Source: Chitinophaga vietnamensis (lineage in GTDB: Bacteria; Bacteroidota; Bacteroidia; Chitinophagales; Chitinophagaceae). Taken from it: DNA of 64,000 bases. The notes under the pieces were generated by a model. The model made no database searches and was not told the origin of the DNA. It was given only the letters and a program-made list of their open reading frames with translations. Each line of letters begins with the position of its first letter. The stretch's first letter is position 1. The position numbers and the translations under genes are program-made. Location of the stretch: assembly GCF_902167635.1 (NCBI RefSeq), contig NZ_CABHMS010000010.1, positions 170,449 through 234,448 on the forward strand, given 5' to 3'. Shown here piece after piece: positions 1-64,000 of the stretch.

Positions 1-418
1 TACGGGTAGATTGCATTGCACGGCTACCAATATAACGCTCCTCCGGAGCGATGTACGGGTAGATTGCATTGTATGGCTACCAATATTGCGCTCCTCCGGA
101 GCGATGTATGGGTAGACCACATTGTATGGATACCAATATTGCGGTCCTGCGGAGATGTATGGGTAGATTGCATTGTATGGCTACCAATATAACGCTCCTG
201 CGGAGCGTACGGGTAGATTGCATCGCAGGGCTACCAATATTGCGCTCCTTCGGAGCGATGTAGGGTAGACCACATTGTATGGATACCAATATTGCGCTCC
301 GGAGGAGCGATGTATGGGTAGATTGCGTTGTATGGCTACCAATATAACGCTCCTCCGGAGCGATGTACGGGTAGATTGCATTGTATGGCTACCAATATAG
401 CGCTCCTCCGGAGCGATG
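1..418. repeat. Tandem array of eight ~53-bp hairpin repeats
   Basis: Eight head-to-tail units start at 1, 54, 107, 158, 208, 261, 313 and 366; lengths are 50-53 bp. Each unit reads tacgggtagattgcattgta, then ctaccaatat, then a hairpin of the form cgctcc-tc-cggagcg, then atg. Units differ by scattered substitutions and by small loop changes (tc, tg, tt, or an inverted ggaggag version near 295-308). The short reading frames through the array are by-products of the period. There are no unique spacers between the units, so it is not a CRISPR array. The array probably starts left of the window edge, because position 1 coincides with a unit start. It resembles REP/BIME-type intergenic repeats; its function is not evident. 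Confidence 0.9.
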
Positions 419-445
419 AACAGGTAGATCGCACAATATGTATCC

Positions 446-545
446 CCGCCATGCGCCCCGCAGGGGCGGCATATTGGTAGCTCAAATGATATACCTACGC
501 TTCCTGCGCCCCGTAGGGGCGCCATATTGGTAGCCGCCATATGGG
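446..545. repeat. Two inverted, GC-rich variants of the 53-bp hairpin repeat
   Basis: Two hairpins, cgccccgcaggggcg (around 454-468) and cgccccgtaggggcg (around 507-521), are each followed by atattggtag, the reverse complement of the ctaccaatat box in the upstream array. These copies therefore lie in the opposite orientation. Their stem is gcccc/ggggc instead of gctcc/ggagc, a paired T:A to C:G change. They sit about 100-190 bp upstream of the first lanthipeptide precursor and could fall in its leader or promoter region. Confidence 0.75.
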
Positions 546-647
546 CAACATGAAACCGGCTATTATTTTTATTTCTTAACCCAGACCCGCTTTATCCCCG
601 CTGTCACACCAGCCAGAGGGAAAGGTATGTCTATTAAAACCCAGTTT

Positions 648-821
648 ATGAAAAAGAAAAAAGTATCCCTCAGCAAAAAACTCGTGCTGAAAAAAGAAGC
701 CATTGTTAACCTGAACGCACAGGAACAAGCCAAAATCAATGGCGGCGCGCCTATCACCTGGTGGAGCGCTTGCTGTGTTGAAACTGATGAGGTGACCTGC
801 CCTGCTGGCTGTCACAGATAA
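648..821 (+). CDS. Class I lanthipeptide precursor A1
   Basis: A 57-residue precursor peptide. Residues 1-33 form a leader (MKKKK, then LSKKL, then LN..QE....NGG) ending in a double glycine, the usual cut site of C39 peptidase exporters. The 24-residue core has Cys at core positions 9, 10, 18 and 22 and Ser/Thr at 4, 7, 13 and 17, giving dehydratable residues and thiols for four lanthionine rings. An in-frame ATG at 627 exists, but 648 is preferred: it gives the same MKKKK start and the same 33-residue leader as the next two genes, and the bases before it (taaaac..c..tttatg) match those before the third precursor. The core closely resembles that of A2. Known relatives in this phylum include the pinensins of Chitinophaga pinensis; the ring pattern here is inferred, not known. 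Confidence 0.9.
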   Translation: MKKKKVSLSKKLVLKKEAIVNLNAQEQAKINGGAPITWWSACCVETDEVTCPAGCHR

Positions 822-853
822 GTTCTCCCATTATTCACCTTCATTCCACCCAC

Positions 854-1036
854 ATGAAAAAGAAAAAGCCTTTACTCAGCAAGAAACTCCTGCTGAAAAA
901 AGATGCCATCGCTAACCTGAATGAAGCGCAACAAGCCAGCATCGCTGGTGGTATGCCTGTTACCACCTGGAGCGTCTGCTGCGTAAAAACCAATGAGGCT
1001 ACCTGCCCCGATGACTGCGTAAGAACTCACTTTTAA
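854..1036 (+). CDS. Class I lanthipeptide precursor A2
   Basis: A 60-residue precursor with a 33-residue leader ending in AGG, almost identical in layout to A1. The 27-residue core starts MPVTTWSVCC and keeps all four cysteines of A1 (core positions 9, 10, 18, 22) and the Thr residues at 4, 13 and 17, with three extra residues plus a C-terminal His-Phe tail. Thr13-Thr17-Cys18-Cys22 has the arrangement needed for two crossed rings. The gene lies 32 bp after A1 and 10 bp before A3. A1 and A2 look like recent duplicates and might act as variants or as a pair; the sequence cannot tell. Confidence 0.9.
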   Translation: MKKKKPLLSKKLLLKKDAIANLNEAQQASIAGGMPVTTWSVCCVKTNEATCPDDCVRTHF

Positions 1037-1046
1037 AACACCATTT

Positions 1047-1244
1047 ATGAAAAAGAAAAAAATTGACCTCAGCAAAAAACTGCTGTTGAACAAATCAACA
1101 GTGGCTTCCTTGAACACCGACCAACAGCAGCAATTGCTGGGTGGTTTCGGCGTATCTGTGCTCTGTACAGACGACACCCGTCAGATCTCCAGCTGCCGCG
1201 CTACCAGCCCTGGCACTGGCCGTCCCTGCTGCCAGATACCTTGA
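1047..1244 (+). CDS. Class I lanthipeptide precursor A3, divergent core
   Basis: A 65-residue precursor. The 33-residue leader (MKKKKIDLSKKL ... LLGG) matches A1 and A2, but the 32-residue core is unrelated: it begins FGVSVLC, has Cys at core positions 7, 17, 28 and 29, and Ser/Thr at 4, 8, 11, 15, 16, 20, 21 and 24. The shared leader means the same LanB, LanC and exporter should process it. The stop codon is followed within 26 bp by a stem-loop (1270-1300) that separates the precursor genes from the enzyme genes. Confidence 0.9.
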   Translation: MKKKKIDLSKKLLLNKSTVASLNTDQQQQLLGGFGVSVLCTDDTRQISSCRATSPGTGRPCCQIP

Positions 1245-1269
1245 TAGCACCGGACTGTTTATTTTTTTA

Positions 1270-1300
1270 CAACCGGGAAGATGTCCTGTTTTCCCGGTTG
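1270..1300 (+). terminator. Stem-loop between precursor and enzyme genes (attenuator-like)
   Basis: Ten bases, caaccgggaa (1270-1279), pair perfectly with ttcccggttg (1291-1300) around an 11-base loop. A T-run (attttttta) precedes rather than follows the stem, so it is not a classical intrinsic terminator; it could partly stop transcription or protect the 3' end of the precursor message, raising precursor over enzyme levels. The ATG at 1281 lies in the loop, which argues against it as the start of the cyclase gene. Confidence 0.6.
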
Positions 1301-1322
1301 TATATCATCAACCTCCTGGCAA

Positions 1323-2528
1323 ATGAATCCTGTTCCATTACCGCTGCAACAACTTTATCACGACCTGGTCCAGCTGCTCCGCGAAGAGCGTTTTGATGCG
1401 GACTACGCCAACAGCCTCTTTAAAGGGCCCTGGGGAGCGCTCCTGTTTATGTTCTACTATGAGCAGTATGCCGATCCTACGGCAGATAATGCCACCGCCC
1501 TGCTGGAAAAGATATACGAGCAATACTCGATCGAGGAAGATAGCAGCTATGCCTTCTGTTCCGGCCATACCGGCCCTTTCTGGCTGTTGGATCATCTCAA
1601 CAGGCATGGGTTCCTGGAGATGGATATGCAATACCTCGCGGATGATTTCGTGACAGCTACGATTGTACAAAGCCGTGATCATCTCGATCATCTCAATTTC
1701 GATTTCCTGCATGGCAGCTCCGGCATGTGCAATTTCCTGCTGCATTACAGTGCCCGCCCCGATGTAGCGGCACACTTGCAGGAGTTTGTAAATGCGATGA
1801 TGCTCCACAGCAAAATGACCGCCCACGGCCGCAGTCTGCCGCTCTTCTATACGCATGAAAAGCCGGTGGGCACTTTCGTGGATGCTTTCAGTCTGGCTCA
1901 TGGTTCCTGCTCCATCCTCATTATACTGGCAAAGATCTACCAGGCGGGCATCGCGCAGGAGCAATGCCGGCAACTGCTGCTCGAAAGTTTTCCTTTCATC
2001 CTCCATCATAAAAATACACCGGCGGAAGGCAGCTTCCAGGCGCTGTTTCCAGCCATACTGGACGGTCATTCGATCAACAGTCGTCTTTCATGGTGCTATG
2101 GTGATCTCAACGTAGCGCTGGCGCTCTGGCGTTGTGGCCAGGCTATCAACATGCCTGCCTGGCAGGAAGAAGCCAAAGCGATCATGCATTATAATATTTG
2201 CCGCAATACGGATGAAGCGGCAGGTATCCTCGATAATTGTATCTGTCATGGTTCTGGCGGCATCGCCGCCTTTTACCGGAAGTTCTGGTTCGAGACGGGA
2301 GATATTGCTTTCTACCACTGCGCCAGCCACTGGCAGCGGCAAGCGGTGGAGAAAATTTCTTTTGATGAAGAAGGCCGCAAACACGGCATCAAAGTATGGC
2401 AGGGAAAAGACAAACAATGGGACTATGCCTGGGACCTGCTGGATGGCGGGGCCGGCGTGGGATTGTCGATGTTGTCGCACCTGCATGATACGCCACTGGC
2501 CTGGGATGAATGTTTCTTGTTGTCATAA
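1323..2528 (+). CDS. lanC: Lanthipeptide cyclase LanC
   Basis: A 401-residue LanC-like protein that would add cysteine thiols to dehydrated Ser/Thr to form the thioether rings. The zinc ligands of the family are visible: Cys258 in SWCYGD and Cys308-His309 in CICHGSGG. Other barrel-repeat signatures are FLHGSSG, LAHGSCS and LLDGGAGVGLS, as expected for the alpha-toroid. Length is normal for the family. An in-frame ATG at 1281 falls in a hairpin loop and would add 14 unrelated residues, so the start at 1323 (MNPVPLPLQ) is preferred. It precedes the dehydratase gene by 13 bp and belongs to the same operon. The usual order in many clusters is LanB before LanC; here LanC comes first. Confidence 0.92.
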   Translation: MNPVPLPLQQLYHDLVQLLREERFDADYANSLFKGPWGALLFMFYYEQYADPTADNATALLEKIYEQYSIEEDSSYAFCSGHTGPFWLLDHLNRHGFLEMDMQYLADDFVTATIVQSRDHLDHLNFDFLHGSSGMCNFLLHYSARPDVAAHLQEFVNAMMLHSKMTAHGRSLPLFYTHEKPVGTFVDAFSLAHGSCSILIILAKIYQAGIAQEQCRQLLLESFPFILHHKNTPAEGSFQALFPAILDGHSINSRLSWCYGDLNVALALWRCGQAINMPAWQEEAKAIMHYNICRNTDEAAGILDNCICHGSGGIAAFYRKFWFETGDIAFYHCASHWQRQAVEKISFDEEGRKHGIKVWQGKDKQWDYAWDLLDGGAGVGLSMLSHLHDTPLAWDECFLLS

Positions 2529-2541
2529 AAAATAATTGAAA

Positions 2542-5500
2542 ATGGCACTTTCGCATAAAGGGTTTTTCCTGTTGAGAACTCCGCTATACCCTGTAACCCG
2601 CTACAGGGAGGTGTTACAGGACAGCCTGTCTGAGCTGGCCGCCGCACATCCGCTGTTCCTGTATGCGCTGTGCATTGCTTCCAAAGACCTGCTGCGGGAA
2701 CTGGAACGCGCCATCGCCGATCCTGCGGCGTTTAACCAGAAGAAGCTCGATAAATTACGCCGCTCTCTTTATAAATATTGGGTACGCGCCTGCACGCGCA
2801 GCACGCCCTACGGCATTTTCGCCGGATGCACCACCGGCGCCATCGCCGGCAACACAGTGATACAATTGCAAGATATTACCGCCGCACATCAGCATGTGCG
2901 ACTGGACATGGATTATTTCACCAAAATCTGCGACCACATACAGCAACTCCCGGAAGTGAAGCCGGTACTGCGTTACAGCCCGAACAACAGCATATACCCG
3001 GCGGGCAACAAATACCGTTATGCAGAATATACTATTCAGCATAACTACCGCAAGTACCTGCTTACTTCCGTGGAGGACTCTGTATTTATGGAGAAGATAT
3101 TAGGGGAAACCCGCGCGGGATCAACTGTAGCGGAGATCGTTCAAATGATATTGTCGGAAGATGATACCATCGCGCAGGAAGAGGCGGAAGCTTTTGTGGA
3201 AGAACTGATACAATCACAATTGCTGATACCGGATATTTCACCGCAGATCACAGGCCCCGATCAGCTACAGGCGCTGATCAGCCGTTTGTCGTCGGTGGCA
3301 GAGGCGGAGGTCCTGTACCAGTCTTTATGCGGCCTGCAGCAATTGTTGCGCCAGCAAGACTTTGCGCGCACGCGGCTCAATAGCATCCAGCAAATGTGCG
3401 AAACGCTTTTTCCTTTGGAAGCGCCGAAAGACCTGCTGCAGGTAGATCTTTTTAAAACGGCCCATACCTGCACCCTGAGCGAAAAACTCGTGAGCGATAT
3501 TACCACGCAGGTGAACCGTTTGTTATCTATCTGCCACGGCTATACGAAATCACAATCGGAGATGAGCAACTTTGCGGCCCGTTTCCGTGAGCAATATGAA
3601 TCGCGGGAGATGCCGCTCAGCTTTGTGCTGGACGCGGAAACCGGCATCGGCTATGGCGGCGCTACGGAACAAACGGTACATACGCCTTTCGTGGAAGACG
3701 TGTCCAATGGCCCCGCTACAGAAAACGCGACGGTGAGCTGGTCTGCCCTGCAACAGTTATGCCTGGATAAATACGAAACATTCCTGAAGGAAGGAGGAGG
3801 TACGGTGTACATCACCGATGAAGACCTTCAAAAACTGGGCGACCCGGAAACGGTGAACATGGCCAACAGCTGCTATCTCTTTGGTACGGTGCTGGCCGCA
3901 TCTGCGGAGGCGGCAGATAATGGCGACTACCAGTTTGCGATGCAGTCGATGGGCGGCCCTTCCGCCGCCAACCTGCTCGGCCGCTTCTGTAGCGGCGATC
4001 CCGTGTTGGCCGCCAAACTGGCTGCCACACTGGAAGAGGAGGCTGCTGCGCATCCCGATGCCATACTCGCGGAGGTAGTGCATTATCCTGAAGCGCGTGC
4101 CGCCAATGTATTGATCAGGCCCGCTTTGCGGCCTTATGAAATACCGTATATCAGCGTGCCTGCCGCCACGGCAGATCATCAGATACCGGTATCCGACCTG
4201 CTGGTGAGCGTGCGGGGCAATGATGTGATCCTCCGCAGCAAAAGGCTCAACAAGCGCGTGATGCCGCGCCTCAGCTCTGCGCATAATTACAGTTTCAATA
4301 GCCTGCCGGTGTATAAGTTCCTCTGCGATCTGCAACATCAGTCGGTGGTATCGCATCTGTCCTGGGACTGGGGCGTGCTGGCTTCCCGGCAGCGATTGCC
4401 GCGTGTAGTGTATAAAAATATTATCCTCGCCAGGGCAGGATGGACGCTTACTTTTAAAGAGGTAGAGCAGCTGGGAGAAGCAGAGGCCGCACTACTGTCC
4501 TTTTTCACGGAATACCGTTCACGGCATGCCATGCCGGCGCTGGTATTGCTGGCAGAAGCAGATAATGAACTACTGATCGATCTCACACAACCCGCGTCTA
4601 TACAGGTGTTGATGGAACATCTGCGGAGTAAAGGCCATGCAAAGCTGAAAGAATTTATCAATGGCGAAACAGAAGGCCTGGTGCGCGATGCGCAAAACAA
4701 CGTATATGCGCACGAGTTATTACTGCCGCTCACCTGCATGCCTGCTGCCGCCAAAACGGCTACGATGGCTGCTCCGCGGCGCATGATCCTGGATGGACCC
4801 ATGCGTTCTTTTACGCCCGGCAGCGAATGGCTATTTGTAAAGATCTATTGTGGATTTAAAACTGGAGAAGAATTGCTGGCCGGTTATTTTGCCGCGCAGC
4901 TTCCGGAATGGCAGGAGGATGGCCTCTTTGAGCAGTTTTTCTTTCTGCGCTTCGGCGATCCGCAGCCGCATATCCGCATCCGTTTTCTGAACAGCGCGCA
5001 TCCGGCGAACAATGATGTGATACTGCACCGCATCGCCGCCGCCATGCAGCCTTTCATTGCGTCGGGGCAGGTGAGCAAGGTGCAATGCGATACTTACGTA
5101 AGGGAGATAGAAAGATATGGCGCGGAGACCATAATGTATTGCGAGCAATTGTTCATGGCCGACAGCCAGGCGGTATTGGGCATCATCAGCATGCTGGATG
5201 GCGCCGAGGGCGAGGCCTTCCGCTGGAAACTGGCCCTGCGCGGCGCGGGCATGCTGCTGGAAGATTTCGGGCTGAGCATCTCCGAACGCAAAAACCTGCT
5301 GGCCGCGCTGCGGGAGAGCTTCATCACCGAATTTGGCGGCGCTAAATTGCAGCACAAAGCACTCAACGATAAATACCGCAAGCATCAGCAGGAGATACAA
5401 TCATTTATGCAGGCAGCGGATGATGAGAAGAACGAGATCACAGAAGCAATTGAAATGTTCCAGGCGAGAAGCGCCGTGACGGCACCTTTGGCGGAGAAGA

Positions 5501-5673
5501 TACAATCGCTTTGCAGAGATGAAAACCGCTATCGCGATATCGTAGCCAGTCATCTTCATATGTTCCTCAACCGCATCTTCGTGGCTAAACAACGCAAGCA
5601 CGAACTGGTCATTTACTTCTTCCTCGAAAAATACTATTTGTCACAACTGGCCATGGCCGCTACTATACGATGA
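2542..5673 (+). CDS. lanB: Lanthipeptide dehydratase LanB, full length
   Basis: A 1043-residue class I dehydratase. The N-terminal two thirds is the glutamylation domain (MALSHKGFFLLRTPLYPV at the start, RSTPYGIFAG, RLDMDYF, RPALRPYEIPYISVP, RLSSAHNYSF); from about residue 754 the elimination domain follows (SEWLFVKIYCG, then FLRFGDPQPHIRIRF, typical of the SpaB_C/thiopeptide-type domain). Both halves are fused, unlike the split dehydratases known from some Bacteroidota clusters. It should use glutamyl-tRNA to activate Ser/Thr of the three precursors. ATG 2542 is chosen over a TTG at 2536. The stop overlaps the exporter start by four bases (ATGA), implying translational coupling. Confidence 0.93.
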   Translation: MALSHKGFFLLRTPLYPVTRYREVLQDSLSELAAAHPLFLYALCIASKDLLRELERAIADPAAFNQKKLDKLRRSLYKYWVRACTRSTPYGIFAGCTTGAIAGNTVIQLQDITAAHQHVRLDMDYFTKICDHIQQLPEVKPVLRYSPNNSIYPAGNKYRYAEYTIQHNYRKYLLTSVEDSVFMEKILGETRAGSTVAEIVQMILSEDDTIAQEEAEAFVEELIQSQLLIPDISPQITGPDQLQALISRLSSVAEAEVLYQSLCGLQQLLRQQDFARTRLNSIQQMCETLFPLEAPKDLLQVDLFKTAHTCTLSEKLVSDITTQVNRLLSICHGYTKSQSEMSNFAARFREQYESREMPLSFVLDAETGIGYGGATEQTVHTPFVEDVSNGPATENATVSWSALQQLCLDKYETFLKEGGGTVYITDEDLQKLGDPETVNMANSCYLFGTVLAASAEAADNGDYQFAMQSMGGPSAANLLGRFCSGDPVLAAKLAATLEEEAAAHPDAILAEVVHYPEARAANVLIRPALRPYEIPYISVPAATADHQIPVSDLLVSVRGNDVILRSKRLNKRVMPRLSSAHNYSFNSLPVYKFLCDLQHQSVVSHLSWDWGVLASRQRLPRVVYKNIILARAGWTLTFKEVEQLGEAEAALLSFFTEYRSRHAMPALVLLAEADNELLIDLTQPASIQVLMEHLRSKGHAKLKEFINGETEGLVRDAQNNVYAHELLLPLTCMPAAAKTATMAAPRRMILDGPMRSFTPGSEWLFVKIYCGFKTGEELLAGYFAAQLPEWQEDGLFEQFFFLRFGDPQPHIRIRFLNSAHPANNDVILHRIAAAMQPFIASGQVSKVQCDTYVREIERYGAETIMYCEQLFMADSQAVLGIISMLDGAEGEAFRWKLALRGAGMLLEDFGLSISERKNLLAALRESFITEFGGAKLQHKALNDKYRKHQQEIQSFMQAADDEKNEITEAIEMFQARSAVTAPLAEKIQSLCRDENRYRDIVASHLHMFLNRIFVAKQRKHELVIYFFLEKYYLSQLAMAATIR

Positions 5674-7868
5674 TGGGATTCACTTTTTTCAAACAGCTGG
5701 ATGCGATGGACTGCGGCCCTACCTGCCTGAAGATGATAGCAAAATATCACGGCCGCGACTATCCGCTGGAATATCTGCGGCAGCAGTCGGGCATTACGCG
5801 CGAAGGCGTTACCCTGCTCGGCATCAGTGAGGCGGCGGAGAAGATCGGTATGCGCACCAACGCCGTGCAGGTCACCTTTGAAGAGCTGGACGAGCTGGTG
5901 GAACTGCCTTGCATCCTGCATTGGAACCAGCAGCATTTCGTGGTGCTGCCCCCACAGAATTACGACCGGCATAAAAAAAATGACAAGATACTTGTGGCAG
6001 ATCCTGCACATGGCATGGTAAAGGTAGACAGGGCCACCTTTCAGCGTTGCTGGCAAGGTAACCGGAACCGCGGGGTGGCGCTGATGTTGGAGCCCGGCGA
6101 AAATTTTTTTGCCCTGAAGTCGGAGAAGCCCGCCCGTAGCGGCTTTCGCTTCCTGTTCCGCTACCTGAAACCTTACCGCAGGCAGGTAGTGCAACTGATG
6201 CTTAGCCTGCTGCTCGCCAGTTTGTTATCGCTCATCGCGCCCTTTCTCACACAGAGCCTGGTGGATGATGGCATCAACCGGCATCATATCGGTTTTGTAT
6301 ACCTGGTGCTGTTTTCGCAGCTATTGCTGTTTGCCGGTGCTACCGCTATCGAAATGATCCGCAGCTGGATATTGTTGCATATGAACAGCCGTATCAATAT
6401 TAACATCATCTCTGATTTTCTCATCAAGCTGATGAAATTGCCGATCCGTTTTTTTGATACGAAGATGATCGGTGATATCCGTCAGCGCATCAACGATCAT
6501 ACCCGCATACAAGCTTTTTTAACCGGTACTACTTTGTCTACACTTTTTTCATTTGTGAACCTCCTCGTATTTGCCGCGGTGCTGGCGGTATACAGCTGGA
6601 AGATATTATTGGTGTTTGTATTTTTCAGTGCGGCGGCTATTACGTGGATATTGTTTTTCCTGCGCCGCCGCAAGGCGCTCGACTACAAACGTTTTCAGCG
6701 GATGAGCGAAAATGAGAACGTGCTGTTCGAAATGATCACCGGTATGCAGGAGATTAAACTGAATAATTGTGAAACAGCGCGCCGCTGGGAGTGGGAGCAT
6801 GTGCAGGCGGGCCTGTACCGCATCAATGTGAAGGGCCTGGCCCTGGGGCAGTATCAGCAGCTGGGGGCGGTTTTTTTTCATCAGCTTAAAAATATCCTTA
6901 TCTCGTTTATCACCGCAACAGAAGTGATGAACGGGCATCTAACGCTGGGGATGATGTTATCCGTGAGTTACATTATCGGGCAGATGAATAGTCCGCTGGA
7001 TCAGTTGCTGACCTTCATTCAATCTGCGCAGGACGCCAAGATCAGTTTAGACAGATTGGGGGAGATCCATGAGCGGGAAGAAGAGGAGGCGCCGGAACGC
7101 GCGCCGGGCGTGCCTTCCCGGCTGAGTGGCGGGGATATTCATCTGCATCATGTATCCTTCCGTTATGGCGCGCGGCAATCCGCCTATGTGTTGCAGGATA
7201 TCAACCTTACCATTCCGGAAGGCAAGGTGACCGCTATTGTGGGTACCAGTGGCAGTGGTAAAACTACCCTGATGAAATTGTTGTTGCAATTCTATGCGCC
7301 GGATGAAGGCACTATCACCGTTGGCGGTCAGCCACTGCAAAGCATTTCACCGAAGTGGTGGAGGAGGCAATGCGGCAATGTGATGCAGGATGGATTTATT
7401 TTTTCGGCCAGTATTGCAAAGAATATTGCGATCAGCGATGAAAAGATCGATCAGGAGAAGTTGATAAAAGCGGCGGAAGCGGCCAATATCAGGGATTTCA
7501 TCGAGGCTTTGCCGGCGGGGTATCAAACGCGTATTGGTACGGCTGGCAATGGCATCAGTGCAGGGCAGCGGCAACGTATCCAGATCGCGCGGGCGATCTA
7601 TAAGGATCCATCTTATCTTTTCTTTGATGAGGCGACGAGCGCGCTGGATGCCAATAATGAGCGGGTGATCATGCATAACCTGGAACATTTCTTCCGGGGG
7701 AAGACGGTGGTGGTGATTGCGCATCGTTTAAGTACGGTGCGGCATGCGGACCAGATCATTGTGCTGGATAAGGGCCGTATTGTGGAGCGGGGCACGCATG
7801 CCGCGCTCACGGCCAATCGTGGTAATTATTTTGAACTTGTAAAAAACCAGCTGGAGCTGGGCGCCTGA
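5670..7868 (+). CDS. lanT: Peptidase-containing ABC exporter (LanT, C39 type)
   Basis: A 732-residue bifunctional leader peptidase and exporter. The C39 peptidase is at the N-terminus: catalytic Cys15 in MDCGPTC, His in LHWNQQHFVVL, Asp in VADPAHG. Six membrane helices follow (about 165-440), then the ATPase: Walker A GTSGSGKTT (from residue 525), signature ISAGQRQRIQ (629), Walker B YLFFDEATSALD (649-660) and IAHRLSTV. It would cut after the GG of all three precursors and move the cores across the inner membrane, which explains why no separate LanP protease is present. The start overlaps the lanB stop; the next gene follows after 6 bp. Confidence 0.94.
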   Translation: MMGFTFFKQLDAMDCGPTCLKMIAKYHGRDYPLEYLRQQSGITREGVTLLGISEAAEKIGMRTNAVQVTFEELDELVELPCILHWNQQHFVVLPPQNYDRHKKNDKILVADPAHGMVKVDRATFQRCWQGNRNRGVALMLEPGENFFALKSEKPARSGFRFLFRYLKPYRRQVVQLMLSLLLASLLSLIAPFLTQSLVDDGINRHHIGFVYLVLFSQLLLFAGATAIEMIRSWILLHMNSRININIISDFLIKLMKLPIRFFDTKMIGDIRQRINDHTRIQAFLTGTTLSTLFSFVNLLVFAAVLAVYSWKILLVFVFFSAAAITWILFFLRRRKALDYKRFQRMSENENVLFEMITGMQEIKLNNCETARRWEWEHVQAGLYRINVKGLALGQYQQLGAVFFHQLKNILISFITATEVMNGHLTLGMMLSVSYIIGQMNSPLDQLLTFIQSAQDAKISLDRLGEIHEREEEEAPERAPGVPSRLSGGDIHLHHVSFRYGARQSAYVLQDINLTIPEGKVTAIVGTSGSGKTTLMKLLLQFYAPDEGTITVGGQPLQSISPKWWRRQCGNVMQDGFIFSASIAKNIAISDEKIDQEKLIKAAEAANIRDFIEALPAGYQTRIGTAGNGISAGQRQRIQIARAIYKDPSYLFFDEATSALDANNERVIMHNLEHFFRGKTVVVIAHRLSTVRHADQIIVLDKGRIVERGTHAALTANRGNYFELVKNQLELGA

Positions 7869-7874
7869 TAAAAT

Positions 7875-8381
7875 ATGCCGGAACAAAAAACATTTACACA
7901 TGCCTCGCTGGAAGAGGTGCGCAGTGAAGAGGTGCAGGAGCTCATGGGCAAGATGCCGCCGTGGATTGTGCGCAGCGGTATTACGATGATCGGTATTGTA
8001 TTGTTATGTACTCTGGTGATGGCCGCCTGCCTGCGTTTCCCGGAGGTGGTGGCGGTGCGTGTATCCGTGAGAGGTAGTGAGGTGCAGGCGGTGGTGCCGT
8101 CAAAAGATGTATGGAAAGTACGTCCGGGCCAGGCGGTGGTGATCCGGTTGGATGCCTATCCATATGAGCAGTATGGCGTATTACAGGGGATGGTGCAAAC
8201 GATTCCATTCGCAATTTCTGATACTACTTTCACCTGCAGGATAAAATTGAAACAGGGGAGGACTACGGCTACGGGAAAGGTGATCCCTCTGCAACCCTTG
8301 CTGGTGGCTGATGCGGAGATTGTAATCAGTGAAAAGAGCTTGTTGTACCGCTTATCAAGGCATTTCTTAACCAGTAATTAA
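7875..8381 (+). CDS. Short HlyD-like periplasmic adaptor
   Basis: A 168-residue protein that begins like Bacteroidota HlyD-type adaptors (EEVQELMGKMPPWIVR), has one membrane helix (about 34-55), then a short beta-rich part (VSVRGSEVQAVVPSKDVWKV-type half-lipoyl and barrel). Usual HlyD-family partners of peptidase exporters are about 400 residues with a long coiled-coil hairpin; that hairpin and the second lipoyl half are absent. No frameshift is seen and the stop is clean, so it is either a naturally minimal adaptor or a long-fixed deletion. It is the last gene of the lanthipeptide operon. No TolC-like outer membrane factor lies nearby. Confidence 0.75.
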   Translation: MPEQKTFTHASLEEVRSEEVQELMGKMPPWIVRSGITMIGIVLLCTLVMAACLRFPEVVAVRVSVRGSEVQAVVPSKDVWKVRPGQAVVIRLDAYPYEQYGVLQGMVQTIPFAISDTTFTCRIKLKQGRTTATGKVIPLQPLLVADAEIVISEKSLLYRLSRHFLTSN

Positions 8382-8811
8382 CAAACGGTAAGGATGCAGA
8401 ATCATAAATGATTTACTAACTTGAGTAATAATAGAGAGCGTAATATCTGTCCAGACTAATCAGGAAAAACGAAACATATGATAAACATCTGCTGAGATGT
8501 ATTACCTTTGCGCAAATTTTTCCATATCCCAATTTGAAAAAAGTGAACATGCTTTAATTACAACAGACCCTGATTGTTTGTAATGACGAGGAGATGCAGA
8601 TTCATTTAAAAAATAAATATTGTATCGATGCCAAGAGACGTTGTCATTCCCAGTAACCCGTTTACCACTGATGATTCCGCTAAAACGTTTTACACCAGCC
8701 TTTAGGTAGTTTGTATTCCCGCGATGCGGACGGGATGTTATTGTTATGCCAATGGAGGGAGCGGCCCATTGTGCCAAGGGATATTGATTGTATGTTTTGA
8801 ACTTTGATTGC
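8382..8811. other. 430-bp intergenic region, possible promoter, otherwise featureless
   Basis: No convincing gene. TACCTTTG at 8503-8510 matches the Bacteroidota -7 box TAnnTTTG exactly and is followed by cgcaaa, but no clear TTG box lies about 19 bp upstream. If real, it would drive the sigma factor with a leader of roughly 300 nt. A small stem tcccg/cggga lies near 8716-8734. No terminator with a T-run is evident after the lanthipeptide operon. Confidence 0.4.
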
Positions 8812-9372
8812 ATGAATGTGAATGCTACAAATGACAGTGAAGGAAATGAGCTGAGCAGCATTTCTTTTAAAGATCTTTTTACTCAGCAATACAGTTGGTT
8901 ATGTTATTGTGCAGCAAGGGTGACACGTGATATGGATATTGCGAGGGACCTGGTACAGGATTTTTTTGTGTATTATTGGGCCAATCGTGAACAGATCAGG
9001 ATCACCGGCACTTTTAAATCGTATGCTACGCGGGCGGTATTGAACCTGGCTGCATCGTATGTGCGGAAAGACCGTACCCGGGAACAGCATTATTCGCAAT
9101 TACCTTCGGACGAATGGGAAGACAGCTTCGGGCAACGGCATGCGGAGCGGGAGTATGAGGCGCGCAGCAGCAAGCTGTTTGATGCCATTGGCAGTTTACC
9201 CGCCCAAAGGCGCAAGATCCTTATCCTGCACCAGTTTGGCAAAATGAAATATACCGAGATCGCCGATAAAATGGGCGTGAGCAAGAATACCGTTAAAACG
9301 CACTTGAAACTGGCGTATCGCATTTTAAGGGAAAATTTAAAAATTATTATGATTATATTCACCCCTTTTTAG
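8812..9372 (+). CDS. ECF RNA polymerase sigma factor
   Basis: A 186-residue sigma-70 family protein of the extracytoplasmic-function type common in Bacteroidota. Region 2 is seen as ISFKDLFTQQYSWLCYCAAR and IARDLVQDFFVYYW; region 4 as LPAQRRKILILHQFGKMKYT plus the helix-turn-helix IADKMGVSKNTVKTHLKLA. ATG 8812 is chosen; a TTG 24 bp upstream would add unrelated residues. The anti-sigma-like gene begins 31 bp downstream, so the pair should act together. The target is not shown by the sequence; candidates are the surface operon starting at 10748 and the lanthipeptide operon. Confidence 0.9.
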   Translation: MNVNATNDSEGNELSSISFKDLFTQQYSWLCYCAARVTRDMDIARDLVQDFFVYYWANREQIRITGTFKSYATRAVLNLAASYVRKDRTREQHYSQLPSDEWEDSFGQRHAEREYEARSSKLFDAIGSLPAQRRKILILHQFGKMKYTEIADKMGVSKNTVKTHLKLAYRILRENLKIIMIIFTPF

Positions 9373-9403
9373 CGATAGACCAACTTAATATTGAAATAAC
9401 TCA

Positions 9404-10246
9404 ATGTCGTCTGAAAATAGCCATATCAATTGGGACGCAATTTTAGCAGCATTGGAGAACGAGGAGAGTGGTGCGGAGATACCGCTGACAGAGGAAGAAG
9501 CACGTTGGGTGGAGACGTTCCGGGAATTAGGACAAACGCCCTTTCTTACCGAGTCGTTGTTGTTACCAGTTGAAGAAGATTTCTGGAAAGTGGCGGCCAG
9601 GGCCGGATTACAAGCCCCGGCTGTTGAAAAGAAACCGGAAAACACAACAGGCAGATTTATCCCTTTGCTGAAATTGGCCCGCCTTAAGGCCGCCGTGCTG
9701 CTAGTGATGATAGCAGCGGGAGCTATGGCCGTTTGGTTGCTCGGAAGGAGAGAAGCCAGGCCCGCCCTGAGGCCGGAATCCGATCCTTCCCTGCTGTACA
9801 ACACCAATGCCAGCTTCGATCATATTCACGCAGACGGTTCCGAATTGCCTTGCAACTGCTGTTGTGCTCCCTCCTGCCCACAGAGAGGTAACCTCATGGA
9901 TCATATCCTGCTGGATGGCGATGGCGACGACAGTAGCGTGATCACCGTTCCCAATTGTTTCATCAGGGAAACAAACAGCTGCATCCGCCTGGCTTCCTGT
10001 CGCCCCGTTACCAGGAAAAAAGATAAATTACTGTTCACACATTCCAGCCTGGAAGATGTAATGAAAGCTTTCGCTATGCACTACGATCTCAATTATCACT
10101 TCCTCGACGATGATAGCAAAAGAATATTACTCAATGGTATTGTTACGCTCACACCGGCGCCGCATGCATTGTTGCATCCGCTGGAGCAGGCCACAGGACT
10201 GAAACTGAGGATGTGCAGTGATACCGTATTCATCTCTCATAAATAA
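9404..10246 (+). CDS. Anti-sigma-like membrane protein with Cys-rich periplasmic segment
   Basis: A 280-residue protein in the place where a FecR-type anti-sigma factor is expected. It has a cytosolic N-terminal part (about 1-93), one membrane helix (about 94-114) and a periplasmic part ending in a segment (FTHSSLEDVMKAFAMHYDLN ... LEQATGLKL) that resembles the C-terminal STN-like domain of FecR proteins. The central FecR beta domain is not recognisable; instead there is a cluster of five cysteines in nine residues (150, 152, 153, 154, 158) and four more further on. Cysteines could bind metal or sense redox state; this is inference. It follows the sigma gene by 31 bp. Confidence 0.65.
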   Translation: MSSENSHINWDAILAALENEESGAEIPLTEEEARWVETFRELGQTPFLTESLLLPVEEDFWKVAARAGLQAPAVEKKPENTTGRFIPLLKLARLKAAVLLVMIAAGAMAVWLLGRREARPALRPESDPSLLYNTNASFDHIHADGSELPCNCCCAPSCPQRGNLMDHILLDGDGDDSSVITVPNCFIRETNSCIRLASCRPVTRKKDKLLFTHSSLEDVMKAFAMHYDLNYHFLDDDSKRILLNGIVTLTPAPHALLHPLEQATGLKLRMCSDTVFISHK

Positions 10247-10747
10247 TCTTGCTTTTCTTCTCTTTAAAAAAATCTGTTCTTCATTCACCCCTTCGCGTTA
10301 TTTGCGATACTTAATATTGTATAATAGTTTAAGGCTATGCTAAAAGGGTGCGACCCGAAAAAAAATTAAAAATTGGTTCACCCTTTTTCATATAGCCGCC
10401 GACTTAAGTACGAATATGTTTGTGTAACTAAACGTTTTTTCAGGGTCGTTGCCCATATTTACAGCGGTTATCAGAGAGTCATTAGATTTCTTTTTACAGT
10501 GCCAGCTAAGCCAACGTACCTTCCGTAAAACGGAGATTTTGCCCATATCCTCTTTATTATGACTTGACCAGTGGTTCCTAACTATCTGGCAGAGGGACTT
10601 TTATCGCCAGTAAAAAGTGTTGTTTGTTTTAATCGTCAGGAGTCCTTATCAAGTATAATTAATAGATGAAAAACTTCTTGTCCGGAAACTGTCTGCCAAT
10701 GGCGGACCGGACCTGCCATGCCTTTTGTGTCTTAAAACGTTGCGGAT
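10247..10747. other. 501-bp regulatory region upstream of the surface operon
   Basis: No gene is supported. Nine bases, aaaagggtg (10342-10350), can pair with cacccttttt (10379-10388), forming a hairpin with a 28-nt A-rich loop that ends in a T-run; it may terminate the sigma/anti-sigma transcript. TATGTTTG at 10415-10422 matches the TAnnTTTG -7 box and could start the long operon with a leader of about 320 nt. A weaker stem (gtccgg ... ccggac) lies near 10680-10710. The assignment is tentative. Confidence 0.4.
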
Positions 10748-11707
10748 ATGGAGTGTAAAATTTTACAAAAATCAACTTTATTCCTTCGTCTGTTAACCAT
10801 TCTGTGTATACCGCTGCTGCGCCCCGTTGTCGTCAACGCGCAGCAGGATGCCATGTTTACCCAGTACATGTTTAACCCGCTTGCCGTGAACCCGGCATAT
10901 GCAGGTAGTCGCAATGTACTGAGCCTTACAGCACTATACCGTGATCAATGGGTAGGTTTGAAGGGAGCACCTAAAACTTTTACTTTCTCTGCGGATATGC
11001 CTACCTGGAATAATAAGCTGGGACTGGGTATCATGGCATTCAACGATCAGATCGGCGTTACCAAATCCACCGGCTTTTTCGGCGTGTATACCTATCGTAT
11101 CCGCTTTTCCAACAGCGGCACGCTGGCCATCGGCCTGCAAGGAGGCGTTACCAACTATAAAGCCGATCTCACGCAGGTGAGCCTGATCGATCAGAATGAT
11201 CATGTGTTTGCCAACAACATCAATTCTTTCCTGCCCACCTTCGGCGCGGGCGTGTATTATAACACGGATAAATTCTATGTTGGTTTTTCTGCACCAAATA
11301 TTATCAAGAGTTATCTGCGCAAGGATGTGTACTTGTATTCTTCCGAGCTGATTGCGCAGAAGTTTGAACATATGTTCTTCATGGCAGGCTATGTGTTTGA
11401 TATGAATAACGATGTAAAACTGAAACCTTCTTTTCTCGTGAAATACGTGAAGGGCGCGCCCATACAGGCTGATATCAATGCGCAGGTATGGTTGAAAGAT
11501 GTAGTGAGCCTCGGCGGTTCCTACCGTACCGACAAGAGCGGCGCACTCCTCACGGAAATACAATGTACGCCTCAGTTCCGGCTGGGCTACTCCTATGATT
11601 TTTCGAATAAGTCCCTGGCTGCATATAACCGCGGATCGCATGAGATCATGCTGCGGTACGAGTTTGGTTTTGAGAAAGGGAAGATATTATCACCCCGGTA
11701 TTTCTAA
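10748..11707 (+). CDS. PorP/SprF family type IX secretion membrane protein
   Basis: A 319-residue outer membrane protein. The signal peptide ends near VNAQQ (about residue 33), followed by the family hallmark DAMFTQYMFNPLAVNPAYAG, then amphipathic strands of a beta-barrel and a C-terminal strand. PorP/SprF proteins attach to the type IX secretion machinery and often sit beside a cargo they serve. Here it is the first of seven genes spaced 7-32 bp apart, with a giant repetitive protein and a CHU_C protein downstream, so it is probably dedicated to their export or anchoring. Confidence 0.92.
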   Translation: MECKILQKSTLFLRLLTILCIPLLRPVVVNAQQDAMFTQYMFNPLAVNPAYAGSRNVLSLTALYRDQWVGLKGAPKTFTFSADMPTWNNKLGLGIMAFNDQIGVTKSTGFFGVYTYRIRFSNSGTLAIGLQGGVTNYKADLTQVSLIDQNDHVFANNINSFLPTFGAGVYYNTDKFYVGFSAPNIIKSYLRKDVYLYSSELIAQKFEHMFFMAGYVFDMNNDVKLKPSFLVKYVKGAPIQADINAQVWLKDVVSLGGSYRTDKSGALLTEIQCTPQFRLGYSYDFSNKSLAAYNRGSHEIMLRYEFGFEKGKILSPRYF

Positions 11708-11718
11708 AGCAGCAGCCA

Positions 11719-13845
11719 ATGAAGCGGAAATTTTACGTCTTTATCTTTTTACTGTATCTCGTTTTATCCCCCGGAATCCCGGCTATTGCTCAATCGGCCG
11801 CCAAACTGGTGAAGCAGGCAGATCGTGCCTATGCGCAGCTCCGGTTTGCGGCCGCATTGGAACTGTACCACCAGGCCAATGCACAACAAGGCGGCGATCC
11901 GCATACGATCAAACACATCGCCTTGCTGGAGCAGGAACTGCAACATTATAAAGAATGCCTGCCCTGGTTTGCGCAGATCAATTACGACAAAGAAGCGCCA
12001 TCATGGCTGTTGCTATACGTACAGGCGCTTTCCAGCAATGAGCAGTATGAGCGCGCCGACAGCTGCCTGCGCGTGTACCGCATGAGAACACAGCAGGAGG
12101 CGCCCTACAATTTCTCACAGGTAGATCAGTTGTTCCGTGATTCGTCGCAATGGCAGATACAATATGCATCGCTCAATTCCACGCTGGACGAGTTTTCCCC
12201 GGCGCTATTCGGCCATAACCTGGTGTTTGTGACTAACCAGTATTTGTCTACCGGTATCAAACGAGTATATGCACGCGATGAAAAACCTTTCCTGCAATTG
12301 CGCATGGTCACTGATACCGCCGGTATAAAGTATACGGATATACGAAAAATGAGTTTTATACGTAACGACGATGTGGTGTTCCGTTATGTGTTCAACGACG
12401 ATGATACTTATCCCACCAGCAACGACAGCAAGGTAGCGGGTTTATACCGTTTCCGTTACCAGGACTGGAAAGGTGTGAAACGTCCGGGATGGAATAATGG
12501 CGTCAATGTTTTCGACAATCATGTAAATACAAAATATCATGAAGGCCCTGTAACCTTCTCATCCTTGTTTGATACCCTTTACTTTACGCGTAACAATTAT
12601 GTGCCGGGCAGGTACCGGACCGACAAGCAGGGCATCAACCGCCTGAAGGTGTACAGCGCCGTATACCGCAGTGGTGGCTGGGAGCAGATCAAAGAGTTTC
12701 CTTTCGACAGCGACGATTATTCCACTGCGCATCCTGCCTTGTCGAAAGACGGCAGCACGCTCTTCTTTGTGTCGGACATGCCTGGCGGTTATGGCGGCAA
12801 AGACATCTACTATGTTACCAAAGCAGCAGACGGCAGCTGGAACAAGCCGGTGAATGCGGGCCCGCAGGTAAATACCAGCGGCGATGAGCTTTTTCCTTTC
12901 ATCGATGCGCGCAACAACCTTTACTTCTCTTCCAATGGCCGCATGGGCCTGGGCGGCCTTGATATCTACCGGGTACGCTGGGCGCAGGGCGCCGCCAGCG
13001 GCGTGGCGGAGAATCTGGGTTATCCCATGAATACTTCCAAAGATGATTTTGGTATCTGGTGTACGGAAGACGAGAGCGGGCTGCATGGCTTCTTCAGTTC
13101 CAACAGGTATGGAGATGATGATGTGTTCCGTTTCCGTTCAAATCCGCTGCAGCTGCGACTAAGCGGCACGGTGTTCAACCGTATCACCAGCCTGCGGCAG
13201 CAGGGGGTAACGGTGTCGCTTATACGAAATGGAGAAAGCAGGGATACGCTTACCTCTCTTACGGGCAATTTCGGATGGCCTTTGTTGCCCAATACGGATT
13301 ATGAGATCAGGGCAGAGATGAAGGGGATGAAGAAAGTGGTGCTGCCTTTTTCTACCAAGGGTATCGACACAGACAGCCTGATACATCATGACCTTTTCCT
13401 GGAACCTTTGCCGGATGGCGCTTTGCGCTGGCCAAAGAACTGTGATTCGCTCAGGCGCCTGTATGCGATGCCGGATATCTTCTTCGATCTCGACAGCTAT
13501 GCCATCCGGCCGGATGCTTTGCCGGTGCTGAATAAGTTGGCGGCGATGCTGCGTCAGGATACGGCTTTGTCGCTCGTGATTGCCTCTTATACCGATGCGC
13601 GTGCGAGTGTGGCTTACAATAACCGTTTATCCGAGCGCCGTTCGAGGTCGGTCGCCGCCTGGCTGGAAAACGCGGGCATAGCGCCCGCGCGCCTGACGGT
13701 TCAATATTTCGGGGAAACGCGTTTGCGGAATGGGTGTAAGGATAATGTGCCTTGTCCGGAATACCTGCATCAGCAGAACCGCCGGTCGGAATTTTATTTC
13801 GTGAAAGACGGCATCAATATTACACAGGAATGTGTGCATCAATAA
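11719..13845 (+). CDS. OmpA-family protein with PD40 repeats (PorE-like)
   Basis: A 708-residue secreted protein: a signal peptide (about 1-26), a TPR-like stretch (VKQADRAYAQLRFAAALELY), WD40-like PD40 repeats (HPALSKDGSTLFFVSD, DELFPFIDARNNLYFSSNGR, GGKDIYYV, GGLDIYRV), a carboxypeptidase-regulatory-like linker, and a C-terminal OmpA peptidoglycan-binding domain (FDLDSYAIRPDALPVLNKL, SYTDARASVAYN, RLSERRSRSVAAWL). This architecture goes with PorP/SprF genes in Bacteroidota and is thought to tie the outer membrane partner to the cell wall. It starts 11 bp after the PorP gene. Confidence 0.9.
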   Translation: MKRKFYVFIFLLYLVLSPGIPAIAQSAAKLVKQADRAYAQLRFAAALELYHQANAQQGGDPHTIKHIALLEQELQHYKECLPWFAQINYDKEAPSWLLLYVQALSSNEQYERADSCLRVYRMRTQQEAPYNFSQVDQLFRDSSQWQIQYASLNSTLDEFSPALFGHNLVFVTNQYLSTGIKRVYARDEKPFLQLRMVTDTAGIKYTDIRKMSFIRNDDVVFRYVFNDDDTYPTSNDSKVAGLYRFRYQDWKGVKRPGWNNGVNVFDNHVNTKYHEGPVTFSSLFDTLYFTRNNYVPGRYRTDKQGINRLKVYSAVYRSGGWEQIKEFPFDSDDYSTAHPALSKDGSTLFFVSDMPGGYGGKDIYYVTKAADGSWNKPVNAGPQVNTSGDELFPFIDARNNLYFSSNGRMGLGGLDIYRVRWAQGAASGVAENLGYPMNTSKDDFGIWCTEDESGLHGFFSSNRYGDDDVFRFRSNPLQLRLSGTVFNRITSLRQQGVTVSLIRNGESRDTLTSLTGNFGWPLLPNTDYEIRAEMKGMKKVVLPFSTKGIDTDSLIHHDLFLEPLPDGALRWPKNCDSLRRLYAMPDIFFDLDSYAIRPDALPVLNKLAAMLRQDTALSLVIASYTDARASVAYNNRLSERRSRSVAAWLENAGIAPARLTVQYFGETRLRNGCKDNVPCPEYLHQQNRRSEFYFVKDGINITQECVHQ

Positions 13846-13877
13846 AAAATTACTGATTACTGAATAAAGATCGCTAT

Positions 13878-16800
13878 ATGATACGGAAACTTTACCTGTT
13901 ACTGACTTGCTTCTTTTTACTTGCGCTGACGGCTAAGGCGCAGGTGGGCGTTGGTACCACTACGCCTGATGCTTCGGCAGCCCTGGATGTGACGGCGGCC
14001 GACAAGGGGGTGTTGGTGCCGCGGATAGCGCTGCGGGATGTAATGGATCCTTATCCCGTGGCGGTGGCGCCGGCAAAGGGTTTGCTGGTATTCAACACAG
14101 CTGCGGGCGTAAAGGGCGGCAACGGAGCCGGCTTCTATTATTGGAGCGGCGCTGATGGCAATCCGGCTAACAAATGGATCTATGTTGGCGGTGATTTTCT
14201 TACGGAGATCACCAATAACAAGGTATTGCGTGATTCTATCATCAACCTCATCAAAAGTTCCGGGCAGAATATGCGCTCGAAAAGCAACAAGCTGGTGATA
14301 GCTGGCGGAGATAGCAGCGTGCTGAAGCCGGTATGGCTGGATATTGATATGAAGGCCTTGCTGACGGATTCGCTTTTCCGGGATACGGTGATCAGCCTGA
14401 TCCGCAGCCGGGATATCAGGAAAGACAGCGTAGGTAAGTCCGGGTTTATTGACTTGTATGATAGCAATGGCAATGTGTTGTCGAGGGCCGATAGCAGTGT
14501 ATTGAAATATTTCAGGATAGGGGTGAACTCCCGCGGGTTGCGCGATAGTGTGAGCACTGTGGTGCTGGATAGTTTGAATAGAGGCCGTGTGAGAGATAGT
14601 GTATTGCAGATGACCAGCCGTAATATTAAAGATAGTTTGATCAAGAGCACCACGTTCCGTGATAGTATGTTTGTAAACCTTCGTGGCAAAGCGGATAGCG
14701 TTGGCAAACGTGGCTTCATTGATTTGTATGATGCCAATGGCAATGTGCTGTCGCGGGCGGACAGTAGTGTATTCAAGCATTTTAAAATCGGTGTGAATTC
14801 CCAGGGTTTCCGTGACAGCGTAAGCACCGTAGTGTTGGATAGTTTGAATAAGGGCCGTGTGAGAGATAGCGTCTTGCAGATGACCAGCCGTAATATTAAA
14901 GATAGTTTGATCAAAAGCAACACGTTCCGTGATAGTATGTTTGTAAACCTTCGCGGCAAGGCGGATAGTGTTGGTAAACGAGGTTTCATTGATCTCTATG
15001 ATATCAATGGTAATGTGTTGGCGAAGTCCGATAGCAGTGTATTTAAGCACTTTAAGATCGGTGTGAACTCGCTTGCTTTCCGTGATAGCGTAAGCACTGT
15101 AGTGCTGGATAGCCTCAACAAAGGCCGCGTGAGAGATAGTGTCTTGCAGATGACCAGCCGTAGTATTAAAGATAGCTTGATCAAAAGCAACACGTTCCGA
15201 GATAGCATGTTTGTAAACCTCCGTGGCAAAGCGGATAGCGTTGGGAAGCGCGGTTTCATTGATCTCTATGATATCAATGGTAATGTGCTGGCGAAGTCTG
15301 ATAGTAGTGTATTTAAACACTTTAAGATTGGTGTGAATTCCCAAGGCTTCCGGGACAGTGTAAGCACCGTAGTGCTGGATAGTTTGAATAGAGGCCGTGT
15401 GAGAGATAGCGTCTTGCAGATGACCAGCCGTAGTATTAAAGATAGCTTGATCAAAAGCAACACGTTCCGTGATAGCATGTTTGTAAACCTTCGCGGCAAA
15501 GCGGATAGTGTTGGCAAACGTGGCTTCATTGATCTCTATGACATCAATGGCAATGTGCTGGCGAAGTCTGATAGTAGTGTGTTCAAGCACTTTAAGATTG
15601 GTGTGAACTCCCAAGGCTTCCGTGATAGCGTGAGTACAGTGGTGCTAGATAGTTTGAATAGAGGCCGTGTGAGAGATAGTGTATTGCAGATGACCAGCCG
15701 TAGCATTAAAGATAGTTTGATCAAAAGCACCACGTTCCGTGATAGCATGTTTGTAAACCTCCGCAGCAAGGCGGATAGCGTTGGGAAGCGTGGCTTCATT
15801 GATCTCTATGATATCAATGGTAATGTGCTGGCGAAGTCTGATAGCAGTGTGTTCAAGCACTTTAAAATCGGTGTGAATTCACTTGCTTTCCGTGATAGTG
15901 TAAGTACCGTCGTGCTGGATAGCCTCAACAAAGGCCGTGTGAGAGATAGTATCGTTAACATGGTGACCAATAATAAAGTCATCCGCGATAGTATCTTCAA
16001 TAACCTCCGAGGAAAAGCGGATAGTGTTGGTAAACGTGGCTTCATTGATCTCTATGACATCAATGGCAATGTGCTGGCGAAGTCTGATAGTAGTGTTTTC
16101 AAGCATTTCAAGATTGGTGTGAATTCCCTTGCTTTCCGTGATAGCGTAAGCACCGTAGTGCTGGATAGTTTGAATAGAGGCCGTGTGAGAGATAGTGTAT
16201 TGCAGATGACCAGCCGTAGCATTAAAGATAGTTTGATCAAAAGCACCACGTTCCGTGATAGCATGTTTGTAAACCTCCGAGGCAAAGCGGATAGCGTTGG
16301 TAAACGTGGTTTCATTGATCTCTATGATATCAATGGCAATGTGCTGGCGAAGTCTGACAGTAGTGTGTTCAAGCATTTCAAGATTGGTGTGAATTCCCAA
16401 GGCTTCCGTGATAGCGTAAGCACCGTAGTGCTAGATAGCCTCAACAAAGGTCGTGTGAGAGATAGTATCGTGAACATGGTGACCAATAATAAAGTGATCC
16501 GTGATAGCATTTTCAATAACCTCCGAGGAAAAGCGGATAGTGTAGGTAAACGTGGCTTCATTGATCTCTATGATATCAATGGTAATGTGCTGGCGAAGTC
16601 TGATAGCAGTGTGTTCAAGCATTTCAAGATTGGTGTGAATTCCCAAGGCTTCCGTGATAGCGTAAGCACCGTAGTGCTGGATAGCCTTAACAAAGGCCGT
16701 GTGAGAGACAGTATCGTGAACATGGTGACCAATAATAAAGTCATTCGCGATAGCATCTTCAATAATCTCCGAGGTAAAGCGGATAGCGTTGGTAAACGTG

Positions 16801-19800
16801 GTTTCATTGATCTCTATGATATTAATGGTAATGTGCTGGCGAAGTCCGATAGCAGTGTATTCAAGCACTTTAAGATTGGTGTGAACTCCCAAGGCTTCCG
16901 TGATAGCGTAAGTACCGTAGTGCTGGATAGTTTGAATAGAGGCCGCGTGAGAGATAGTGTATTACAGATGACCAGTCGTAGCATTAAAGATAGTTTGATC
17001 AAAAGCACCACGTTCCGTGATAGCATGTTTGTAAACCTTCGCAGCAAGGCGGATAGCGTTGGCAAACGTGGTTTCATTGATCTTTATGATATCAATGGTA
17101 ATGTGCTGGCGAAGTCCGATAGCAGCGTGTTTAAGCACTTCAAGATCGGCGTAAACTCCCTAGCTTTCCGTGATAGCGTAAGCACCGTAGTGCTGGACAG
17201 CCTAAACAAAGGCCGTGTGAGAGATAGTGTATTACAGATGACCAGCCGTAGTATTAAGGATAGTTTGATCAAGAGCACCACGTTCCGTGATAGTATGTTT
17301 GTAAACCTTCGCAGCAAAGCGGATAGCGTTGGCAAACGTGGCTTCATTGATCTCTATGATATCAATGGTAATGTGCTGGCGAAGTCCGATAGTAGTGTAT
17401 TTAAGCACTTCAAAATCGGTGTGAACTCCCTTGCTTTCCGTGATAGCGTAAGCACCGTAGTATTGGATAGTCTTAACAAAGGTCGTGTAAGAGATAGTGT
17501 ATTACAGATGACCAGCCGTAGTATTAAAGATAGCTTGATCAAAAGCACCACGTTCCGAGATAGCATGTTTGTAAACCTCCGAGGTAAAGCGGATAGTGTT
17601 GGTAAGCGTGGCTTCATTGATCTCTATGATATCAATGGCAATGTGCTGGCGAAATCCGATAGCAGCGTGTTTAAGCACTTCAAGATCGGTGTGAACTCCC
17701 TTGCTTTCCGCGACAGCGTAAGCACCGTAGTGCTGGATAGCCTCAACAAAGGCCGCGTGAGAGATAGCATCATCAACATGGTGACCAACAATAAAGTCAT
17801 CCGCGATAGTATCTTCAATAACCTCCGAGGTAAGGCGGACAGCGTTGGCAAACGTGGTTTCATTGATCTTTATGATATCAATGGTAATGTACTGGCGAAG
17901 TCCGATAGTAGTGTATTTAAGCACTTTAAGATCGGTGTGAACTCCCAAGGCTTCCGTGACAGCGTAAGCACGGTAGTGCTGGACAGCCTCAATAAAGGCC
18001 GCGTGAGAGATAGTGTATTGCAGATGACCAGTCGTAGCATTAAAGATAGTTTGATCAAAAGCACCACGTTCCGAGATAGCATGTTTGTAAACCTCCGCAG
18101 CAAGGCGGATAGCGTTGGGAAACGTGGCTTCATTGATCTCTATGATATCAATGGTAATGTGTTGGCGAAGTCTGATAGTAGTGTGTTCAAGCACTTCAAG
18201 ATCGGTGTGAACTCTTTGGCTTTCCGCGATAGCGTAAGCACCGTAGTGCTGGACAGTCTCAACAAAGGCCGCGTGAGAGATAGCGTATTGCAGATGACCA
18301 GCCGTAGCATTAAAGATAGTTTGATCAAAAGCACCACGTTCCGTGATAGCATGTTTGTAAACCTTCGCAGCAAGGCGGATAGCGTTGGCAAACGTGGTTT
18401 CATTGATCTCTATGATATCAATGGTAATGTGCTGGCGAAGTCTGATAGCAGTGTATTTAAACACTTCAAGATAGGCGTAAACTCCCTTGCTTTCCGTGAT
18501 AGTGTAAGCACCGTAGTACTGGACAGCCTCAATAAAGGCCGCGTGAGAGATAGTATCGTTAACATGGTGACCAATAATAAAGTGATCCGCGATAGTATCT
18601 TCAATAACCTCCGAGGTAAAGCGGATAGCGTTGGTAAGCGTGGCTTCATTGATCTCTATGATCTTAATGGTAATGTGCTGGCGAAGTCCGATAGCAGTGT
18701 GTTCAAGCATTTCAAGATTGGTGTGAATTCCCTTGCTTTCCGTGATAGCGTAAGTACCGTAGTGCTGGATAGTCTTAACAAAGGCCGTGTGAGAGATAGT
18801 GTATTGCAGATGACCAGCCGTAGCATTAAAGATAGCTTGATCAAAAGCACCACGTTCCGTGATAGCATGTTTGTAAACCTTCGCAGTAAGGCGGATAGTG
18901 TTGGCAAGCGCGGTTTCATTGATCTCTATGATATCAATGGTAATGTGCTGGCGAAGTCTGATAGTAGTGTATTTAAGCATTTCAAGATTGGTGTGAATTC
19001 CCTTGCTTTCCGCGATAGTGTAAGCACCGTAGTGCTGGACAGCCTTAACAAAGGCCGTGTGAGAGATAGCATCGTTAACATGGTGACCAATAATAAAGTG
19101 ATCCGCGATAGCATCTTCAATAACCTCCGAGGTAAAGCGGATAGCGTTGGCAAGCGCGGTTTCATTGATCTCTATGATATCAATGGCAACGTATTGGCAA
19201 AATCCGATAGTAGTGTATTTAAGCACTTTAAGATCGGTGTGAACTCGCTTGCTTTCCGTGATAGCGTAAGCACCGTAGTACTGGACAGCCTCAACAAAGG
19301 CCGCGTGAGAGATAGCATCATCAACATGGTGACCAATAATAAAGTCATCCGCGATAGCATCTTCAATAACCTCCGTGGCAAAGCGGATAGCGTTGGTAAA
19401 CGCGGCTTCATTGATCTCTATGATATCAATGGTAATGTACTGGCGAAGTCCGATAGCAGTGTATTCAAGCACTTCAAAATCGGAGTGAACAGCAAAGCTT
19501 TCCGTGATAGCGTAAGCACCGTAGTGCTGGACAGCCTCAACAAAGGCCGCGTGAGAGATAGCATCATCAACATGGTGACAAACAATAAAGTCATTCGCGA
19601 TAGTATCTTCAATAACCTCCGAGGTAAAGCGGATAGTGTTGGCAAGCGCGGTTTCATCGATCTCTATGATATCAATGGTAACGTCCTGTCCAAAGCCGAT
19701 AGCAGCGTGTTCAAGCATTTCAAGATCGGTGTGAACAGCAAAACCTATCGCGACAGTACCAAACAAGTGATCATCGACAGCCTCGGCAGCCAGCAGGTAA

Positions 19801-20192
19801 GGCAAACGCTGGCCCAAACCCTGGTCACTACACCGGTGAAAGATACCATCCTCTCCATCGTGAGAAATAACCCGGTATTCACCAACCTGAAAGTGATCAC
19901 GGATCAAAACTACACCGTAGCCAGCAATGACTATATCATCATCGTCAAAGGCATGACCGCCACCCGTACGATCACGCTGCCACCGGTAGCATCCAGCACG
20001 AACCGAATGCTTATCATCAACCAGTTCTCGCCGTCGCAAACATTGCAGTTCGACCAGAACATCCAGTACTCGGACGGTACGCAATCCAATTCGCTGCTCT
20101 CGTCGTTCGCGGGAGGAGCCACCGGCGGCGCACTCAAAGTAACGCTGGTATCCGACGGTACCACCTGGTATGTTGTAAGCTACACGTTCTAA
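13878..20192 (+). CDS. Giant secreted protein with 20 near-identical modules
   Basis: A 2104-residue protein. After a signal peptide (LLTCFFLLALTAKAQ) comes VGVGTTTPDASAALDV, a motif typical of Bacteroidota fibre-like proteins. Residues 192-1927 are 20 tandem modules of 90 residues (type A, with VLQMTSRSIKDSLIKS) or 82 residues (type B, with NMVTNNKVIRDSIFNN), all sharing GFIDLYDINGNVLAKSDSSV, FKHFKIGVNS and RDSVSTVVLDSLN. The order is AAAAABABBAAABAABABBB plus a partial module. The final ~150 residues are unique (TITLPPVASSTNRMLIINQF ... TTWYVVSYTF) and look like a beta-rich tip. No type A or CHU_C sorting domain is seen. An adhesin or fibre role is likely but inferred; the modules match no family I can name. 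Confidence 0.9.
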   Translation: MIRKLYLLLTCFFLLALTAKAQVGVGTTTPDASAALDVTAADKGVLVPRIALRDVMDPYPVAVAPAKGLLVFNTAAGVKGGNGAGFYYWSGADGNPANKWIYVGGDFLTEITNNKVLRDSIINLIKSSGQNMRSKSNKLVIAGGDSSVLKPVWLDIDMKALLTDSLFRDTVISLIRSRDIRKDSVGKSGFIDLYDSNGNVLSRADSSVLKYFRIGVNSRGLRDSVSTVVLDSLNRGRVRDSVLQMTSRNIKDSLIKSTTFRDSMFVNLRGKADSVGKRGFIDLYDANGNVLSRADSSVFKHFKIGVNSQGFRDSVSTVVLDSLNKGRVRDSVLQMTSRNIKDSLIKSNTFRDSMFVNLRGKADSVGKRGFIDLYDINGNVLAKSDSSVFKHFKIGVNSLAFRDSVSTVVLDSLNKGRVRDSVLQMTSRSIKDSLIKSNTFRDSMFVNLRGKADSVGKRGFIDLYDINGNVLAKSDSSVFKHFKIGVNSQGFRDSVSTVVLDSLNRGRVRDSVLQMTSRSIKDSLIKSNTFRDSMFVNLRGKADSVGKRGFIDLYDINGNVLAKSDSSVFKHFKIGVNSQGFRDSVSTVVLDSLNRGRVRDSVLQMTSRSIKDSLIKSTTFRDSMFVNLRSKADSVGKRGFIDLYDINGNVLAKSDSSVFKHFKIGVNSLAFRDSVSTVVLDSLNKGRVRDSIVNMVTNNKVIRDSIFNNLRGKADSVGKRGFIDLYDINGNVLAKSDSSVFKHFKIGVNSLAFRDSVSTVVLDSLNRGRVRDSVLQMTSRSIKDSLIKSTTFRDSMFVNLRGKADSVGKRGFIDLYDINGNVLAKSDSSVFKHFKIGVNSQGFRDSVSTVVLDSLNKGRVRDSIVNMVTNNKVIRDSIFNNLRGKADSVGKRGFIDLYDINGNVLAKSDSSVFKHFKIGVNSQGFRDSVSTVVLDSLNKGRVRDSIVNMVTNNKVIRDSIFNNLRGKADSVGKRGFIDLYDINGNVLAKSDSSVFKHFKIGVNSQGFRDSVSTVVLDSLNRGRVRDSVLQMTSRSIKDSLIKSTTFRDSMFVNLRSKADSVGKRGFIDLYDINGNVLAKSDSSVFKHFKIGVNSLAFRDSVSTVVLDSLNKGRVRDSVLQMTSRSIKDSLIKSTTFRDSMFVNLRSKADSVGKRGFIDLYDINGNVLAKSDSSVFKHFKIGVNSLAFRDSVSTVVLDSLNKGRVRDSVLQMTSRSIKDSLIKSTTFRDSMFVNLRGKADSVGKRGFIDLYDINGNVLAKSDSSVFKHFKIGVNSLAFRDSVSTVVLDSLNKGRVRDSIINMVTNNKVIRDSIFNNLRGKADSVGKRGFIDLYDINGNVLAKSDSSVFKHFKIGVNSQGFRDSVSTVVLDSLNKGRVRDSVLQMTSRSIKDSLIKSTTFRDSMFVNLRSKADSVGKRGFIDLYDINGNVLAKSDSSVFKHFKIGVNSLAFRDSVSTVVLDSLNKGRVRDSVLQMTSRSIKDSLIKSTTFRDSMFVNLRSKADSVGKRGFIDLYDINGNVLAKSDSSVFKHFKIGVNSLAFRDSVSTVVLDSLNKGRVRDSIVNMVTNNKVIRDSIFNNLRGKADSVGKRGFIDLYDLNGNVLAKSDSSVFKHFKIGVNSLAFRDSVSTVVLDSLNKGRVRDSVLQMTSRSIKDSLIKSTTFRDSMFVNLRSKADSVGKRGFIDLYDINGNVLAKSDSSVFKHFKIGVNSLAFRDSVSTVVLDSLNKGRVRDSIVNMVTNNKVIRDSIFNNLRGKADSVGKRGFIDLYDINGNVLAKSDSSVFKHFKIGVNSLAFRDSVSTVVLDSLNKGRVRDSIINMVTNNKVIRDSIFNNLRGKADSVGKRGFIDLYDINGNVLAKSDSSVFKHFKIGVNSKAFRDSVSTVVLDSLNKGRVRDSIINMVTNNKVIRDSIFNNLRGKADSVGKRGFIDLYDINGNVLSKADSSVFKHFKIGVNSKTYRDSTKQVIIDSLGSQQVRQTLAQTLVTTPVKDTILSIVRNNPVFTNLKVITDQNYTVASNDYIIIVKGMTATRTITLPPVASSTNRMLIINQFSPSQTLQFDQNIQYSDGTQSNSLLSSFAGGATGGALKVTLVSDGTTWYVVSYTF
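14451..19658 (+). repeat. Array of 12 x 270-bp and 8 x 246-bp coding repeats
   Basis: Unit starts, taken at the ga(c/t)-tat codons of the LYD motif, are 14451, 14721, 14991, 15261, 15531, 15801, 16047, 16317, 16563, 16809, 17079, 17349, 17619, 17865, 18135, 18405, 18651, 18921, 19167, 19413, with a partial copy at 19659. The two lengths differ by 24 bp because of alternative internal segments. Units are not identical in DNA: many third codon positions differ (for example gatagt/gatagc, ctcaac/ttgaat) while the protein hardly changes. Variable residues recur at fixed places (NSLAF or NSQGF; LRGK or LRSK; LNKG or LNRG). Confidence 0.95.
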
Positions 20193-20203
20193 CAAGGAAA
20201 AGC

Positions 20204-21898
20204 ATGAACATGATCAAACTATTATTCAGCAGGCAACGCAGGCACACAATAACAGCAGTCGCATTACTGGCAGGAGCGCTCAGCGCTTCTGCCCAGACTG
20301 CTGTCAACAAAGGCACGTTGCACGTGAACCCGAATACCATCGTGTATTTCGGGGATCATTTCTCGAATGATGGTAATTACTATAACGATGGCCAGGTCAC
20401 CTTCTCTGCCAATCTTACCAACAACGGAAGTATGTCAACTGCCGATACCGGCACCACCTTCTTCAGGGGCAAGAACCTGCAACTGATCAACGGCGCCGCG
20501 CCGGTATCCCTTTTCAATGCGTGGATGAGCAACAGCATGCAGGGCATATCCTACGAACTGGATGATGAGATGGGCATCCGCAAGAATATGTATTTTAATA
20601 ATGGCGTGGTAAAAACGACCGACAAAGGCTGGGTCACCTTCTTCAACGGCGCCCGCGCCCTCGGCGCATCAGACAATAGCCACGTTTCCGGTAAAGTGAA
20701 GAAAACCGGTAACGAGCCATTCATGTACCCGATTGGTAACGATCAGTACTATCGCCCTGCCGGCATCAGCGCGCCCGCCAGCGCCACGGAAACCATTGCT
20801 GCCGCTTACTTCTACCGGGATGGTAATTTTTCTCCCTATGATCCCCGCATCACCGATGGTAAAACCGGAAAAGTGAACATAGGGGAATATTGGGTGATGG
20901 ACCGCGAAGCTGGCAGCACGCCCGTAACCGTTACCCTCACCTGGAACGCAGATAAAACACATACCATTGTAACCTCGCTGCCAGCACTGCTGATGGCCCG
21001 CTGGGACGGACAACAATGGGTGAGCGAAGGCGGGAAAGACGCGAGCGGCAACGAACGCGCCGGATCGCTCAACAGCGGCCATGCACTCGCCACTCTAGGC
21101 CCGCTCACTTTCTCCGAACTGCTCCGCCAGGCGCTTATCGGCCTCGCGCAGATCGCCAGCGAACCGCAATTGCAGCCGGATCAAACGTATACCGTCACCA
21201 TCACGCTCATACTACGTAACATGGGCAATGTGCCGCTGGACAGCGTGATGCTCACCCATAATCTCGCTAACACCTTCCCATATCCGATGAAGTTCAGAAG
21301 ATCGGGGCAGATCTCCCAAAGCGGCGACCTGGTGCAGAACGATGGCTTCGATGGTAATGCAGATATACAGCTACTCAAAGCACTTAGTACCATCGCGCCA
21401 CAACAACAGGATACCGTGAGCTTCACGCTCAATATCTCGCCGGAAGGCCGCTATGGCACCTTCTACAGTTCTGCACAGGTGTCTGGTAAAAACGGCGACG
21501 TAGTGGTGAAAGATATTTCGAATGATAAAACCATCCTGCCGCCGAATAACAACGGCGACCCAACGGCTTATAACGATCCTACGCCCATCACCCTGCAACC
21601 CTTGAAACTGAAGATACCGGAAGGTATCTCGCCCAACGGTGATGGCCGCAACGACCGCTTCGTGATCGAAGGCCTCGATCCCAATGCCAAAGTGGATATG
21701 AAAATATTCAACCGCTGGGGCGATGCAGTATATGAAAATGCAGATTATCAAAACGACTGGGATGGCCGCTGTAACCGCGGGCTCCGCATTGGCGACCAAC
21801 TGCCCGATGGTACTTACTATTACGTGATCACCATCAGCGACAGAACCCAGTCTAACAAGATACAACGTTTCGTAGGCTTCCTGACACTGATGCGTTAA
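20204..21898 (+). CDS. Secreted protein with CHU_C (gliding/T9SS type B) sorting domain
   Basis: A 564-residue protein with a signal peptide (about 1-31, ending SASAQ), a beta-rich N-terminal half (repeated N-x-G strands such as NDGNYYNDGQVTF), a DUF11-like immunoglobulin-type domain (YTVTITLILRNMGNVPLDSV), and a C-terminal CHU_C domain (GISPNGDGRNDRFVIEGL ... MKIFNRWGDAVYENADY ... LPDGTYYYVI). The CHU_C domain directs export by the type IX system and surface attachment. It lies 11 bp after the giant repeat gene and may serve as its surface anchor or partner; that is inferred from position. Confidence 0.92.
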   Translation: MNMIKLLFSRQRRHTITAVALLAGALSASAQTAVNKGTLHVNPNTIVYFGDHFSNDGNYYNDGQVTFSANLTNNGSMSTADTGTTFFRGKNLQLINGAAPVSLFNAWMSNSMQGISYELDDEMGIRKNMYFNNGVVKTTDKGWVTFFNGARALGASDNSHVSGKVKKTGNEPFMYPIGNDQYYRPAGISAPASATETIAAAYFYRDGNFSPYDPRITDGKTGKVNIGEYWVMDREAGSTPVTVTLTWNADKTHTIVTSLPALLMARWDGQQWVSEGGKDASGNERAGSLNSGHALATLGPLTFSELLRQALIGLAQIASEPQLQPDQTYTVTITLILRNMGNVPLDSVMLTHNLANTFPYPMKFRRSGQISQSGDLVQNDGFDGNADIQLLKALSTIAPQQQDTVSFTLNISPEGRYGTFYSSAQVSGKNGDVVVKDISNDKTILPPNNNGDPTAYNDPTPITLQPLKLKIPEGISPNGDGRNDRFVIEGLDPNAKVDMKIFNRWGDAVYENADYQNDWDGRCNRGLRIGDQLPDGTYYYVITISDRTQSNKIQRFVGFLTLMR

Positions 21899-21917
21899 TG
21901 TTTAAATGATAGAAGAG

Positions 21918-22538
21918 ATGAGAGCGATTTTTTTTCTGTTTATGTTGATACCGGTGCTACTCCGTGCACAGTCGCCAGTGCCCGCCAACGTGAAAGTGGC
22001 CACTGGCAAGAAAACGCCGGCACGCGGCGCCATGGATATCAACGGCAGCCTGTTCATTTCAGGTAAACTGTTCGTAGAGAACATGGGCAGCGCCGACAGA
22101 CAAACACCATTGATCGGTATCACCAGCAATAACCAGATCGTAAAGGTGGCGCCACAAAGCGGCCGTAACGTAACGCCCATCAATATGGTCTCTTATGAAC
22201 TGAAAAATGTGAACCTCGATTGGGTGAATGATTTCGATACAAAAATATCCAGTACGGACTACGTGGTAACGATTGCAGCGTATGATCTGAAAGACCCTGT
22301 ATTACTGGCTTATGGCAGGGCTATGGCGCCCCTCCGTATTGAAACCTGGCAGGATAATAATACCAACACCTGGCACCTGGCGGCCGATTACGTAGGTACG
22401 GCGCCTACCGTAAACAGCACCTGGACACTGTTTCTGCTGGTGATGAACAAAAGCATCGCGAAAACATTGCCCGCCATCACAGAAAATTTTAACGGCAAAG
22501 ATACCCTCACCGCGGCGGCATCGCCCAGCGGCCTTTGA
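21918..22538 (+). CDS. Small secreted protein, paralogue 1 of 3
   Basis: A 206-residue protein with a signal peptide (MRAIFFLFMLIPVLLRAQS), then the motif TPARGAMDINGSLFISGKLF and PLIGITSNNQIVKV. The start at 21918 gives a regular signal peptide; an ATG at 21906 would put two acidic residues in front. It is homologous to the two genes that follow: all have the MDING/LDING box, a variable middle of predicted strands with NTWHLAADYVG, and a C-terminus ending in PSGL. No enzyme motif is seen. It is part of the surface operon. Confidence 0.85.
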   Translation: MRAIFFLFMLIPVLLRAQSPVPANVKVATGKKTPARGAMDINGSLFISGKLFVENMGSADRQTPLIGITSNNQIVKVAPQSGRNVTPINMVSYELKNVNLDWVNDFDTKISSTDYVVTIAAYDLKDPVLLAYGRAMAPLRIETWQDNNTNTWHLAADYVGTAPTVNSTWTLFLLVMNKSIAKTLPAITENFNGKDTLTAAASPSGL

Positions 22539-22559
22539 TCATTAAAACGCTTGACCGAT

Positions 22560-23174
22560 ATGAAAAGATATTATATACTATTGATCATCTTCCTTGCCAT
22601 CACTCATGGTTTGCAGGCCCAAAGCAAGCCTGCGGTGGGCGTGGGCAAGATGAACCCGCGGCAGGAACTCGATATCAACGGCGATACCTATATCAAAGAT
22701 ATCTTACAAATAGACAGCATCGCTACCACCAACAGCCGTGTGCCTTTGCTGGGCATCAGCCAGAACAACGAGATCGTAAAGATATTGACCCGCAGCGGCA
22801 ACACCACCTCCTTCAACTTCCTGACGTATTCCTTATCGAATATCGGCGGACAAGGAGACAACGTCACCGACTTCGATACCGGCATCGATACTACCGATTT
22901 CGTACTGTCCATCGCCGGGTATACGTTCAACAAAAAGATCACGCTCACCACCGATAACAAAGTACCACCGCTGAAGATACGCCTGTTCCCGAGCGGCAGC
23001 ACCTGGCATATCAACCTCGATTATGTAGGAGGCAGCTCGGCAGAAGGTAACGGCACCTGGCAAATCAGTATCCTGGCGGTTAACAAGATCGTTGCCAGCA
23101 TGCTCAGCCCGGTGTCGGTAGACCTGGGAGGAAGAAATTCAGGTAGCGCCCCCGGGCCGCCCAGTGGTATTTGA
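22560..23174 (+). CDS. Small secreted protein, paralogue 2 of 3
   Basis: A 204-residue protein. A signal peptide (MKRYYILLIIFLAITHGLQA) is followed by VGVGKMNPRQELDINGDTYI, PLLGISQNNEIVKIL, STWHINLDYVGG and a C-terminus ending PPSGI. ATG 22560 is preferred to an upstream in-frame TTG because it opens directly on the lysine-arginine signal sequence. The VGxG..PR..LDING box also occurs in the giant repeat protein, suggesting a common fibre-like origin. Function unknown. Confidence 0.86.
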   Translation: MKRYYILLIIFLAITHGLQAQSKPAVGVGKMNPRQELDINGDTYIKDILQIDSIATTNSRVPLLGISQNNEIVKILTRSGNTTSFNFLTYSLSNIGGQGDNVTDFDTGIDTTDFVLSIAGYTFNKKITLTTDNKVPPLKIRLFPSGSTWHINLDYVGGSSAEGNGTWQISILAVNKIVASMLSPVSVDLGGRNSGSAPGPPSGI

Positions 23175-23192
23175 ATGTAAAGTGTATTGCAG

Positions 23193-23804
23193 ATGAAAAG
23201 GATATTATTACTGTTTTTGATGAGTATCGCCATGAGCGCCGCCTGGGCGCAGGCGCCCAAAGTGGGACTAGGCGCCCGCACGCCACGCGGCACCTGGGAT
23301 GTTAACGGAAACGTATATACGAAAAATAAATTTTATGTTGATAGCATGCCGGTGGCCACCGGCAGCGTTGGATCATTAGGCATGCTCTCTACCGGAGAGA
23401 TCGTAAAGATCGCGACAGTGAACAATGCTTCTACCATCAGCCTCATCACCTATAACCTCAATAATGTAGCAGGCGCCAGGATCCGCGATTATGATACAAA
23501 GATCGACACCTCCAAATACATTGTCGCGATTGTGGGATTGGTATTCAGTAAATATGTGCGGCTGCCTACAGTGGCTGGCGCAATGGTGGAGCCGCCCATC
23601 ATCGCCAATGTTTTTGCAACATCCACTAACACCTGGCACCTGAATATGGACTACAGCGGCGCCACTACGGACGATGGCGGTAATGGCAACTGGAAAATAC
23701 AATTGTTGGTCATCAGTAAAAATATTGCCTCAGCTTTTCCGCTGATCAGCGTACCGTTCAACGGCGGCACCACAGGCTCGGCCTCGCCGCCCGCGGGTAT
23801 GTAA
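23193..23804 (+). CDS. Small secreted protein, paralogue 3 of 3
   Basis: A 203-residue protein with a signal peptide (MKRILLLFLMSIAMSAAWAQ), VGLGARTPRGTWDVNGNVYT, LGMLSTGEIVKIAT, TWHLNMDYSGA and a C-terminus ending PPAGM. ATG 23193 is used; the TTG two codons earlier is less likely. It is the last gene of the surface operon and is followed 81 bp later by a strong terminator hairpin. Sequence similarity to the two preceding genes is clear but moderate, so the duplication is old. Confidence 0.86.
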   Translation: MKRILLLFLMSIAMSAAWAQAPKVGLGARTPRGTWDVNGNVYTKNKFYVDSMPVATGSVGSLGMLSTGEIVKIATVNNASTISLITYNLNNVAGARIRDYDTKIDTSKYIVAIVGLVFSKYVRLPTVAGAMVEPPIIANVFATSTNTWHLNMDYSGATTDDGGNGNWKIQLLVISKNIASAFPLISVPFNGGTTGSASPPAGM

Positions 23805-23885
23805 AGTACTTATTGGCAGATACCCCCAAATACAAAGTCCTTTAGGCTGAAGTCTAGTAGATAGACTCAAGGGGACTTAACAGCT

Positions 23886-23920
23886 ACTCCGCCATTCCTG
23901 GCGGAGTTATTTTTTTATTT
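23886..23920 (+). terminator. Intrinsic terminator of the surface operon
   Basis: A perfect 8-bp GC-rich stem, actccgcc (23886-23893) with ggcggagt (23900-23907), with a 6-base loop and followed directly by tatttttttatttt. This is the clearest factor-independent terminator in the window and closes the operon 10748-23804. Confidence 0.85.
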
Positions 23921-24187
23921 TCGGATTTATTGATTTTGGGATTTTTGATTTAATGGGAGATTGTCTGGACCAGGATTAAACGGATTAATAAGATTTTCAT
24001 GATTTAACGCGAAGATCAACGAGGTTCCAGCCCTTGAAGCGCTTTGAGCGCTTCAAGGGCTTCTTCGCTTAAATCCGCCACCGTTGATCTTCTCATTAAA
24101 TCAGGAAAATCTTATTAATCCGTTTAATCCTGGTCCAGACAATCTCCTATTAAATCAAAAAATCCCAAAATCAAAAAATCCGAAAAT
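23917..24187. repeat. Dispersed palindromic element, copy 1
   Basis: A long inverted repeat of about 120-bp arms with few mismatches. The left arm (gattgtctggaccaggatta, then aacggattaataagatttt) reappears inverted at about 24102-24150. The centre is a 33-nt palindrome at 24029-24061 built from agcccttgaagcgct, a TTG-containing loop, and its complement. One flank reads gaagatcaacgaggttcc, the other tcttcgcttaaatc; copies 2 and 3 share both flanks. It lies between a plus-strand terminator and the convergent protease gene. Confidence 0.85.
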
Positions 24188-24217
24188 CATTATCATCCTG
24201 AGCAAGGAAAACCTTCG

Positions 24218-24994
24218 CTATTTCGGATATACGGAAGCTATGAAGCTTTTGTCGGTGGCGGATAATACAGCGTTCCAGCCAACAGAGAAGCCGTTGGTGG
24301 TGAAGCTGGCGTCAATCGGGTATTGCATGATGGAGGCCGGATCGTAGGCGCTGTATTGGGTTACCTGTGCGCTGTATTTGTAGAATACGTTGTAGTCTAC
24401 ATCTGATTGCGACCAGCCTTGCTGCGCATAGTAAGCATATACTACCGGTTTGTTCCATTGAATGTTGGCGGCAGGACTGGATTGTTCATGCGCCAGGCCA
24501 ATAGCATGGCCAAATTCGTGGGTAACGGTACGGGAAAATTCCCAGTCGGAAGTGCTGCTGTCGAACCAGCCGAAGTGAATAGATTCATCATTGCCCGGGG
24601 CGTAGGTCAGGGCATCAGTTCCGATGTACGACCAGGAGCTGTTATCGCTGGCGAAGTTCACTTTGAGGTCGGCGGCCTGGTTGTCGGCTACGAAAGAGAA
24701 CTTGATGTTGGCGTAGTTTTCCCACACCTTCGCATACGTTTGTACTTTGCTGCGCAGGAAAGTGCTGCCATTGAGGAATTTCACCCGGATCGTTTTGCCA
24801 TTGGCCCAGCGGGAGGCTTTTACGAGAACGCCTTCCGTCAAGGGTTTGCCGGCTTTGTTCACGGGTTTGTCGATACATACTTTTGCTTTGGATACGCTGG
24901 TAGCAGCGGGGGCGGGTACCTCAGACGATTTGTTGCATCCTGTAATGATGGCCACAGCCAGGCATACAGAATAGGTTAAGTGCTTCGTTTTCAT
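24218..24994 (-). CDS. Astacin-like zinc metalloprotease, lipoprotein
   Basis: A 258-residue protein. The signal peptide ends in a lipobox, AIITGC, so the mature protein is probably lipid-anchored. The catalytic zinc motif HEFGHAIGLAHE (His159, Glu160, His163, His169) and the Met-turn SIMQYP place it with astacin-type M12 metalloproteases. ATG at 24994 is preferred because it opens on MKTKHLTYSVCLAVA; longer in-frame starts add a non-signal extension. The stop codon is adjacent to the end of the palindromic element. Secreted or surface peptide-bond cleavage is the likely role. Confidence 0.9.
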   Translation of the reverse strand: MKTKHLTYSVCLAVAIITGCNKSSEVPAPAATSVSKAKVCIDKPVNKAGKPLTEGVLVKASRWANGKTIRVKFLNGSTFLRSKVQTYAKVWENYANIKFSFVADNQAADLKVNFASDNSSWSYIGTDALTYAPGNDESIHFGWFDSSTSDWEFSRTVTHEFGHAIGLAHEQSSPAANIQWNKPVVYAYYAQQGWSQSDVDYNVFYKYSAQVTQYSAYDPASIMQYPIDASFTTNGFSVGWNAVLSATDKSFIASVYPK

Positions 24995-25168
24995 GATCTG
25001 CTTTTTAAAAAGGGTGATAGATTTGGGTTGTACAAAATAGGTTTCCTTGCTCAGGCAGATATTGGGTTTCATCAAAGATAAAGGAAAATGTTATCGGGAG
25101 ATCGCAGCGGGATAATTTTTTGGGGAGAATAAAACAATGGATGATATGATTCGCTGTCCTGACTATTT

Positions 25169-25288
25169 TTAACGGATTACTTGCTGATCAAAGCCGCGGG
25201 TAATATCTTTCATGAAGGAATTGAGCGGGCGGATAGTTCCTTCCAGCTTCAGCACTACTACGCCATGGGCGGGCACTTTGAAATGCTG
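25169..25288 (-). pseudogene. Remnant of a glycoside hydrolase C-terminus
   Basis: Directly after the TAA of the gene ending at 25289, the same frame reads QHFKVPAHGVVVLKLEG and continues 23 more codons to a TAA at 25169-25171. The VPAHGVVVLKL phrase is the usual last strand of the C-terminal beta domain in alpha-galactosidases and related glycoside hydrolases of Bacteroidota. There is no upstream catalytic part and no start codon of its own. It looks like the tail of a lost gene left at a deletion or rearrangement junction. Recognition rests on one short motif. Confidence 0.5.
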
Positions 25289-26578
25289 TTACCCGGCCAG
25301 TACATCTATCAGCGACTTCACAAAAGCTGCGAGCAAAGGGGCGCCCATCACCAGCAGGTCCATCACTTTCTTGATCATAGGCACTGGCTCAAACACTTTT
25401 ACCTTTGCTTCTTCCGGTGGTAAAGCGGCCAGCATGGCCTGGTTGGAAGCATTTAACTGTAATTGCGCGGGCAAGTAGAATGCCATCAGTACAAATGTAT
25501 GCAGGATACCATAGAGGTATACTATTTCCATGCGGAAGTAATCGTGGCCGATGGTGGCGTTATAAGCCTTCACAAGATCGAGTGAGTTAAGAGCCGTATA
25601 GAACTGGCCGGTGGCGATCACCGCAAAGGTCATCGTAAGCGCGGCAATGAGAAAATAAATTTTGAAATTGTTATTAATCTCCAATAATTCGTCTTTGTGT
25701 GCGGCGATCGCATTGTTTTTGAGTATCCGTGCAGCTGCACCGGAACAGAATAGCATGCCGGCGAAGCAAAGCGCAACTGTAATGTATCCCAGCGGATTTA
25801 TCACCTTGAATATACTATTCATATTACTCATGAATAATTCGGGTTTTACAATAGCGGTATCATCGTTATATTTTAGTAGCCAGCGATAGAAGGCAATACA
25901 TACGACGGTAATCAATATTGCATATGGTATTTTCCATTTCAGCGGAAAGTTCTCTGTGTGAGAGAAGGTTTTATAGAGAAGGAAAAGTATCAGCAGTACG
26001 TAGAGAACTGTCTGTATCAGCAGTGATAATGCCCAAAAGCCGAAGTTGGGATATTTCAGGAAGAAACGATCGGAGTCCATATCTTTGAGCGGGAGCAAAA
26101 CAGTACAGGTGACGCTTTTGGTAATGAGGGAGCTGTCGGCATATATCACTGCTACTGGTTGTCTGTAGCTGCTATGGTTGGAATCAATCTTTACCAGGTC
26201 TCGGAGATTAAAGGAAGACGCCAGGCGTATACTTTTATCGGCGTACGCCTCCACAGCGCTATTGCTCATCGCGGCTACATACTCACGGGCATGTATCAAC
26301 GCAGTTCGTTGTTTTACCAGCAGACTGTCGATGGATTTTTTTCCGGCCGGTATCAAGGCGAAGTGCTGGCGCTCTTCGGCCAGCAGGTGGATAGGAACCG
26401 TGTCAATCAGTGCGCTGTCGATCACCGTGTTGATCACTTCTCTTGGCTCCCATCGGATCTCATGAAATTGTTTTTTCTCATCCTTGCCGTTAAGAATAAA
26501 TTCGAACGCAAACTTAAAGGTAGCAATACCAGCCACTACCAGCAGTAGTGGGAATAGTAAAGGACGAGTTTTTTGCAT
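25289..26578 (-). CDS. Multi-pass membrane protein of unknown function
   Basis: A 429-residue protein. One N-terminal membrane helix (about 8-28) is followed by a soluble region of about 150 residues and then about six helices (for example FWALSLLIQTVLYVLLILFL, IPYAILITVVCIAFYRWLL, IYFLIAALTMTFAVIATGQF, YLYGILHTFVLMAFYLPA). I recognise no family. It is the last gene of a three-gene minus-strand set (28202 to 25289) with gaps of 9 and 19 bp. The region after its stop reads into a glycoside hydrolase remnant in the same frame, so its 3' end lies at an apparent junction. Confidence 0.75.
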   Translation of the reverse strand: MQKTRPLLFPLLLVVAGIATFKFAFEFILNGKDEKKQFHEIRWEPREVINTVIDSALIDTVPIHLLAEERQHFALIPAGKKSIDSLLVKQRTALIHAREYVAAMSNSAVEAYADKSIRLASSFNLRDLVKIDSNHSSYRQPVAVIYADSSLITKSVTCTVLLPLKDMDSDRFFLKYPNFGFWALSLLIQTVLYVLLILFLLYKTFSHTENFPLKWKIPYAILITVVCIAFYRWLLKYNDDTAIVKPELFMSNMNSIFKVINPLGYITVALCFAGMLFCSGAAARILKNNAIAAHKDELLEINNNFKIYFLIAALTMTFAVIATGQFYTALNSLDLVKAYNATIGHDYFRMEIVYLYGILHTFVLMAFYLPAQLQLNASNQAMLAALPPEEAKVKVFEPVPMIKKVMDLLVMGAPLLAAFVKSLIDVLAG

Positions 26579-26597
26579 ATATACAGGTATGTAGCGT

Positions 26598-27812
26598 TTA
26601 GAAGAAACTAAATTTCTCCGGCAAGGTCACTTTGATATTCAGGCTGGTCACGAAAGTAGTGTTACCCGCCGTGGTATTATAGTTCACGCCGCCATAAAAG
26701 TTAAGCCACACGCCATCAAGCGGATTGAGTTCCGCGCCGAAATTGAGCAAACCGTTATGGGTTTTGTATTGGCCAAGATATTGATATTGCAGTTCGCAAA
26801 ATCCTTTCACACGGTTGGTGCCGATCAGGTACCTCACGGGAACGGATAAACGGAAATAGTTGTTGTCGTTGGTCAAACTGATCGTATCCTTGCCGATGCC
26901 TGCATTGAGGCCGATCAGCGTCTGGCCGTTGTCGCCCGTTTTGAGGGCATAGGTGCCCCAGAAGGCTACCTGCGCAAATTTGATATTGCCCACCATGCTG
27001 TCTTTCGCGGCGCCCATAATGGCCAGCGCGATATCCAGTTTCGTAGCATTCCAGTTTTGTTTTTTATAGGCAGTTTTGAAGGCGCTGAACCAGGTATCAA
27101 ATTCCGGTTGCTGGTAAGCGGCGGCGAAGGTATTGTACGATTGCTGTACCGATGCATCGGATTTCAGTTTGGTATCGAGCATAAAGTCCCAATCGGTGAT
27201 ATCATCGAGCTGACTGGCTTTAAGTATCCGCACAGAATCGGAGGGATTGGCCTGCAAGGCCCAGCTGCGCACGGTTTCCAGGTATTTGGTGGCGAAGGCG
27301 CGGCGCAGGCCGCGGGTGGCCACCCTGAATTCAGCGAGCTTGGCCACGATGGCTTTGAGCGCTTCCGGATCGGTGGCCATCTCGCCATTGTTGATCACGT
27401 TGATACGGAAGCCTAGCGCCAGTTTGCGGCCGCCGGCAGCAAAGGCGCTGTCGCGCGCACTGCCCAGCGATACCCGGAAACTGTTCCACACTTTGTTTTT
27501 CACATAGCGTGAATTGGGATCAGCCATATTCCTTTTGGCATTCAGCAGTTGCGCGGGTGTTACCTCCAGCGCAAAGGCCCGCGGGATAATGAATTTATCG
27601 CCCTTGTAAAATTCGGATATCGCTACCGCCAATGGCATGGGGGTAGAGGGGCGCAGCAGGTTGGAAGGCTCCGTGCCTAAACTCTTGAAGGCCGGCATAT
27701 CCGGTACAATGAAGTTGAGCTTCATTTTGCTCAGTGCTATAGAGTCAAGGCCCTGGCCATATGTTGCGATGGCGAGCAACAACAGGAGGCCTGTAAATAA
27801 TTGTTTCATCAT
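26598..27812 (-). CDS. Secreted protein, probable outer-membrane beta-barrel C-terminus
   Basis: A 404-residue protein with a signal peptide (QLFTGLLLLLAIATYGQ). The N-terminal half is mainly helical (NAKRNMADPNSRYVKNKVW, AKLAEFRVATRGLRRAFATK); the C-terminal 150 residues show alternating strands (FRLSVPVRYLIGTNRV, CELQYQYLGQYKT, GVWLNFYGGVNYN) and end in Phe-Phe, as outer membrane barrels often do. No named family recognised. It sits between the small gene at 27822 and the membrane gene at 25289 and is probably co-transcribed with both. Confidence 0.75.
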   Translation of the reverse strand: MMKQLFTGLLLLLAIATYGQGLDSIALSKMKLNFIVPDMPAFKSLGTEPSNLLRPSTPMPLAVAISEFYKGDKFIIPRAFALEVTPAQLLNAKRNMADPNSRYVKNKVWNSFRVSLGSARDSAFAAGGRKLALGFRINVINNGEMATDPEALKAIVAKLAEFRVATRGLRRAFATKYLETVRSWALQANPSDSVRILKASQLDDITDWDFMLDTKLKSDASVQQSYNTFAAAYQQPEFDTWFSAFKTAYKKQNWNATKLDIALAIMGAAKDSMVGNIKFAQVAFWGTYALKTGDNGQTLIGLNAGIGKDTISLTNDNNYFRLSVPVRYLIGTNRVKGFCELQYQYLGQYKTHNGLLNFGAELNPLDGVWLNFYGGVNYNTTAGNTTFVTSLNIKVTLPEKFSFF

Positions 27813-27821
27813 TTCAGCAGG

Positions 27822-28202
27822 TTAATTGGCAGTGAGCCGGATAAAGATAATGGAATACTGTGCCTTGCCGGTAAAGGCGCCGTTGTCCTGTTCAAAGCCC
27901 AGCCGGGCGCCATCCTGCCATATTTCCAGCTGGATGGTATAGTCGGGCGTGTGGGTGATATCGAGACCTACGAAGCCTGTTTCCAGGATGATGCGGCGGC
28001 CGTTGTTCTGATCCACTGGTATTGGCAAGGTGACGATATCATCCTGTGGATTCAGGTTGTCGCCCTTCAGCAAGCTGGTGGTGATATTGCTGCCGGATTC
28101 GCGTAACAGCAATTCATAACTGGCAGGAGCTGCAGCGCTGGGAGGAAAGATCGCTTTTGCAATCAGCGCTCCGCCGTCGGGATTGAAAAATATTTCTTTC
28201 AT
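27822..28202 (-). CDS. Small protein of unknown function
   Basis: A 126-residue protein without signal peptide, predicted mainly beta (SYELLLRESGSNITTSLL, YTIQLEIWQDGARLGFE, YSIIFIRLTAN). The ATG at 28202 (MKEIFFNPDGG) is chosen; a longer frame to 28373 would overlap the promoter and start region of the divergent SDR gene. It is first in the three-gene set running to 25289. The 182-bp space to the SDR start holds the promoters for both directions. Function unknown. Confidence 0.7.
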   Translation of the reverse strand: MKEIFFNPDGGALIAKAIFPPSAAAPASYELLLRESGSNITTSLLKGDNLNPQDDIVTLPIPVDQNNGRRIILETGFVGLDITHTPDYTIQLEIWQDGARLGFEQDNGAFTGKAQYSIIFIRLTAN

Positions 28203-28336
28203 AATTCTGGGGTTAAAAGTTATTTGAGCATAATAGGGACGTTCTACAACACATATAGTAAAGATAACATTTAAATGCGGGAATGGCAATCCCTTACTTA
28301 CATTTTTGTACGCTTCGCACAATCGATTGAACGGAG

Positions 28337-28365
28337 TTGCCGTATCAAAACACCGCCTACATTTG
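28337..28365 (+). promoter_or_regulatory. Bacteroidota-type promoter for the SDR gene
   Basis: TTG at 28337-28339 and TACATTTG at 28358-28365 are separated by 18 bp, close to the TTTG-N19-TAnnTTTG consensus. The expected start point is about 7 bp downstream, giving a short leader before the ATG at 28385. Confidence 0.6.
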
Positions 28366-28384
28366 TACAACAAAAATCAATATT

Positions 28385-29137
28385 ATGGATCTGCATCTGA
28401 AAGGAAAAACAGCGGTTGTAAGTGGCGCCAGTCAAGGATTTGGTCGTGCCATCACCAAAGAACTGGCATTGGAAGGCGTACAGGTTTTTGCGACCGCAAG
28501 AAATGAAGTATTACTCGATAGTTTGAAAGCAGAAGTGGCTGCCGCCGGCGGCGTGGCGCCCATCACTTTCTCATATGATTTCGTAGCGCCGGAAGGGCCG
28601 CAAAAAATTGCGGCAGCTGCACTGGCCGCGCTGGGTCATGTCGATATTCTCGTCAACAATGCTGGCCGCAGTCGCGCCCTGTCGGTAACAGGCCCTGATG
28701 AAGAATGGCATGCTGCCTTTGTACTGGACTTCGATCATCATCGCCAGCTCACACAACAGTTCCTGCCGCAGATGATAGAACGCAAAGAAGGCGTGATACT
28801 CAATGTAGGCAGTACTTACGAATTGCGTACCATCAATGCTTCAGCAGTAAACAAAGCCGCGCTGGCGGCCTGGTCCAAGCAACTGGCAGGAGAGCTGGGC
28901 CGCTATAATATCCGGGTGAATATGCTGCAGCCCGGACTGATAGACACCGAAAATACACGCCGTATTTTTACGCCCGATCAACGTACCGATTTTGCCGCTG
29001 CGCAAATCCCGCTCGGCGATTTCGGCGTATCACAGGATATCGCCAACATGGCCGTATTCCTGGCATCGCCGCGCGCAGGCTATGTGACCGGCTCCGTAGC
29101 CGTAGTGGACGGCGGTTTGCGTTACCATGCCTTTTGA
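28385..29137 (+). CDS. Short-chain dehydrogenase-like protein lacking the catalytic tyrosine
   Basis: A 250-residue SDR-fold protein. The cofactor loop SGASQGFG (residues 13-20), the NNAG motif (LVNNAGRS) and the C-terminal VTGSVAVVDGG are intact. The active site is not: Ser143 is present in NVGS, but the YxxxK motif reads SAVNK, so the tyrosine is Ser153 with Lys157 kept, and the serine-to-lysine spacing is about three residues shorter than usual. It may have a changed or lost oxidoreductase activity, or use another residue such as Tyr145. The start is the ATG at 28385 downstream of a good promoter; a TTG at 28337 lies inside that promoter. Confidence 0.87.
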   Translation: MDLHLKGKTAVVSGASQGFGRAITKELALEGVQVFATARNEVLLDSLKAEVAAAGGVAPITFSYDFVAPEGPQKIAAAALAALGHVDILVNNAGRSRALSVTGPDEEWHAAFVLDFDHHRQLTQQFLPQMIERKEGVILNVGSTYELRTINASAVNKAALAAWSKQLAGELGRYNIRVNMLQPGLIDTENTRRIFTPDQRTDFAAAQIPLGDFGVSQDIANMAVFLASPRAGYVTGSVAVVDGGLRYHAF

Positions 29138-29140
29138 GAA

Positions 29141-29396
29141 GCGCGGAGGTTGTCTTACTCAGGATTATAATGATTGAAAGGATTACCAGGATTTTTTTTA
29201 CAGGATTAATAAAGATTAAAAAAAGATTTGCGGGAAGATCAACAAGGTTCCAGCCCTTGAAGCGCTTTGAGCGCTTCAAGGGCTTCTATCGCGAAAATCT
29301 TCTCCGCAAATCTTTTTTTAATCTTTATTAATCCTGTAAAAAAAATCCTGGTAATCCTTTCAATCATTATAATCCTGAGTAAGACAACCTCCGCGC
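29141..29396. repeat. Dispersed palindromic element, copy 2, with 93-bp perfect arms
   Basis: Arms 29141-29233 and 29304-29396 are exact reverse complements over 93 bp. Between them lies the same 33-nt core (29252-29284) as copy 1, with flanks gaagatcaacaaggttcc and ttctatcgcg. The right arm contains the last nine codons and stop of the convergent desaturase gene, so the left arm is an inverted copy of that gene end. Mirror-image reading frames through it are by-products. Confidence 0.92.
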
Positions 29397-30365
29397 CTCC
29401 TTCAATCCAATCATACAATTCTTTTCCGGGTCCCATACCTTGAGCCGCAAACAGGCCCATACATCGCGGAGGCGCAGGGAAGTGGTTTTCGGCCTTTGCA
29501 ATTCAGGCAGCTGCTGCATGGCTTCCGGCAGCCGGTAAAAAGGTATGCGCGCATTCAGGTGATGGATATGATGATAACCGATATTGGCTGTAAACCAGGC
29601 CATCACCGGGTTCATGGTCATATAGCTGGACGATAGCAATGCCGCTTTATCATAGCACCATTCCTGGTTTACGTTGAAGGAAACATCGGGGAAATTATGT
29701 TGCGCATAAAAGAGATAGGCGCCCAGCCCGCATGCAATGCTGAAGGGCAGCCCGATGAACAGCAGCCAGCTTTGCCAGCCGAGAAAATATATCATGACGG
29801 CAGAGCCGCCGAGGTGTATCAGCAGCGCCAGTGCGGCATCCATGTGCTTGCGCGGGCTGCTGAGGAAGGATTGTACGCACATACCGAGCATGAACATCGA
29901 CAGGTAACCGGCCGCAATCGTAAGCGGGTGGCGGCTGAACAGGTAGCGGCGCCTTTCTGCCGGCGTAATGGCCGCAAATTTTTTTCTGGTAATAATAGGA
30001 TAGGAGCCAATACTGGCGCTGAACAATTTTGAATTGTGCTTGTGATGATGGTCGTGCGAACGTTTCCAGATACTGGAAGGCGCCAGTATATAGATGCCGA
30101 AAATGGTCATGATCACATCGGCGGCAGGGGAGCGATGCAGGATGGTATGATGTTGATGATCGTGGTAGATCACGAACATGCGTACGATGAGCAGGCCGGA
30201 GAGGATACTGAAGCAGAGCCGCAACAGGAGCCAGGGGGCGAGCAAGGCGCCACTGAGCGCCGCCATCAGCAATAATAATGTAGAAATGGCCAGCAGCCAG
30301 CTCTTGGTCCTGTTTTCGCATGCATACGGTTTCGTAGCCAGGATCAGTTCTTTTCCTTGCAGCAT
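29367..30365 (-). CDS. Membrane fatty acid desaturase/hydroxylase family protein
   Basis: A 332-residue integral membrane protein with the three histidine boxes of the desaturase superfamily: HDHQHH (68-73), HDHHHKH (104-110) and YHHIHH near residue 275. Several hydrophobic segments flank them. It would use a di-iron centre to desaturate or hydroxylate a lipid chain. The last nine residues (ARRLSYSGL) are encoded by the right arm of the palindromic element. The acyltransferase gene lies 21 bp upstream in the same direction, so the two may act together on membrane lipids. Confidence 0.88.
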   Translation of the reverse strand: MLQGKELILATKPYACENRTKSWLLAISTLLLLMAALSGALLAPWLLLRLCFSILSGLLIVRMFVIYHDHQHHTILHRSPAADVIMTIFGIYILAPSSIWKRSHDHHHKHNSKLFSASIGSYPIITRKKFAAITPAERRRYLFSRHPLTIAAGYLSMFMLGMCVQSFLSSPRKHMDAALALLIHLGGSAVMIYFLGWQSWLLFIGLPFSIACGLGAYLFYAQHNFPDVSFNVNQEWCYDKAALLSSSYMTMNPVMAWFTANIGYHHIHHLNARIPFYRLPEAMQQLPELQRPKTTSLRLRDVWACLRLKVWDPEKNCMIGLKEARRLSYSGL

Positions 30366-30386
30366 AATAAAGTCTTGTGAAGATGA

Positions 30387-31289
30387 TTAAATAGTGGCGG
30401 GCCTTTTGTGTTTCCAGCGTTTGTGCGACCAGAGCCAGGTGGCTGGTTGCGCAACGATGTCTTCTTCCAGTTTGCGTGTATGCGCAACTGTTATGTCCCC
30501 CTCTTTTTCAGTTACAGGCGTAGTGGTCAGCAGGGCTGCCGATACCGCGTAGTAGCCTCTTTTCAGGCGTTGAACGCTGACATATACCACCGGATAGTTC
30601 AGCTTCTGTGCGATTTTTTCAGCGCCTTTGAATACAGGCGTGTCTTGTTGCAGGAATGGCATCCAGTGTGCGTTGCCGGGCGGGGGCGCCTGATCGGCGA
30701 TAAAGGCGGTGGCATTCACTTCCTGGCGTTGCCGCAGCATCTCGCGGAGCGTATCCTGCATCGCGATCAGCCGGGTGCCGAAGCGGGTGCGCATGTGATA
30801 CATCAGCTGATTGAAGTGCGGATTGGCCAGCGGATGATAAACTACGTACAGCGGTTGTTGGCAAAGGATGCTGAAAGTATTACCGGCCCATTCCCAATTG
30901 CCTTTGTGTCCCATCACCAGGATCACGCTCTTGCCTTCGGCCTTCAGTCGCATAAACAGTTCCAGCGTTTCCGGCGTAAAGCTGCAATGCTTCACCATGG
31001 CGCTTTTGCTGATGGTCAGCGTTTTGAAGGTCTCCAGGAAGAGATCACAGAGATAACGATAGAAATCTTTGCAGATACGCCGGATATCCTGTTCGCTTTT
31101 TCCCGGAAAGGCGTTCCGCAGATTCTGCAATACTACCTTTCTCCGGTACCCGATAACATAGTATAATAATACATACATCGTATCGGACACGAGATAAAGC
31201 ACCGGGAACGGCAGCAATGACAACCCATAAATCAGCGGCAGCAGCAAATAATAAGCAAAGGCAGATAGTTTTCTTTTCATCAAGTACAT
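30387..31289 (-). CDS. LpxL/HtrB-like lysophospholipid acyltransferase
   Basis: A 300-residue protein with an N-terminal membrane helix and the acyltransferase motif GHKGNWEWAG (His128, Glu133; HxxxxE instead of HxxxxD), followed by VYHPLANPHFNQLM and FIADQAPPPGNAHWMPF, as in lipid A late acyltransferases. It probably transfers an acyl chain to lipid A or another membrane lipid at the inner membrane. The start may be 31289 or the ATG at 31280 (MKRKLS). It is upstream of the desaturase by 21 bp, suggesting an operon. Confidence 0.9.
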   Translation of the reverse strand: MYLMKRKLSAFAYYLLLPLIYGLSLLPFPVLYLVSDTMYVLLYYVIGYRRKVVLQNLRNAFPGKSEQDIRRICKDFYRYLCDLFLETFKTLTISKSAMVKHCSFTPETLELFMRLKAEGKSVILVMGHKGNWEWAGNTFSILCQQPLYVVYHPLANPHFNQLMYHMRTRFGTRLIAMQDTLREMLRQRQEVNATAFIADQAPPPGNAHWMPFLQQDTPVFKGAEKIAQKLNYPVVYVSVQRLKRGYYAVSAALLTTTPVTEKEGDITVAHTRKLEEDIVAQPATWLWSHKRWKHKRPATI

Positions 31290-31321
31290 GACACCTAAGC
31301 TGGCGCTTACCCCTACTAAAT

Positions 31322-31421
31322 ATTTAGGGATTTTTTGATTTACGGATTTAGGGATTTAGGTTCCAGGAAAATTCTCCCGGAAACTAAATCCCTAAATTCG
31401 TAAATCAAGAAATCCCTAAAT
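31322..31421. terminator. Long hairpin between the kup and acyltransferase genes
   Basis: A 38-base left arm (31322-31359, atttagggattttttgattt...) pairs with 31384-31421 with only two mismatches, around a 24-nt loop. The right arm begins inside the final codons of the kup gene (ATT TAG). It should act as a terminator for the minus-strand kup transcript. Its sequence is unrelated to the 33-nt-core element. Confidence 0.75.
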
Positions 31422-33395
31422 CTTTTTATAGAAGACCTGCCTGAGGCCATCACATGATTTGGGTGTCACTACCAGCGGTATTTTTTCTACCAGCGTCTGG
31501 TTTACATCCAGCCCGAATGCTTTACTGTCGGACGTTGCGAGCTTGTTGATGGCAAAATAACTGTTGAGGATAAAGCCTTCCTGTACGGAAAACTCGTTGT
31601 CGTAAGACAATACATTTTCAAAGATGACGAACTTGTAATTTTGCAGATTTTCCGCTGCCATAGCGGGATAGCGTTGCAGGATGTTCAGCTCTTTGTTGTG
31701 CAGCATATCTTTTACCACATTGCGGAACATGAGGCCTATCCTGGGTTGTACGCGGAAGCCCAGCATGAAATCTATCCGTATCACCTTATCGCTTATTTCT
31801 TCTACACCATATTCCATGGTAAAGGGTTCGTCTGTGCGCTCGATATGGACCAGCCAGTACATATCTGCCCGCTTGGGCGTATGCTGGAACATCGAGGTGA
31901 GTATCCGCTTCTCGATCTGGTGGGGATGATCAGCTTTGGTGAGATAGATGAGGTTGGCCGCGATCTTGGGAGTGGTGGTATCTTTGCTCAGCGCTGTTAT
32001 TTCGTTGAGATGTTTATTGAGGTTGATGAAGCTCAGGAAGCGGTTGGTGATCTTGCGGGCATTGAACCAGATGTACATGGTGGAGATCAGGCCCACTTCA
32101 AATACCAGGAAGAACAAGCGTTTCACGATCTTCACCGCATTGGCGACAAAGAAAGATGATTCCACCGCGATGAACAATACCATGATCAGTGATACGATCC
32201 ACAGCGGATAATGTTTTACGTAACGGAGGAAGTAGAACATGAGGATGGTGGTCATCAGCATGGCGATGGTGATGGAGAAGCCATAGGCGGCCGTCATCGA
32301 TTCGCTGGTGCGGAAATAGAGTACCACCATGAAGCAGCCGGTACATAATATCCAGTTGATGCTCGGGATATAGATCTGGCCGCGGATATTGGTTGGGAAC
32401 TTCACCGTTACTTTGGGCCAGAAGTTGAGGCTGATGGCTTCACTGATCAGTGTGAAAGAGCCGCTGATCAAGGCCTGGCTGGCGATGATAGAGGCCGCGG
32501 TAGCGATCAGGATCGCCGGCAGCAGGAACCAGTGAGGCACGATCGCAAAGAAAGGATTGGCGCCTCCCAGCGTGCTTTTGTGTTGCAGCAGGGTCCAGGC
32601 GCCTTGTCCCAGGTAGTTCAATATCAGCGTGGTCTTTACAAATATCCAGGTCGTTTGTATATTCTTTTTGCCGCAGTGCCCGAGGTCGGAATACAGTGCC
32701 TCTGCGCCGGTGGTACAAAGGAATACGGCGCCTAAGAGCCAGAAGCCTTTAGGGTGTTGGGTGAGCAGGGAGATCGCATATTTTGGATTCAATGCCAGGA
32801 AGATATGCGGATAATGAATGATCTGGCTGATACCGAGCACGCCCAGCATCATGAACCAGAGGAACATCACCGGACCGAATGCGCCACCCACCACTTTGGT
32901 GCCGAAGCGCTGGAATATGAAGAGCAGCAGTAATATGACGAGCACGATTTCCACTACCAGGCTGTTGCCGGGCACGATCACATTTTCCAGCCCTTTCACC
33001 ATGTTCAGGCCCTCAATAGCGGAGGTAACGGTGATAGGAGGTGTGATGATACCATCTGCGAGCAAAGTGCCTGCACCGATGATGGCCGGGAATACCAGCT
33101 TGGGCCCGAAACGCCGTACCAGCGCATAGAGCGAGAATACGCCGCCTTCTCCTTTGTTGTCCGCCTGTAAGGTGATGAACACATATTTGAAGGTGGTTTG
33201 CAGGGTCAGCGTCCAGAAGATACAGGAGATAGCGCCAAAAACGAGTTGTTCGTCGATCACGCCGCCATCGTTCATAATGGTCTGGAAAGTATAGAGAGGC
33301 GAGGTACCGATATCGCCATAAATGATTCCTAATGCAATGAGCAGACCTGCGGTAGTGATCCTCTTAAAGTGGTGGTGATGTTGATTTGCCTCCAT
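31416..33395 (-). CDS. kup: Kup family potassium uptake permease
   Basis: A 659-residue K+ uptake protein, of usual length. The N-terminal signature TTAGLLIALGIIYGDIGTSP followed by LYTFQTIM is diagnostic, about twelve membrane helices follow (to about residue 450), then a soluble C-terminal domain. A proton-coupled potassium import role in the inner membrane is well known for the family. It is a single gene bounded by a hairpin at its 3' end and a promoter-like box upstream. Confidence 0.95.
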   Translation of the reverse strand: MEANQHHHHFKRITTAGLLIALGIIYGDIGTSPLYTFQTIMNDGGVIDEQLVFGAISCIFWTLTLQTTFKYVFITLQADNKGEGGVFSLYALVRRFGPKLVFPAIIGAGTLLADGIITPPITVTSAIEGLNMVKGLENVIVPGNSLVVEIVLVILLLLFIFQRFGTKVVGGAFGPVMFLWFMMLGVLGISQIIHYPHIFLALNPKYAISLLTQHPKGFWLLGAVFLCTTGAEALYSDLGHCGKKNIQTTWIFVKTTLILNYLGQGAWTLLQHKSTLGGANPFFAIVPHWFLLPAILIATAASIIASQALISGSFTLISEAISLNFWPKVTVKFPTNIRGQIYIPSINWILCTGCFMVVLYFRTSESMTAAYGFSITIAMLMTTILMFYFLRYVKHYPLWIVSLIMVLFIAVESSFFVANAVKIVKRLFFLVFEVGLISTMYIWFNARKITNRFLSFINLNKHLNEITALSKDTTTPKIAANLIYLTKADHPHQIEKRILTSMFQHTPKRADMYWLVHIERTDEPFTMEYGVEEISDKVIRIDFMLGFRVQPRIGLMFRNVVKDMLHNKELNILQRYPAMAAENLQNYKFVIFENVLSYDNEFSVQEGFILNSYFAINKLATSDSKAFGLDVNQTLVEKIPLVVTPKSCDGLRQVFYKKI

Positions 33396-33446
33396 GTCGT
33401 AGGTTGAAAAAGTGCCGGGGTGTAACCACGCCGACTATATTTTCCG

Positions 33447-33454
33447 CAAAGCTA
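33447..33454 (-). promoter_or_regulatory. Probable -7 box of the kup gene
   Basis: On the minus strand the sequence reads TAGCTTTG (plus-strand caaagcta), an exact TAnnTTTG, about 50 bp upstream of the kup start. A matching TTG box about 19 bp further upstream is not evident. Confidence 0.45.
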
Positions 33455-33625
33455 CGATAAGCAGGTGTGTGCTGTTGGCGCAGGGGGAGGGAAATGAGGG
33501 ATTTTAAGGGTATTTTAAGCCGTCCTGTTATGAATCTCTTGAAAATCCCCCGCTATTAAATTCTGACAATTAATATTAAATTTACCCCTGCCGCAGCAGG
33601 AGGGAGTGCTGTGGGCATTACAGGG

Positions 33626-34204
33626 ATGAATGAACAGGAACTACTACAACAACTAGCCCTCGGCAACCGCGAGGCGTTTACGACTGTATATCAGCAATAC
33701 CACAGCGGTATCTATAACTATCTGCTCAAATTCACCAAGAACCCCGTATTAACGGAAGACCTGGTGCATGACGTTTTCCTGAAGATATGGGAGATCAGGG
33801 CGCAGCTGGAAATCAGGACTTCTTTCGCCGCCTACCTGTACCGGCTGGCGCGTAATACAGCGCTCACGCAGCTGAACCGCATCTCCCTGTTCGATACCAT
33901 CCGCGATGAAGTGATGCACCGCATCTCCCTCGATGCCAGCGATCAGTCGCTCATGAATGCTGTAGAGGCCAGGCAATACGAAGAGCTGCTGCACAAGGCC
34001 ATCAACCACCTGCCGCCGCAGCGCCGCGAAGCGTTTATCCTCTGCCGCCAGCAGGGAAGGAGCTACGAAGAGGCCGCAGCTATCATGAACATCTCCCGTA
34101 ATACTTTCAAACAACACCTGTCGCTCGCCGTTAAATCGATCCGCGAATACCTGCTCGAACATGGTAATATCTCTCTGTTGATCCTGCTGGTATCGCTGAA
34201 ATAA
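33626..34204 (+). CDS. ECF RNA polymerase sigma factor (SusCD-type regulator)
   Basis: A 192-residue ECF sigma factor: region 2 (FTTVYQQYHSGIYNYLLKFT, LTEDLVHDVFLKIWE) and region 4 (LPPQRREAFILCRQQGRSYE, AAAIMNISRNTFKQHLSLA). ATG 33626 is chosen; a GTG at 33611 is less likely. It is followed by a FecR gene (63 bp) and then a SusC gene whose product carries an STN signalling domain, the classic trans-envelope switch in which substrate binding outside frees this sigma factor. Confidence 0.93.
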   Translation: MNEQELLQQLALGNREAFTTVYQQYHSGIYNYLLKFTKNPVLTEDLVHDVFLKIWEIRAQLEIRTSFAAYLYRLARNTALTQLNRISLFDTIRDEVMHRISLDASDQSLMNAVEARQYEELLHKAINHLPPQRREAFILCRQQGRSYEEAAAIMNISRNTFKQHLSLAVKSIREYLLEHGNISLLILLVSLK

Positions 34205-34267
34205 AAAAAATTCAGATTTTTTTGCTGTTGCATCCACCCATTTGTTTTATTCATTAGTCTTATTGAT

Positions 34268-35419
34268 ATGGAGCCAAAAAATTTTCCTGTTGCTGACTTG
34301 CTTCAAAAGTATCTGGACGGTACCATTACCGATGGAGAAGGAGAAGTATTGTTTGCATGGCTGAAGGAAAATCCTGTAGGGGAAGATACAGACCTGGAAC
34401 CCTTGCTGGAAGCGGCCTACCGCCGTTCTTTCGGGGAGCCTCCGGCGCTTTCGCCGGCTGCCAGTGCACGCATCCTCAACAGGTTGATGGAGAGTACAGC
34501 TGCTCCTGTTGTGTCGCTGCGCCGGCCCTGGCGCCGCTATGCCGCCGCTGTGGCCTTGTTGCTGGCCGCTGCGGGCGCCACATTTTTATGGCTGCGCCAT
34601 CCGAAAGAAAAGCCGCTGGCAGGTATCGCCGCCACGGTGAAACAAGGCAACCATGCAATGCTCACACTGGCCAATGGCCGTGAGATACAACTGGATAGCG
34701 CCCATGGTAATATCATACAAAGCGGCGGATTACAAGTGAACAATAACAGCGGTGAGCTGGATTATAATGGTAAGGCTGGTAGCACGGAATACCACACCCT
34801 TACCACGCCTCCCGGCGGCCAATACAAACTGCTCCTGCCTGATGGCACGGCAGCATGGCTCAATGCAGGCTCCAGCATCACCTTCCCGACCGCCTTCAAT
34901 GGAAAATACCGCCAGGTGAAAATGACCGGCGAAGTTTATTTTGATGTGAAACAACAGGCCAACAACCCGTTTATGGTAGACATAGACGGCAAAGCCGCAG
35001 TAGAAGTGTTAGGTACGGTATTTAACGTCAACGCCTATACGGACGAACCAACCATCCGTACCACCTTGCTGCAGGGCAGCGTGAAGATGACGCATCAGGG
35101 CAATTCCGCAGTGCTGCGGCCCGGACAACAGGCTGTGATCAGCCGCCACCAGCTGCAAATAGCCGATAACACCGATACCGAAATGGCCGTCGCCTGGAAA
35201 GATGGACTGTTCCGCTTCGATCACACACCGCTCGATGAAGTGCTGCGACAGCTGGCACGCTGGTACAACGTAGAGATCGTGTATGAACAAGGCGTACCAC
35301 ACATCGCTTTCAGCGGCGAAATTAAAAGAAACCTCGACCTTCCGCAGACTCTCACCGTGCTAGGCACCATGGGCGTACATTGCAAGGTCGATGGCAGAAA
35401 ACTGATCATTATGCCATAA
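34268..35419 (+). CDS. FecR-type anti-sigma factor
   Basis: A 383-residue protein. The cytosolic N-terminus (about 1-88) should hold the sigma factor; a membrane helix (about 90-110, AAAVALLLAAAGATFLWL) follows; the periplasmic FecR domain shows GGQYKLLLPDGTAAWLNAGS, VKMTGEVYFDVKQ and VLGTVFNVNAY; the last ~70 residues form the STN-like domain (FDHTPLDEVLRQLARWYNVE). It pairs with the sigma gene upstream and the STN domain of the SusC protein downstream. Confidence 0.94.
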   Translation: MEPKNFPVADLLQKYLDGTITDGEGEVLFAWLKENPVGEDTDLEPLLEAAYRRSFGEPPALSPAASARILNRLMESTAAPVVSLRRPWRRYAAAVALLLAAAGATFLWLRHPKEKPLAGIAATVKQGNHAMLTLANGREIQLDSAHGNIIQSGGLQVNNNSGELDYNGKAGSTEYHTLTTPPGGQYKLLLPDGTAAWLNAGSSITFPTAFNGKYRQVKMTGEVYFDVKQQANNPFMVDIDGKAAVEVLGTVFNVNAYTDEPTIRTTLLQGSVKMTHQGNSAVLRPGQQAVISRHQLQIADNTDTEMAVAWKDGLFRFDHTPLDEVLRQLARWYNVEIVYEQGVPHIAFSGEIKRNLDLPQTLTVLGTMGVHCKVDGRKLIIMP

Positions 35420-35512
35420 TATATTCCGCCCGTCATGTGATTACGCGAACAAAGCTGGAAAGCTATAGGCGGAGCTTTGTCCTGACAAAAACAAATTATT
35501 TAATCAACCAGA

Positions 35513-38500
35513 ATGATGATGAATCCAGCATCGAGTTTTAAAAAGTTGAGCGTAGTGCTGCTGATGGCCTTCTGCCTCGGAATATCCGCGATGGCAGGGG
35601 CGCAGACGATCACGTACAACAGCAAGAAAGTATCGCTGCAACAGGTATTTGCAGAGATCAAGAAACAGACAAACTATACCGTGATCTTTAATCCGGAACA
35701 AATAGATGTCACTGTAACTATTCCAGTCAATGCCAAAAAACAGCCATTAGAAGCGTTCCTCAGGAGCGCCCTGTCCGGCATGCCGGTGAGCTATACCATC
35801 GTAGGCACCACCATTGTCGTATTCCGGAAAACAGGCAATCAGCCGGAAGCTGCGCCCGACAACAAAGCGCCCACGCGCGATGTTTCGGGCGTGGTGTCCG
35901 ATGAAAGGACCAATACGCCCGTCATCGCGGTGAACGTAGTGGTCAACGGTACCAGCAAAGGCGCACAGACCGACGAGAAAGGATTTTTTACTTTGAAGAA
36001 AGTGAACGATGATGATATCGCCATCTTCACCTGCATCGGCTATCAGAAATTATCCATCCCCGTATCCAGGCTGCTGAGTAATTTCAACGTGAAGATGAAA
36101 GCCGCTACCAGCGAGCTGGATCAGGCCGTGGTACAGGCTTACGGCATCACCAGCAAACGCCTCGCTACCGGCAACATCACCAAAGTAACGGCTGCCGAAA
36201 TCGAAAGGCAGCCCGTGCTCAACCCGCTGCTGGCGCTGCAAGGCCATGCGCCGGGCCTGCTGATCACGCAGATGAGCGGCTATGCCAACGCGCCGGTGAA
36301 AGTAGAGATCAGGGGCCGTAACTCACTGGGCACAAACTTCGTGGGCGATCCGCTTTATGTGATCGACGGCGTGCCGCTGACAGTACTGGACCTTCCCAAC
36401 ACCTATCGCGCCAACGGCGTATCCGGCGGCTATGCGCAGGGCATCTCCGCCACCGGCGGTCAAAGCCCGCTGTTCAGCATGAACCCGCGCGATATCGAAA
36501 GCATCGAAATACTGAAAGATGCCGACGCCACCGCTATTTACGGCTCCCGCGCCGCCAATGGCGTGATCCTCATCACCACTAAAAAAGGTAAGCCAGGTAA
36601 AACAAATTTCTCGCTCGATATCAACCAGGGATATATCGATGTGCCACACCGCCGCCAGATGCTCAACACACAGCAGTACCTGCAAATGCGCCGTGAGGCC
36701 TTCAAGAACGATGGTATCACGCCTACCGCCGCCAATGCGCCCGACCTGATGGTATGGGATACCACCCGTTATACCGACTGGCAAAAAGTATTGCTGGGCA
36801 CCGGCAGTCAAACAACGGTTAATACCAGCCTTTCCGGTGGCGATGCCAACAACACTTTCCGTATCAGCGGTAACTATGGCCGGCAGGTGGATGTGCTCAG
36901 CAAAGGCGGCGCCAGCCAGCAAGCCACCCTGAGCGCCAACATCGGCCACCGCAGCAGGAACCAGAAGCTATCTGTTTCACTGGGTACCACCTACGCCTAT
37001 ACGAATGTAGATGCGATCTCTATGCCCACCAGCACCTTCATGCTGCCGCCCAATGCGCCAGGCATCTATAACAAGAAAGGAGAGCTCAACTGGGAGGAAT
37101 GGAATGCTAGTAACAATGGCGATCTCTTTCCCTTCAGCGGCCTCTTACAGAATAATGTTATCCAGACCAACCAGTTCAGCAGCCATTTAGGCATCAGCTA
37201 TGAACTGCTGAAAGGATTGACCATATCTACCAGTGCCGGCTATACGAATATGCAGGGCTCCAGCGATTTTTATACGCCTATTGCCTCACAGAATCCGCTA
37301 CTCAATCCTGTCGGCACTGCTTATTTCAGTACTACCAAAAACACCAACTGGATCATCGAACCGCAAGTGGCCTATAGCCGTTTGATTGGAAAAGGCGACC
37401 TGAAAATACAGGTGGGCGGCTCGCTGCAATCCGCCATCACAGATGGTATCAGAACGATAGGCAGCGGTTATACCGATGATAACCTCCTGCATAGTATCAA
37501 TAATGCATCTTTCCAGATGACATCGGAAGACAATGCCCACTACAAATATGCAGGGGTATTTAGCCGTATCAACTACAACTGGAAAGATAAATATATCCTG
37601 AACCTGAACGCCAGAAGGGACGGCTCTTCACGCTTTGCGCCGGGCAGGCAGTTCGGTAACTTCGGCTCTGTGGGTCTCGCCTGGAATGCTTCTGAAGAAC
37701 CCTGGATGAAAAAACTGTTGCCTTCATGGATCAGCTTCGTGAAACTCCGCACCAGCTATGGTATCACGGGAGGCGATGCTTCCATTGGCGACTATCAATA
37801 CCTCTCACAATGGGGCAGCGGCATGCCGGGCTACGGATTGTTCTCCTATGGCGGAATACGGCCGCTCATGCCGATACATGCCGTGAACCAGCAATACCAG
37901 TGGGAGTCTAACAAAAAATATGAAGGAGCGCTGAGCATCAGCTTCCTCAACGATCGCATCAACGTTGAAGGCGCTTATTACAGATACAGATCCGGTAACC
38001 AGGTAACGGGCATCCCTACACCGATTTACACCGGCTTTCCATCAGTAGTGGGCAACTGGAATGCCGTGATCGAAAACACCGGATGGGAGGCAGATATACG
38101 CGCACGACTGATCGAGAAAAAAGATCTCCGTTGGTCCGTCAACTTCAATATCTCTACCAATAAAAACCGCCTGGTATCTTATCCGGGTATTGAGCAATCG
38201 CCCGACTACACCACTTACCAGGTGGGCCGCTCGCTCAGCACCGTGTACCTGCTGCATTACCTCGGGGTAGATCCGCAAACAGGACGTTATGCATTTGAAG
38301 ACCGTAACAAGGATGGCCGCATCAATGTGAACAACAGCGTGCGGCCGGGTACAGCTGACGATGATCGCTACATCATCATGGATACCAATCCGAAATTTTA
38401 TGGCGGCTTCAGCACGGACCTCACCTATAAAAGCTGGAGCCTCAGCCTGTTCTTCGATTACAAACGGCAGATAGGGCTGAACCCCTACATAGTAGTGCCG

Positions 38501-38845
38501 GGCAGCCTCACTAACCTGCCCATAGACGCATTGAAAGATCATTGGCAGAAGCCGGGCGATATCGCCACTTATCCGGGCTATTCCACTCACCTCGGCACTT
38601 CCATCGGCAGCTCGGATGCGCAGTATGTCAATGCATCTTACCTGCGCCTGCGCACCGTTACATTGAGCTATAGCTTGTCGGACAAACTGGTGCAGCAAGC
38701 GCACATGACAGCCTGCCGCGCTTTCATCAGAACACAGAATGTGTTCACCATCACCAACTATCCCGGTATCGATCCCGAGGTACAGGACCTTTCCAGCGTT
38801 CCGCCATCCAGGACTATCAGCGGCGGCTTATCCTTCAACTTTTAA
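35513..38845 (+). CDS. SusC/RagA-type TonB-dependent outer membrane transporter
   Basis: A 1110-residue protein: signal peptide ending AMAGAQ (about 31), STN domain (about 35-105, VSLQQVFAEIKKQTNYTVIF), carboxypeptidase-regulatory-like domain (about 127-200, SGVVSDERTNTPVIAVNVVV), plug (about 215-325, with VEIRGRNSLG and PLYVIDGVPL) and a 22-strand barrel ending in LSFNF. It imports a ligand with energy from TonB. The substrate is not evident: no glycan enzyme is encoded next to it, and the downstream genes are ABC, MutS-like and protease genes. It is the first of eight tightly packed genes. Confidence 0.95.
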   Translation: MMMNPASSFKKLSVVLLMAFCLGISAMAGAQTITYNSKKVSLQQVFAEIKKQTNYTVIFNPEQIDVTVTIPVNAKKQPLEAFLRSALSGMPVSYTIVGTTIVVFRKTGNQPEAAPDNKAPTRDVSGVVSDERTNTPVIAVNVVVNGTSKGAQTDEKGFFTLKKVNDDDIAIFTCIGYQKLSIPVSRLLSNFNVKMKAATSELDQAVVQAYGITSKRLATGNITKVTAAEIERQPVLNPLLALQGHAPGLLITQMSGYANAPVKVEIRGRNSLGTNFVGDPLYVIDGVPLTVLDLPNTYRANGVSGGYAQGISATGGQSPLFSMNPRDIESIEILKDADATAIYGSRAANGVILITTKKGKPGKTNFSLDINQGYIDVPHRRQMLNTQQYLQMRREAFKNDGITPTAANAPDLMVWDTTRYTDWQKVLLGTGSQTTVNTSLSGGDANNTFRISGNYGRQVDVLSKGGASQQATLSANIGHRSRNQKLSVSLGTTYAYTNVDAISMPTSTFMLPPNAPGIYNKKGELNWEEWNASNNGDLFPFSGLLQNNVIQTNQFSSHLGISYELLKGLTISTSAGYTNMQGSSDFYTPIASQNPLLNPVGTAYFSTTKNTNWIIEPQVAYSRLIGKGDLKIQVGGSLQSAITDGIRTIGSGYTDDNLLHSINNASFQMTSEDNAHYKYAGVFSRINYNWKDKYILNLNARRDGSSRFAPGRQFGNFGSVGLAWNASEEPWMKKLLPSWISFVKLRTSYGITGGDASIGDYQYLSQWGSGMPGYGLFSYGGIRPLMPIHAVNQQYQWESNKKYEGALSISFLNDRINVEGAYYRYRSGNQVTGIPTPIYTGFPSVVGNWNAVIENTGWEADIRARLIEKKDLRWSVNFNISTNKNRLVSYPGIEQSPDYTTYQVGRSLSTVYLLHYLGVDPQTGRYAFEDRNKDGRINVNNSVRPGTADDDRYIIMDTNPKFYGGFSTDLTYKSWSLSLFFDYKRQIGLNPYIVVPGSLTNLPIDALKDHWQKPGDIATYPGYSTHLGTSIGSSDAQYVNASYLRLRTVTLSYSLSDKLVQQAHMTACRAFIRTQNVFTITNYPGIDPEVQDLSSVPPSRTISGGLSFNF

Positions 38846-38849
38846 ACCG

Positions 38850-40349
38850 ATGATCATGCAGAGATATCAGAGAAATATTGTAATGGCTGCCAGCTGCCTC
38901 CTGTTGGGCATCTTCGGCGCCTGCAAAAAACTGGTGACCGTGCCCGACCCGATCAATACCATTTCAACCGGGCAGGTGTTCAGTACAGAGAAACAGGCCA
39001 ACAGTGCCATGGTGAGCATTTACAGCCGTATGATCAACGGAGATAACCCGATGGCAACGGGCATAGGCAGAAGTAACTTTGCTGCCGGCCTCTCCACCAT
39101 TCTTGGTGGCTTGTCGTCGGATGAATTGTATAACTACCGCGGAACACAGGAGCAATCCTATTACGCGCTCGCCAGCAACAAGCTCACGATCTATAACAGC
39201 ACCGTCGCCTGGGGCGCCTGGGGGAGCGCTTACAATGCCATCTACACCGCCAATTCCATCATTGAAGGGATTGCCGGTTCAAAATCAGCTATGCTCAAAG
39301 ATAGTGCACGCAAAGCTTTGACGGGAGAGGCAAAATTTGTGCGCGCCTTTTCTTATTTCTATCTCGTGAATTTTTTCGGCGATGTACCGCTGGCGCTGAC
39401 GGCAGATTTTAACCAGACCGCACACCTGTCGCGCGCCCCGCAGGCACAGGTGTATCAGCAGATCTTGCAGGACCTGCAAGATGCGGTGGCCAACATGCCG
39501 GCCGCATATCCTACCACCAACAATGAAAGGACAAGGCCCAACAAATTTGCCGCTGCCGCCTTGTTGGCAAGAGTGTACCTGTACATGGGCGATTATGCCA
39601 ATGCGGCGGCCACGGCCACTACGGTGATCAATAACGCTGCCGACTATACGCTGGAGAATGATCTTAACAACGTATTCCTCACCGGCAGCAGGGAAGCCAT
39701 CTGGCAGCTGTCGCAGTCCTCGCACGACTTCTCCAGCAAAAATGCTACGCCGGAAGGTTACGAACTGTTGCCTTTGAACAGGCGTGTCGCCAGTGCGCCT
39801 TTCTGCCTTACGCCCGCGCTGCTGGCGGCTTTCGAGCCAGGCGACCAACGCCTGAAAAAATGGATCGACAGCACCGACAACTCTTATGGCAATGCCGGTA
39901 GTGCCGGTATCACCTATTATCCCGCGAAGTACAAAGTAGGAAGTGATAATGGCATGGCTGGCATGCCGCCAACAGAATATTACGTAGTGCTGCGCCTGGC
40001 AGAGGTATACCTCATCCGCGCAGAAGCCGCTGCCAACGGCGGTCCTGGCGGCAGCGCCACCGCTATCGCTGATCTCAACATGATCCGCAACAGGGCCGGC
40101 CTGCCATCGCTGCCGGCTACGCTCGGCAAAGAGCAGCTGCTGGCAGCTGTAGCCAAAGAGCGGCAGATAGAGCTGTTCGCAGAATGGGGCCACCGCTGGC
40201 TGGACCTGAAACGTACCAAACGGATGCACGACGTGCTCTCCGCAATACCGCTCAAGCAGCCATGGATCGGCGATTACCAGGCATTATACCCGATACCGGT
40301 AACAGAGATCACTACCAACCATTTCCTCATTCAAAATCCGGGTTACTAA
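38850..40349 (+). CDS. SusD/RagB-type surface lipoprotein
   Basis: A 499-residue lipoprotein: signal peptide with lipobox GIFGAC, SusD N-terminal region (VPDPINTISTGQVFSTEKQA), TPR-like helices (GEAKFVRAFSYFYLVNFFGD, the usual RAxxYFxLVxxFGDVP phrase), and the C-terminal RagB domain (EVYLIRAEAAANGG, ERQIELFAEWGHRWLDLKR), ending in QNPGY as is typical. It caps the SusC channel and binds ligand outside. ATG 38850 lies 4 bp after the SusC stop; longer in-frame starts overlap SusC and lack a signal peptide. Confidence 0.95.
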   Translation: MIMQRYQRNIVMAASCLLLGIFGACKKLVTVPDPINTISTGQVFSTEKQANSAMVSIYSRMINGDNPMATGIGRSNFAAGLSTILGGLSSDELYNYRGTQEQSYYALASNKLTIYNSTVAWGAWGSAYNAIYTANSIIEGIAGSKSAMLKDSARKALTGEAKFVRAFSYFYLVNFFGDVPLALTADFNQTAHLSRAPQAQVYQQILQDLQDAVANMPAAYPTTNNERTRPNKFAAAALLARVYLYMGDYANAAATATTVINNAADYTLENDLNNVFLTGSREAIWQLSQSSHDFSSKNATPEGYELLPLNRRVASAPFCLTPALLAAFEPGDQRLKKWIDSTDNSYGNAGSAGITYYPAKYKVGSDNGMAGMPPTEYYVVLRLAEVYLIRAEAAANGGPGGSATAIADLNMIRNRAGLPSLPATLGKEQLLAAVAKERQIELFAEWGHRWLDLKRTKRMHDVLSAIPLKQPWIGDYQALYPIPVTEITTNHFLIQNPGY

Positions 40350-40350
40350 A

Positions 40351-41097
40351 ATGAAACGATATAATTTCGTATACGCGTTACTGTTATCATGCCTGTTAGC
40401 CGCCTGTGGCAAGGAATCCACTCCGCCTTCCGGTACCGCTTCACTCAATATCGTGAATGCGGTAGTAGGCAGCAGCCAGCTGGCGCCCAACTTCAGCGGC
40501 AGTGCCTCTTATGACTTTTACCGCGTGCTGCTGGCGGAATATGGCCACTACATTGCTAATTCCAGTCATTACAGTTCTTTCCGCGGCGAGCAGCCACTAT
40601 GGATATACAACTATCCCGATACTACCAGCAAAGACCAGCCCCTGCTCAAACTGCAACTGCACATGCCCGTAGGTTCCATGCAAACACTGTTTGTAACCGG
40701 CACCCTGGCCAAGCCGGACAGTCTGCTCACGCAAGATCAGCTGCCCTATCATGCATTGAGCGACAGTACCACCGGAATCAGGTTCGTGAACCTTTCACCT
40801 GGCAGTCAGCCGATAAAAGTAGTGATGCGCGGCAAGAGCAGCCCGGAAGTGGCCAGCATGGCCTATAAAACAGCTAGCGGTTTTATCGCCTATCCATTTA
40901 AAAGCGGCAACAAAAACTTTGTGTTCGAGTTCCGCGATGCCGCTTCAGATGCATTGATCGCCACTTATACCGTCAGCGACGTACCTGATCCGATAGACCC
41001 AGTCAACTGGCCCAATCAGAACGTAACGCTGGCGCTGATAGGAGCGCCGGGCCAGAGCGGCGCCTGGGCGCAGAAAGTGATGCCTATACAATATTGA
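40351..41097 (+). CDS. DUF4397-like lipoprotein
   Basis: A 248-residue lipoprotein: signal peptide with lipobox LLAAC, then ASLNIVNAVVGSSQ, a later GIRFVNLSPGSQPIKVVM and FVFEFRDAASDALIAT, in line with DUF4397-type beta domains that often follow SusCD pairs. Its start is one base after the SusD stop. It is probably a surface accessory to the SusCD complex. The role is inferred from position. Confidence 0.8.
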   Translation: MKRYNFVYALLLSCLLAACGKESTPPSGTASLNIVNAVVGSSQLAPNFSGSASYDFYRVLLAEYGHYIANSSHYSSFRGEQPLWIYNYPDTTSKDQPLLKLQLHMPVGSMQTLFVTGTLAKPDSLLTQDQLPYHALSDSTTGIRFVNLSPGSQPIKVVMRGKSSPEVASMAYKTASGFIAYPFKSGNKNFVFEFRDAASDALIATYTVSDVPDPIDPVNWPNQNVTLALIGAPGQSGAWAQKVMPIQY

Positions 41098-41109
41098 TAA
41101 AAACTAGCA

Positions 41110-42036
41110 ATGAGTACGATACTGAAAATTGAGCGGCTCTCGCACCGCTATAGCAGTGCCTGGGCGATACGCGATATCAACCTGGAGATCAGCCAGACGG
41201 GCGTGGTAGGACTGCTCGGCTCCAACGGCGCCGGCAAATCCACCACCATGAACATCCTTTGCGGTGTGCTGAATCCCACAGAGGGCGAAGTGTGGGTGAA
41301 CGGCATCAACCTGAGAGAACAGCCGGAAGAAGCCAAGAAAGCCATTGGCTTTCTCCCGCAAAACCCGCCGGTATATACCGACCTCACCGTAGATGAATAT
41401 CTCATCTATTGCGCACAATTGCGCAGGATAGAGAAAAGCAGGATTAAAAAATCGGTGGAAGATGCCAAAGAACGCTGTGGCATCGCGCATTTCAGCACCC
41501 GCCTGATACGTAACCTCTCCGGCGGCTACCGCCAGCGTGTAGGCATTGCGCAGGCCATCATCCACCAGCCGCGCCTTGTAGTGATGGACGAGCCCACCAA
41601 CGGCCTCGATCCCAATCAGCTCATCGAAGCGAGGAAACTGATCCGCGAAATAGGACAGGACCATACCGTATTGCTTTCTTCCCATATCCTCTCCGAAGTG
41701 CACCTGCTCTGCCGGGAAGTAGTGATGATCGAAGGCGGCCGCGTGATCTTCTCCGATACCATGGATGCCTTTAACAACTACGTACAGCCGCATAGCGTAC
41801 TAACGCATATGGAGAATCCTCCTTCCGCCACGGAACTGATGAAGATCCCCGGGGCCACCAAAGTAGAATTTCTGAGCGACCGCCAGATAAGGATCTACTT
41901 TGATGGCGACCAGGACATTACTGAAAGGATCGTGAACGCCAGCGTACAACAAGGCTGGCGGCTGCGGGAGATCAACCTCGATAAAGGCCTGCTGGACGAT
42001 ATTTTCAAGCAATTATCCATTCAATCTCTCCAATAA
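41110..42036 (+). CDS. ABC transporter ATPase (GldA-like)
   Basis: A 308-residue ATPase with Walker A LLGSNGAGKSTT (Gly37 to Thr), Q-loop LPQNPPVY, signature LSGGYRQRVGIAQA, Walker B LVVMDEPTNGLD and H-loop LLSSHILSEV. The C-terminal extension after about residue 220 resembles that of GldA, the ATPase of the gliding-associated ABC system. It lies 9 bp before the fused permease gene, its evident partner. It may be a GldA paralogue used here for export rather than for gliding. Confidence 0.92.
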   Translation: MSTILKIERLSHRYSSAWAIRDINLEISQTGVVGLLGSNGAGKSTTMNILCGVLNPTEGEVWVNGINLREQPEEAKKAIGFLPQNPPVYTDLTVDEYLIYCAQLRRIEKSRIKKSVEDAKERCGIAHFSTRLIRNLSGGYRQRVGIAQAIIHQPRLVVMDEPTNGLDPNQLIEARKLIREIGQDHTVLLSSHILSEVHLLCREVVMIEGGRVIFSDTMDAFNNYVQPHSVLTHMENPPSATELMKIPGATKVEFLSDRQIRIYFDGDQDITERIVNASVQQGWRLREINLDKGLLDDIFKQLSIQSLQ

Positions 42037-42045
42037 TATTCTTAC

Positions 42046-44367
42046 ATGAAGATGATATTCAAGATCGCGAGAACAGAATTGCGTAACCTCTTCTATTCTC
42101 CGGTAGCGTGGTTTTTAACGATTGCTTTTATGGTGCAATGCGCCGTATATTATACAGGCGCACTGTATCCGATGGCCAAATGGCAGGAGGTATTGCAGCA
42201 AAATTCGCCAGCCTTCAAGGACTTTGGCATCTCTATCACCAACGGCGTATTCCTGGCGGGAGATGGTATTTTCTCCAATGTATTGCAGAATCTCTACCTC
42301 TTCGTACCACTGCTCACCATGGGCCTGATCAGCCGCGAGATCAATAACGGCACCATCAAACTATTGTATTCCTCTCCCGTAAAAATCCGTGAGATCGTAC
42401 TGGGCAAATATCTGGCCATCATGATCTACAACCTGCTGCTGCTGGGGATCGTAGGCGTTTTCATCGTTACGGGAATTATCAATATCCAACATGCAGATTA
42501 TGGCGTGTTGCTGTCAGCCTCACTGGGCTTCTATCTGCTCGTATGCGCCTATACTGCCATCGGTTTGTTCATGTCCAGCCTCACCACTTATCAGATTGTA
42601 TCAGCTATCGGCAGCTTCATCATCATCTTTGTGCTGAGCCGCATTGGTGGCCTCTGGCAGAAGTATGACTTTGTAAGGGACCTGACCTATTTCCTGTCGC
42701 TCTCCGGCCGCACCACCAAAATGCTGAAGGGGCTGATCACCACGAAAGATGTCATCTACTTCATCGTGATCGTGTACATGTTTGTTGGTTTCACGCTGAT
42801 CAAACTGAAGGCCGGCCGTGAATCCAGGCCCTGGTATGTAAAGGCCGCACGGTATGTGGCCATTGCGGCAACCGCGCTGGTGATCGGCTATTGCAGCTCC
42901 AGGCCGGGATACATCGGCTACTGGGATACTACCGCGGCCAACAGTAACACCCTGCATCCCCATACGCAGGAGATCATCCGGGAGATGAAGGGAGCGCCAT
43001 TGGAGATAACGCTCTACTGCAATCTCTTCGGAGGCGGCGTGGCGCGCGGCTTACCGGAGAACCGCAATGATTACCTGTGGAACCTGTGGGAGCCCTACCT
43101 GCGTTTCAAACCGGATGTGACATTCAACTACGTGTATTATTATGATGTAGACGATAACGATCATTCGCTTTACCAGGCATGGGGCGGCAAGCCGCCGAAA
43201 GAGATCGCGGAAAAGATGTGCGAAGGATACGATATCAAACCATCGCTGTTTGTGCCTGGCACAGCAGTGCGCAAAACGATCAATCTGCAGCCGGAAAACT
43301 ACCGCCTGGTGATGCAATTGAAATACAAAGGCAAAACCACTTTCCTCCGCACCTTCGATGATGCGGTGTTCTGGCCCGAAGAAGAGCAGGTGGCCGCGGC
43401 TTTCAAACGCCTGCTGCAACCAACGATGCCGAAAAACCTCTTCCTCACCGGAAATCTTGAACGTGATATTTACAAGAAGGGAGAGCGGGAATATAATTAT
43501 CATTCTATAGCGAAAGATAACCGCTATGCCCTGATCAATATGGGCTTTGATTCCGACACACTTTCTGCCACTGCGCAGGATATCCCGGATGATATTGCCA
43601 CCCTGGTGCTGGCCGATCCGAAAACCGCGCTGGACGCCAGTACGATGGACAAGTTGCAACGTTATATCAACAAAGGCGGCAACATGCTCATACTCGGCGA
43701 GCCCGGCAAACAACAGATGCTCAACCCCCTGCTGCAACAGTTGGGCGTGCATATGAAAGATGGCACTTTGATAGAGCTGTCTAAAGATGAGATGCCGCAT
43801 ATGGTGAAGCCCTTCCTTACCCGGCAGGCTTGCGATCTGGCACAGGATCCGGTATTGCAACTGGCAAAAGAAGACCCCGGCAGCGGCATGAGCATGCTGA
43901 TGCCTGGCGTTACCGCTTTGGAGTGGTCTAACGGTAGCGGCTATACGGTATCTCCTTTGCTCGTTACGGGCACTAACAAAGACTGGCTGAAAGCCGGTAC
44001 CCTGGTTACTGATTCTGTGCCGCCGGTGTTCAGTCCTGCCGAAGGCGATACCCGCGCTGCCAGCTATACTACCGCCATCTCGCTTTCCCGTGTTGTGAAC
44101 AAGAAGGAGCAGCGTATCATCATCAGCGCAGATGCAGATTTTATGAGTAACATGAGGCAGGGCGGCAGTTTCCTGAGCCGTGCGTTCTACTCCTGGCTCG
44201 ACTACAACAAATTCCCGATCTATACGCCCAAAGTAAGGGCCAGGGATACTTTGCTGACTATCGGCACCACCGGCGCGGGCATCCTGAAAATCGTATATGT
44301 GTGGGTGTTACCCGGGCTGGTATTGCTCACAGGAACCGTATTACTGATCAGGCGAAAAAGAAAATAA
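42046..44367 (+). CDS. Fused ABC permease and GldG-like auxiliary protein
   Basis: A 773-residue protein. Residues 1-250 form an ABC-2 type permease with about six helices (AWFLTIAFMVQCAVYYTG, KIREIVLGKYLAIMIYNLLL), equivalent to GldF. From about residue 265 there is a new membrane helix and a large periplasmic ABC-auxiliary domain as in GldG (HTQEIIREMKGAPLEITLYC, LINMGFDSDTLSATAQDIPD, YINKGGNMLILGEPGKQQML), closed by a C-terminal helix and RRKRK. GldF and GldG are separate proteins in gliding bacteria; here they are one chain. It probably works with the ATPase upstream. Confidence 0.87.
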   Translation: MKMIFKIARTELRNLFYSPVAWFLTIAFMVQCAVYYTGALYPMAKWQEVLQQNSPAFKDFGISITNGVFLAGDGIFSNVLQNLYLFVPLLTMGLISREINNGTIKLLYSSPVKIREIVLGKYLAIMIYNLLLLGIVGVFIVTGIINIQHADYGVLLSASLGFYLLVCAYTAIGLFMSSLTTYQIVSAIGSFIIIFVLSRIGGLWQKYDFVRDLTYFLSLSGRTTKMLKGLITTKDVIYFIVIVYMFVGFTLIKLKAGRESRPWYVKAARYVAIAATALVIGYCSSRPGYIGYWDTTAANSNTLHPHTQEIIREMKGAPLEITLYCNLFGGGVARGLPENRNDYLWNLWEPYLRFKPDVTFNYVYYYDVDDNDHSLYQAWGGKPPKEIAEKMCEGYDIKPSLFVPGTAVRKTINLQPENYRLVMQLKYKGKTTFLRTFDDAVFWPEEEQVAAAFKRLLQPTMPKNLFLTGNLERDIYKKGEREYNYHSIAKDNRYALINMGFDSDTLSATAQDIPDDIATLVLADPKTALDASTMDKLQRYINKGGNMLILGEPGKQQMLNPLLQQLGVHMKDGTLIELSKDEMPHMVKPFLTRQACDLAQDPVLQLAKEDPGSGMSMLMPGVTALEWSNGSGYTVSPLLVTGTNKDWLKAGTLVTDSVPPVFSPAEGDTRAASYTTAISLSRVVNKKEQRIIISADADFMSNMRQGGSFLSRAFYSWLDYNKFPIYTPKVRARDTLLTIGTTGAGILKIVYVWVLPGLVLLTGTVLLIRRKRK

Positions 44368-44372
44368 AACTG

Positions 44373-45686
44373 ATGAACATGATCTTGCATACAGATGACC
44401 AGACCATAGAAGACCTCCGGATATTCGGAAAGCGCGATAGCAGCGGCATCTACGACCTGTATAACCAAACCCGCACCCGTGGCGGCGAGGCGATACTGGG
44501 AGATATGTTCCGCCGCCCTTTGTCGGACCGGGAGGAGATCAACCGTAGAAGCAGCATCATTGAGCACTTTGCGCGGCAGCAGCTGAGCTTCCCTTTCAAT
44601 GCCTCGCTCTTCGATATGGCAGAAAAGTACCTCGCTAACGCGGACGCACAAACGAAGAATGCCACCCGAAATGCGATGCTGAGCGAAAAGGATGTAAACA
44701 ACGGCGTATCCGCCGTGATAGCGCTGATCCAGCAGGTGGCGGCCTTTATTCAGCAGGATGCCGTAAAAAGCATTGCCGCCTATGCCCGTGAAAGGCAGGA
44801 TATCGCCTGGCTGCTGGGCGATCCGGCATTGGAGCCGGTACGCCAGGAAACAGGCAAAGGCAAGCTGTCGTACGCCGCGGTAACGGCTTTCGACCTGCTG
44901 TTCCGCACCCGCGAACGCAGCAGGATAGAAAAGCTGTTGCAGCATGTGTATTACCTCGATGTGTACCTCTCGGTTGCGAAAGTGGCCAACGAACAACAGT
45001 TCGTGTTTCCCAAAGCACTAGAAAAAGGCCATGACCTGCTGCTGCTGGAGGGCGTATATCATCCCGGCCTGAAAAACGCTGTGGGCAACGATATCCGGCT
45101 GCATACAGCCGAACATGTGATCTTCCTCACCGGCGCAAATATGGCGGGTAAATCCACCTTCCTGCGCTCCCTGAGCACGGCCGTATACCTGGCGCATATG
45201 GGATTTCCGGTAGCGGCCAGGCGCATGGAGTTCGTAGTGCTGGATGGCATCTACACTACTATCAACCTGCCCGATAACCTCGGCATGGGCGCCAGCCATT
45301 TTTATGCAGAGGTATTGAGGGTGAAGAAGATCGCAGCGGAGCTGAACGCCGGCAAATCGCTGCTCGTGATCTTCGACGAACTTTTTCGCGGCACCAATGT
45401 AAAAGACGCGCATGAGGCCACCGTGGCCATTACCGGCGCTTTCACACGGAAGAAAGACAGTCTCTTTATCATCTCCTCCCATATTGTGGAGGCGGGTGAA
45501 GACCTTCAGCAATATCCCGGCGCCGGCTTCCTTTACCTGCCCACCCGCATGAAAGGACATATGCCGGAATATACGTATAGGCTTGAACGTGGTATCACGG
45601 ACGACCGTCATGGTATGATCATCATCCGCAATGAAGGCATCCTCGATATCCTGAAAAACGGCCGCAAACGCGCACAGGAACAATAA
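44373..45686 (+). CDS. MutS-like ATPase 1, no mismatch-recognition domain
   Basis: A 437-residue protein that starts with the MutS core (domain III: DLRIFGKRDSSGIYDLYNQT, then RGGEAILGDMFRRPLSDREE) and continues to the ATPase domain: Walker A GANMAGKST (from residue 254), ASHFYAEVLRVKKIAAEL, Walker B LLVIFDELFRGTN and the ISSHIVEAG switch. The MutS domains I and II and a Smr endonuclease domain are absent, so a standard mismatch repair role is unlikely. The start is ATG 44373, 5 bp after the permease gene; an upstream TTG/ATG overlap would lie inside that gene. Confidence 0.9.
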   Translation: MNMILHTDDQTIEDLRIFGKRDSSGIYDLYNQTRTRGGEAILGDMFRRPLSDREEINRRSSIIEHFARQQLSFPFNASLFDMAEKYLANADAQTKNATRNAMLSEKDVNNGVSAVIALIQQVAAFIQQDAVKSIAAYARERQDIAWLLGDPALEPVRQETGKGKLSYAAVTAFDLLFRTRERSRIEKLLQHVYYLDVYLSVAKVANEQQFVFPKALEKGHDLLLLEGVYHPGLKNAVGNDIRLHTAEHVIFLTGANMAGKSTFLRSLSTAVYLAHMGFPVAARRMEFVVLDGIYTTINLPDNLGMGASHFYAEVLRVKKIAAELNAGKSLLVIFDELFRGTNVKDAHEATVAITGAFTRKKDSLFIISSHIVEAGEDLQQYPGAGFLYLPTRMKGHMPEYTYRLERGITDDRHGMIIIRNEGILDILKNGRKRAQEQ

Positions 45687-45695
45687 AAGAACTTT

Positions 45696-47012
45696 ATGAG
45701 CTTCAATATCGACAAACAGACCGTAGATGAACTGAACCTGATGGGTAAATACCGGAACGGTTCTGTATACCACCTGTTCAACCAGGTGAAGACGAGGGGA
45801 GGAGAGCAATTGCTGGACGATATGTTCCGCCATCCGCTCGAAGATGATACCGCTATCAACGAGCGTGCCGCCATTTTCCGTTCCTTCCAGCAGGCGAAGC
45901 TGGCCTTTCCTTTCGATGTATCGCAGCTGCACCTGATGCGTGAATACCTCGATGGCGGCGCTCAGCGCAGCGCTGCCGTGATCATGATAGACATGCTGAT
46001 CAAAAAAGGACTGGCTACCCTCACCCGCGATGAAAGATACCGCCGCGCCGTGCAGGGCTTACAAGCTACCATCGTAACGCTGAAACGCTGCCACCTGTTT
46101 TTACAAACGCTGCAACCTGCTACCAGTATGCATGCAGCGCGCATCGCGCTGATCAGGGGTATACTGGCAGACAGCCAGGTGGACAAGCTCATGAACATAG
46201 ATATCTACCAGCCGCTCTCTGTGAGCACGATGGCTTCCTATGATCATCTGCTGAAAGGACCGCTGCGGGAGGCGATGGAGCAGGTATTGACATTCATCTA
46301 CGAACTGGATGTGAACATCGCGGTGAGCGATGTGGCGCGCGAGAAAAAATTCGCTTATGCATCAGCGCTGCCGAAAGGAAAGAATATCTTATCGCTGACC
46401 TCAATGCGTCATCCTTGTCTGCAGGGCGCTGTAGGCAATGATGTTATTATGCAGGAAAACAGCAACGTGCTTTTTCTCACCGGTGCTAATATGGCTGGTA
46501 AATCCACGCTGATGAAGTCTGTAGGCATCTCCATGTATCTCGCTCATATGGGATTCCCTGTGGCAGCAGATGCCATGACCTTCTCCGTAAGGGAAGGCAT
46601 CTATTCTTCCATCAACGTGGCTGATAATATTCATCTCGGCTACAGCCATTTCTATGCAGAGGTGGTGCGCGTGAAACAGGCCGCAGAAGCGGCTGCTAGC
46701 GGCAATCGCCTCCTGCTGATGTTTGATGAACTGTTCAAAGGTACCAATGTGAAAGATGCTTATGATGGCACATTGGCTGTTACATCTGCCTTTGCCGAAT
46801 ACCAGGACTGTCTCTTTATCGTATCCACGCACATCATTGAAGTAGGAGAGGCATTGAAAGGCCATCACAATATCCGCTTTGCGTTCCTGCCTACCGTGAT
46901 GGAAGGCACAAGGCCGCGTTATACCTACCGCTTGCAGGAAGGTATTACGGAAGACAGGCAAGGGATGATGATCATCCGTAACGAAGGCATCCTGGAGCTG
47001 ATCGGTTCCTGA
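45696..47012 (+). CDS. MutS-like ATPase 2, paralogue of the preceding gene
   Basis: A 438-residue protein clearly homologous to the previous one over its full length (NLMGKYRNGSVYHLFNQVKT, RGGEQLLDDMFRHPLEDD, Walker A GANMAGKST from residue 263, SHFYAEVVRVKQAAEA, LLMFDELFKGTNVKDA, VSTHIIEVGEAL). As in its neighbour, the mismatch-binding and connector domains are missing. MutS proteins act as dimers, so the pair could form a heterodimer. It starts 9 bp after gene 1. Confidence 0.9.
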   Translation: MSFNIDKQTVDELNLMGKYRNGSVYHLFNQVKTRGGEQLLDDMFRHPLEDDTAINERAAIFRSFQQAKLAFPFDVSQLHLMREYLDGGAQRSAAVIMIDMLIKKGLATLTRDERYRRAVQGLQATIVTLKRCHLFLQTLQPATSMHAARIALIRGILADSQVDKLMNIDIYQPLSVSTMASYDHLLKGPLREAMEQVLTFIYELDVNIAVSDVAREKKFAYASALPKGKNILSLTSMRHPCLQGAVGNDVIMQENSNVLFLTGANMAGKSTLMKSVGISMYLAHMGFPVAADAMTFSVREGIYSSINVADNIHLGYSHFYAEVVRVKQAAEAAASGNRLLLMFDELFKGTNVKDAYDGTLAVTSAFAEYQDCLFIVSTHIIEVGEALKGHHNIRFAFLPTVMEGTRPRYTYRLQEGITEDRQGMMIIRNEGILELIGS

Positions 47013-47041
47013 CGTTTTTTAAAATTTCAAAAACTAACCAC

Positions 47042-48517
47042 ATGAAGAGATGGATGATTTCCGGCGCCGCCGCCCTGCTCGCGCTTTGCAGCATGCGGGT
47101 TTCGGCGCAGGAGAAAAAATTAGCTAATCTGACCAGGGAAGATTTTATTGCAGACTTCAAACTCGCGGTAGAGATATTGAAGCAGCAGCATCCGAATCCG
47201 TACAAGTTCATCGACTCCGTTACCTTTCAACGCAAGGTGGATTCGCTGATGACAAAAGCGGCCACAGCGCCCGATGTGCTTTCCTGTCTGCAATATTCTC
47301 CTGTTTATCTCGTGAGAGATGTACATACCAGTTTGAGTGTGAGCAACGACAATGCGAAAGAGTTGTACAGTATGATCAACTTTTTCCCGTTTCCGGTGGT
47401 GATAGAGCGTGGCAAGATACTCATCAACATCAAGGGAGGCAGCATTCCTTTTGGTGCGGAAGTGATCAGTATCAACGGTGTGCCGGCGAAAGACCTGTTG
47501 CAGGCATTGTCTACGCCCGCTTACAGCGATGGTTACATCACCAGCGGTATGGACCGCCTCTATCCGAATTTCCAGGTGATGTATAGTTTGTTGTCGCCGC
47601 ATCAATCATCTTACCAGGTTAGTTATCTGATGCCGGGCAGTAAGGAAACAAAGAAAGTAACGCTGCCTTTTGCAGATCCTACTGCGGCCTTCCATGCCAG
47701 CAAGATGGCGGTATTCCCGGTAAACCTCTTGCAGCGCGCCTATTACATCTATAATAACTATTACGATGATACGAAAACAGGCGTGCTAACCGTCAATACC
47801 TTTGCCATCAACGAATCGGATGCTTATAAAGAGTTCAGCGAATTTTTCCGGGAGGTGAACAGGCGGCAATACAAACAGGTGGTGATCGATGTACGCAGCA
47901 ATGGTGGCGGTAATCCGGCTATCTCGGCGCTGCTGTATTCCTTCCTTACGGATGCACCATTCCGCAATGTCTATAATTACCGCACCCGCACCATCGGTAT
48001 TGCTTTCCCTGAATATGCGGTAGCTGACAACGGCAGAAGATTATCTGACGAAGACCTGCAAAGCCAGAGGAATTTCCTTTATCAGCGTTTCGACCGCGAT
48101 AGCAGCGGTTTCTACGTAGGCAATGCCCGTCTGCGTGATGGTCTGCTCGAAAATTTCCCGCCGGATAAAGATGCTTTTCATGGCAAGGTATATGTGCTCA
48201 CCGGTGGTGGAACCGTATCCGCCGCTACTTATTTTGCATCCCTGGTGCAGAAGAACAAACGCGGGCTGGTGATTGGCAAGGAAACGGGTAGTGGCGCGGC
48301 TGCTACTACGGCAGCATGGTTCATGAAATACCTGCTGCCACGTACGAAATCTGTGCTAAATGTACCGATGTCGGAATTGTATTTCTTTAATGCCGCCACC
48401 GATGAAGGCCATGGCATTATGCCGGATAAAGAGGTGCCGATGGATAAATTTGTTTCGTATATACAGGCAGGTAAGGATCCCGAACTAAGCTACACCCTTG
48501 AATATTTGGTTATTTGA
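47042..48517 (+). CDS. S41 family serine peptidase, secreted
   Basis: A 491-residue protein with a signal peptide (MISGAAALLALCSMRVSAQ), an N-terminal helical domain, a PDZ-like part (PFGAEVISINGVPAKDLLQA) and the S41 core: VVIDVRSNGGGNPAISALLY, YVLTGGGTVSAATYFASLV with the nucleophile Ser393, and GKETGSGAAATTAAWF. C-terminal-processing-type proteases of this family cut peptides in the periplasm. It ends the operon that starts with SusC, 29 bp after the second MutS-like gene, and the stop codon lies in the arm of a long terminator palindrome. Confidence 0.9.
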   Translation: MKRWMISGAAALLALCSMRVSAQEKKLANLTREDFIADFKLAVEILKQQHPNPYKFIDSVTFQRKVDSLMTKAATAPDVLSCLQYSPVYLVRDVHTSLSVSNDNAKELYSMINFFPFPVVIERGKILINIKGGSIPFGAEVISINGVPAKDLLQALSTPAYSDGYITSGMDRLYPNFQVMYSLLSPHQSSYQVSYLMPGSKETKKVTLPFADPTAAFHASKMAVFPVNLLQRAYYIYNNYYDDTKTGVLTVNTFAINESDAYKEFSEFFREVNRRQYKQVVIDVRSNGGGNPAISALLYSFLTDAPFRNVYNYRTRTIGIAFPEYAVADNGRRLSDEDLQSQRNFLYQRFDRDSSGFYVGNARLRDGLLENFPPDKDAFHGKVYVLTGGGTVSAATYFASLVQKNKRGLVIGKETGSGAAATTAAWFMKYLLPRTKSVLNVPMSELYFFNAATDEGHGIMPDKEVPMDKFVSYIQAGKDPELSYTLEYLVI

Positions 48518-48593
48518 TTATTTGTTTATTTAAATATTTAGCCCCCGCAGCATGCTACGGGGGCTAAATATTTAAATAAACAAATAATCAAAT
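48512..48593. terminator. 82-bp near-perfect palindrome, bidirectional terminator
   Basis: Arms 48512-48547 and 48558-48593 are exact reverse complements over 36 bp (atttgattatttgtttattt...gcccccg), and the 10-base loop is itself mostly self-complementary. The left arm starts in the last codon of the S41 gene (ATT TGA); the right arm reaches the first base of the stop of the convergent LamG gene. The GC base with AT-rich flanks fits termination in both directions. Confidence 0.85.
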
Positions 48594-50044
48594 TAGTTGC
48601 CGTAGTTGTACAGCTGCTGTACCTCGTTAGCGGTGATCTGTCTGCCATAGATACGTACTTCTTCCATGGCGCCTTTCAGGAAGTAGCCATTGGTAGGAGA
48701 AGTGATCTCATCGCGGCCGAGGTACATTTTAACTGTAGCTGGCGCGTTGGCAGGCAGTATGCCGGAAGTAACGTTGTCGAGCACACCATCGACGTAGAAG
48801 GAAACCTGCTGAAATGCATAGCTGTAGATGCAGGTAACCATGTGCCAGCCATTGAGACCAATTATTTTGGTGCCGAAAGCATTGGGATCATTGCCACCGG
48901 GGCCGAAGCCTGCTACGGCATAAGGAGAAGCGGCATAACCTCTAACGGCATAGCAGAAGCCACCAGGTCCGTTGTCACGTTTGGTAAGGATTTCGGAGCC
49001 ATAAGAGGCGTTGTAGTCGTCCAGTTTCACCCAGGCATTCAGTGTGAAATCGGTATTGGTGAGGCGAAGGTCGGCAGAATCATTTACTGCGATAAAGCTG
49101 CTGCTGCCATTGAAATAGGAAGCGCCATTTGTTTTACCGCGGCTGTCCGTTGTATAGGAGATGCTGGTAGCTACGCCATTGTGGTTGTTGCCGGAGATAT
49201 CGGTGGCGCCTCTGGCGCCGTCCAGCGGCCAGTAAGCGATCAGGCCATTGTTCAGCGTATTTGGATTGTAGAGGTTCTGTATTTCAGCGGCGCTGAGTGC
49301 CCTGTTATAGATGCGGATATCATTCAGTGCGCCTTGCAGGAAATAGCCGTTGGTAGGCGAAGTAACTTCATCACGGCCGATGTACAGTTTGGCGGTGGCG
49401 GGTGCATTAGCGGGCAATATGCCGGTGGTAACGTTATCCAGTACGCCGTCTACATACAAAGTAATTTTCTGTTGCGCTAGGTTGTACACGGTGGTGGTCA
49501 TGTGCCAGGCGCCGGTGGTAACGGTTTTGGAGCCGAATGCGTTCGGATCGTTACCGCCAGGGCCGAAACCTATTACGCCATAAGGATTGGCGGCATAACC
49601 TCTGATCGAGTAGCAGTAGCCACCAGGCCCGTTGTCGCGCTTGGTGACGATTTCAGAGCCATAAGATGAGTTGTATGAATCCAGTTTCACCCATGCGTTG
49701 ATGGTAAAATCGGTATTCGTTAAACGCAGGTCTGCCTGATCATCTACGGAAATATAGCTGCTGCTTCCGTTGAAGTAGAACGCGCCATTTTTGGTGCCGA
49801 ACCTGTCCGTGGTGAAGCCGGTATTATACGCAACACCGTGGTGGAAGTGGCCGGAGCGGTCGTTGGCATAGGAGAGGCTGTCCAGCGGCCACCAGGCGAT
49901 CAGGCCTGCGGTATCGCTGAGCAGTTCAGTATGCGCTTTGGGAGCCATGGCAGGCTCGTTGATCGCTGTTTTCGAGCAGGAAAACAGGGCTGCCATTGTT
50001 AAGCCGCAGAGGCTAACATTCTTCAGGATTTGTGTTGCTTTCAT
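48593..50044 (-). CDS. Lipoprotein with two LamG-like domains
   Basis: A 483-residue protein with a lipobox (AALFSC) and two tandem concanavalin A/LamG-type domains of about 210 residues that are strongly alike (GLIAWWPLDSLSYANDRSGH and GLIAYWPLDGARGATDISGN; FYFNGSSSYISVDDQADLRL and SYFNGSSSFIAVNDSADLRL; both end in GYFL.GA....RIYxR). Such domains bind carbohydrates or other ligands at the surface. The high similarity of the two halves suggests an internal duplication. It converges with the S41 gene across the palindromic terminator. Confidence 0.88.
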   Translation of the reverse strand: MKATQILKNVSLCGLTMAALFSCSKTAINEPAMAPKAHTELLSDTAGLIAWWPLDSLSYANDRSGHFHHGVAYNTGFTTDRFGTKNGAFYFNGSSSYISVDDQADLRLTNTDFTINAWVKLDSYNSSYGSEIVTKRDNGPGGYCYSIRGYAANPYGVIGFGPGGNDPNAFGSKTVTTGAWHMTTTVYNLAQQKITLYVDGVLDNVTTGILPANAPATAKLYIGRDEVTSPTNGYFLQGALNDIRIYNRALSAAEIQNLYNPNTLNNGLIAYWPLDGARGATDISGNNHNGVATSISYTTDSRGKTNGASYFNGSSSFIAVNDSADLRLTNTDFTLNAWVKLDDYNASYGSEILTKRDNGPGGFCYAVRGYAASPYAVAGFGPGGNDPNAFGTKIIGLNGWHMVTCIYSYAFQQVSFYVDGVLDNVTSGILPANAPATVKMYLGRDEITSPTNGYFLKGAMEEVRIYGRQITANEVQQLYNYGN

Positions 50045-50299
50045 AATAAATGGGATAATTCAATTTGGGTTTTCTGAATTGATGAGGGTTTTTTACTGGT
50101 ACAGAAATAACAATAAACAGATAGATTAACTGCTGTAAAAATAAAGAAAGCATACATGCTGCTGATGAAAAAAAGTAACATGCAAAGTTGAAATGCAGGA
50201 TGGTTGATAAGCGCGCAGGCCCTAAGTACAGTGGATGACAGGGGATTAAGAAAGTTGAGGATGACAAGTTTATTTTTTCGTATAACCGATAGCGTTATG

Positions 50300-50432
50300 A
50301 CAAGAATTAAACGGATTGGAAAGATTTAAAAATAGGAGATTTAAGCGAAGAAGCCCTTGAAGCGCTCAAAGCGCTTCAAGGGCTGGAGCCTTGTTGATCT
50401 TCCCGTTAAATCAGGAAAATCTTTCTAATCCT
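50300..50432. repeat. Dispersed palindromic element, copy 3, inverted
   Basis: The 33-nt core lies at 50352-50384 with the loop CAA instead of TTG, so this copy is in the opposite orientation to copies 1 and 2. The flanks agree: gatttaagcgaagaagccc on the left and ggagccttgttgatcttccc on the right match the inverted flanks of copies 1 and 2. Outer arms (ggaaagattt / aaatctttc) pair imperfectly. It lies between two codirectional minus-strand genes. Confidence 0.82.
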
Positions 50433-50601
50433 TAGTATTCTGCCAGGCCAAACAGGCTGACGTTTCTGAGCATTTTTGTTACGGTCATAGATGGCAGGAT
50501 AATTCAGTTAGGTTATTTAGTTTAAAATAAAAAAGGCGGTGAAGATATAGAAACGGTGCGGGTAGAAGCAGAGAAAAAAATGTCTTGTAAAGTTTGAAAT
50601 A

Positions 50602-50636
50602 ATTTACGGATTTCTTAAATCAAGAAATCCGTAAAT
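50602..50636 (-). terminator. Stem-loop downstream of the alpha/beta hydrolase gene
   Basis: Fifteen bases, atttacggatttctt (50602-50616), pair perfectly with 50622-50636 around the loop aaatc. It lies 15 bp beyond the stop of the minus-strand hydrolase gene and probably ends its transcript. Confidence 0.65.
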
Positions 50637-50651
50637 CAAGAAATCCAAAAA

Positions 50652-51428
50652 TTATCTATGCGATACTTCCTGCGCTGCCTGCATAATCACAGCGGCTACT
50701 TTCTTTGGCTGGGAAATATACACGGCATGACTGCCTTTGATCTCGGTTACTTTTGTATTGGAGCGTTTGTACATATTGCGTTGTATGTCGGGGTTGATAC
50801 TTTTATCTTCTGTGGCGATGATACCGAATGTGGGCTTGTTTCTCCAGGCGGCGTTGGTGATGGGGCTCACGAAACATTTGCCATAGAAGGCGCCCTGTGA
50901 GGCATACATAAACTCGGCTTCTTCTTTGCTGACATCCGCACAGAAACCGGCATGGTACTTTGCTTTATCGTAGTATACGATCCCTTTTTCATCGGGGGGC
51001 AATACGCCGTTTTCCGGAGCTGGCGGAGCTGTCTGGAACCATTTCAGGGCTGTTTCGCCATTGTCGGGCTGGAAGGCGGCGATATACACCAGTGCGGCTA
51101 CTTTCGGATGATTGCCCGCTTCTGTGATCACCGCGCCACCCCAGGAGTGGCCGGCCAGGATCGCCGGGCCATCCTGCGCATCCAGTGCAAGTTTGGTAGC
51201 TGTTACATCATCTTCCAGGGAAGTTAACGGATTTTGTACAACGGTAACATGATAGCCTTGTTTGGTCAGTTCTTCATAAACGCCTTTGTAACCGGAACCA
51301 TCGGCGAAGGCGCCATGTACCAATACTACATTTTTTACGGCTTGTGCATCGGCGCTGGTGGCGGCGCCTGCAGTGGAAAGAACGGTAGCCAGGGCAATGA
51401 CGCTGTGCTTTAATGTTTGCTTTTTCAT
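50652..51428 (-). CDS. Secreted alpha/beta hydrolase
   Basis: A 258-residue alpha/beta-fold hydrolase with a signal peptide (MKKQTLKHSVIALATVLSTA...ADAQ). VLVHGAFADGSGYKGV carries the oxyanion-hole HG motif, the nucleophile is Ser95 in AGHSWGG, and the likely catalytic His is in KGSHAVYISQP. The family includes esterases and haloperoxidase-like enzymes; the substrate is unknown. The start at 51428 opens on the signal peptide; an upstream in-frame start at 51461 lies in the probable promoter. An AraC regulator gene lies upstream in the same direction (95 bp). Confidence 0.88.
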   Translation of the reverse strand: MKKQTLKHSVIALATVLSTAGAATSADAQAVKNVVLVHGAFADGSGYKGVYEELTKQGYHVTVVQNPLTSLEDDVTATKLALDAQDGPAILAGHSWGGAVITEAGNHPKVAALVYIAAFQPDNGETALKWFQTAPPAPENGVLPPDEKGIVYYDKAKYHAGFCADVSKEEAEFMYASQGAFYGKCFVSPITNAAWRNKPTFGIIATEDKSINPDIQRNMYKRSNTKVTEIKGSHAVYISQPKKVAAVIMQAAQEVSHR

Positions 51429-51466
51429 ATTTTTTGTCGTTGAAGTGTTTGTTTGAATCAACGATA

Positions 51467-51474
51467 CAAAGGTG
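51467..51474 (-). promoter_or_regulatory. Possible -7 box of the hydrolase gene
   Basis: The minus strand reads tagCACCTTTGtatcg, one base away from TAnnTTTG, about 40 bp upstream of the hydrolase start. It overlaps the longer in-frame extension of the gene, which supports the shorter start. Confidence 0.35.
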
Positions 51475-51523
51475 CTACGAAAAGCAGGCGTAGCGGCAGG
51501 GCATATTTCCCGGTTACTTGTGG

Positions 51524-52384
51524 TTATTTCCCTTCTTTGGCAGTTGCAGGCGAATTCCTGAATTCTGATGGCGACAAACCCGCATTTTTCTTGAAGAAAC
51601 TGGAGAAATAAGCGACATCTTCAAAGCCCAGCTCAAAGGTGATATGCTTGATGGATTTATCGGTATAATATAAAAGTCGTTTAGCCTCTACCGTTATCCG
51701 CTCCTGGATCACCTGTGAGGGCGGCTTCTGGTTAAAGAGGGCGAAGAGGTTGGATAAAGTTTTGGGTGATTTGCAAAGCTGCTGCGCGTAGAAACTGACG
51801 GCGTGCTCCGACTTGAAATTGGCCTCTACGAGTAAATTGAATTTCCTGATAATATGGAAACGCTCGTCCTGCTGCTTTTTGGCAGGCACATAGCCCGACT
51901 TGGCCAGTCGCGTTACATAGATGATGAGCCGTTTCAACAGTACCAGCAGCATCTCATTCTGGATATGATCCGAGGTATTAAATTCTTCAATGAAAATGTC
52001 GGACAGCAACTGCAACTTCTGCCGGGATGCTTCGTCCAGCCGCACAAACAAATGATCCGTGCTGCTGAACAGGAAACCTACGCAGCTCACTTCACTGTCG
52101 TGGTCAATGATGCAATAGAACTCCCGGTTAAATTGCCAGGCCACAATGCTGGCGGCATCTTCAAAACTGAATGACTGGTTAAACAGCAGGGTGAGCAAGG
52201 AATCAGCAGGAAATTCATATTCCGCGCCATCGATGGTAACGGTTTGATTGGGGCCGGTGTTCCAGGCGATGGTAAAATATTTATTGAAGCGGTCTTTCGT
52301 GAAGCATAGCCGGTCGAAGCCTGCATCTTCTTTGAAGAGGAATATTTCCCCGCCTGTATTTTCTTCCCGGAGGTGGAGTTTCAT
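51524..52384 (-). CDS. AraC family transcription regulator
   Basis: A 286-residue protein with an N-terminal cupin-like sensing part (FTIAWNTGPNQTVTIDGAEY, FSFEDAASIVAWQFNREFY) and a C-terminal double helix-turn-helix (about 180-280: VSFYAQQLCKSPKTLSNLFA, ERITVEAKRLLYYTDKSIKH, TFELGFEDVAYFSSFFKKNA), which is the AraC/XylS DNA-binding signature. It may control the alpha/beta hydrolase gene just downstream; this is inferred from the arrangement. It lies 39 bp after the DKNYY gene. Confidence 0.92.
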   Translation of the reverse strand: MKLHLREENTGGEIFLFKEDAGFDRLCFTKDRFNKYFTIAWNTGPNQTVTIDGAEYEFPADSLLTLLFNQSFSFEDAASIVAWQFNREFYCIIDHDSEVSCVGFLFSSTDHLFVRLDEASRQKLQLLSDIFIEEFNTSDHIQNEMLLVLLKRLIIYVTRLAKSGYVPAKKQQDERFHIIRKFNLLVEANFKSEHAVSFYAQQLCKSPKTLSNLFALFNQKPPSQVIQERITVEAKRLLYYTDKSIKHITFELGFEDVAYFSSFFKKNAGLSPSEFRNSPATAKEGK

Positions 52385-52423
52385 GAGTAGTTTGTTGGTT
52401 ACCTTAATTTAATGATAAATCCT

Positions 52424-54541
52424 TTAGATATCATGCAGCACAAATGAGAAAAAGGTATTGCGTTCCAGTTCTTTCTGCACCGCCTCCCGCTTATCCACAT
52501 CCGCGATACGCGCAAGCGAATCCTTCAACGCAGCAGCCATATTAAGGCATTCGGTCAGTTTGGTTTCATCGACCCGGCCAAACATATGCGCATCTTTGAA
52601 CGTATAAAGGAGCATATCGGCATGTACATGGGGCGAAAGCGCGGTATGGTGGCGGTAAACGCGGTAGAGCCGCTCTTTGCCGAATGACTGGCCGCGCATA
52701 AAATAATCTTCGTATATCCGTGCCAGTAATTCCCGGTAGCGGGCATATCGGGCGGCGAGCGCTGCATCCTCAACGGAATCGGGGACCTGTGGCAGGTCCG
52801 GGAAATACATGATATCCGCAACGTGGCTGATGATGTTGGCGGTGGTAGCTGTACCTGGCTCCAGTTGCGCGATGGCTTCCAGCATTTCGAGGGTCACAAA
52901 AGGGTAGGTGTTGGCTTCCGCGAAGCGCCGCAGTTCAATAAAGTGCGCATGTTGCCAGATGGGTTCCAGGTCAGTGTCGGTCCATATATCTTTTAGCTTG
53001 TCGTAGCCATACACCAGGGCTTTGCGCACCTCTGCCACGGCGGCATCCAGCTGGCCGAGCTTTACATACGTGCAAGCCGTATGATGGAAGATATAAGGAT
53101 TAAGCCAGGCATAGCCTTTCACTTTTTCATAGATATCCAGCAAGGCCTCGTATTGCTGTTCCTGAAAACAGGCATGCATATAGTTGTTGATGGCGATATA
53201 AAAATCCCGCTTCAGTTGATGGGCAGGGTAGTAGGTGTCAAAGTGGCTACGCAACCACGTTTGAAAGGATTCATAGAAAGCCCGGTCGTATGCGCTGGGG
53301 GTGGGAGGCTGGTTATTTTCGAAGCGCCTGTTATTGATTTCGGCTGCAATTTTTTGGATGAAAGTGTCCGGATCTTCGTTGCGGATGATCTGTACGGGGC
53401 CATCGAAGGGCGATGGTTTATACAGGATCATGGTACCGTTCTTGTCGGCTGCAATGGCCAGCAGGCAATGGTTGTAATGAATGTTGGCCGGGAACCGCAG
53501 CACCCTGAACGTGGCCGGATCTACCGCTATCTGCTCTCTCCCTACATATACTGCCCGCTCGCCTGTTAAAATGATGCAATGCCAGAAATAGCCCCTTGTA
53601 TCAAATTGGTAAGCGCCGATACTTGCTTTGGCAATTACGAGATGATTGAAATAAATATTGTTGGCATCTACCGCATGATGATCGTCTACCACTTTAAAAG
53701 TAACGGGATCGGCTTCGGGTATCAGTTGCAGCTCTTCGTTGTATACGCCGATGGCGGATTTATAATAAATGAGTTCTGTCTGTTGCATCTTTTTGAAAGA
53801 AGCGGTATCCGTCAGCAGTATCTTGCCGCCTGTCACTACATAGCGGCCATCTGTGCCGCCATAGGGCGTTTGCCGGAACCGGGCTGCATCGAGCTGTTTG
53901 AATACGGATACATGGCCGCCGGGACGGTAGATATATTGCCCATTAAAAAAATACTCATCAAAAAAGAAGAGAGGCTGTGAGAAGCTGGCAGTATCCAGGT
54001 TTTTCAGCACTCCTTCCTGCCGGTGTTTTTCCGCCAGGGCCTTACATTTCCTGACGATGGCGCTGTCTACGATCTTCCCCTTATAAAATTCGTTGGCGAA
54101 ATCGCCTGTAACTTTTTTAAAGAACTGCTGCCGGATATCTTTCTCCAGCTGCTGCCAGTCGGCCGCCGGGATCTCTTTTACCGGCATGCATTGCTGACCG
54201 TTGATCTGATAAATATCCCGCAGGTCGGCCTGATCGAAATTGAGCGCATCATGCATACCGGCAATATAACCCACACCGGGCAGATCGGCAAAGGTGACCG
54301 CCCGCTGCAGAGCCGCCATTACCGGTGAAGCGGCAGGCAAAGGACCATAGTTAAAATAAAAATAGGCAAACAATACCTGTTCTTTTTTTAAATACCTGAA
54401 CACATAAAAATTCTTGCCCGGCTGGTTTAATGTGTCGAAGATGAAGGCGGCCAGCTGCTTTACAGGCGCCGTTCTCATGAAGGATTTGAATGATTTTTCA
54501 GTGAGGGGTATTTTCGCGAATATGGCTACGGGTTGTGACAT
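52424..54541 (-). CDS. DKNYY-domain protein with TPR-like C-terminal half
   Basis: A 705-residue protein. The middle contains repeats of the DKNYY type (DARRF/ADPVTFKVV, VDANNIYFNHLVIAKA, AVYVGREQIAVDPATFRVL), and the region from about residue 470 is helical with TPR-like pairs (NPYIFHHTACTYVKLGQLDA, YEALLDIYEKVKGYAWLNPY). No catalytic motif is seen. The start MSQPVAIFAKIPLTEKSF at 54541 is preferred: a -7-like box lies 21 bp upstream at 54562-54569, and a longer frame to 54610 would leave only 18 bp to the divergent gene. Function unknown; related proteins are often cytosolic. Confidence 0.75.
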   Translation of the reverse strand: MSQPVAIFAKIPLTEKSFKSFMRTAPVKQLAAFIFDTLNQPGKNFYVFRYLKKEQVLFAYFYFNYGPLPAASPVMAALQRAVTFADLPGVGYIAGMHDALNFDQADLRDIYQINGQQCMPVKEIPAADWQQLEKDIRQQFFKKVTGDFANEFYKGKIVDSAIVRKCKALAEKHRQEGVLKNLDTASFSQPLFFFDEYFFNGQYIYRPGGHVSVFKQLDAARFRQTPYGGTDGRYVVTGGKILLTDTASFKKMQQTELIYYKSAIGVYNEELQLIPEADPVTFKVVDDHHAVDANNIYFNHLVIAKASIGAYQFDTRGYFWHCIILTGERAVYVGREQIAVDPATFRVLRFPANIHYNHCLLAIAADKNGTMILYKPSPFDGPVQIIRNEDPDTFIQKIAAEINNRRFENNQPPTPSAYDRAFYESFQTWLRSHFDTYYPAHQLKRDFYIAINNYMHACFQEQQYEALLDIYEKVKGYAWLNPYIFHHTACTYVKLGQLDAAVAEVRKALVYGYDKLKDIWTDTDLEPIWQHAHFIELRRFAEANTYPFVTLEMLEAIAQLEPGTATTANIISHVADIMYFPDLPQVPDSVEDAALAARYARYRELLARIYEDYFMRGQSFGKERLYRVYRHHTALSPHVHADMLLYTFKDAHMFGRVDETKLTECLNMAAALKDSLARIADVDKREAVQKELERNTFFSFVLHDI

Positions 54542-54561
54542 GATGATAAACAATGAAGCGC

Positions 54562-54588
54562 CGAAGATAGTAATATTAATTATGTTTG
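54562..54588. promoter_or_regulatory. Divergent promoter region between DKNYY and TlpA-like genes
   Basis: On the plus strand TATGTTTG (54581-54588) is an exact TAnnTTTG box 40 bp before the ATG at 54629. On the minus strand TATCTTCG (54562-54569) is one base off the consensus, 21 bp before the preferred start at 54541. No clear TTG partner boxes are visible. Confidence 0.45.
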
Positions 54589-54628
54589 CCTTCACCCTTT
54601 TCATGATCATGAATGCCTATATAATGTC

Positions 54629-55594
54629 ATGAAAAAGATATTAATATGCGCGCTGCTTTTATTCCCGCTAACCGGGATCTGTCAGCAACAGGAAACAAAT
54701 GATACTACCGGTTTCTGGGACCTGCACCTGGATGCGGTGATGGCCTTCTTCTCAAAAGACAGCGTCAATAAAACGGAATTGATGCGCGACTTCAACGCTT
54801 TAAATACCATATTACGAAAAGATGTGGGAGAAAAAGCAATGAAGGAAGAGCTCAACGCATTGGATATGGTCAGAGACAGCATTGCATACTATAAGCTGGT
54901 GACTACAAAACCCGCGGCAATCTATCGGAAGAAGCTGATCCTGAAACAACAATTTGTAGCTACCCATCCGGATTCGTATATCAGCCTGTATGCGTTGGAC
55001 GATAATCATGGCATGTACAGTGCAGGCAGCTATGAGGCGGCCTATGCGAAACTGAGTAACCGGCTGAAAAAGATGCATGCGGCTCAACGTATCCGCGACA
55101 GCATCGCCATCTGGAAACGGGCGGACCCCAAAGGCACGCTGGCGCCGGACTTTACCCGGAAAGATCAGTATGGAGAAACCATCAAACTGAGTGATTACAG
55201 GGGCAAACTGGTGATCCTCGATTTCTGGGGCAGCTGGTGCGGCGCCTGCCGGCAAAGCCATCCGCATTTAAAAGAACTCTATGAAGCCTATAAAGATAAA
55301 GGCCTCGAGATCATTGCCGTGGCAAACGAAAATGTTCATGGAGAGAAAACGGCATTGAGCAAGGCCAAAGCAGCCTGGCTGGCGGCCATCAAAAAAGATG
55401 ATGTGAACTGGGTGCATGTACTCAACGATGAAGGCAGCGGCGACAGGGATATCGCAAATGCCTACCTGGTGAGCGCTTATCCAACAAAATTCCTGCTGGA
55501 CAGAGACGGGAAGATATTGCTGCGCATTGATGATATACTGAATGTAGAGATAGATCAAAAGATCAAATCACTGCTGGAAGATGGAGCGCATTGA
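54629..55594 (+). CDS. TlpA-like periplasmic thioredoxin-fold protein
   Basis: A 321-residue protein with a signal peptide (MKKILICALLLFPLTGICQQ), a helical region of about 130 residues of the type seen in Bacteroidota redox proteins, and a C-terminal AhpC/TSA-TlpA domain (LAPDFTRKDQYGETIKLSDY, GKLVILDFWGSWCGACRQSH). The active-site cysteines are Cys204 and Cys207. It probably reduces or shuffles disulfides in the periplasm. It converges with the LytTR gene, with only 3 bp between the stop codons; a small stem gcgcat/atgcgc spans the two stops. Confidence 0.9.
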   Translation: MKKILICALLLFPLTGICQQQETNDTTGFWDLHLDAVMAFFSKDSVNKTELMRDFNALNTILRKDVGEKAMKEELNALDMVRDSIAYYKLVTTKPAAIYRKKLILKQQFVATHPDSYISLYALDDNHGMYSAGSYEAAYAKLSNRLKKMHAAQRIRDSIAIWKRADPKGTLAPDFTRKDQYGETIKLSDYRGKLVILDFWGSWCGACRQSHPHLKELYEAYKDKGLEIIAVANENVHGEKTALSKAKAAWLAAIKKDDVNWVHVLNDEGSGDRDIANAYLVSAYPTKFLLDRDGKILLRIDDILNVEIDQKIKSLLEDGAH

Positions 55595-55597
55595 CCC

Positions 55598-56347
55598 TTA
55601 TGCGCCATGACCAAACGTTTTCAGAAATTCCTCTTTCTTGCGCCGGGAAACCATCACACAGCTGCCATCCTGCATTTCAATCTGTCCGCCGTCGCCTTTA
55701 ATATAGCGTTTAATATAGTTCAGGTTGATGATATGGGAATGGTGGGTACGGAAAAAAGTATCGGTGGGCAATAGTTCTTCAAAATCTTTCAAGGTACGAC
55801 TGGCCAACAATCCGGGACAGTTGGCAAAATAGATGTAGGTATAGTTGCTGCGGGCTTCCAGGTGTATGATGTCGGTGGTGTTGAAGAAGAGGAGCCCCTC
55901 AAGGGTAGGAATGGCGATCTTGCTCAGATGGGGTTTGGCCTGGAGGTTTTGCTGTAATGCTTCCAGTTTCTTTTCTGTGGTATCCTGCGATTGCTCGTTG
56001 ATCCTTTTTACGGCAGACCGCAATTCTTCAATATCGATGGGTTTGAGCAGGTAGTCGAAAGCGGCATACTTGATGGCTTTGATCGCATATTGATCATAGG
56101 CGGTAGTAAAAATGAGGCTGAATTTTTTATGCGGTAATTGATTCAACATTTCAAAACCGTCCATGCGCGGCATTTCTATATCCAGGAAAACGATGTCTGG
56201 TTGCTGCTCTTTAATGAGTTGCAGCCCGCCTGCCCCATCTACTGCTTCGCCGGTGAGCATTACTTCGGGACAGTAATTCAGGAGTTTTTCCCGGAGGGCA
56301 ATGCGGCCTTTTTTTTCATCATCGATAATAATTGCTGTTAGCATCAT
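55598..56347 (-). CDS. LytTR family response regulator
   Basis: A 249-residue response regulator: receiver domain with acidic pocket IIDDEKK and the phosphoacceptor Asp56 in VFLDIEMPRMDG, then a LytTR DNA-binding domain (LEARSNYTYIYFANCPGLLA, SRTLKDFEELLPTDTFFRTH, HSHIINLNYIKRY). Its start overlaps the stop of the sensor kinase by four bases (ATGA), so they are a translationally coupled pair. Targets are not shown by the sequence. Confidence 0.95.
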   Translation of the reverse strand: MMLTAIIIDDEKKGRIALREKLLNYCPEVMLTGEAVDGAGGLQLIKEQQPDIVFLDIEMPRMDGFEMLNQLPHKKFSLIFTTAYDQYAIKAIKYAAFDYLLKPIDIEELRSAVKRINEQSQDTTEKKLEALQQNLQAKPHLSKIAIPTLEGLLFFNTTDIIHLEARSNYTYIYFANCPGLLASRTLKDFEELLPTDTFFRTHHSHIINLNYIKRYIKGDGGQIEMQDGSCVMVSRRKKEEFLKTFGHGA

Positions 56348-59300
56348 TGTATTTTTAAACGTACCTGTATTTTGGTGCCAGCCGCTTCGCCATTGTGTTT
56401 CAGGTCGGTGACCACCACGGAGGCATTGTCTTCGCTATTGAAGAAACGTACTCTGTCCTGGCTCATCTCCATACCATAGGAATGGGCGCCTCTGGGAGCG
56501 CCGTTTTTGAGCGCATCTCTGCCCACGCCATTATCTTCAATGATATATTCAATATGCTCCTGCTGTTTGCTCACGCTGATGGTCAGTTTCCCGTTGTTGT
56601 CGGGCCGGTTCTTCAACCCGTGTAAAATGGCATTTTCCACATATGGCTGTACGATCAGGGGAGGCACTTTGTAATCATCTTGCAGCAATGTTTCATCGGC
56701 CTTTATCTCTACGGTGAACTTATTCTCATAACGGAGTTTTTCCAGGTCGATATACAGTTGTAATGTTTCCAGGTCTCTGGCCAGCGTGACGGTATTTTGT
56801 TTGGAGCTGTCGAGAATATTGCGGAGCAATTTCGCAAATTTATTCAGGTATACGGTGGCGTAGTATTTATCATTGCTTTGTATCAGCGCATCGATGCTGT
56901 TGATACAATTGAAGATGAAATGAGGATTCATTTGTGCTCTCAGCGCCATCATTTCTGTTTCGGCGATCTTTTGTTTCATGGCGGCATCGTAACGGATATT
57001 GTTGATATGCCTGCGCACCACTAACAGGACAATACCTGCTGTAATAACGATGCCGGCTATACGAAGCCACCAGGATTGCCACCAGGGCGGCAAGATGGTG
57101 AATGCCAGCGTGGTGATCCCTTTGCTCCATTGCCCGGCGCTATTGGCCGATCTCAGCTGGAAGCTGTATTTACCCGGCGGCAGGCTGGTATAGCTGGCTT
57201 CATTGTTATTGCGGCTGTCTACCCAGCTGTCGCTTAATCCGAGTAAACGGTAAGCATACTGATTCCTGGCTTCATTGGAGAAGTTATTCGTGGTGAATAA
57301 AAGCCGGACGAAATTTTCTTTGTAATGCAATACGATCTCGTTTCGCTTGCCTGCTGAAATATTCAGGGGCGTTCCATTCACCTGCATATCGGTGATAAGT
57401 GGATCGGGGCTGAAAGTATTTGTCTGCAATGCAGCAGGATCAAATCTTGTAATGCCGCCCACGCCGCCGAATAGCAGGGCGCTGTCATCATCTGTGAGGG
57501 TGCAGGCGGTATTGTATTCCAGGAAGGCGAGGCCATCGCCCAGATCATATTGCTGTACCTGCCTGCTACCGGGATCTATCTTGCACAAGCCGGTGTTGGT
57601 GCTTACCCACAGGCATCCTTTGCGGTCTTTCTGAATGGCATAGCATACACCGGAGCTATTGGCCGGGTTGATGGTGATGTGTTGCGTTACTGTCTTCTTT
57701 TCCGGATCATATTGTACAATGCCATTGTCTGTGGCAATCCAGAACAGACGGCCATCTTTCAGGAGATGCCTGGTGTAGGGAGAATATTGCTTCACCGCCT
57801 CCTGGATGCAGAACTGTCCCTTCCGGTAATCGTACTTTACAAGGCCGCCGCCGGTGGTACAGATCCACAGGATATTTTTTTCATCTTCATAGATATACCT
57901 GCCAATGTAGGCGTTTAACTGGAGAAGGCTGTCGGAACAGGGTTTCCAGCGTTTATCTTTCAGTGAAAAGAATACCGGGCCATTTTCCCCGGTGATAAAG
58001 AGGCTGTCTGCATGTTGAAGTTTATGTACGCAATATAATTTTTGCGTGCTTAGTAATTGATCGTTGCGTTGAAAAGTGAACTGTTGTTTTTTAGGGTCGG
58101 AACAGATTAATCCGCCCCAGGTGGCTATCCAGAGCCGTCCCTCATCATCTTCAGTCATATCATAAACGGTGTTGCCGGCGGCATTAAAGGCGACAAATGC
58201 AGGATGGCGGAAGAACTGGTTGGTGGCTGTATTCCAGGCAACCAGTCCCTTATTCTGCGTACCGGCATAGCGCTGACCATCTTTACTTTTATAGAGATCA
58301 AAGATCATGTTATCCGGCAGCGACGCGGCGTTTAGCGGTTCATTACTGAAATTATCAAACTGGTATTTCAGCGGGTCGTATTTGGCAATGCCTCCGCCAC
58401 TAAGGCCGCACCACATCATATTTTGCCGGTCGTGGAACAGGGATAATACAAAGTCTTTCCCGGGAGTGCGGTCATCATATCGGTTGTAAACTGCTGTTTG
58501 TATTTGTAATGAACGGGCATCCTGGCGTACAATACCATTGCCCCTGGTGCCGATCCACAGGTTACCGGCGCTGTCTGCCGCAAAGCAGCCAACACCGCCC
58601 TTTGCAGCGGGAAATGAATGAACGCTTCCGGCCGCATCCAGCGGATCGTTTACATAAAAACAACCTTCCGTGGAAGTGCCGATCCATAAGGCATCCTGAT
58701 GAGGAAACAGCGTTCTTATCTCCGAAAATGAATGCTGTATGTGCAATGCCTGCAATGCGTACTGCCCATTGTGTGGCAGCAGGTAGAACAGCTGATGCAA
58801 TAGTGCTACGATGATCCTTCCTTTATACATAACGATGCTGCTTACTACAGACCGGTTCTCTCCGTCGTCAAAAAAATATTGTATACTTTTCGTTTGTGTA
58901 TTGAGCAGCAACAGTCCTTTATTATAGGTGATGATCCAGTATTCATTTTCCCGGAAGCTGACAATTTCCTTTACCGGCACTTTTTCCAGCTGGGCTGCGA
59001 AAGGGAACAGGTCTGTAACCTTCAGCAGCGAGTCTTTTCCCGGATGATAGATACAGGCGCCACGGACTGTTCCCACCCACAACAGTTTTTTATAGGGGTC
59101 AAAAAAAAGAGATGAAATATAGTTGGATGGTAATTTTTTACCACGTTCATTTTGTGGTAAAAATATTTTGAACTGTTTGCCATCATAGCGGTTAAGCCCG
59201 TCCTGCGTGCCAAACCACATGAACCCATCGGCATCTTGCGCAATAGCAAAACAACTGTTTTGAGAAAGTCCGTTCTGTGAAGTATAGTTTTCGAAATATA

Positions 59301-59379
59301 GTCCCCTGGATTGAGCGGCCGCTAACCGACAACTCAATACCATCAACAGGAGCAGGCAATATCGGGAGATATCATTCAA
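56344..59379 (-). CDS. Sensor histidine kinase with two-component propeller repeats
   Basis: A protein of about 1011 residues: signal peptide (LNDISRYCLLLLMVLS...AAAQS), a periplasmic propeller of Reg_prop repeats (FAIAQDADGFMWFGTQDGLN, AADSAGNLWIGTRGNGIVRQ, CYAIQKDRKGCLWVSTNTGL), a Y_Y_Y domain (YTSLPPGKYSFQLRSANSAG), one membrane helix, and a LytS-type kinase module (LRAQMNPHFIFNCINSIDAL with the His, then NAILHGLKN and IEDNGVGRDAL). The start is uncertain: the TTG at 59379 gives a regular signal peptide and lies 25 bp after the preceding gene, while ATGs at 59439 and 59457 overlap that gene. Confidence 0.9.
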   Translation of the reverse strand: MNDISRYCLLLLMVLSCRLAAAQSRGLYFENYTSQNGLSQNSCFAIAQDADGFMWFGTQDGLNRYDGKQFKIFLPQNERGKKLPSNYISSLFFDPYKKLLWVGTVRGACIYHPGKDSLLKVTDLFPFAAQLEKVPVKEIVSFRENEYWIITYNKGLLLLNTQTKSIQYFFDDGENRSVVSSIVMYKGRIIVALLHQLFYLLPHNGQYALQALHIQHSFSEIRTLFPHQDALWIGTSTEGCFYVNDPLDAAGSVHSFPAAKGGVGCFAADSAGNLWIGTRGNGIVRQDARSLQIQTAVYNRYDDRTPGKDFVLSLFHDRQNMMWCGLSGGGIAKYDPLKYQFDNFSNEPLNAASLPDNMIFDLYKSKDGQRYAGTQNKGLVAWNTATNQFFRHPAFVAFNAAGNTVYDMTEDDEGRLWIATWGGLICSDPKKQQFTFQRNDQLLSTQKLYCVHKLQHADSLFITGENGPVFFSLKDKRWKPCSDSLLQLNAYIGRYIYEDEKNILWICTTGGGLVKYDYRKGQFCIQEAVKQYSPYTRHLLKDGRLFWIATDNGIVQYDPEKKTVTQHITINPANSSGVCYAIQKDRKGCLWVSTNTGLCKIDPGSRQVQQYDLGDGLAFLEYNTACTLTDDDSALLFGGVGGITRFDPAALQTNTFSPDPLITDMQVNGTPLNISAGKRNEIVLHYKENFVRLLFTTNNFSNEARNQYAYRLLGLSDSWVDSRNNNEASYTSLPPGKYSFQLRSANSAGQWSKGITTLAFTILPPWWQSWWLRIAGIVITAGIVLLVVRRHINNIRYDAAMKQKIAETEMMALRAQMNPHFIFNCINSIDALIQSNDKYYATVYLNKFAKLLRNILDSSKQNTVTLARDLETLQLYIDLEKLRYENKFTVEIKADETLLQDDYKVPPLIVQPYVENAILHGLKNRPDNNGKLTISVSKQQEHIEYIIEDNGVGRDALKNGAPRGAHSYGMEMSQDRVRFFNSEDNASVVVTDLKHNGEAAGTKIQVRLKIQ

Positions 59380-59404
59380 ACCCGTTCTTTTCCCGAATTT
59401 ACTA

Positions 59405-59905
59405 CTATTCAGGAAGATGATAATACCGCATGACCGCATGGTAATCATTATAATCAACTGGTTGATGGCTGCTCATCCTTCCTCCCGACAGGATCGCCGT
59501 TGCAGGTGCAATGATAACCCTGATCCTCCTGAATAGCAGCTTGCTCCCGTAGGTGCTTCCGTCTGAATTAAAGGTTCTGATACTCAACAGGTAGTTACTG
59601 GGATTGACATTGACCTGATACGTGAAAAAGCGTGTCTGGTACAGGTTGCCGGGACCTGCACCCGGTATGGCATACCAGCTTGTACCATCTTCCGGAACAG
59701 GGTTGTAATACACGAGGATAAGACTGGAGTCCATTTTATTGGATGTAATATTATTCAGGACAAGATTCAACATCCCGGTAAATGTCTGCGAATCGAAAGT
59801 GTACATCGTGATATTTGCATTGCCTTGTGGCCCCTGAGGGCCTATGTCGCCCTTCTTGCAGGCGACGAAGGCGAGCAGCATACACGCCAGAAGATAGTTT
59901 TTCAT
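59405..59905 (-). CDS. Small collagen-tag lipoprotein
   Basis: A 166-residue lipoprotein: lipobox LLAFVAC, then KKGDIGPQGPQGNANI, the short collagen-like GxxGPxG tag that starts many Bacteroidota surface lipoproteins, followed by a beta-rich domain (MLNLVLNNITSNKMDSSLIL, YQTRFFTYQVNVNPSNYLLS). Function unknown. It is upstream of the sensor kinase gene in the same direction and may be co-transcribed. Confidence 0.82.
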   Translation of the reverse strand: MKNYLLACMLLAFVACKKGDIGPQGPQGNANITMYTFDSQTFTGMLNLVLNNITSNKMDSSLILVYYNPVPEDGTSWYAIPGAGPGNLYQTRFFTYQVNVNPSNYLLSIRTFNSDGSTYGSKLLFRRIRVIIAPATAILSGGRMSSHQPVDYNDYHAVMRYYHLPE

Positions 59906-60014
59906 AAGAGTGATTTTCGAGGTTATTTCTCCAACAAAATTTCAGGATAAAATGTGATGAGACAAGCACTGTTGAGCTATTTACAGAGATGGATGAGCCA
60001 ATGGCAGAAAATTA

Positions 60015-60077
60015 CAGGTTGCAGGAAACTAAAAAGACGGTATCATTGATACCGTCTTTTTAGTTTCCTGCAACCTG
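60015..60077. terminator. Perfect 63-bp palindrome
   Basis: Arms 60015-60045 and 60047-60077 are exact reverse complements over 31 bp (caggttgcaggaaactaaaa...) around a single T. It lies 25 bp beyond the stop of the minus-strand cytochrome-like gene and 110 bp upstream of the lipoprotein gene. The inner part (aaaaagacggt / accgtcttttt) ends in a T-run on either strand, so termination is likely. Confidence 0.85.
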
Positions 60078-60101
60078 GTTGTACTGTGCTATTAACAGGC
60101 A

Positions 60102-61580
60102 TCATCTTTTTTTCTTCACCATTGACGCCGGGTATTGCGCCGCAGATATCGCGAAACTGAAATCGCCGAAAATATTATTACGGGCTGAATCGCTGGGGAG
60201 AGGTGCAATGGTGCTGAATTTATGACAACTGAAGCAGGTGTTGGTATTTTGCACATAGCTCTCCAAAGTAGTATTGGCCACTATCGGCGTACCACTCGCC
60301 ATCCCGGCTGTATTAAGCGGGAACGGCACCGGGATGGGCTTTGTCGGATGCTGCTGCGAGCCGTTCGACCAGATCACATCTACCAGTTCATAATACTGGA
60401 AAACAGATTGCGGATAAAATTTCCGGATATAATTGCGCATGCTGTCGTTGATCGGTACAGCATTTGACGCATCAAGCAGGTTTAGGCGGGTAACCTGTAT
60501 CGGCACTGGCGCAGCCTGCGACAAGTTGTATGGTGGCGATGTATTCGGCGTGCAGCCTACCGTTACGGTACCGCCTCCATTCAGCGTTACCTGTCGCGAG
60601 GTGCAATTAGCGCCGTAAAAATTGTATCCATATGGCGGCGTTTCGTTATTGGCGTCTGGCACATTATCTACCTGTTCAAAAGTAGCCCATACCCAGGTGG
60701 GCTGATTTTGCGTTTTATGCAGGATATGCAAACCTACCAGCGCCACAGCAGTTTCCCTCAGTTTCCCGGAAGCAGAATCAAATACAGTAGCCCTGGAGAG
60801 TTTGTAGCGCTGCCACTTTGGGGAGTTGATATTATCAACTTCCATCCATGCGGCTTTCACTTCTATGGCGCCTACCGGGCCGGTATACCCGCCTGGCGGA
60901 AAGCTGATCGGGACATTGTTTTTCACTGAATCGTGCTGTGTAACGGCATTGTAGTAACCGTTCCTGACTACAAAATCATAGTAGTCTTTATTCAGTTTGA
61001 TCTCATACCACACGTTGGTATTGTTTTGCGCACCAAGCCAGTTGGGCTTGCCGAAAGGGGCCGCCTGGTCAGGAATCATGCCAAACGTAGTGTCTGCGGC
61101 AAACTTGGTGGTGAAAGTTAAAAGCTTCGTTTTAGTTGGATTCATCAACAGCTTTTGTGTTTTAAACTTCGCTGCAAATTGCGGCGAAACCAGCGTGCCC
61201 CAGGCTGGCGGCCGCGCTCCGCCGGGAGGAAACATCACATCTATCGGCATATAGTTTTCCCAGCTTACAGGCGTATAATCTCCGGGAGGCCCGAAATACC
61301 CCGATGAATCAACCGGCCAGTTCAAACTGATGAATTCCTGCCAGGCAAAGCAATCCGCCTGCGATTGAACGTTAAAGCTGGCGAGATCTCCCGGTACCTG
61401 ATTGTTGAATTGAATGACGATTTTATAGAGAGAAGAACCAGCGCCAGCGTAACAGTCGCAGGTGTTTGTTGACCGTGGCAACTGATGATCCCTGTTATCC
61501 GGCTTGAACGCTGTTATGATGAATTGATTGAGGAATAAAGCCGTACAGGAGATAATGAAGATGGTAGCAGATCTGTTCAT
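60102..61580 (-). CDS. Monohaem cytochrome c-like secreted protein
   Basis: A 492-residue protein with an N-terminal signal or anchor segment (ATIFIISCTALFLNQFIITA). One haem-binding motif CFSCH (Cys449, Cys452, His453) lies near the C-terminus; the rest is beta-rich and contains GAIEVKAAWMEVDN and GLHILHKTQNQPTWVWATFE, which recall uncharacterised cytochrome family proteins. Two paired cysteines lie near the N-terminus (CDCY). It follows the lectin-tailed gene at 61692 in the same direction (111 bp), with a hairpin between them. An electron-transfer role for that partner is a possibility only. Confidence 0.7.
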   Translation of the reverse strand: MNRSATIFIISCTALFLNQFIITAFKPDNRDHQLPRSTNTCDCYAGAGSSLYKIVIQFNNQVPGDLASFNVQSQADCFAWQEFISLNWPVDSSGYFGPPGDYTPVSWENYMPIDVMFPPGGARPPAWGTLVSPQFAAKFKTQKLLMNPTKTKLLTFTTKFAADTTFGMIPDQAAPFGKPNWLGAQNNTNVWYEIKLNKDYYDFVVRNGYYNAVTQHDSVKNNVPISFPPGGYTGPVGAIEVKAAWMEVDNINSPKWQRYKLSRATVFDSASGKLRETAVALVGLHILHKTQNQPTWVWATFEQVDNVPDANNETPPYGYNFYGANCTSRQVTLNGGGTVTVGCTPNTSPPYNLSQAAPVPIQVTRLNLLDASNAVPINDSMRNYIRKFYPQSVFQYYELVDVIWSNGSQQHPTKPIPVPFPLNTAGMASGTPIVANTTLESYVQNTNTCFSCHKFSTIAPLPSDSARNNIFGDFSFAISAAQYPASMVKKKR

Positions 61581-61608
61581 GTGACAATATTTTAATGATC
61601 ATTCGAAA

Positions 61609-61667
61609 GAATGTTGTTGTAGGAATCTATCGCCCCTGCGGAGTGATAGATTCCTACAACAACATTC
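61609..61667 (-). terminator. 23-bp perfect stem-loop between two minus-strand genes
   Basis: Bases 61609-61631 (gaatgttgttgtaggaatct...) pair exactly with 61645-61667; the 13-base loop (gcccctgcggagt) can pair further with mismatches and resembles the hairpin core of the 53-bp repeats at 1-418. It lies 25 bp after the stop of the lectin-tailed gene. There is no T-run, so it may be a processing or stabilising hairpin. Confidence 0.7.
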
Positions 61668-61691
61668 TCCCGAACGGATGTTTCGCGTTAT

Positions 61692-63779
61692 TCAGCGCAC
61701 GTCAATGCTGACGATGATCGCTCCTATGTTATCAGCTAAGCCGGAGCCGTATTGTCCGGTGAGGTCATCATTGATGCATAATTGTATTTCGCCGCTGAGC
61801 TTGGGCGGAAGAGTAGTGCCCATACCTACGAGGAAAACAGTATTGCCCACTTTACCGATGAGCGCACCTTCGTCCTGGTTGGGCATTGCATAACCTTGCT
61901 TGGCAGAAATGAAGACGGGATTACCTGCGGCATTGTATAGCTGTCCGCCATTATCCTGCGGGTTAGCGGTCCATAAGCCCGATACATAACTGATGGAAGC
62001 TGTATTGGCTGCGGTGAGCACTACGCCCGTATTCTGCCATGCGATATTGGCCTGTACAGTTACGGGCGACACCATAAACAGCGCGGGCATGGCGGCCTGG
62101 CGCTGCTGCCCTACATTGATCACGTACACGCCATGCTGCCCCGGCGTGGCATTGGCGCCAACAGCCACGGTAATGTATAACGCTGTATTGGCGCTGGGTT
62201 GGCTGTTACCCGGTATTGCATAGGTAACATTCTCTTTTACAGCAGTTACCCTGGCCTTGATATTGGGATCATCAAAAAGGACCGTAGGATAGGTGGCGGG
62301 CTGATTCTCTTTCGCGGTGCAGGTGGCCGCCACCACTACCATATTAGCCGCCGTGGTGCCCACATTGATGAAAGAAGGAACATATGTACTGTTGCTCAAC
62401 AAGGGGATCGGATGGTTCACCGGGTTAGGCACCTGGATGTTATACAAAGTATCAAAATAGTCCTGGTAGAAGAGTTGAAGCGGTTGTGCAAATGTATTTT
62501 CAGGACTGGTATCGCCTACCGGTCCATATCCGTCCGGAGTGGAACCCGCATAGGCGCTGGCTACGATTTGCATATCGAAAGTGGATGCCACCTGTGATCC
62601 CCACTTGATATTTTCTCCTCCAATAGTAATGTCGCTCACGGTGTAACCCTTGCTGGCCGGTACTTCAAATACGGCATGCAGAATGAAGTTACCGGGCAAG
62701 TTGTTGCCATCCTGATCAGTCAGTGTTTCGCTGCCGCGTGTAATGGTCCAGAAGGTAGATGCATCAGTGCCATCCGGCGTCACGTAGCTGGAGAAGCCTG
62801 GCATTTGAATGTAGAGCCCCGGCGGATCTGCGAGGGTAAGTATATTTCCATTTGTAACGAGATTATTGACGTTGCCTCCGATATTGGGATCGCTGTTGCG
62901 GTAGCGCTGACCAAACTGCCCCACGCAAATTAAATCGTTGAATTGTCCGGATGACCACATCGTAGGGGGATTGGGAGGTGGAAGGGGATTCGGGTTGAAA
63001 CGCTGGATGGTGGAGGAGGTGGCCAAACCTATTTCGGTTTGTAGTGTATTGGGTGTACTGGTGAGATGTATAGCGCCTCCAACGCTGTCGTTGGATACCG
63101 TTCCGCTGTTCCATTTGTTCAAGGGGTTGTATATCGGCTGGTTGGTAACAGGATTCACGATCCCCGGTACCGACAGGTCCTGCAAGGTGATCTGAGGTTT
63201 ATTCAGGATAGATTGATACAATGCCAGCACCTTGTTAGGATCTACCAGCCACAGGGTGTTCCAGTATTCCGGGTTTTCGCAGGTGAAGTCAATACGTGTG
63301 ATTTTTCCTGCCGCATTCTGCGTAACGGCCCATTCGCAGTATTCGTCTTGCCATCCTCTGGGGCCATAAGGGAAGTAAGGCACATTTTGCCCTGTACCGC
63401 AGGGATCATTTGATATTTGTCCGGATATGGCTCCTGTATCGGCCATCTCGTTCAGCTGATCTTGGTTGGCCTCGGGGAAATTATATGCCAGCCTGCCCGG
63501 GAAAGCCTTCCATTGAATAACAGCTGTACTACTTGGCGGATTGCTGTCGACGGGATTGTAGTAATTAGTGGTAGGGGGCGTGTTGGTAGAGTTCCATGCA
63601 TTGTTCAACATGCCCTGTTGTGTGAATCCATCGAGATTGTTGCTCCATAAGCTGTTCATCATTTCCTGTTTGGATGGCTCGCCTGAAAAATCCTGGATGT
63701 TTGCAGGGGTGCGGAATTGAAACCTGGAAGCAGTAGAAGGGGCTTTCTTGTCCGGGGCAATTTTTTCTACGGTTTGCAT
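61692..63779 (-). CDS. Large protein with C-terminal PA-IL-like lectin domain
   Basis: A 695-residue protein without a signal peptide (MQTVEKIAPDKKAPS...). The N-terminal half has an unnamed conserved-looking region (GPRGWQDEYCEWAV, ITRIDFTCENPEYWNTLWLV, DPNKVLALYQSIL). A middle beta region follows (FPGRLAYNFPEANQD earlier; YVPSFINVGTTAANMVVV). The last ~115 residues resemble the galactose-binding lectin LecA: DEGALIGKVGNTVFLVG, then LSGEIQLCINDD and GSGLADNIGAIIVSI, with Asp/Asn at the places of the calcium-site residues. The lectin match is from memory of LecA. The enzymatic or binding role of the N-terminal part is not known. Confidence 0.7.
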   Translation of the reverse strand: MQTVEKIAPDKKAPSTASRFQFRTPANIQDFSGEPSKQEMMNSLWSNNLDGFTQQGMLNNAWNSTNTPPTTNYYNPVDSNPPSSTAVIQWKAFPGRLAYNFPEANQDQLNEMADTGAISGQISNDPCGTGQNVPYFPYGPRGWQDEYCEWAVTQNAAGKITRIDFTCENPEYWNTLWLVDPNKVLALYQSILNKPQITLQDLSVPGIVNPVTNQPIYNPLNKWNSGTVSNDSVGGAIHLTSTPNTLQTEIGLATSSTIQRFNPNPLPPPNPPTMWSSGQFNDLICVGQFGQRYRNSDPNIGGNVNNLVTNGNILTLADPPGLYIQMPGFSSYVTPDGTDASTFWTITRGSETLTDQDGNNLPGNFILHAVFEVPASKGYTVSDITIGGENIKWGSQVASTFDMQIVASAYAGSTPDGYGPVGDTSPENTFAQPLQLFYQDYFDTLYNIQVPNPVNHPIPLLSNSTYVPSFINVGTTAANMVVVAATCTAKENQPATYPTVLFDDPNIKARVTAVKENVTYAIPGNSQPSANTALYITVAVGANATPGQHGVYVINVGQQRQAAMPALFMVSPVTVQANIAWQNTGVVLTAANTASISYVSGLWTANPQDNGGQLYNAAGNPVFISAKQGYAMPNQDEGALIGKVGNTVFLVGMGTTLPPKLSGEIQLCINDDLTGQYGSGLADNIGAIIVSIDVR

Positions 63780-63890
63780 TGCATTTAAGTTTTAAATGGT
63801 TATTCAAAATTGCGGGAGAAACTGGTGTGCGTATGTTAGGGCTCCGACTAATCGAGGTAAGATGCGTTTGAGGGTACGCAACTGTAGCTG

Positions 63891-63921
63891 CAAAGTTGTA
63901 GCATTGGCGGGTTAATCACAA
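63891..63921 (-). promoter_or_regulatory. Possible promoter of the lectin-tailed gene
   Basis: On the minus strand TTG (plus 63919-63921) is followed after 18 bp by TACAACTTTG (plus 63891-63900), like TAnnTTTG with a two-base longer gap. It would give a leader of about 105 nt before the ATG at 63779. The remaining bases to 64000 show no gene. Confidence 0.35.
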
Positions 63922-64000
63922 GGTGAAAAATACCTTTTTTGGGGATGTGTATTTTTAGTATCTTAGGAGAATGTATAAAGGGGCAGGCCTCGCGATATCG

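Follow-up and report, generated by a model that had tools for sequence, protein, structure and literature searches.

A predicted SusC/SusD receptor operon in Chitinophaga vietnamensis with a GldA-like ABC system and a pair of MutS-like ATPases

The window, a stretch of 64,000 nucleotides from the genome of Chitinophaga vietnamensis (contig NZ_CABHMS010000010.1, positions 170,449 to 234,448), contains a run of eight genes in which a TonB-dependent SusC/SusD pair is followed by a GldA-like ABC system and by two ATPases of MutS ancestry (here MutA and MutB), a gene set found in both Chitinophagaceae and Sphingobacteriaceae. Our tentative first choice is to read this run as a receptor operon that includes its own envelope engine, composed of a NosFY-like ABC complex and a cytosolic MutAB heterodimer. 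SusCD loci are usually taken as importers of sugars or peptides, the later step at the inner membrane being left open. A SusCD lineage that has its own ABC engine and MutS-like heterodimer, represented by 27 operons with the GldF-GldG fusion (GldFG) in Pseudoflavitalea rhizosphaerae, offers a route to the handling of imported cargo between the two membranes and to the role of MutS-like proteins devoid of DNA domains. If the reading is correct, a MutS-family ATPase would be active in membrane transport, and a single genome could hold tens of parallel systems in which the engine is conserved and the receptors diverge fast. No description of the SusCD-ABC-MutS-like set was found in the literature searched, which mostly excluded subscription papers; PMC5458099 and PMC4661462 contain MutS and SusC, and no paper there combined these two with GldG.

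The gene run and its recurrence in relatives

All eight genes of the original prediction are present on the + strand, and their intergenic gaps (4, 1, 12, 9, 5, 9 and 29 bp, assuming starts at 38850 for SusD and 44373 for MutA) agree exactly with the tight spacing it had claimed. Profile matches likewise bear out the ECF sigma/FecR pair placed directly upstream and the STN domain assigned to the SusC. The features are the following:

33611..34204, + strand: ECF sigma factor (TIGR02985, 130.7 bits, cut-off 126.4; Sigma70_r2 and r4_2)
34268..35419, + strand: FecR anti-sigma factor (FecR 57.1 and FecR_C 62.2 bits; one hydrophobic stretch, 91-109)
35513..38845, + strand: SusC/RagA TonB-linked transporter with N-terminal STN domain at residues 55-106 (STN 42.4 bits; TIGR04056, 672.6 bits, cut-off 368.25; TIGR04057, 66.4 bits, cut-off 46.2)
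38850..40349, + strand: SusD lipoprotein (SusD_RagB, 100.7 bits, cut-off 23.1; SusD-like_3, 101.7 bits, cut-off 27)
40351..41097, + strand: putative surface lipoprotein with DUF4397 (36.2 bits, cut-off 30.6; lipobox judged by eye)
41110..42036, + strand: GldA-like ABC ATPase (ABC_tran 115.3 bits; top NCBIfam match GldA, 261.4 bits, under the cut-off of 402.6)
42046..44367, + strand: GldF-GldG fusion (ABC-2/NosY-like membrane half, large periplasmic part of GIFT fold, C-terminal transmembrane segment)
44373..45686, + strand: MutA, MutS-like ATPase with domains III and V only (MutS_V 94.2, MutS_III 38.2 bits)
45696..47012, + strand: MutB, paralogue of MutA (MutS_V 90.7 bits; MutS_III 29.3 bits, under the cut-off of 34.1)
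47042..48517, + strand: S41 peptidase, accessory (Peptidase_S41 80.4 bits; N-terminal signal sequence judged by eye)
48518..48587, no strand assigned: hairpin with 30-bp arms, read as a terminator (-42.7 kcal/mol, z -11)

The hairpin, equalled by none of 200 shuffles, sits between the end of the S41 gene and a convergent gene (48593-50044). Sigma-70 and terminator scans gave chance-level results, the FecR-SusC leader folded no better than shuffles and no Rfam family reached its gathering score in the window. Regarding gene starts, the sigma factor is listed from a GTG, with an alternative in-frame ATG possible at 33626, and the longest SusD frame begins at 38739, the start used being 38850 with a lipobox judged by eye. 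The hydropathy scan marked no stretch in the S41 peptidase.

The eight-gene run is a predicted operon whose arrangement is beyond chance according to neighbourhood counts in relatives. It had been anticipated that the idea of a new system would fall if the MutS-like genes and SusCD were adjacent only here; the neighbourhood survey found the opposite, and the system is a real and recurrent one. A scan for MutA/MutB pairs confirmed at least 563 loci, and the gene set recurs in loci of Chitinophaga, Pseudoflavitalea, Niastella, Niabella, Flavitalea, Pedobacter, Mucilaginibacter and Sphingobacterium; a related operon is present in C. pinensis (L087). The counts that follow refer to the 80 named loci, which are the best 80 of the 563. 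The GldA-like ATPase and the GldFG fusion lie in the same predicted operon in all 79 judgeable loci, L060 beginning at a contig end, and they precede MutAB in 74 of the 80. Two peptidase-like genes separate the two pairs in L055, while in L084, L086, L093, L094 and L101 the order is permuted, with MutAB ahead of sigma-FecR-SusC-SusD-DUF4843-PKD2-ABC-GldFG, as verified on extended sequence from these contigs (L159, L160, L147, L162 and L161). SusD is in the same predicted operon in 76 of 78 judgeable loci (76/80 overall, contig ends cutting L060 and L070); L048 is without SusD, and the only SusCD of L049 lies downstream in a different arrangement. Of the 76 SusD-bearing loci, 74 show SusC; in L074 and L106 it would fall beyond the available sequence. 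A stricter same-strand script returned lower numbers among the 80 (ABC 71, GldFG 74, SusD 70, SusC 69), the difference arising from gene-calling artefacts, permuted loci and contig-cut loci; gene calling hid real genes in L046, L065, L073, L075, L091 and L098, which were recovered by scoring every ORF. Median gaps are 11 bp for ABC-GldFG, 5.5 bp for GldFG-MutA and -4 bp for MutA-MutB (71, 72 and 76 pairs, respectively).

Strong MutA matches (>320 bits) occur in 15 of 147 genomes of the family, and GldFG in 16, namely the same 15 plus one other (G138). With at most 2-5 candidates scored per genome, MutA was found in 3 and GldFG in 11 of 392 genomes at phylum level, all 3 being among the 11, and MutA in 2 of 296 genomes at class level. 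The 36 GldFG genes of P. rhizosphaerae fall into 27 operons, of which 26 contain SusC and SusD and 25 at least one Mut gene (three of these 25 are cut by contig ends after or in MutA and one has a MutA-MutB fusion).

The engine is also seen without MutAB and, rarely, without SusCD, which weighs against our main reading. GldFG runs lacking MutAB mostly still show the order SusC-SusD-ABC-GldFG. Six of eight such loci (L129-L136, with L132 ordered differently) have an M16 peptidase, and none was seen in L148-L154; in L151 and L152, both from genome G035, the ABC genes are not preceded by SusC-SusD. L152 has a contig end on the MutAB side and outer-membrane barrel genes in place of SusCD. Among these GldFG-only runs, L148 includes an arabinofuranosidase and L151 a DUF2961 protein.

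The ABC complex and the MutS-like pair

The window operon resembles SusCD/RagAB loci in its STN-bearing SusC, its SusD and its sigma/FecR pair, all recognised by curated models, but differs from them in having, in addition, MutS-like ATPases and an ABC complex of the inner membrane. It also departs from a polysaccharide utilisation locus, as no carbohydrate-active enzyme was recognised by Pfam among the eight proteins. The ABC component had been described as GldAFG-like, and this stands for the ATPase; GldF and GldG, however, are one fused protein, in which an ABC-2 membrane half is joined to a GldG-type ABC_transp_aux domain (Pfam/NCBIfam). In NCBIfam the ATPase is best matched by GldA and the fusion by GldF, both of the Flavobacterium gliding system; the fusion also shares the GldG-type domain with that system, but the two proteins miss the gliding equivalog cut-offs (for GldF, 79.6 against 288.5 bits) and the membrane and GldG-type parts are fused. 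In the 6.3-Mb genome of the window, two adjacent ORFs located elsewhere (L258) match the fusion weakly and are taken for the regular gldF and gldG of this genome, which would make the fusion an extra paralogue.

Among the 1000 top-ranked Foldseek chains, the fold nearest to the membrane half of the fusion is NosY, and that nearest to the periplasmic half is a GIFT domain. The NosDFY system transmits motion instead of moving a substrate. The fusion is predicted from its model to share a NosY-like membrane fold with NosDFY(L), whereas its periplasmic part contains GIFT rather than NosD and the operon is without Nos genes.

The twin ATPases derived from DNA-repair proteins that had been predicted were corroborated as paralogues of the MutS family. 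MutB is 43% identical to MutA in the alignment, and a tree that samples 30 MutA and 30 MutB and adds 13 single-copy and 7 orphan relatives places them in sister clades (support 0.979 for MutA, 1.0 for MutB and 0.996 for both joined). The nearest protein outside this group is a 595-aa MutS-like protein with several hydrophobic stretches, encoded in the window's own genome (support 0.977). Walker A and B, sought with motif patterns, are kept in 79/79 MutA and 81/81 MutB. The predicted MutA model (pLDDT 84.6) matches MutS structures with a TM score of about 0.7 of the query, and Pfam detected MutS_III and MutS_V in all 24 MutA and all 24 MutB scanned. At E<=0.001, domains I (mismatch), II (connector) and IV (clamp) were found in none of these 48 proteins; each set gave one other match of chance level.

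In three loci MutA and MutB are fused as a single protein (L100, 879 aa; L142, 861 aa; L173, 898 aa), those of L142 and L173 having two MutS_V and two MutS_III stretches apiece. In the fusion alignment, MutB rows are placed along the N-terminal half.

MutA and MutB have in common with MutS1, MutS2 and KamC the ATPase domain V, the lever domain III and the fold, but they lack the DNA-recognition domains, form a paralogous pair adjoining an ABC complex and score far under the cut-offs. For MutA and MutB, respectively, the MutS1 models gave 137.1 and 118.1 bits (NF003810, cut-off 480) and 106 and 93.5 bits (TIGR01070, cut-off 641.7), MutS2 gave 71.8 and 76 bits (TIGR01069, cut-off 400) and KamC 109.4 and 103.6 bits (NF052383, cut-off 300). 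Owing to the sister clades, the fusions, the retained motifs, the domain loss and the sub-cut-off MutS and KamC scores, the pair is best read as an ATPase that works as an obligate heterodimer and does not recognise mismatches. Such genes could be annotated as mismatch-repair MutS despite their far lower scores.

KamC ranked high in NCBIfam and was discarded as an identity because of those scores. A link to KamC was also set aside: in L138 and L146, the MutS-like relatives present as single copies adjoin genes for dihydroorotase and menaquinone methyltransferase, and the neighbours scanned include no aminomutase. A KamC search of 118 genomes returned 0 matches, with an equally silent control that makes it uninformative about absence.

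Receptors, accessory genes and cargo

Compared over 55 to 79 loci per family, engine and receptors have diverged very differently. Median identity is 0.68 for the ABC ATPase, 0.48 for GldFG, 0.56 for MutA and 0.55 for MutB, against 0.26 for both SusC and SusD. Distances correlate strongly within pairs (SusC-SusD 0.89, ABC-GldFG 0.84, MutA-MutB 0.86), moderately between the Mut proteins and ABC/GldFG (0.53-0.69), at 0.23-0.45 between SusCD and Mut, and weakly between SusCD and ABC/GldFG (0.14-0.37). In a tree of 46 operon SusCs (the window's and 45 sampled from 92), 57 from the window genome and 6 others, the operon SusCs cluster, with 4 label changes against a shuffled mean of 35 and none of 500 shuffles as low. 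The smallest branch side that holds all of them has weak support (59) and includes 8 other SusCs. Two earlier trees had set 92 operon SusCs against 6 others and then added the genome's 30 best-scoring SusCs, a biased choice. The low SusCD identity, the weak correlation with the engine and the SusC clustering indicate that the receptor lineage is largely dedicated, has diverged rapidly around a conserved engine and was probably partly shuffled.

The slot after SusD and the S41 position also vary. Among the best 80 of 563 loci, the former is occupied by DUF4397 in 27, c12 in 8, and DUF4843 and PKD_2 in 10 each, and the same run includes S41-type peptidases in 16, M16 in 10 and TlpA-like proteins in 13, any of the three being present in 34. 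Across relatives the S41 position may be taken by M16, a met-zincin, S9 or TlpA, or be empty; scans of single relatives recognised met-zincins, S9, M1 and a tail-specific protease. On account of these S41, M16, TlpA-like and other peptidase accessories, we lean to a peptide-like cargo, though more than half of the loci are without such a gene. Solved SusC/SusD relatives were considered as a guide to the cargo and were not decisive, the nearest SusC chains being a "SusC homolog" (8aa4) and then RagA. One DUF4843 and one PKD_2 lipoprotein compared with PDB sequences gave no match.

A possible mechanism and its rivals

The mechanism proposed here combines these data with what is generally known about the NosDFY complex and about signalling through sigma, FecR and STN. 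SusD and SusC would bind a ligand, perhaps peptide-like, and bring it into the periplasm, and ligand-loaded SusC might signal through STN to FecR and the ECF sigma factor, raising transcription of the operon. Periplasmic accessories (S41 here; M16, met-zincin, S9 or TlpA in some relatives) would process the cargo. The GldA-like ATPase and GldF-GldG may assemble into an ABC complex of the NosFY type that uses ATP hydrolysis in the cytosol to move the large GIFT-containing periplasmic domain, which would act upon the cargo or the SusCD lipoproteins as a mechanical engine rather than as a classical exporter. MutA and MutB, as an obligate cytosolic heterodimer, could provide a MutS-type ATP switch that is devoid of DNA-reading domains and either gates the ABC complex or assists it, a contact suggested by gene linkage. 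The coupling of ligand import to an envelope machine, one of the two possibilities raised originally, is still the best reading, while the other, a response to imported DNA, found no support apart from the MutS ancestry. That this amounts to a new kind of envelope machine, with a NosFY-type ABC driving a GIFT domain on SusCD cargo or receptors and a MutS-type heterodimer as transport ATP switch, is possible yet doubtful.

A rather unlikely alternative is that ABC-GldFG-MutAB is an assembly machine that matures, stabilises or turns over SusD-type lipoproteins, much as gliding requires GldAFG for stable GldJ/GldK, import being independent of it. A conserved engine beside varying receptors is what a generic assembly factor would give, and the engine is linked to SusCD in 26 of the 27 operons of P. 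rhizosphaerae. This explanation is backed almost equally by the role of GldA, which is required for the stability of GldJ and GldK according to PMC9127263. Against it, the window genome encodes at least 56 SusCs but a single GldFG fusion, meaning that nearly all its SusCDs go without the engine.

It is improbable that the operon senses and expels a toxic peptide-like natural product, with SusC sensing or leaking it, the ABC-2 protein expelling it, the peptidases destroying it and MutAB acting as an accessory ATPase. NosY fits the GldFG fold better than exporters do, and 27 copies with diverging receptors in one genome would resemble acquisition, not resistance.

MutAB could also be a passenger acquired once by a successful operon, with a function unrelated to SusCD or ABC. 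On a tree of 143 distinct GldFG proteins (122 with MutAB and 21 without, one row dropped, the set being enriched for MutAB as most loci were found through it) the MutAB label changes only 4 times, against a shuffled mean of 19.9; MutAB would therefore be gained or lost rarely, and much of the linkage could go back to one ancient acquisition. The retention of short gaps over wide divergence (MutA-MutB and GldFG-MutA) and the persistence of MutAB in the same operon despite permuted gene order nevertheless make this very improbable.

The least probable explanation is that the system answers phage or imported DNA, the MutS-like ATPases acting on the DNA as it enters. In its favour is the MutS ancestry of the ATPase core. 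Against it, no MutS domain other than III and V was detected in the proteins scanned, Pfam recognised neither a nuclease nor any further DNA enzyme among the eight window proteins, and the PADLOC defence models gave no match for seven of the eight, MutA and MutB included. The ABC ATPase is the eighth, and its matches, over partial stretches, to mad3 (3e-24), AriA, mad8 and HEC-01A are read as the shared ATPase core.

MutS-like proteins encoded outside the operon

Two further MutS-like genes lie elsewhere in the genome that carries the window (G000):

L005:1462-3249 (-), near 83711 of G000:C6, MutS-like ATPase gene whose product has several hydrophobic stretches
L139:6186-7511 (+), that is G000:C5:166685-168010, orphan gene for a third MutS-like protein (442 aa)

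In the tree, the L005 protein was the closest outgroup row to MutA and MutB, the paired ATPases of the operon, and it is perhaps a MutS-type ATPase already located at the membrane. MutS_V was the only domain that the domain scan detected in the orphan protein, whose relatives occur in 7 of the 147 family genomes, G000 included (E<=1e-60). Its gene is flanked by two SusCD loci, one of them divergent, and the surrounding L139 stretch contains no ABC genes.

Single-copy MutS-like proteins are encoded in L138 (479 aa) and L146 (437 aa), in both cases adjoining a dihydroorotase gene and with a menaquinone methyltransferase gene nearby; a PorT/SprT gene is also found in the vicinity in L138.

Leader and neighbouring genes

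Window 35450-35482, GGCGGAGCTTTG block in the FecR-SusC gap, common to L040-L042, L044 and L061
Window 48593-50044 (-), gene convergent to the operon, with two Laminin_G_3 stretches in its product

The GGCGGAGCTTTG block is possibly a regulatory element, and the window's FecR-SusC leader folded no better than shuffled sequences. In L059, L071, L072, L074 and L186, an additional sigma-like gene stands within the operon, between c12 (a family of the variable slot after SusD) and the ABC gene.
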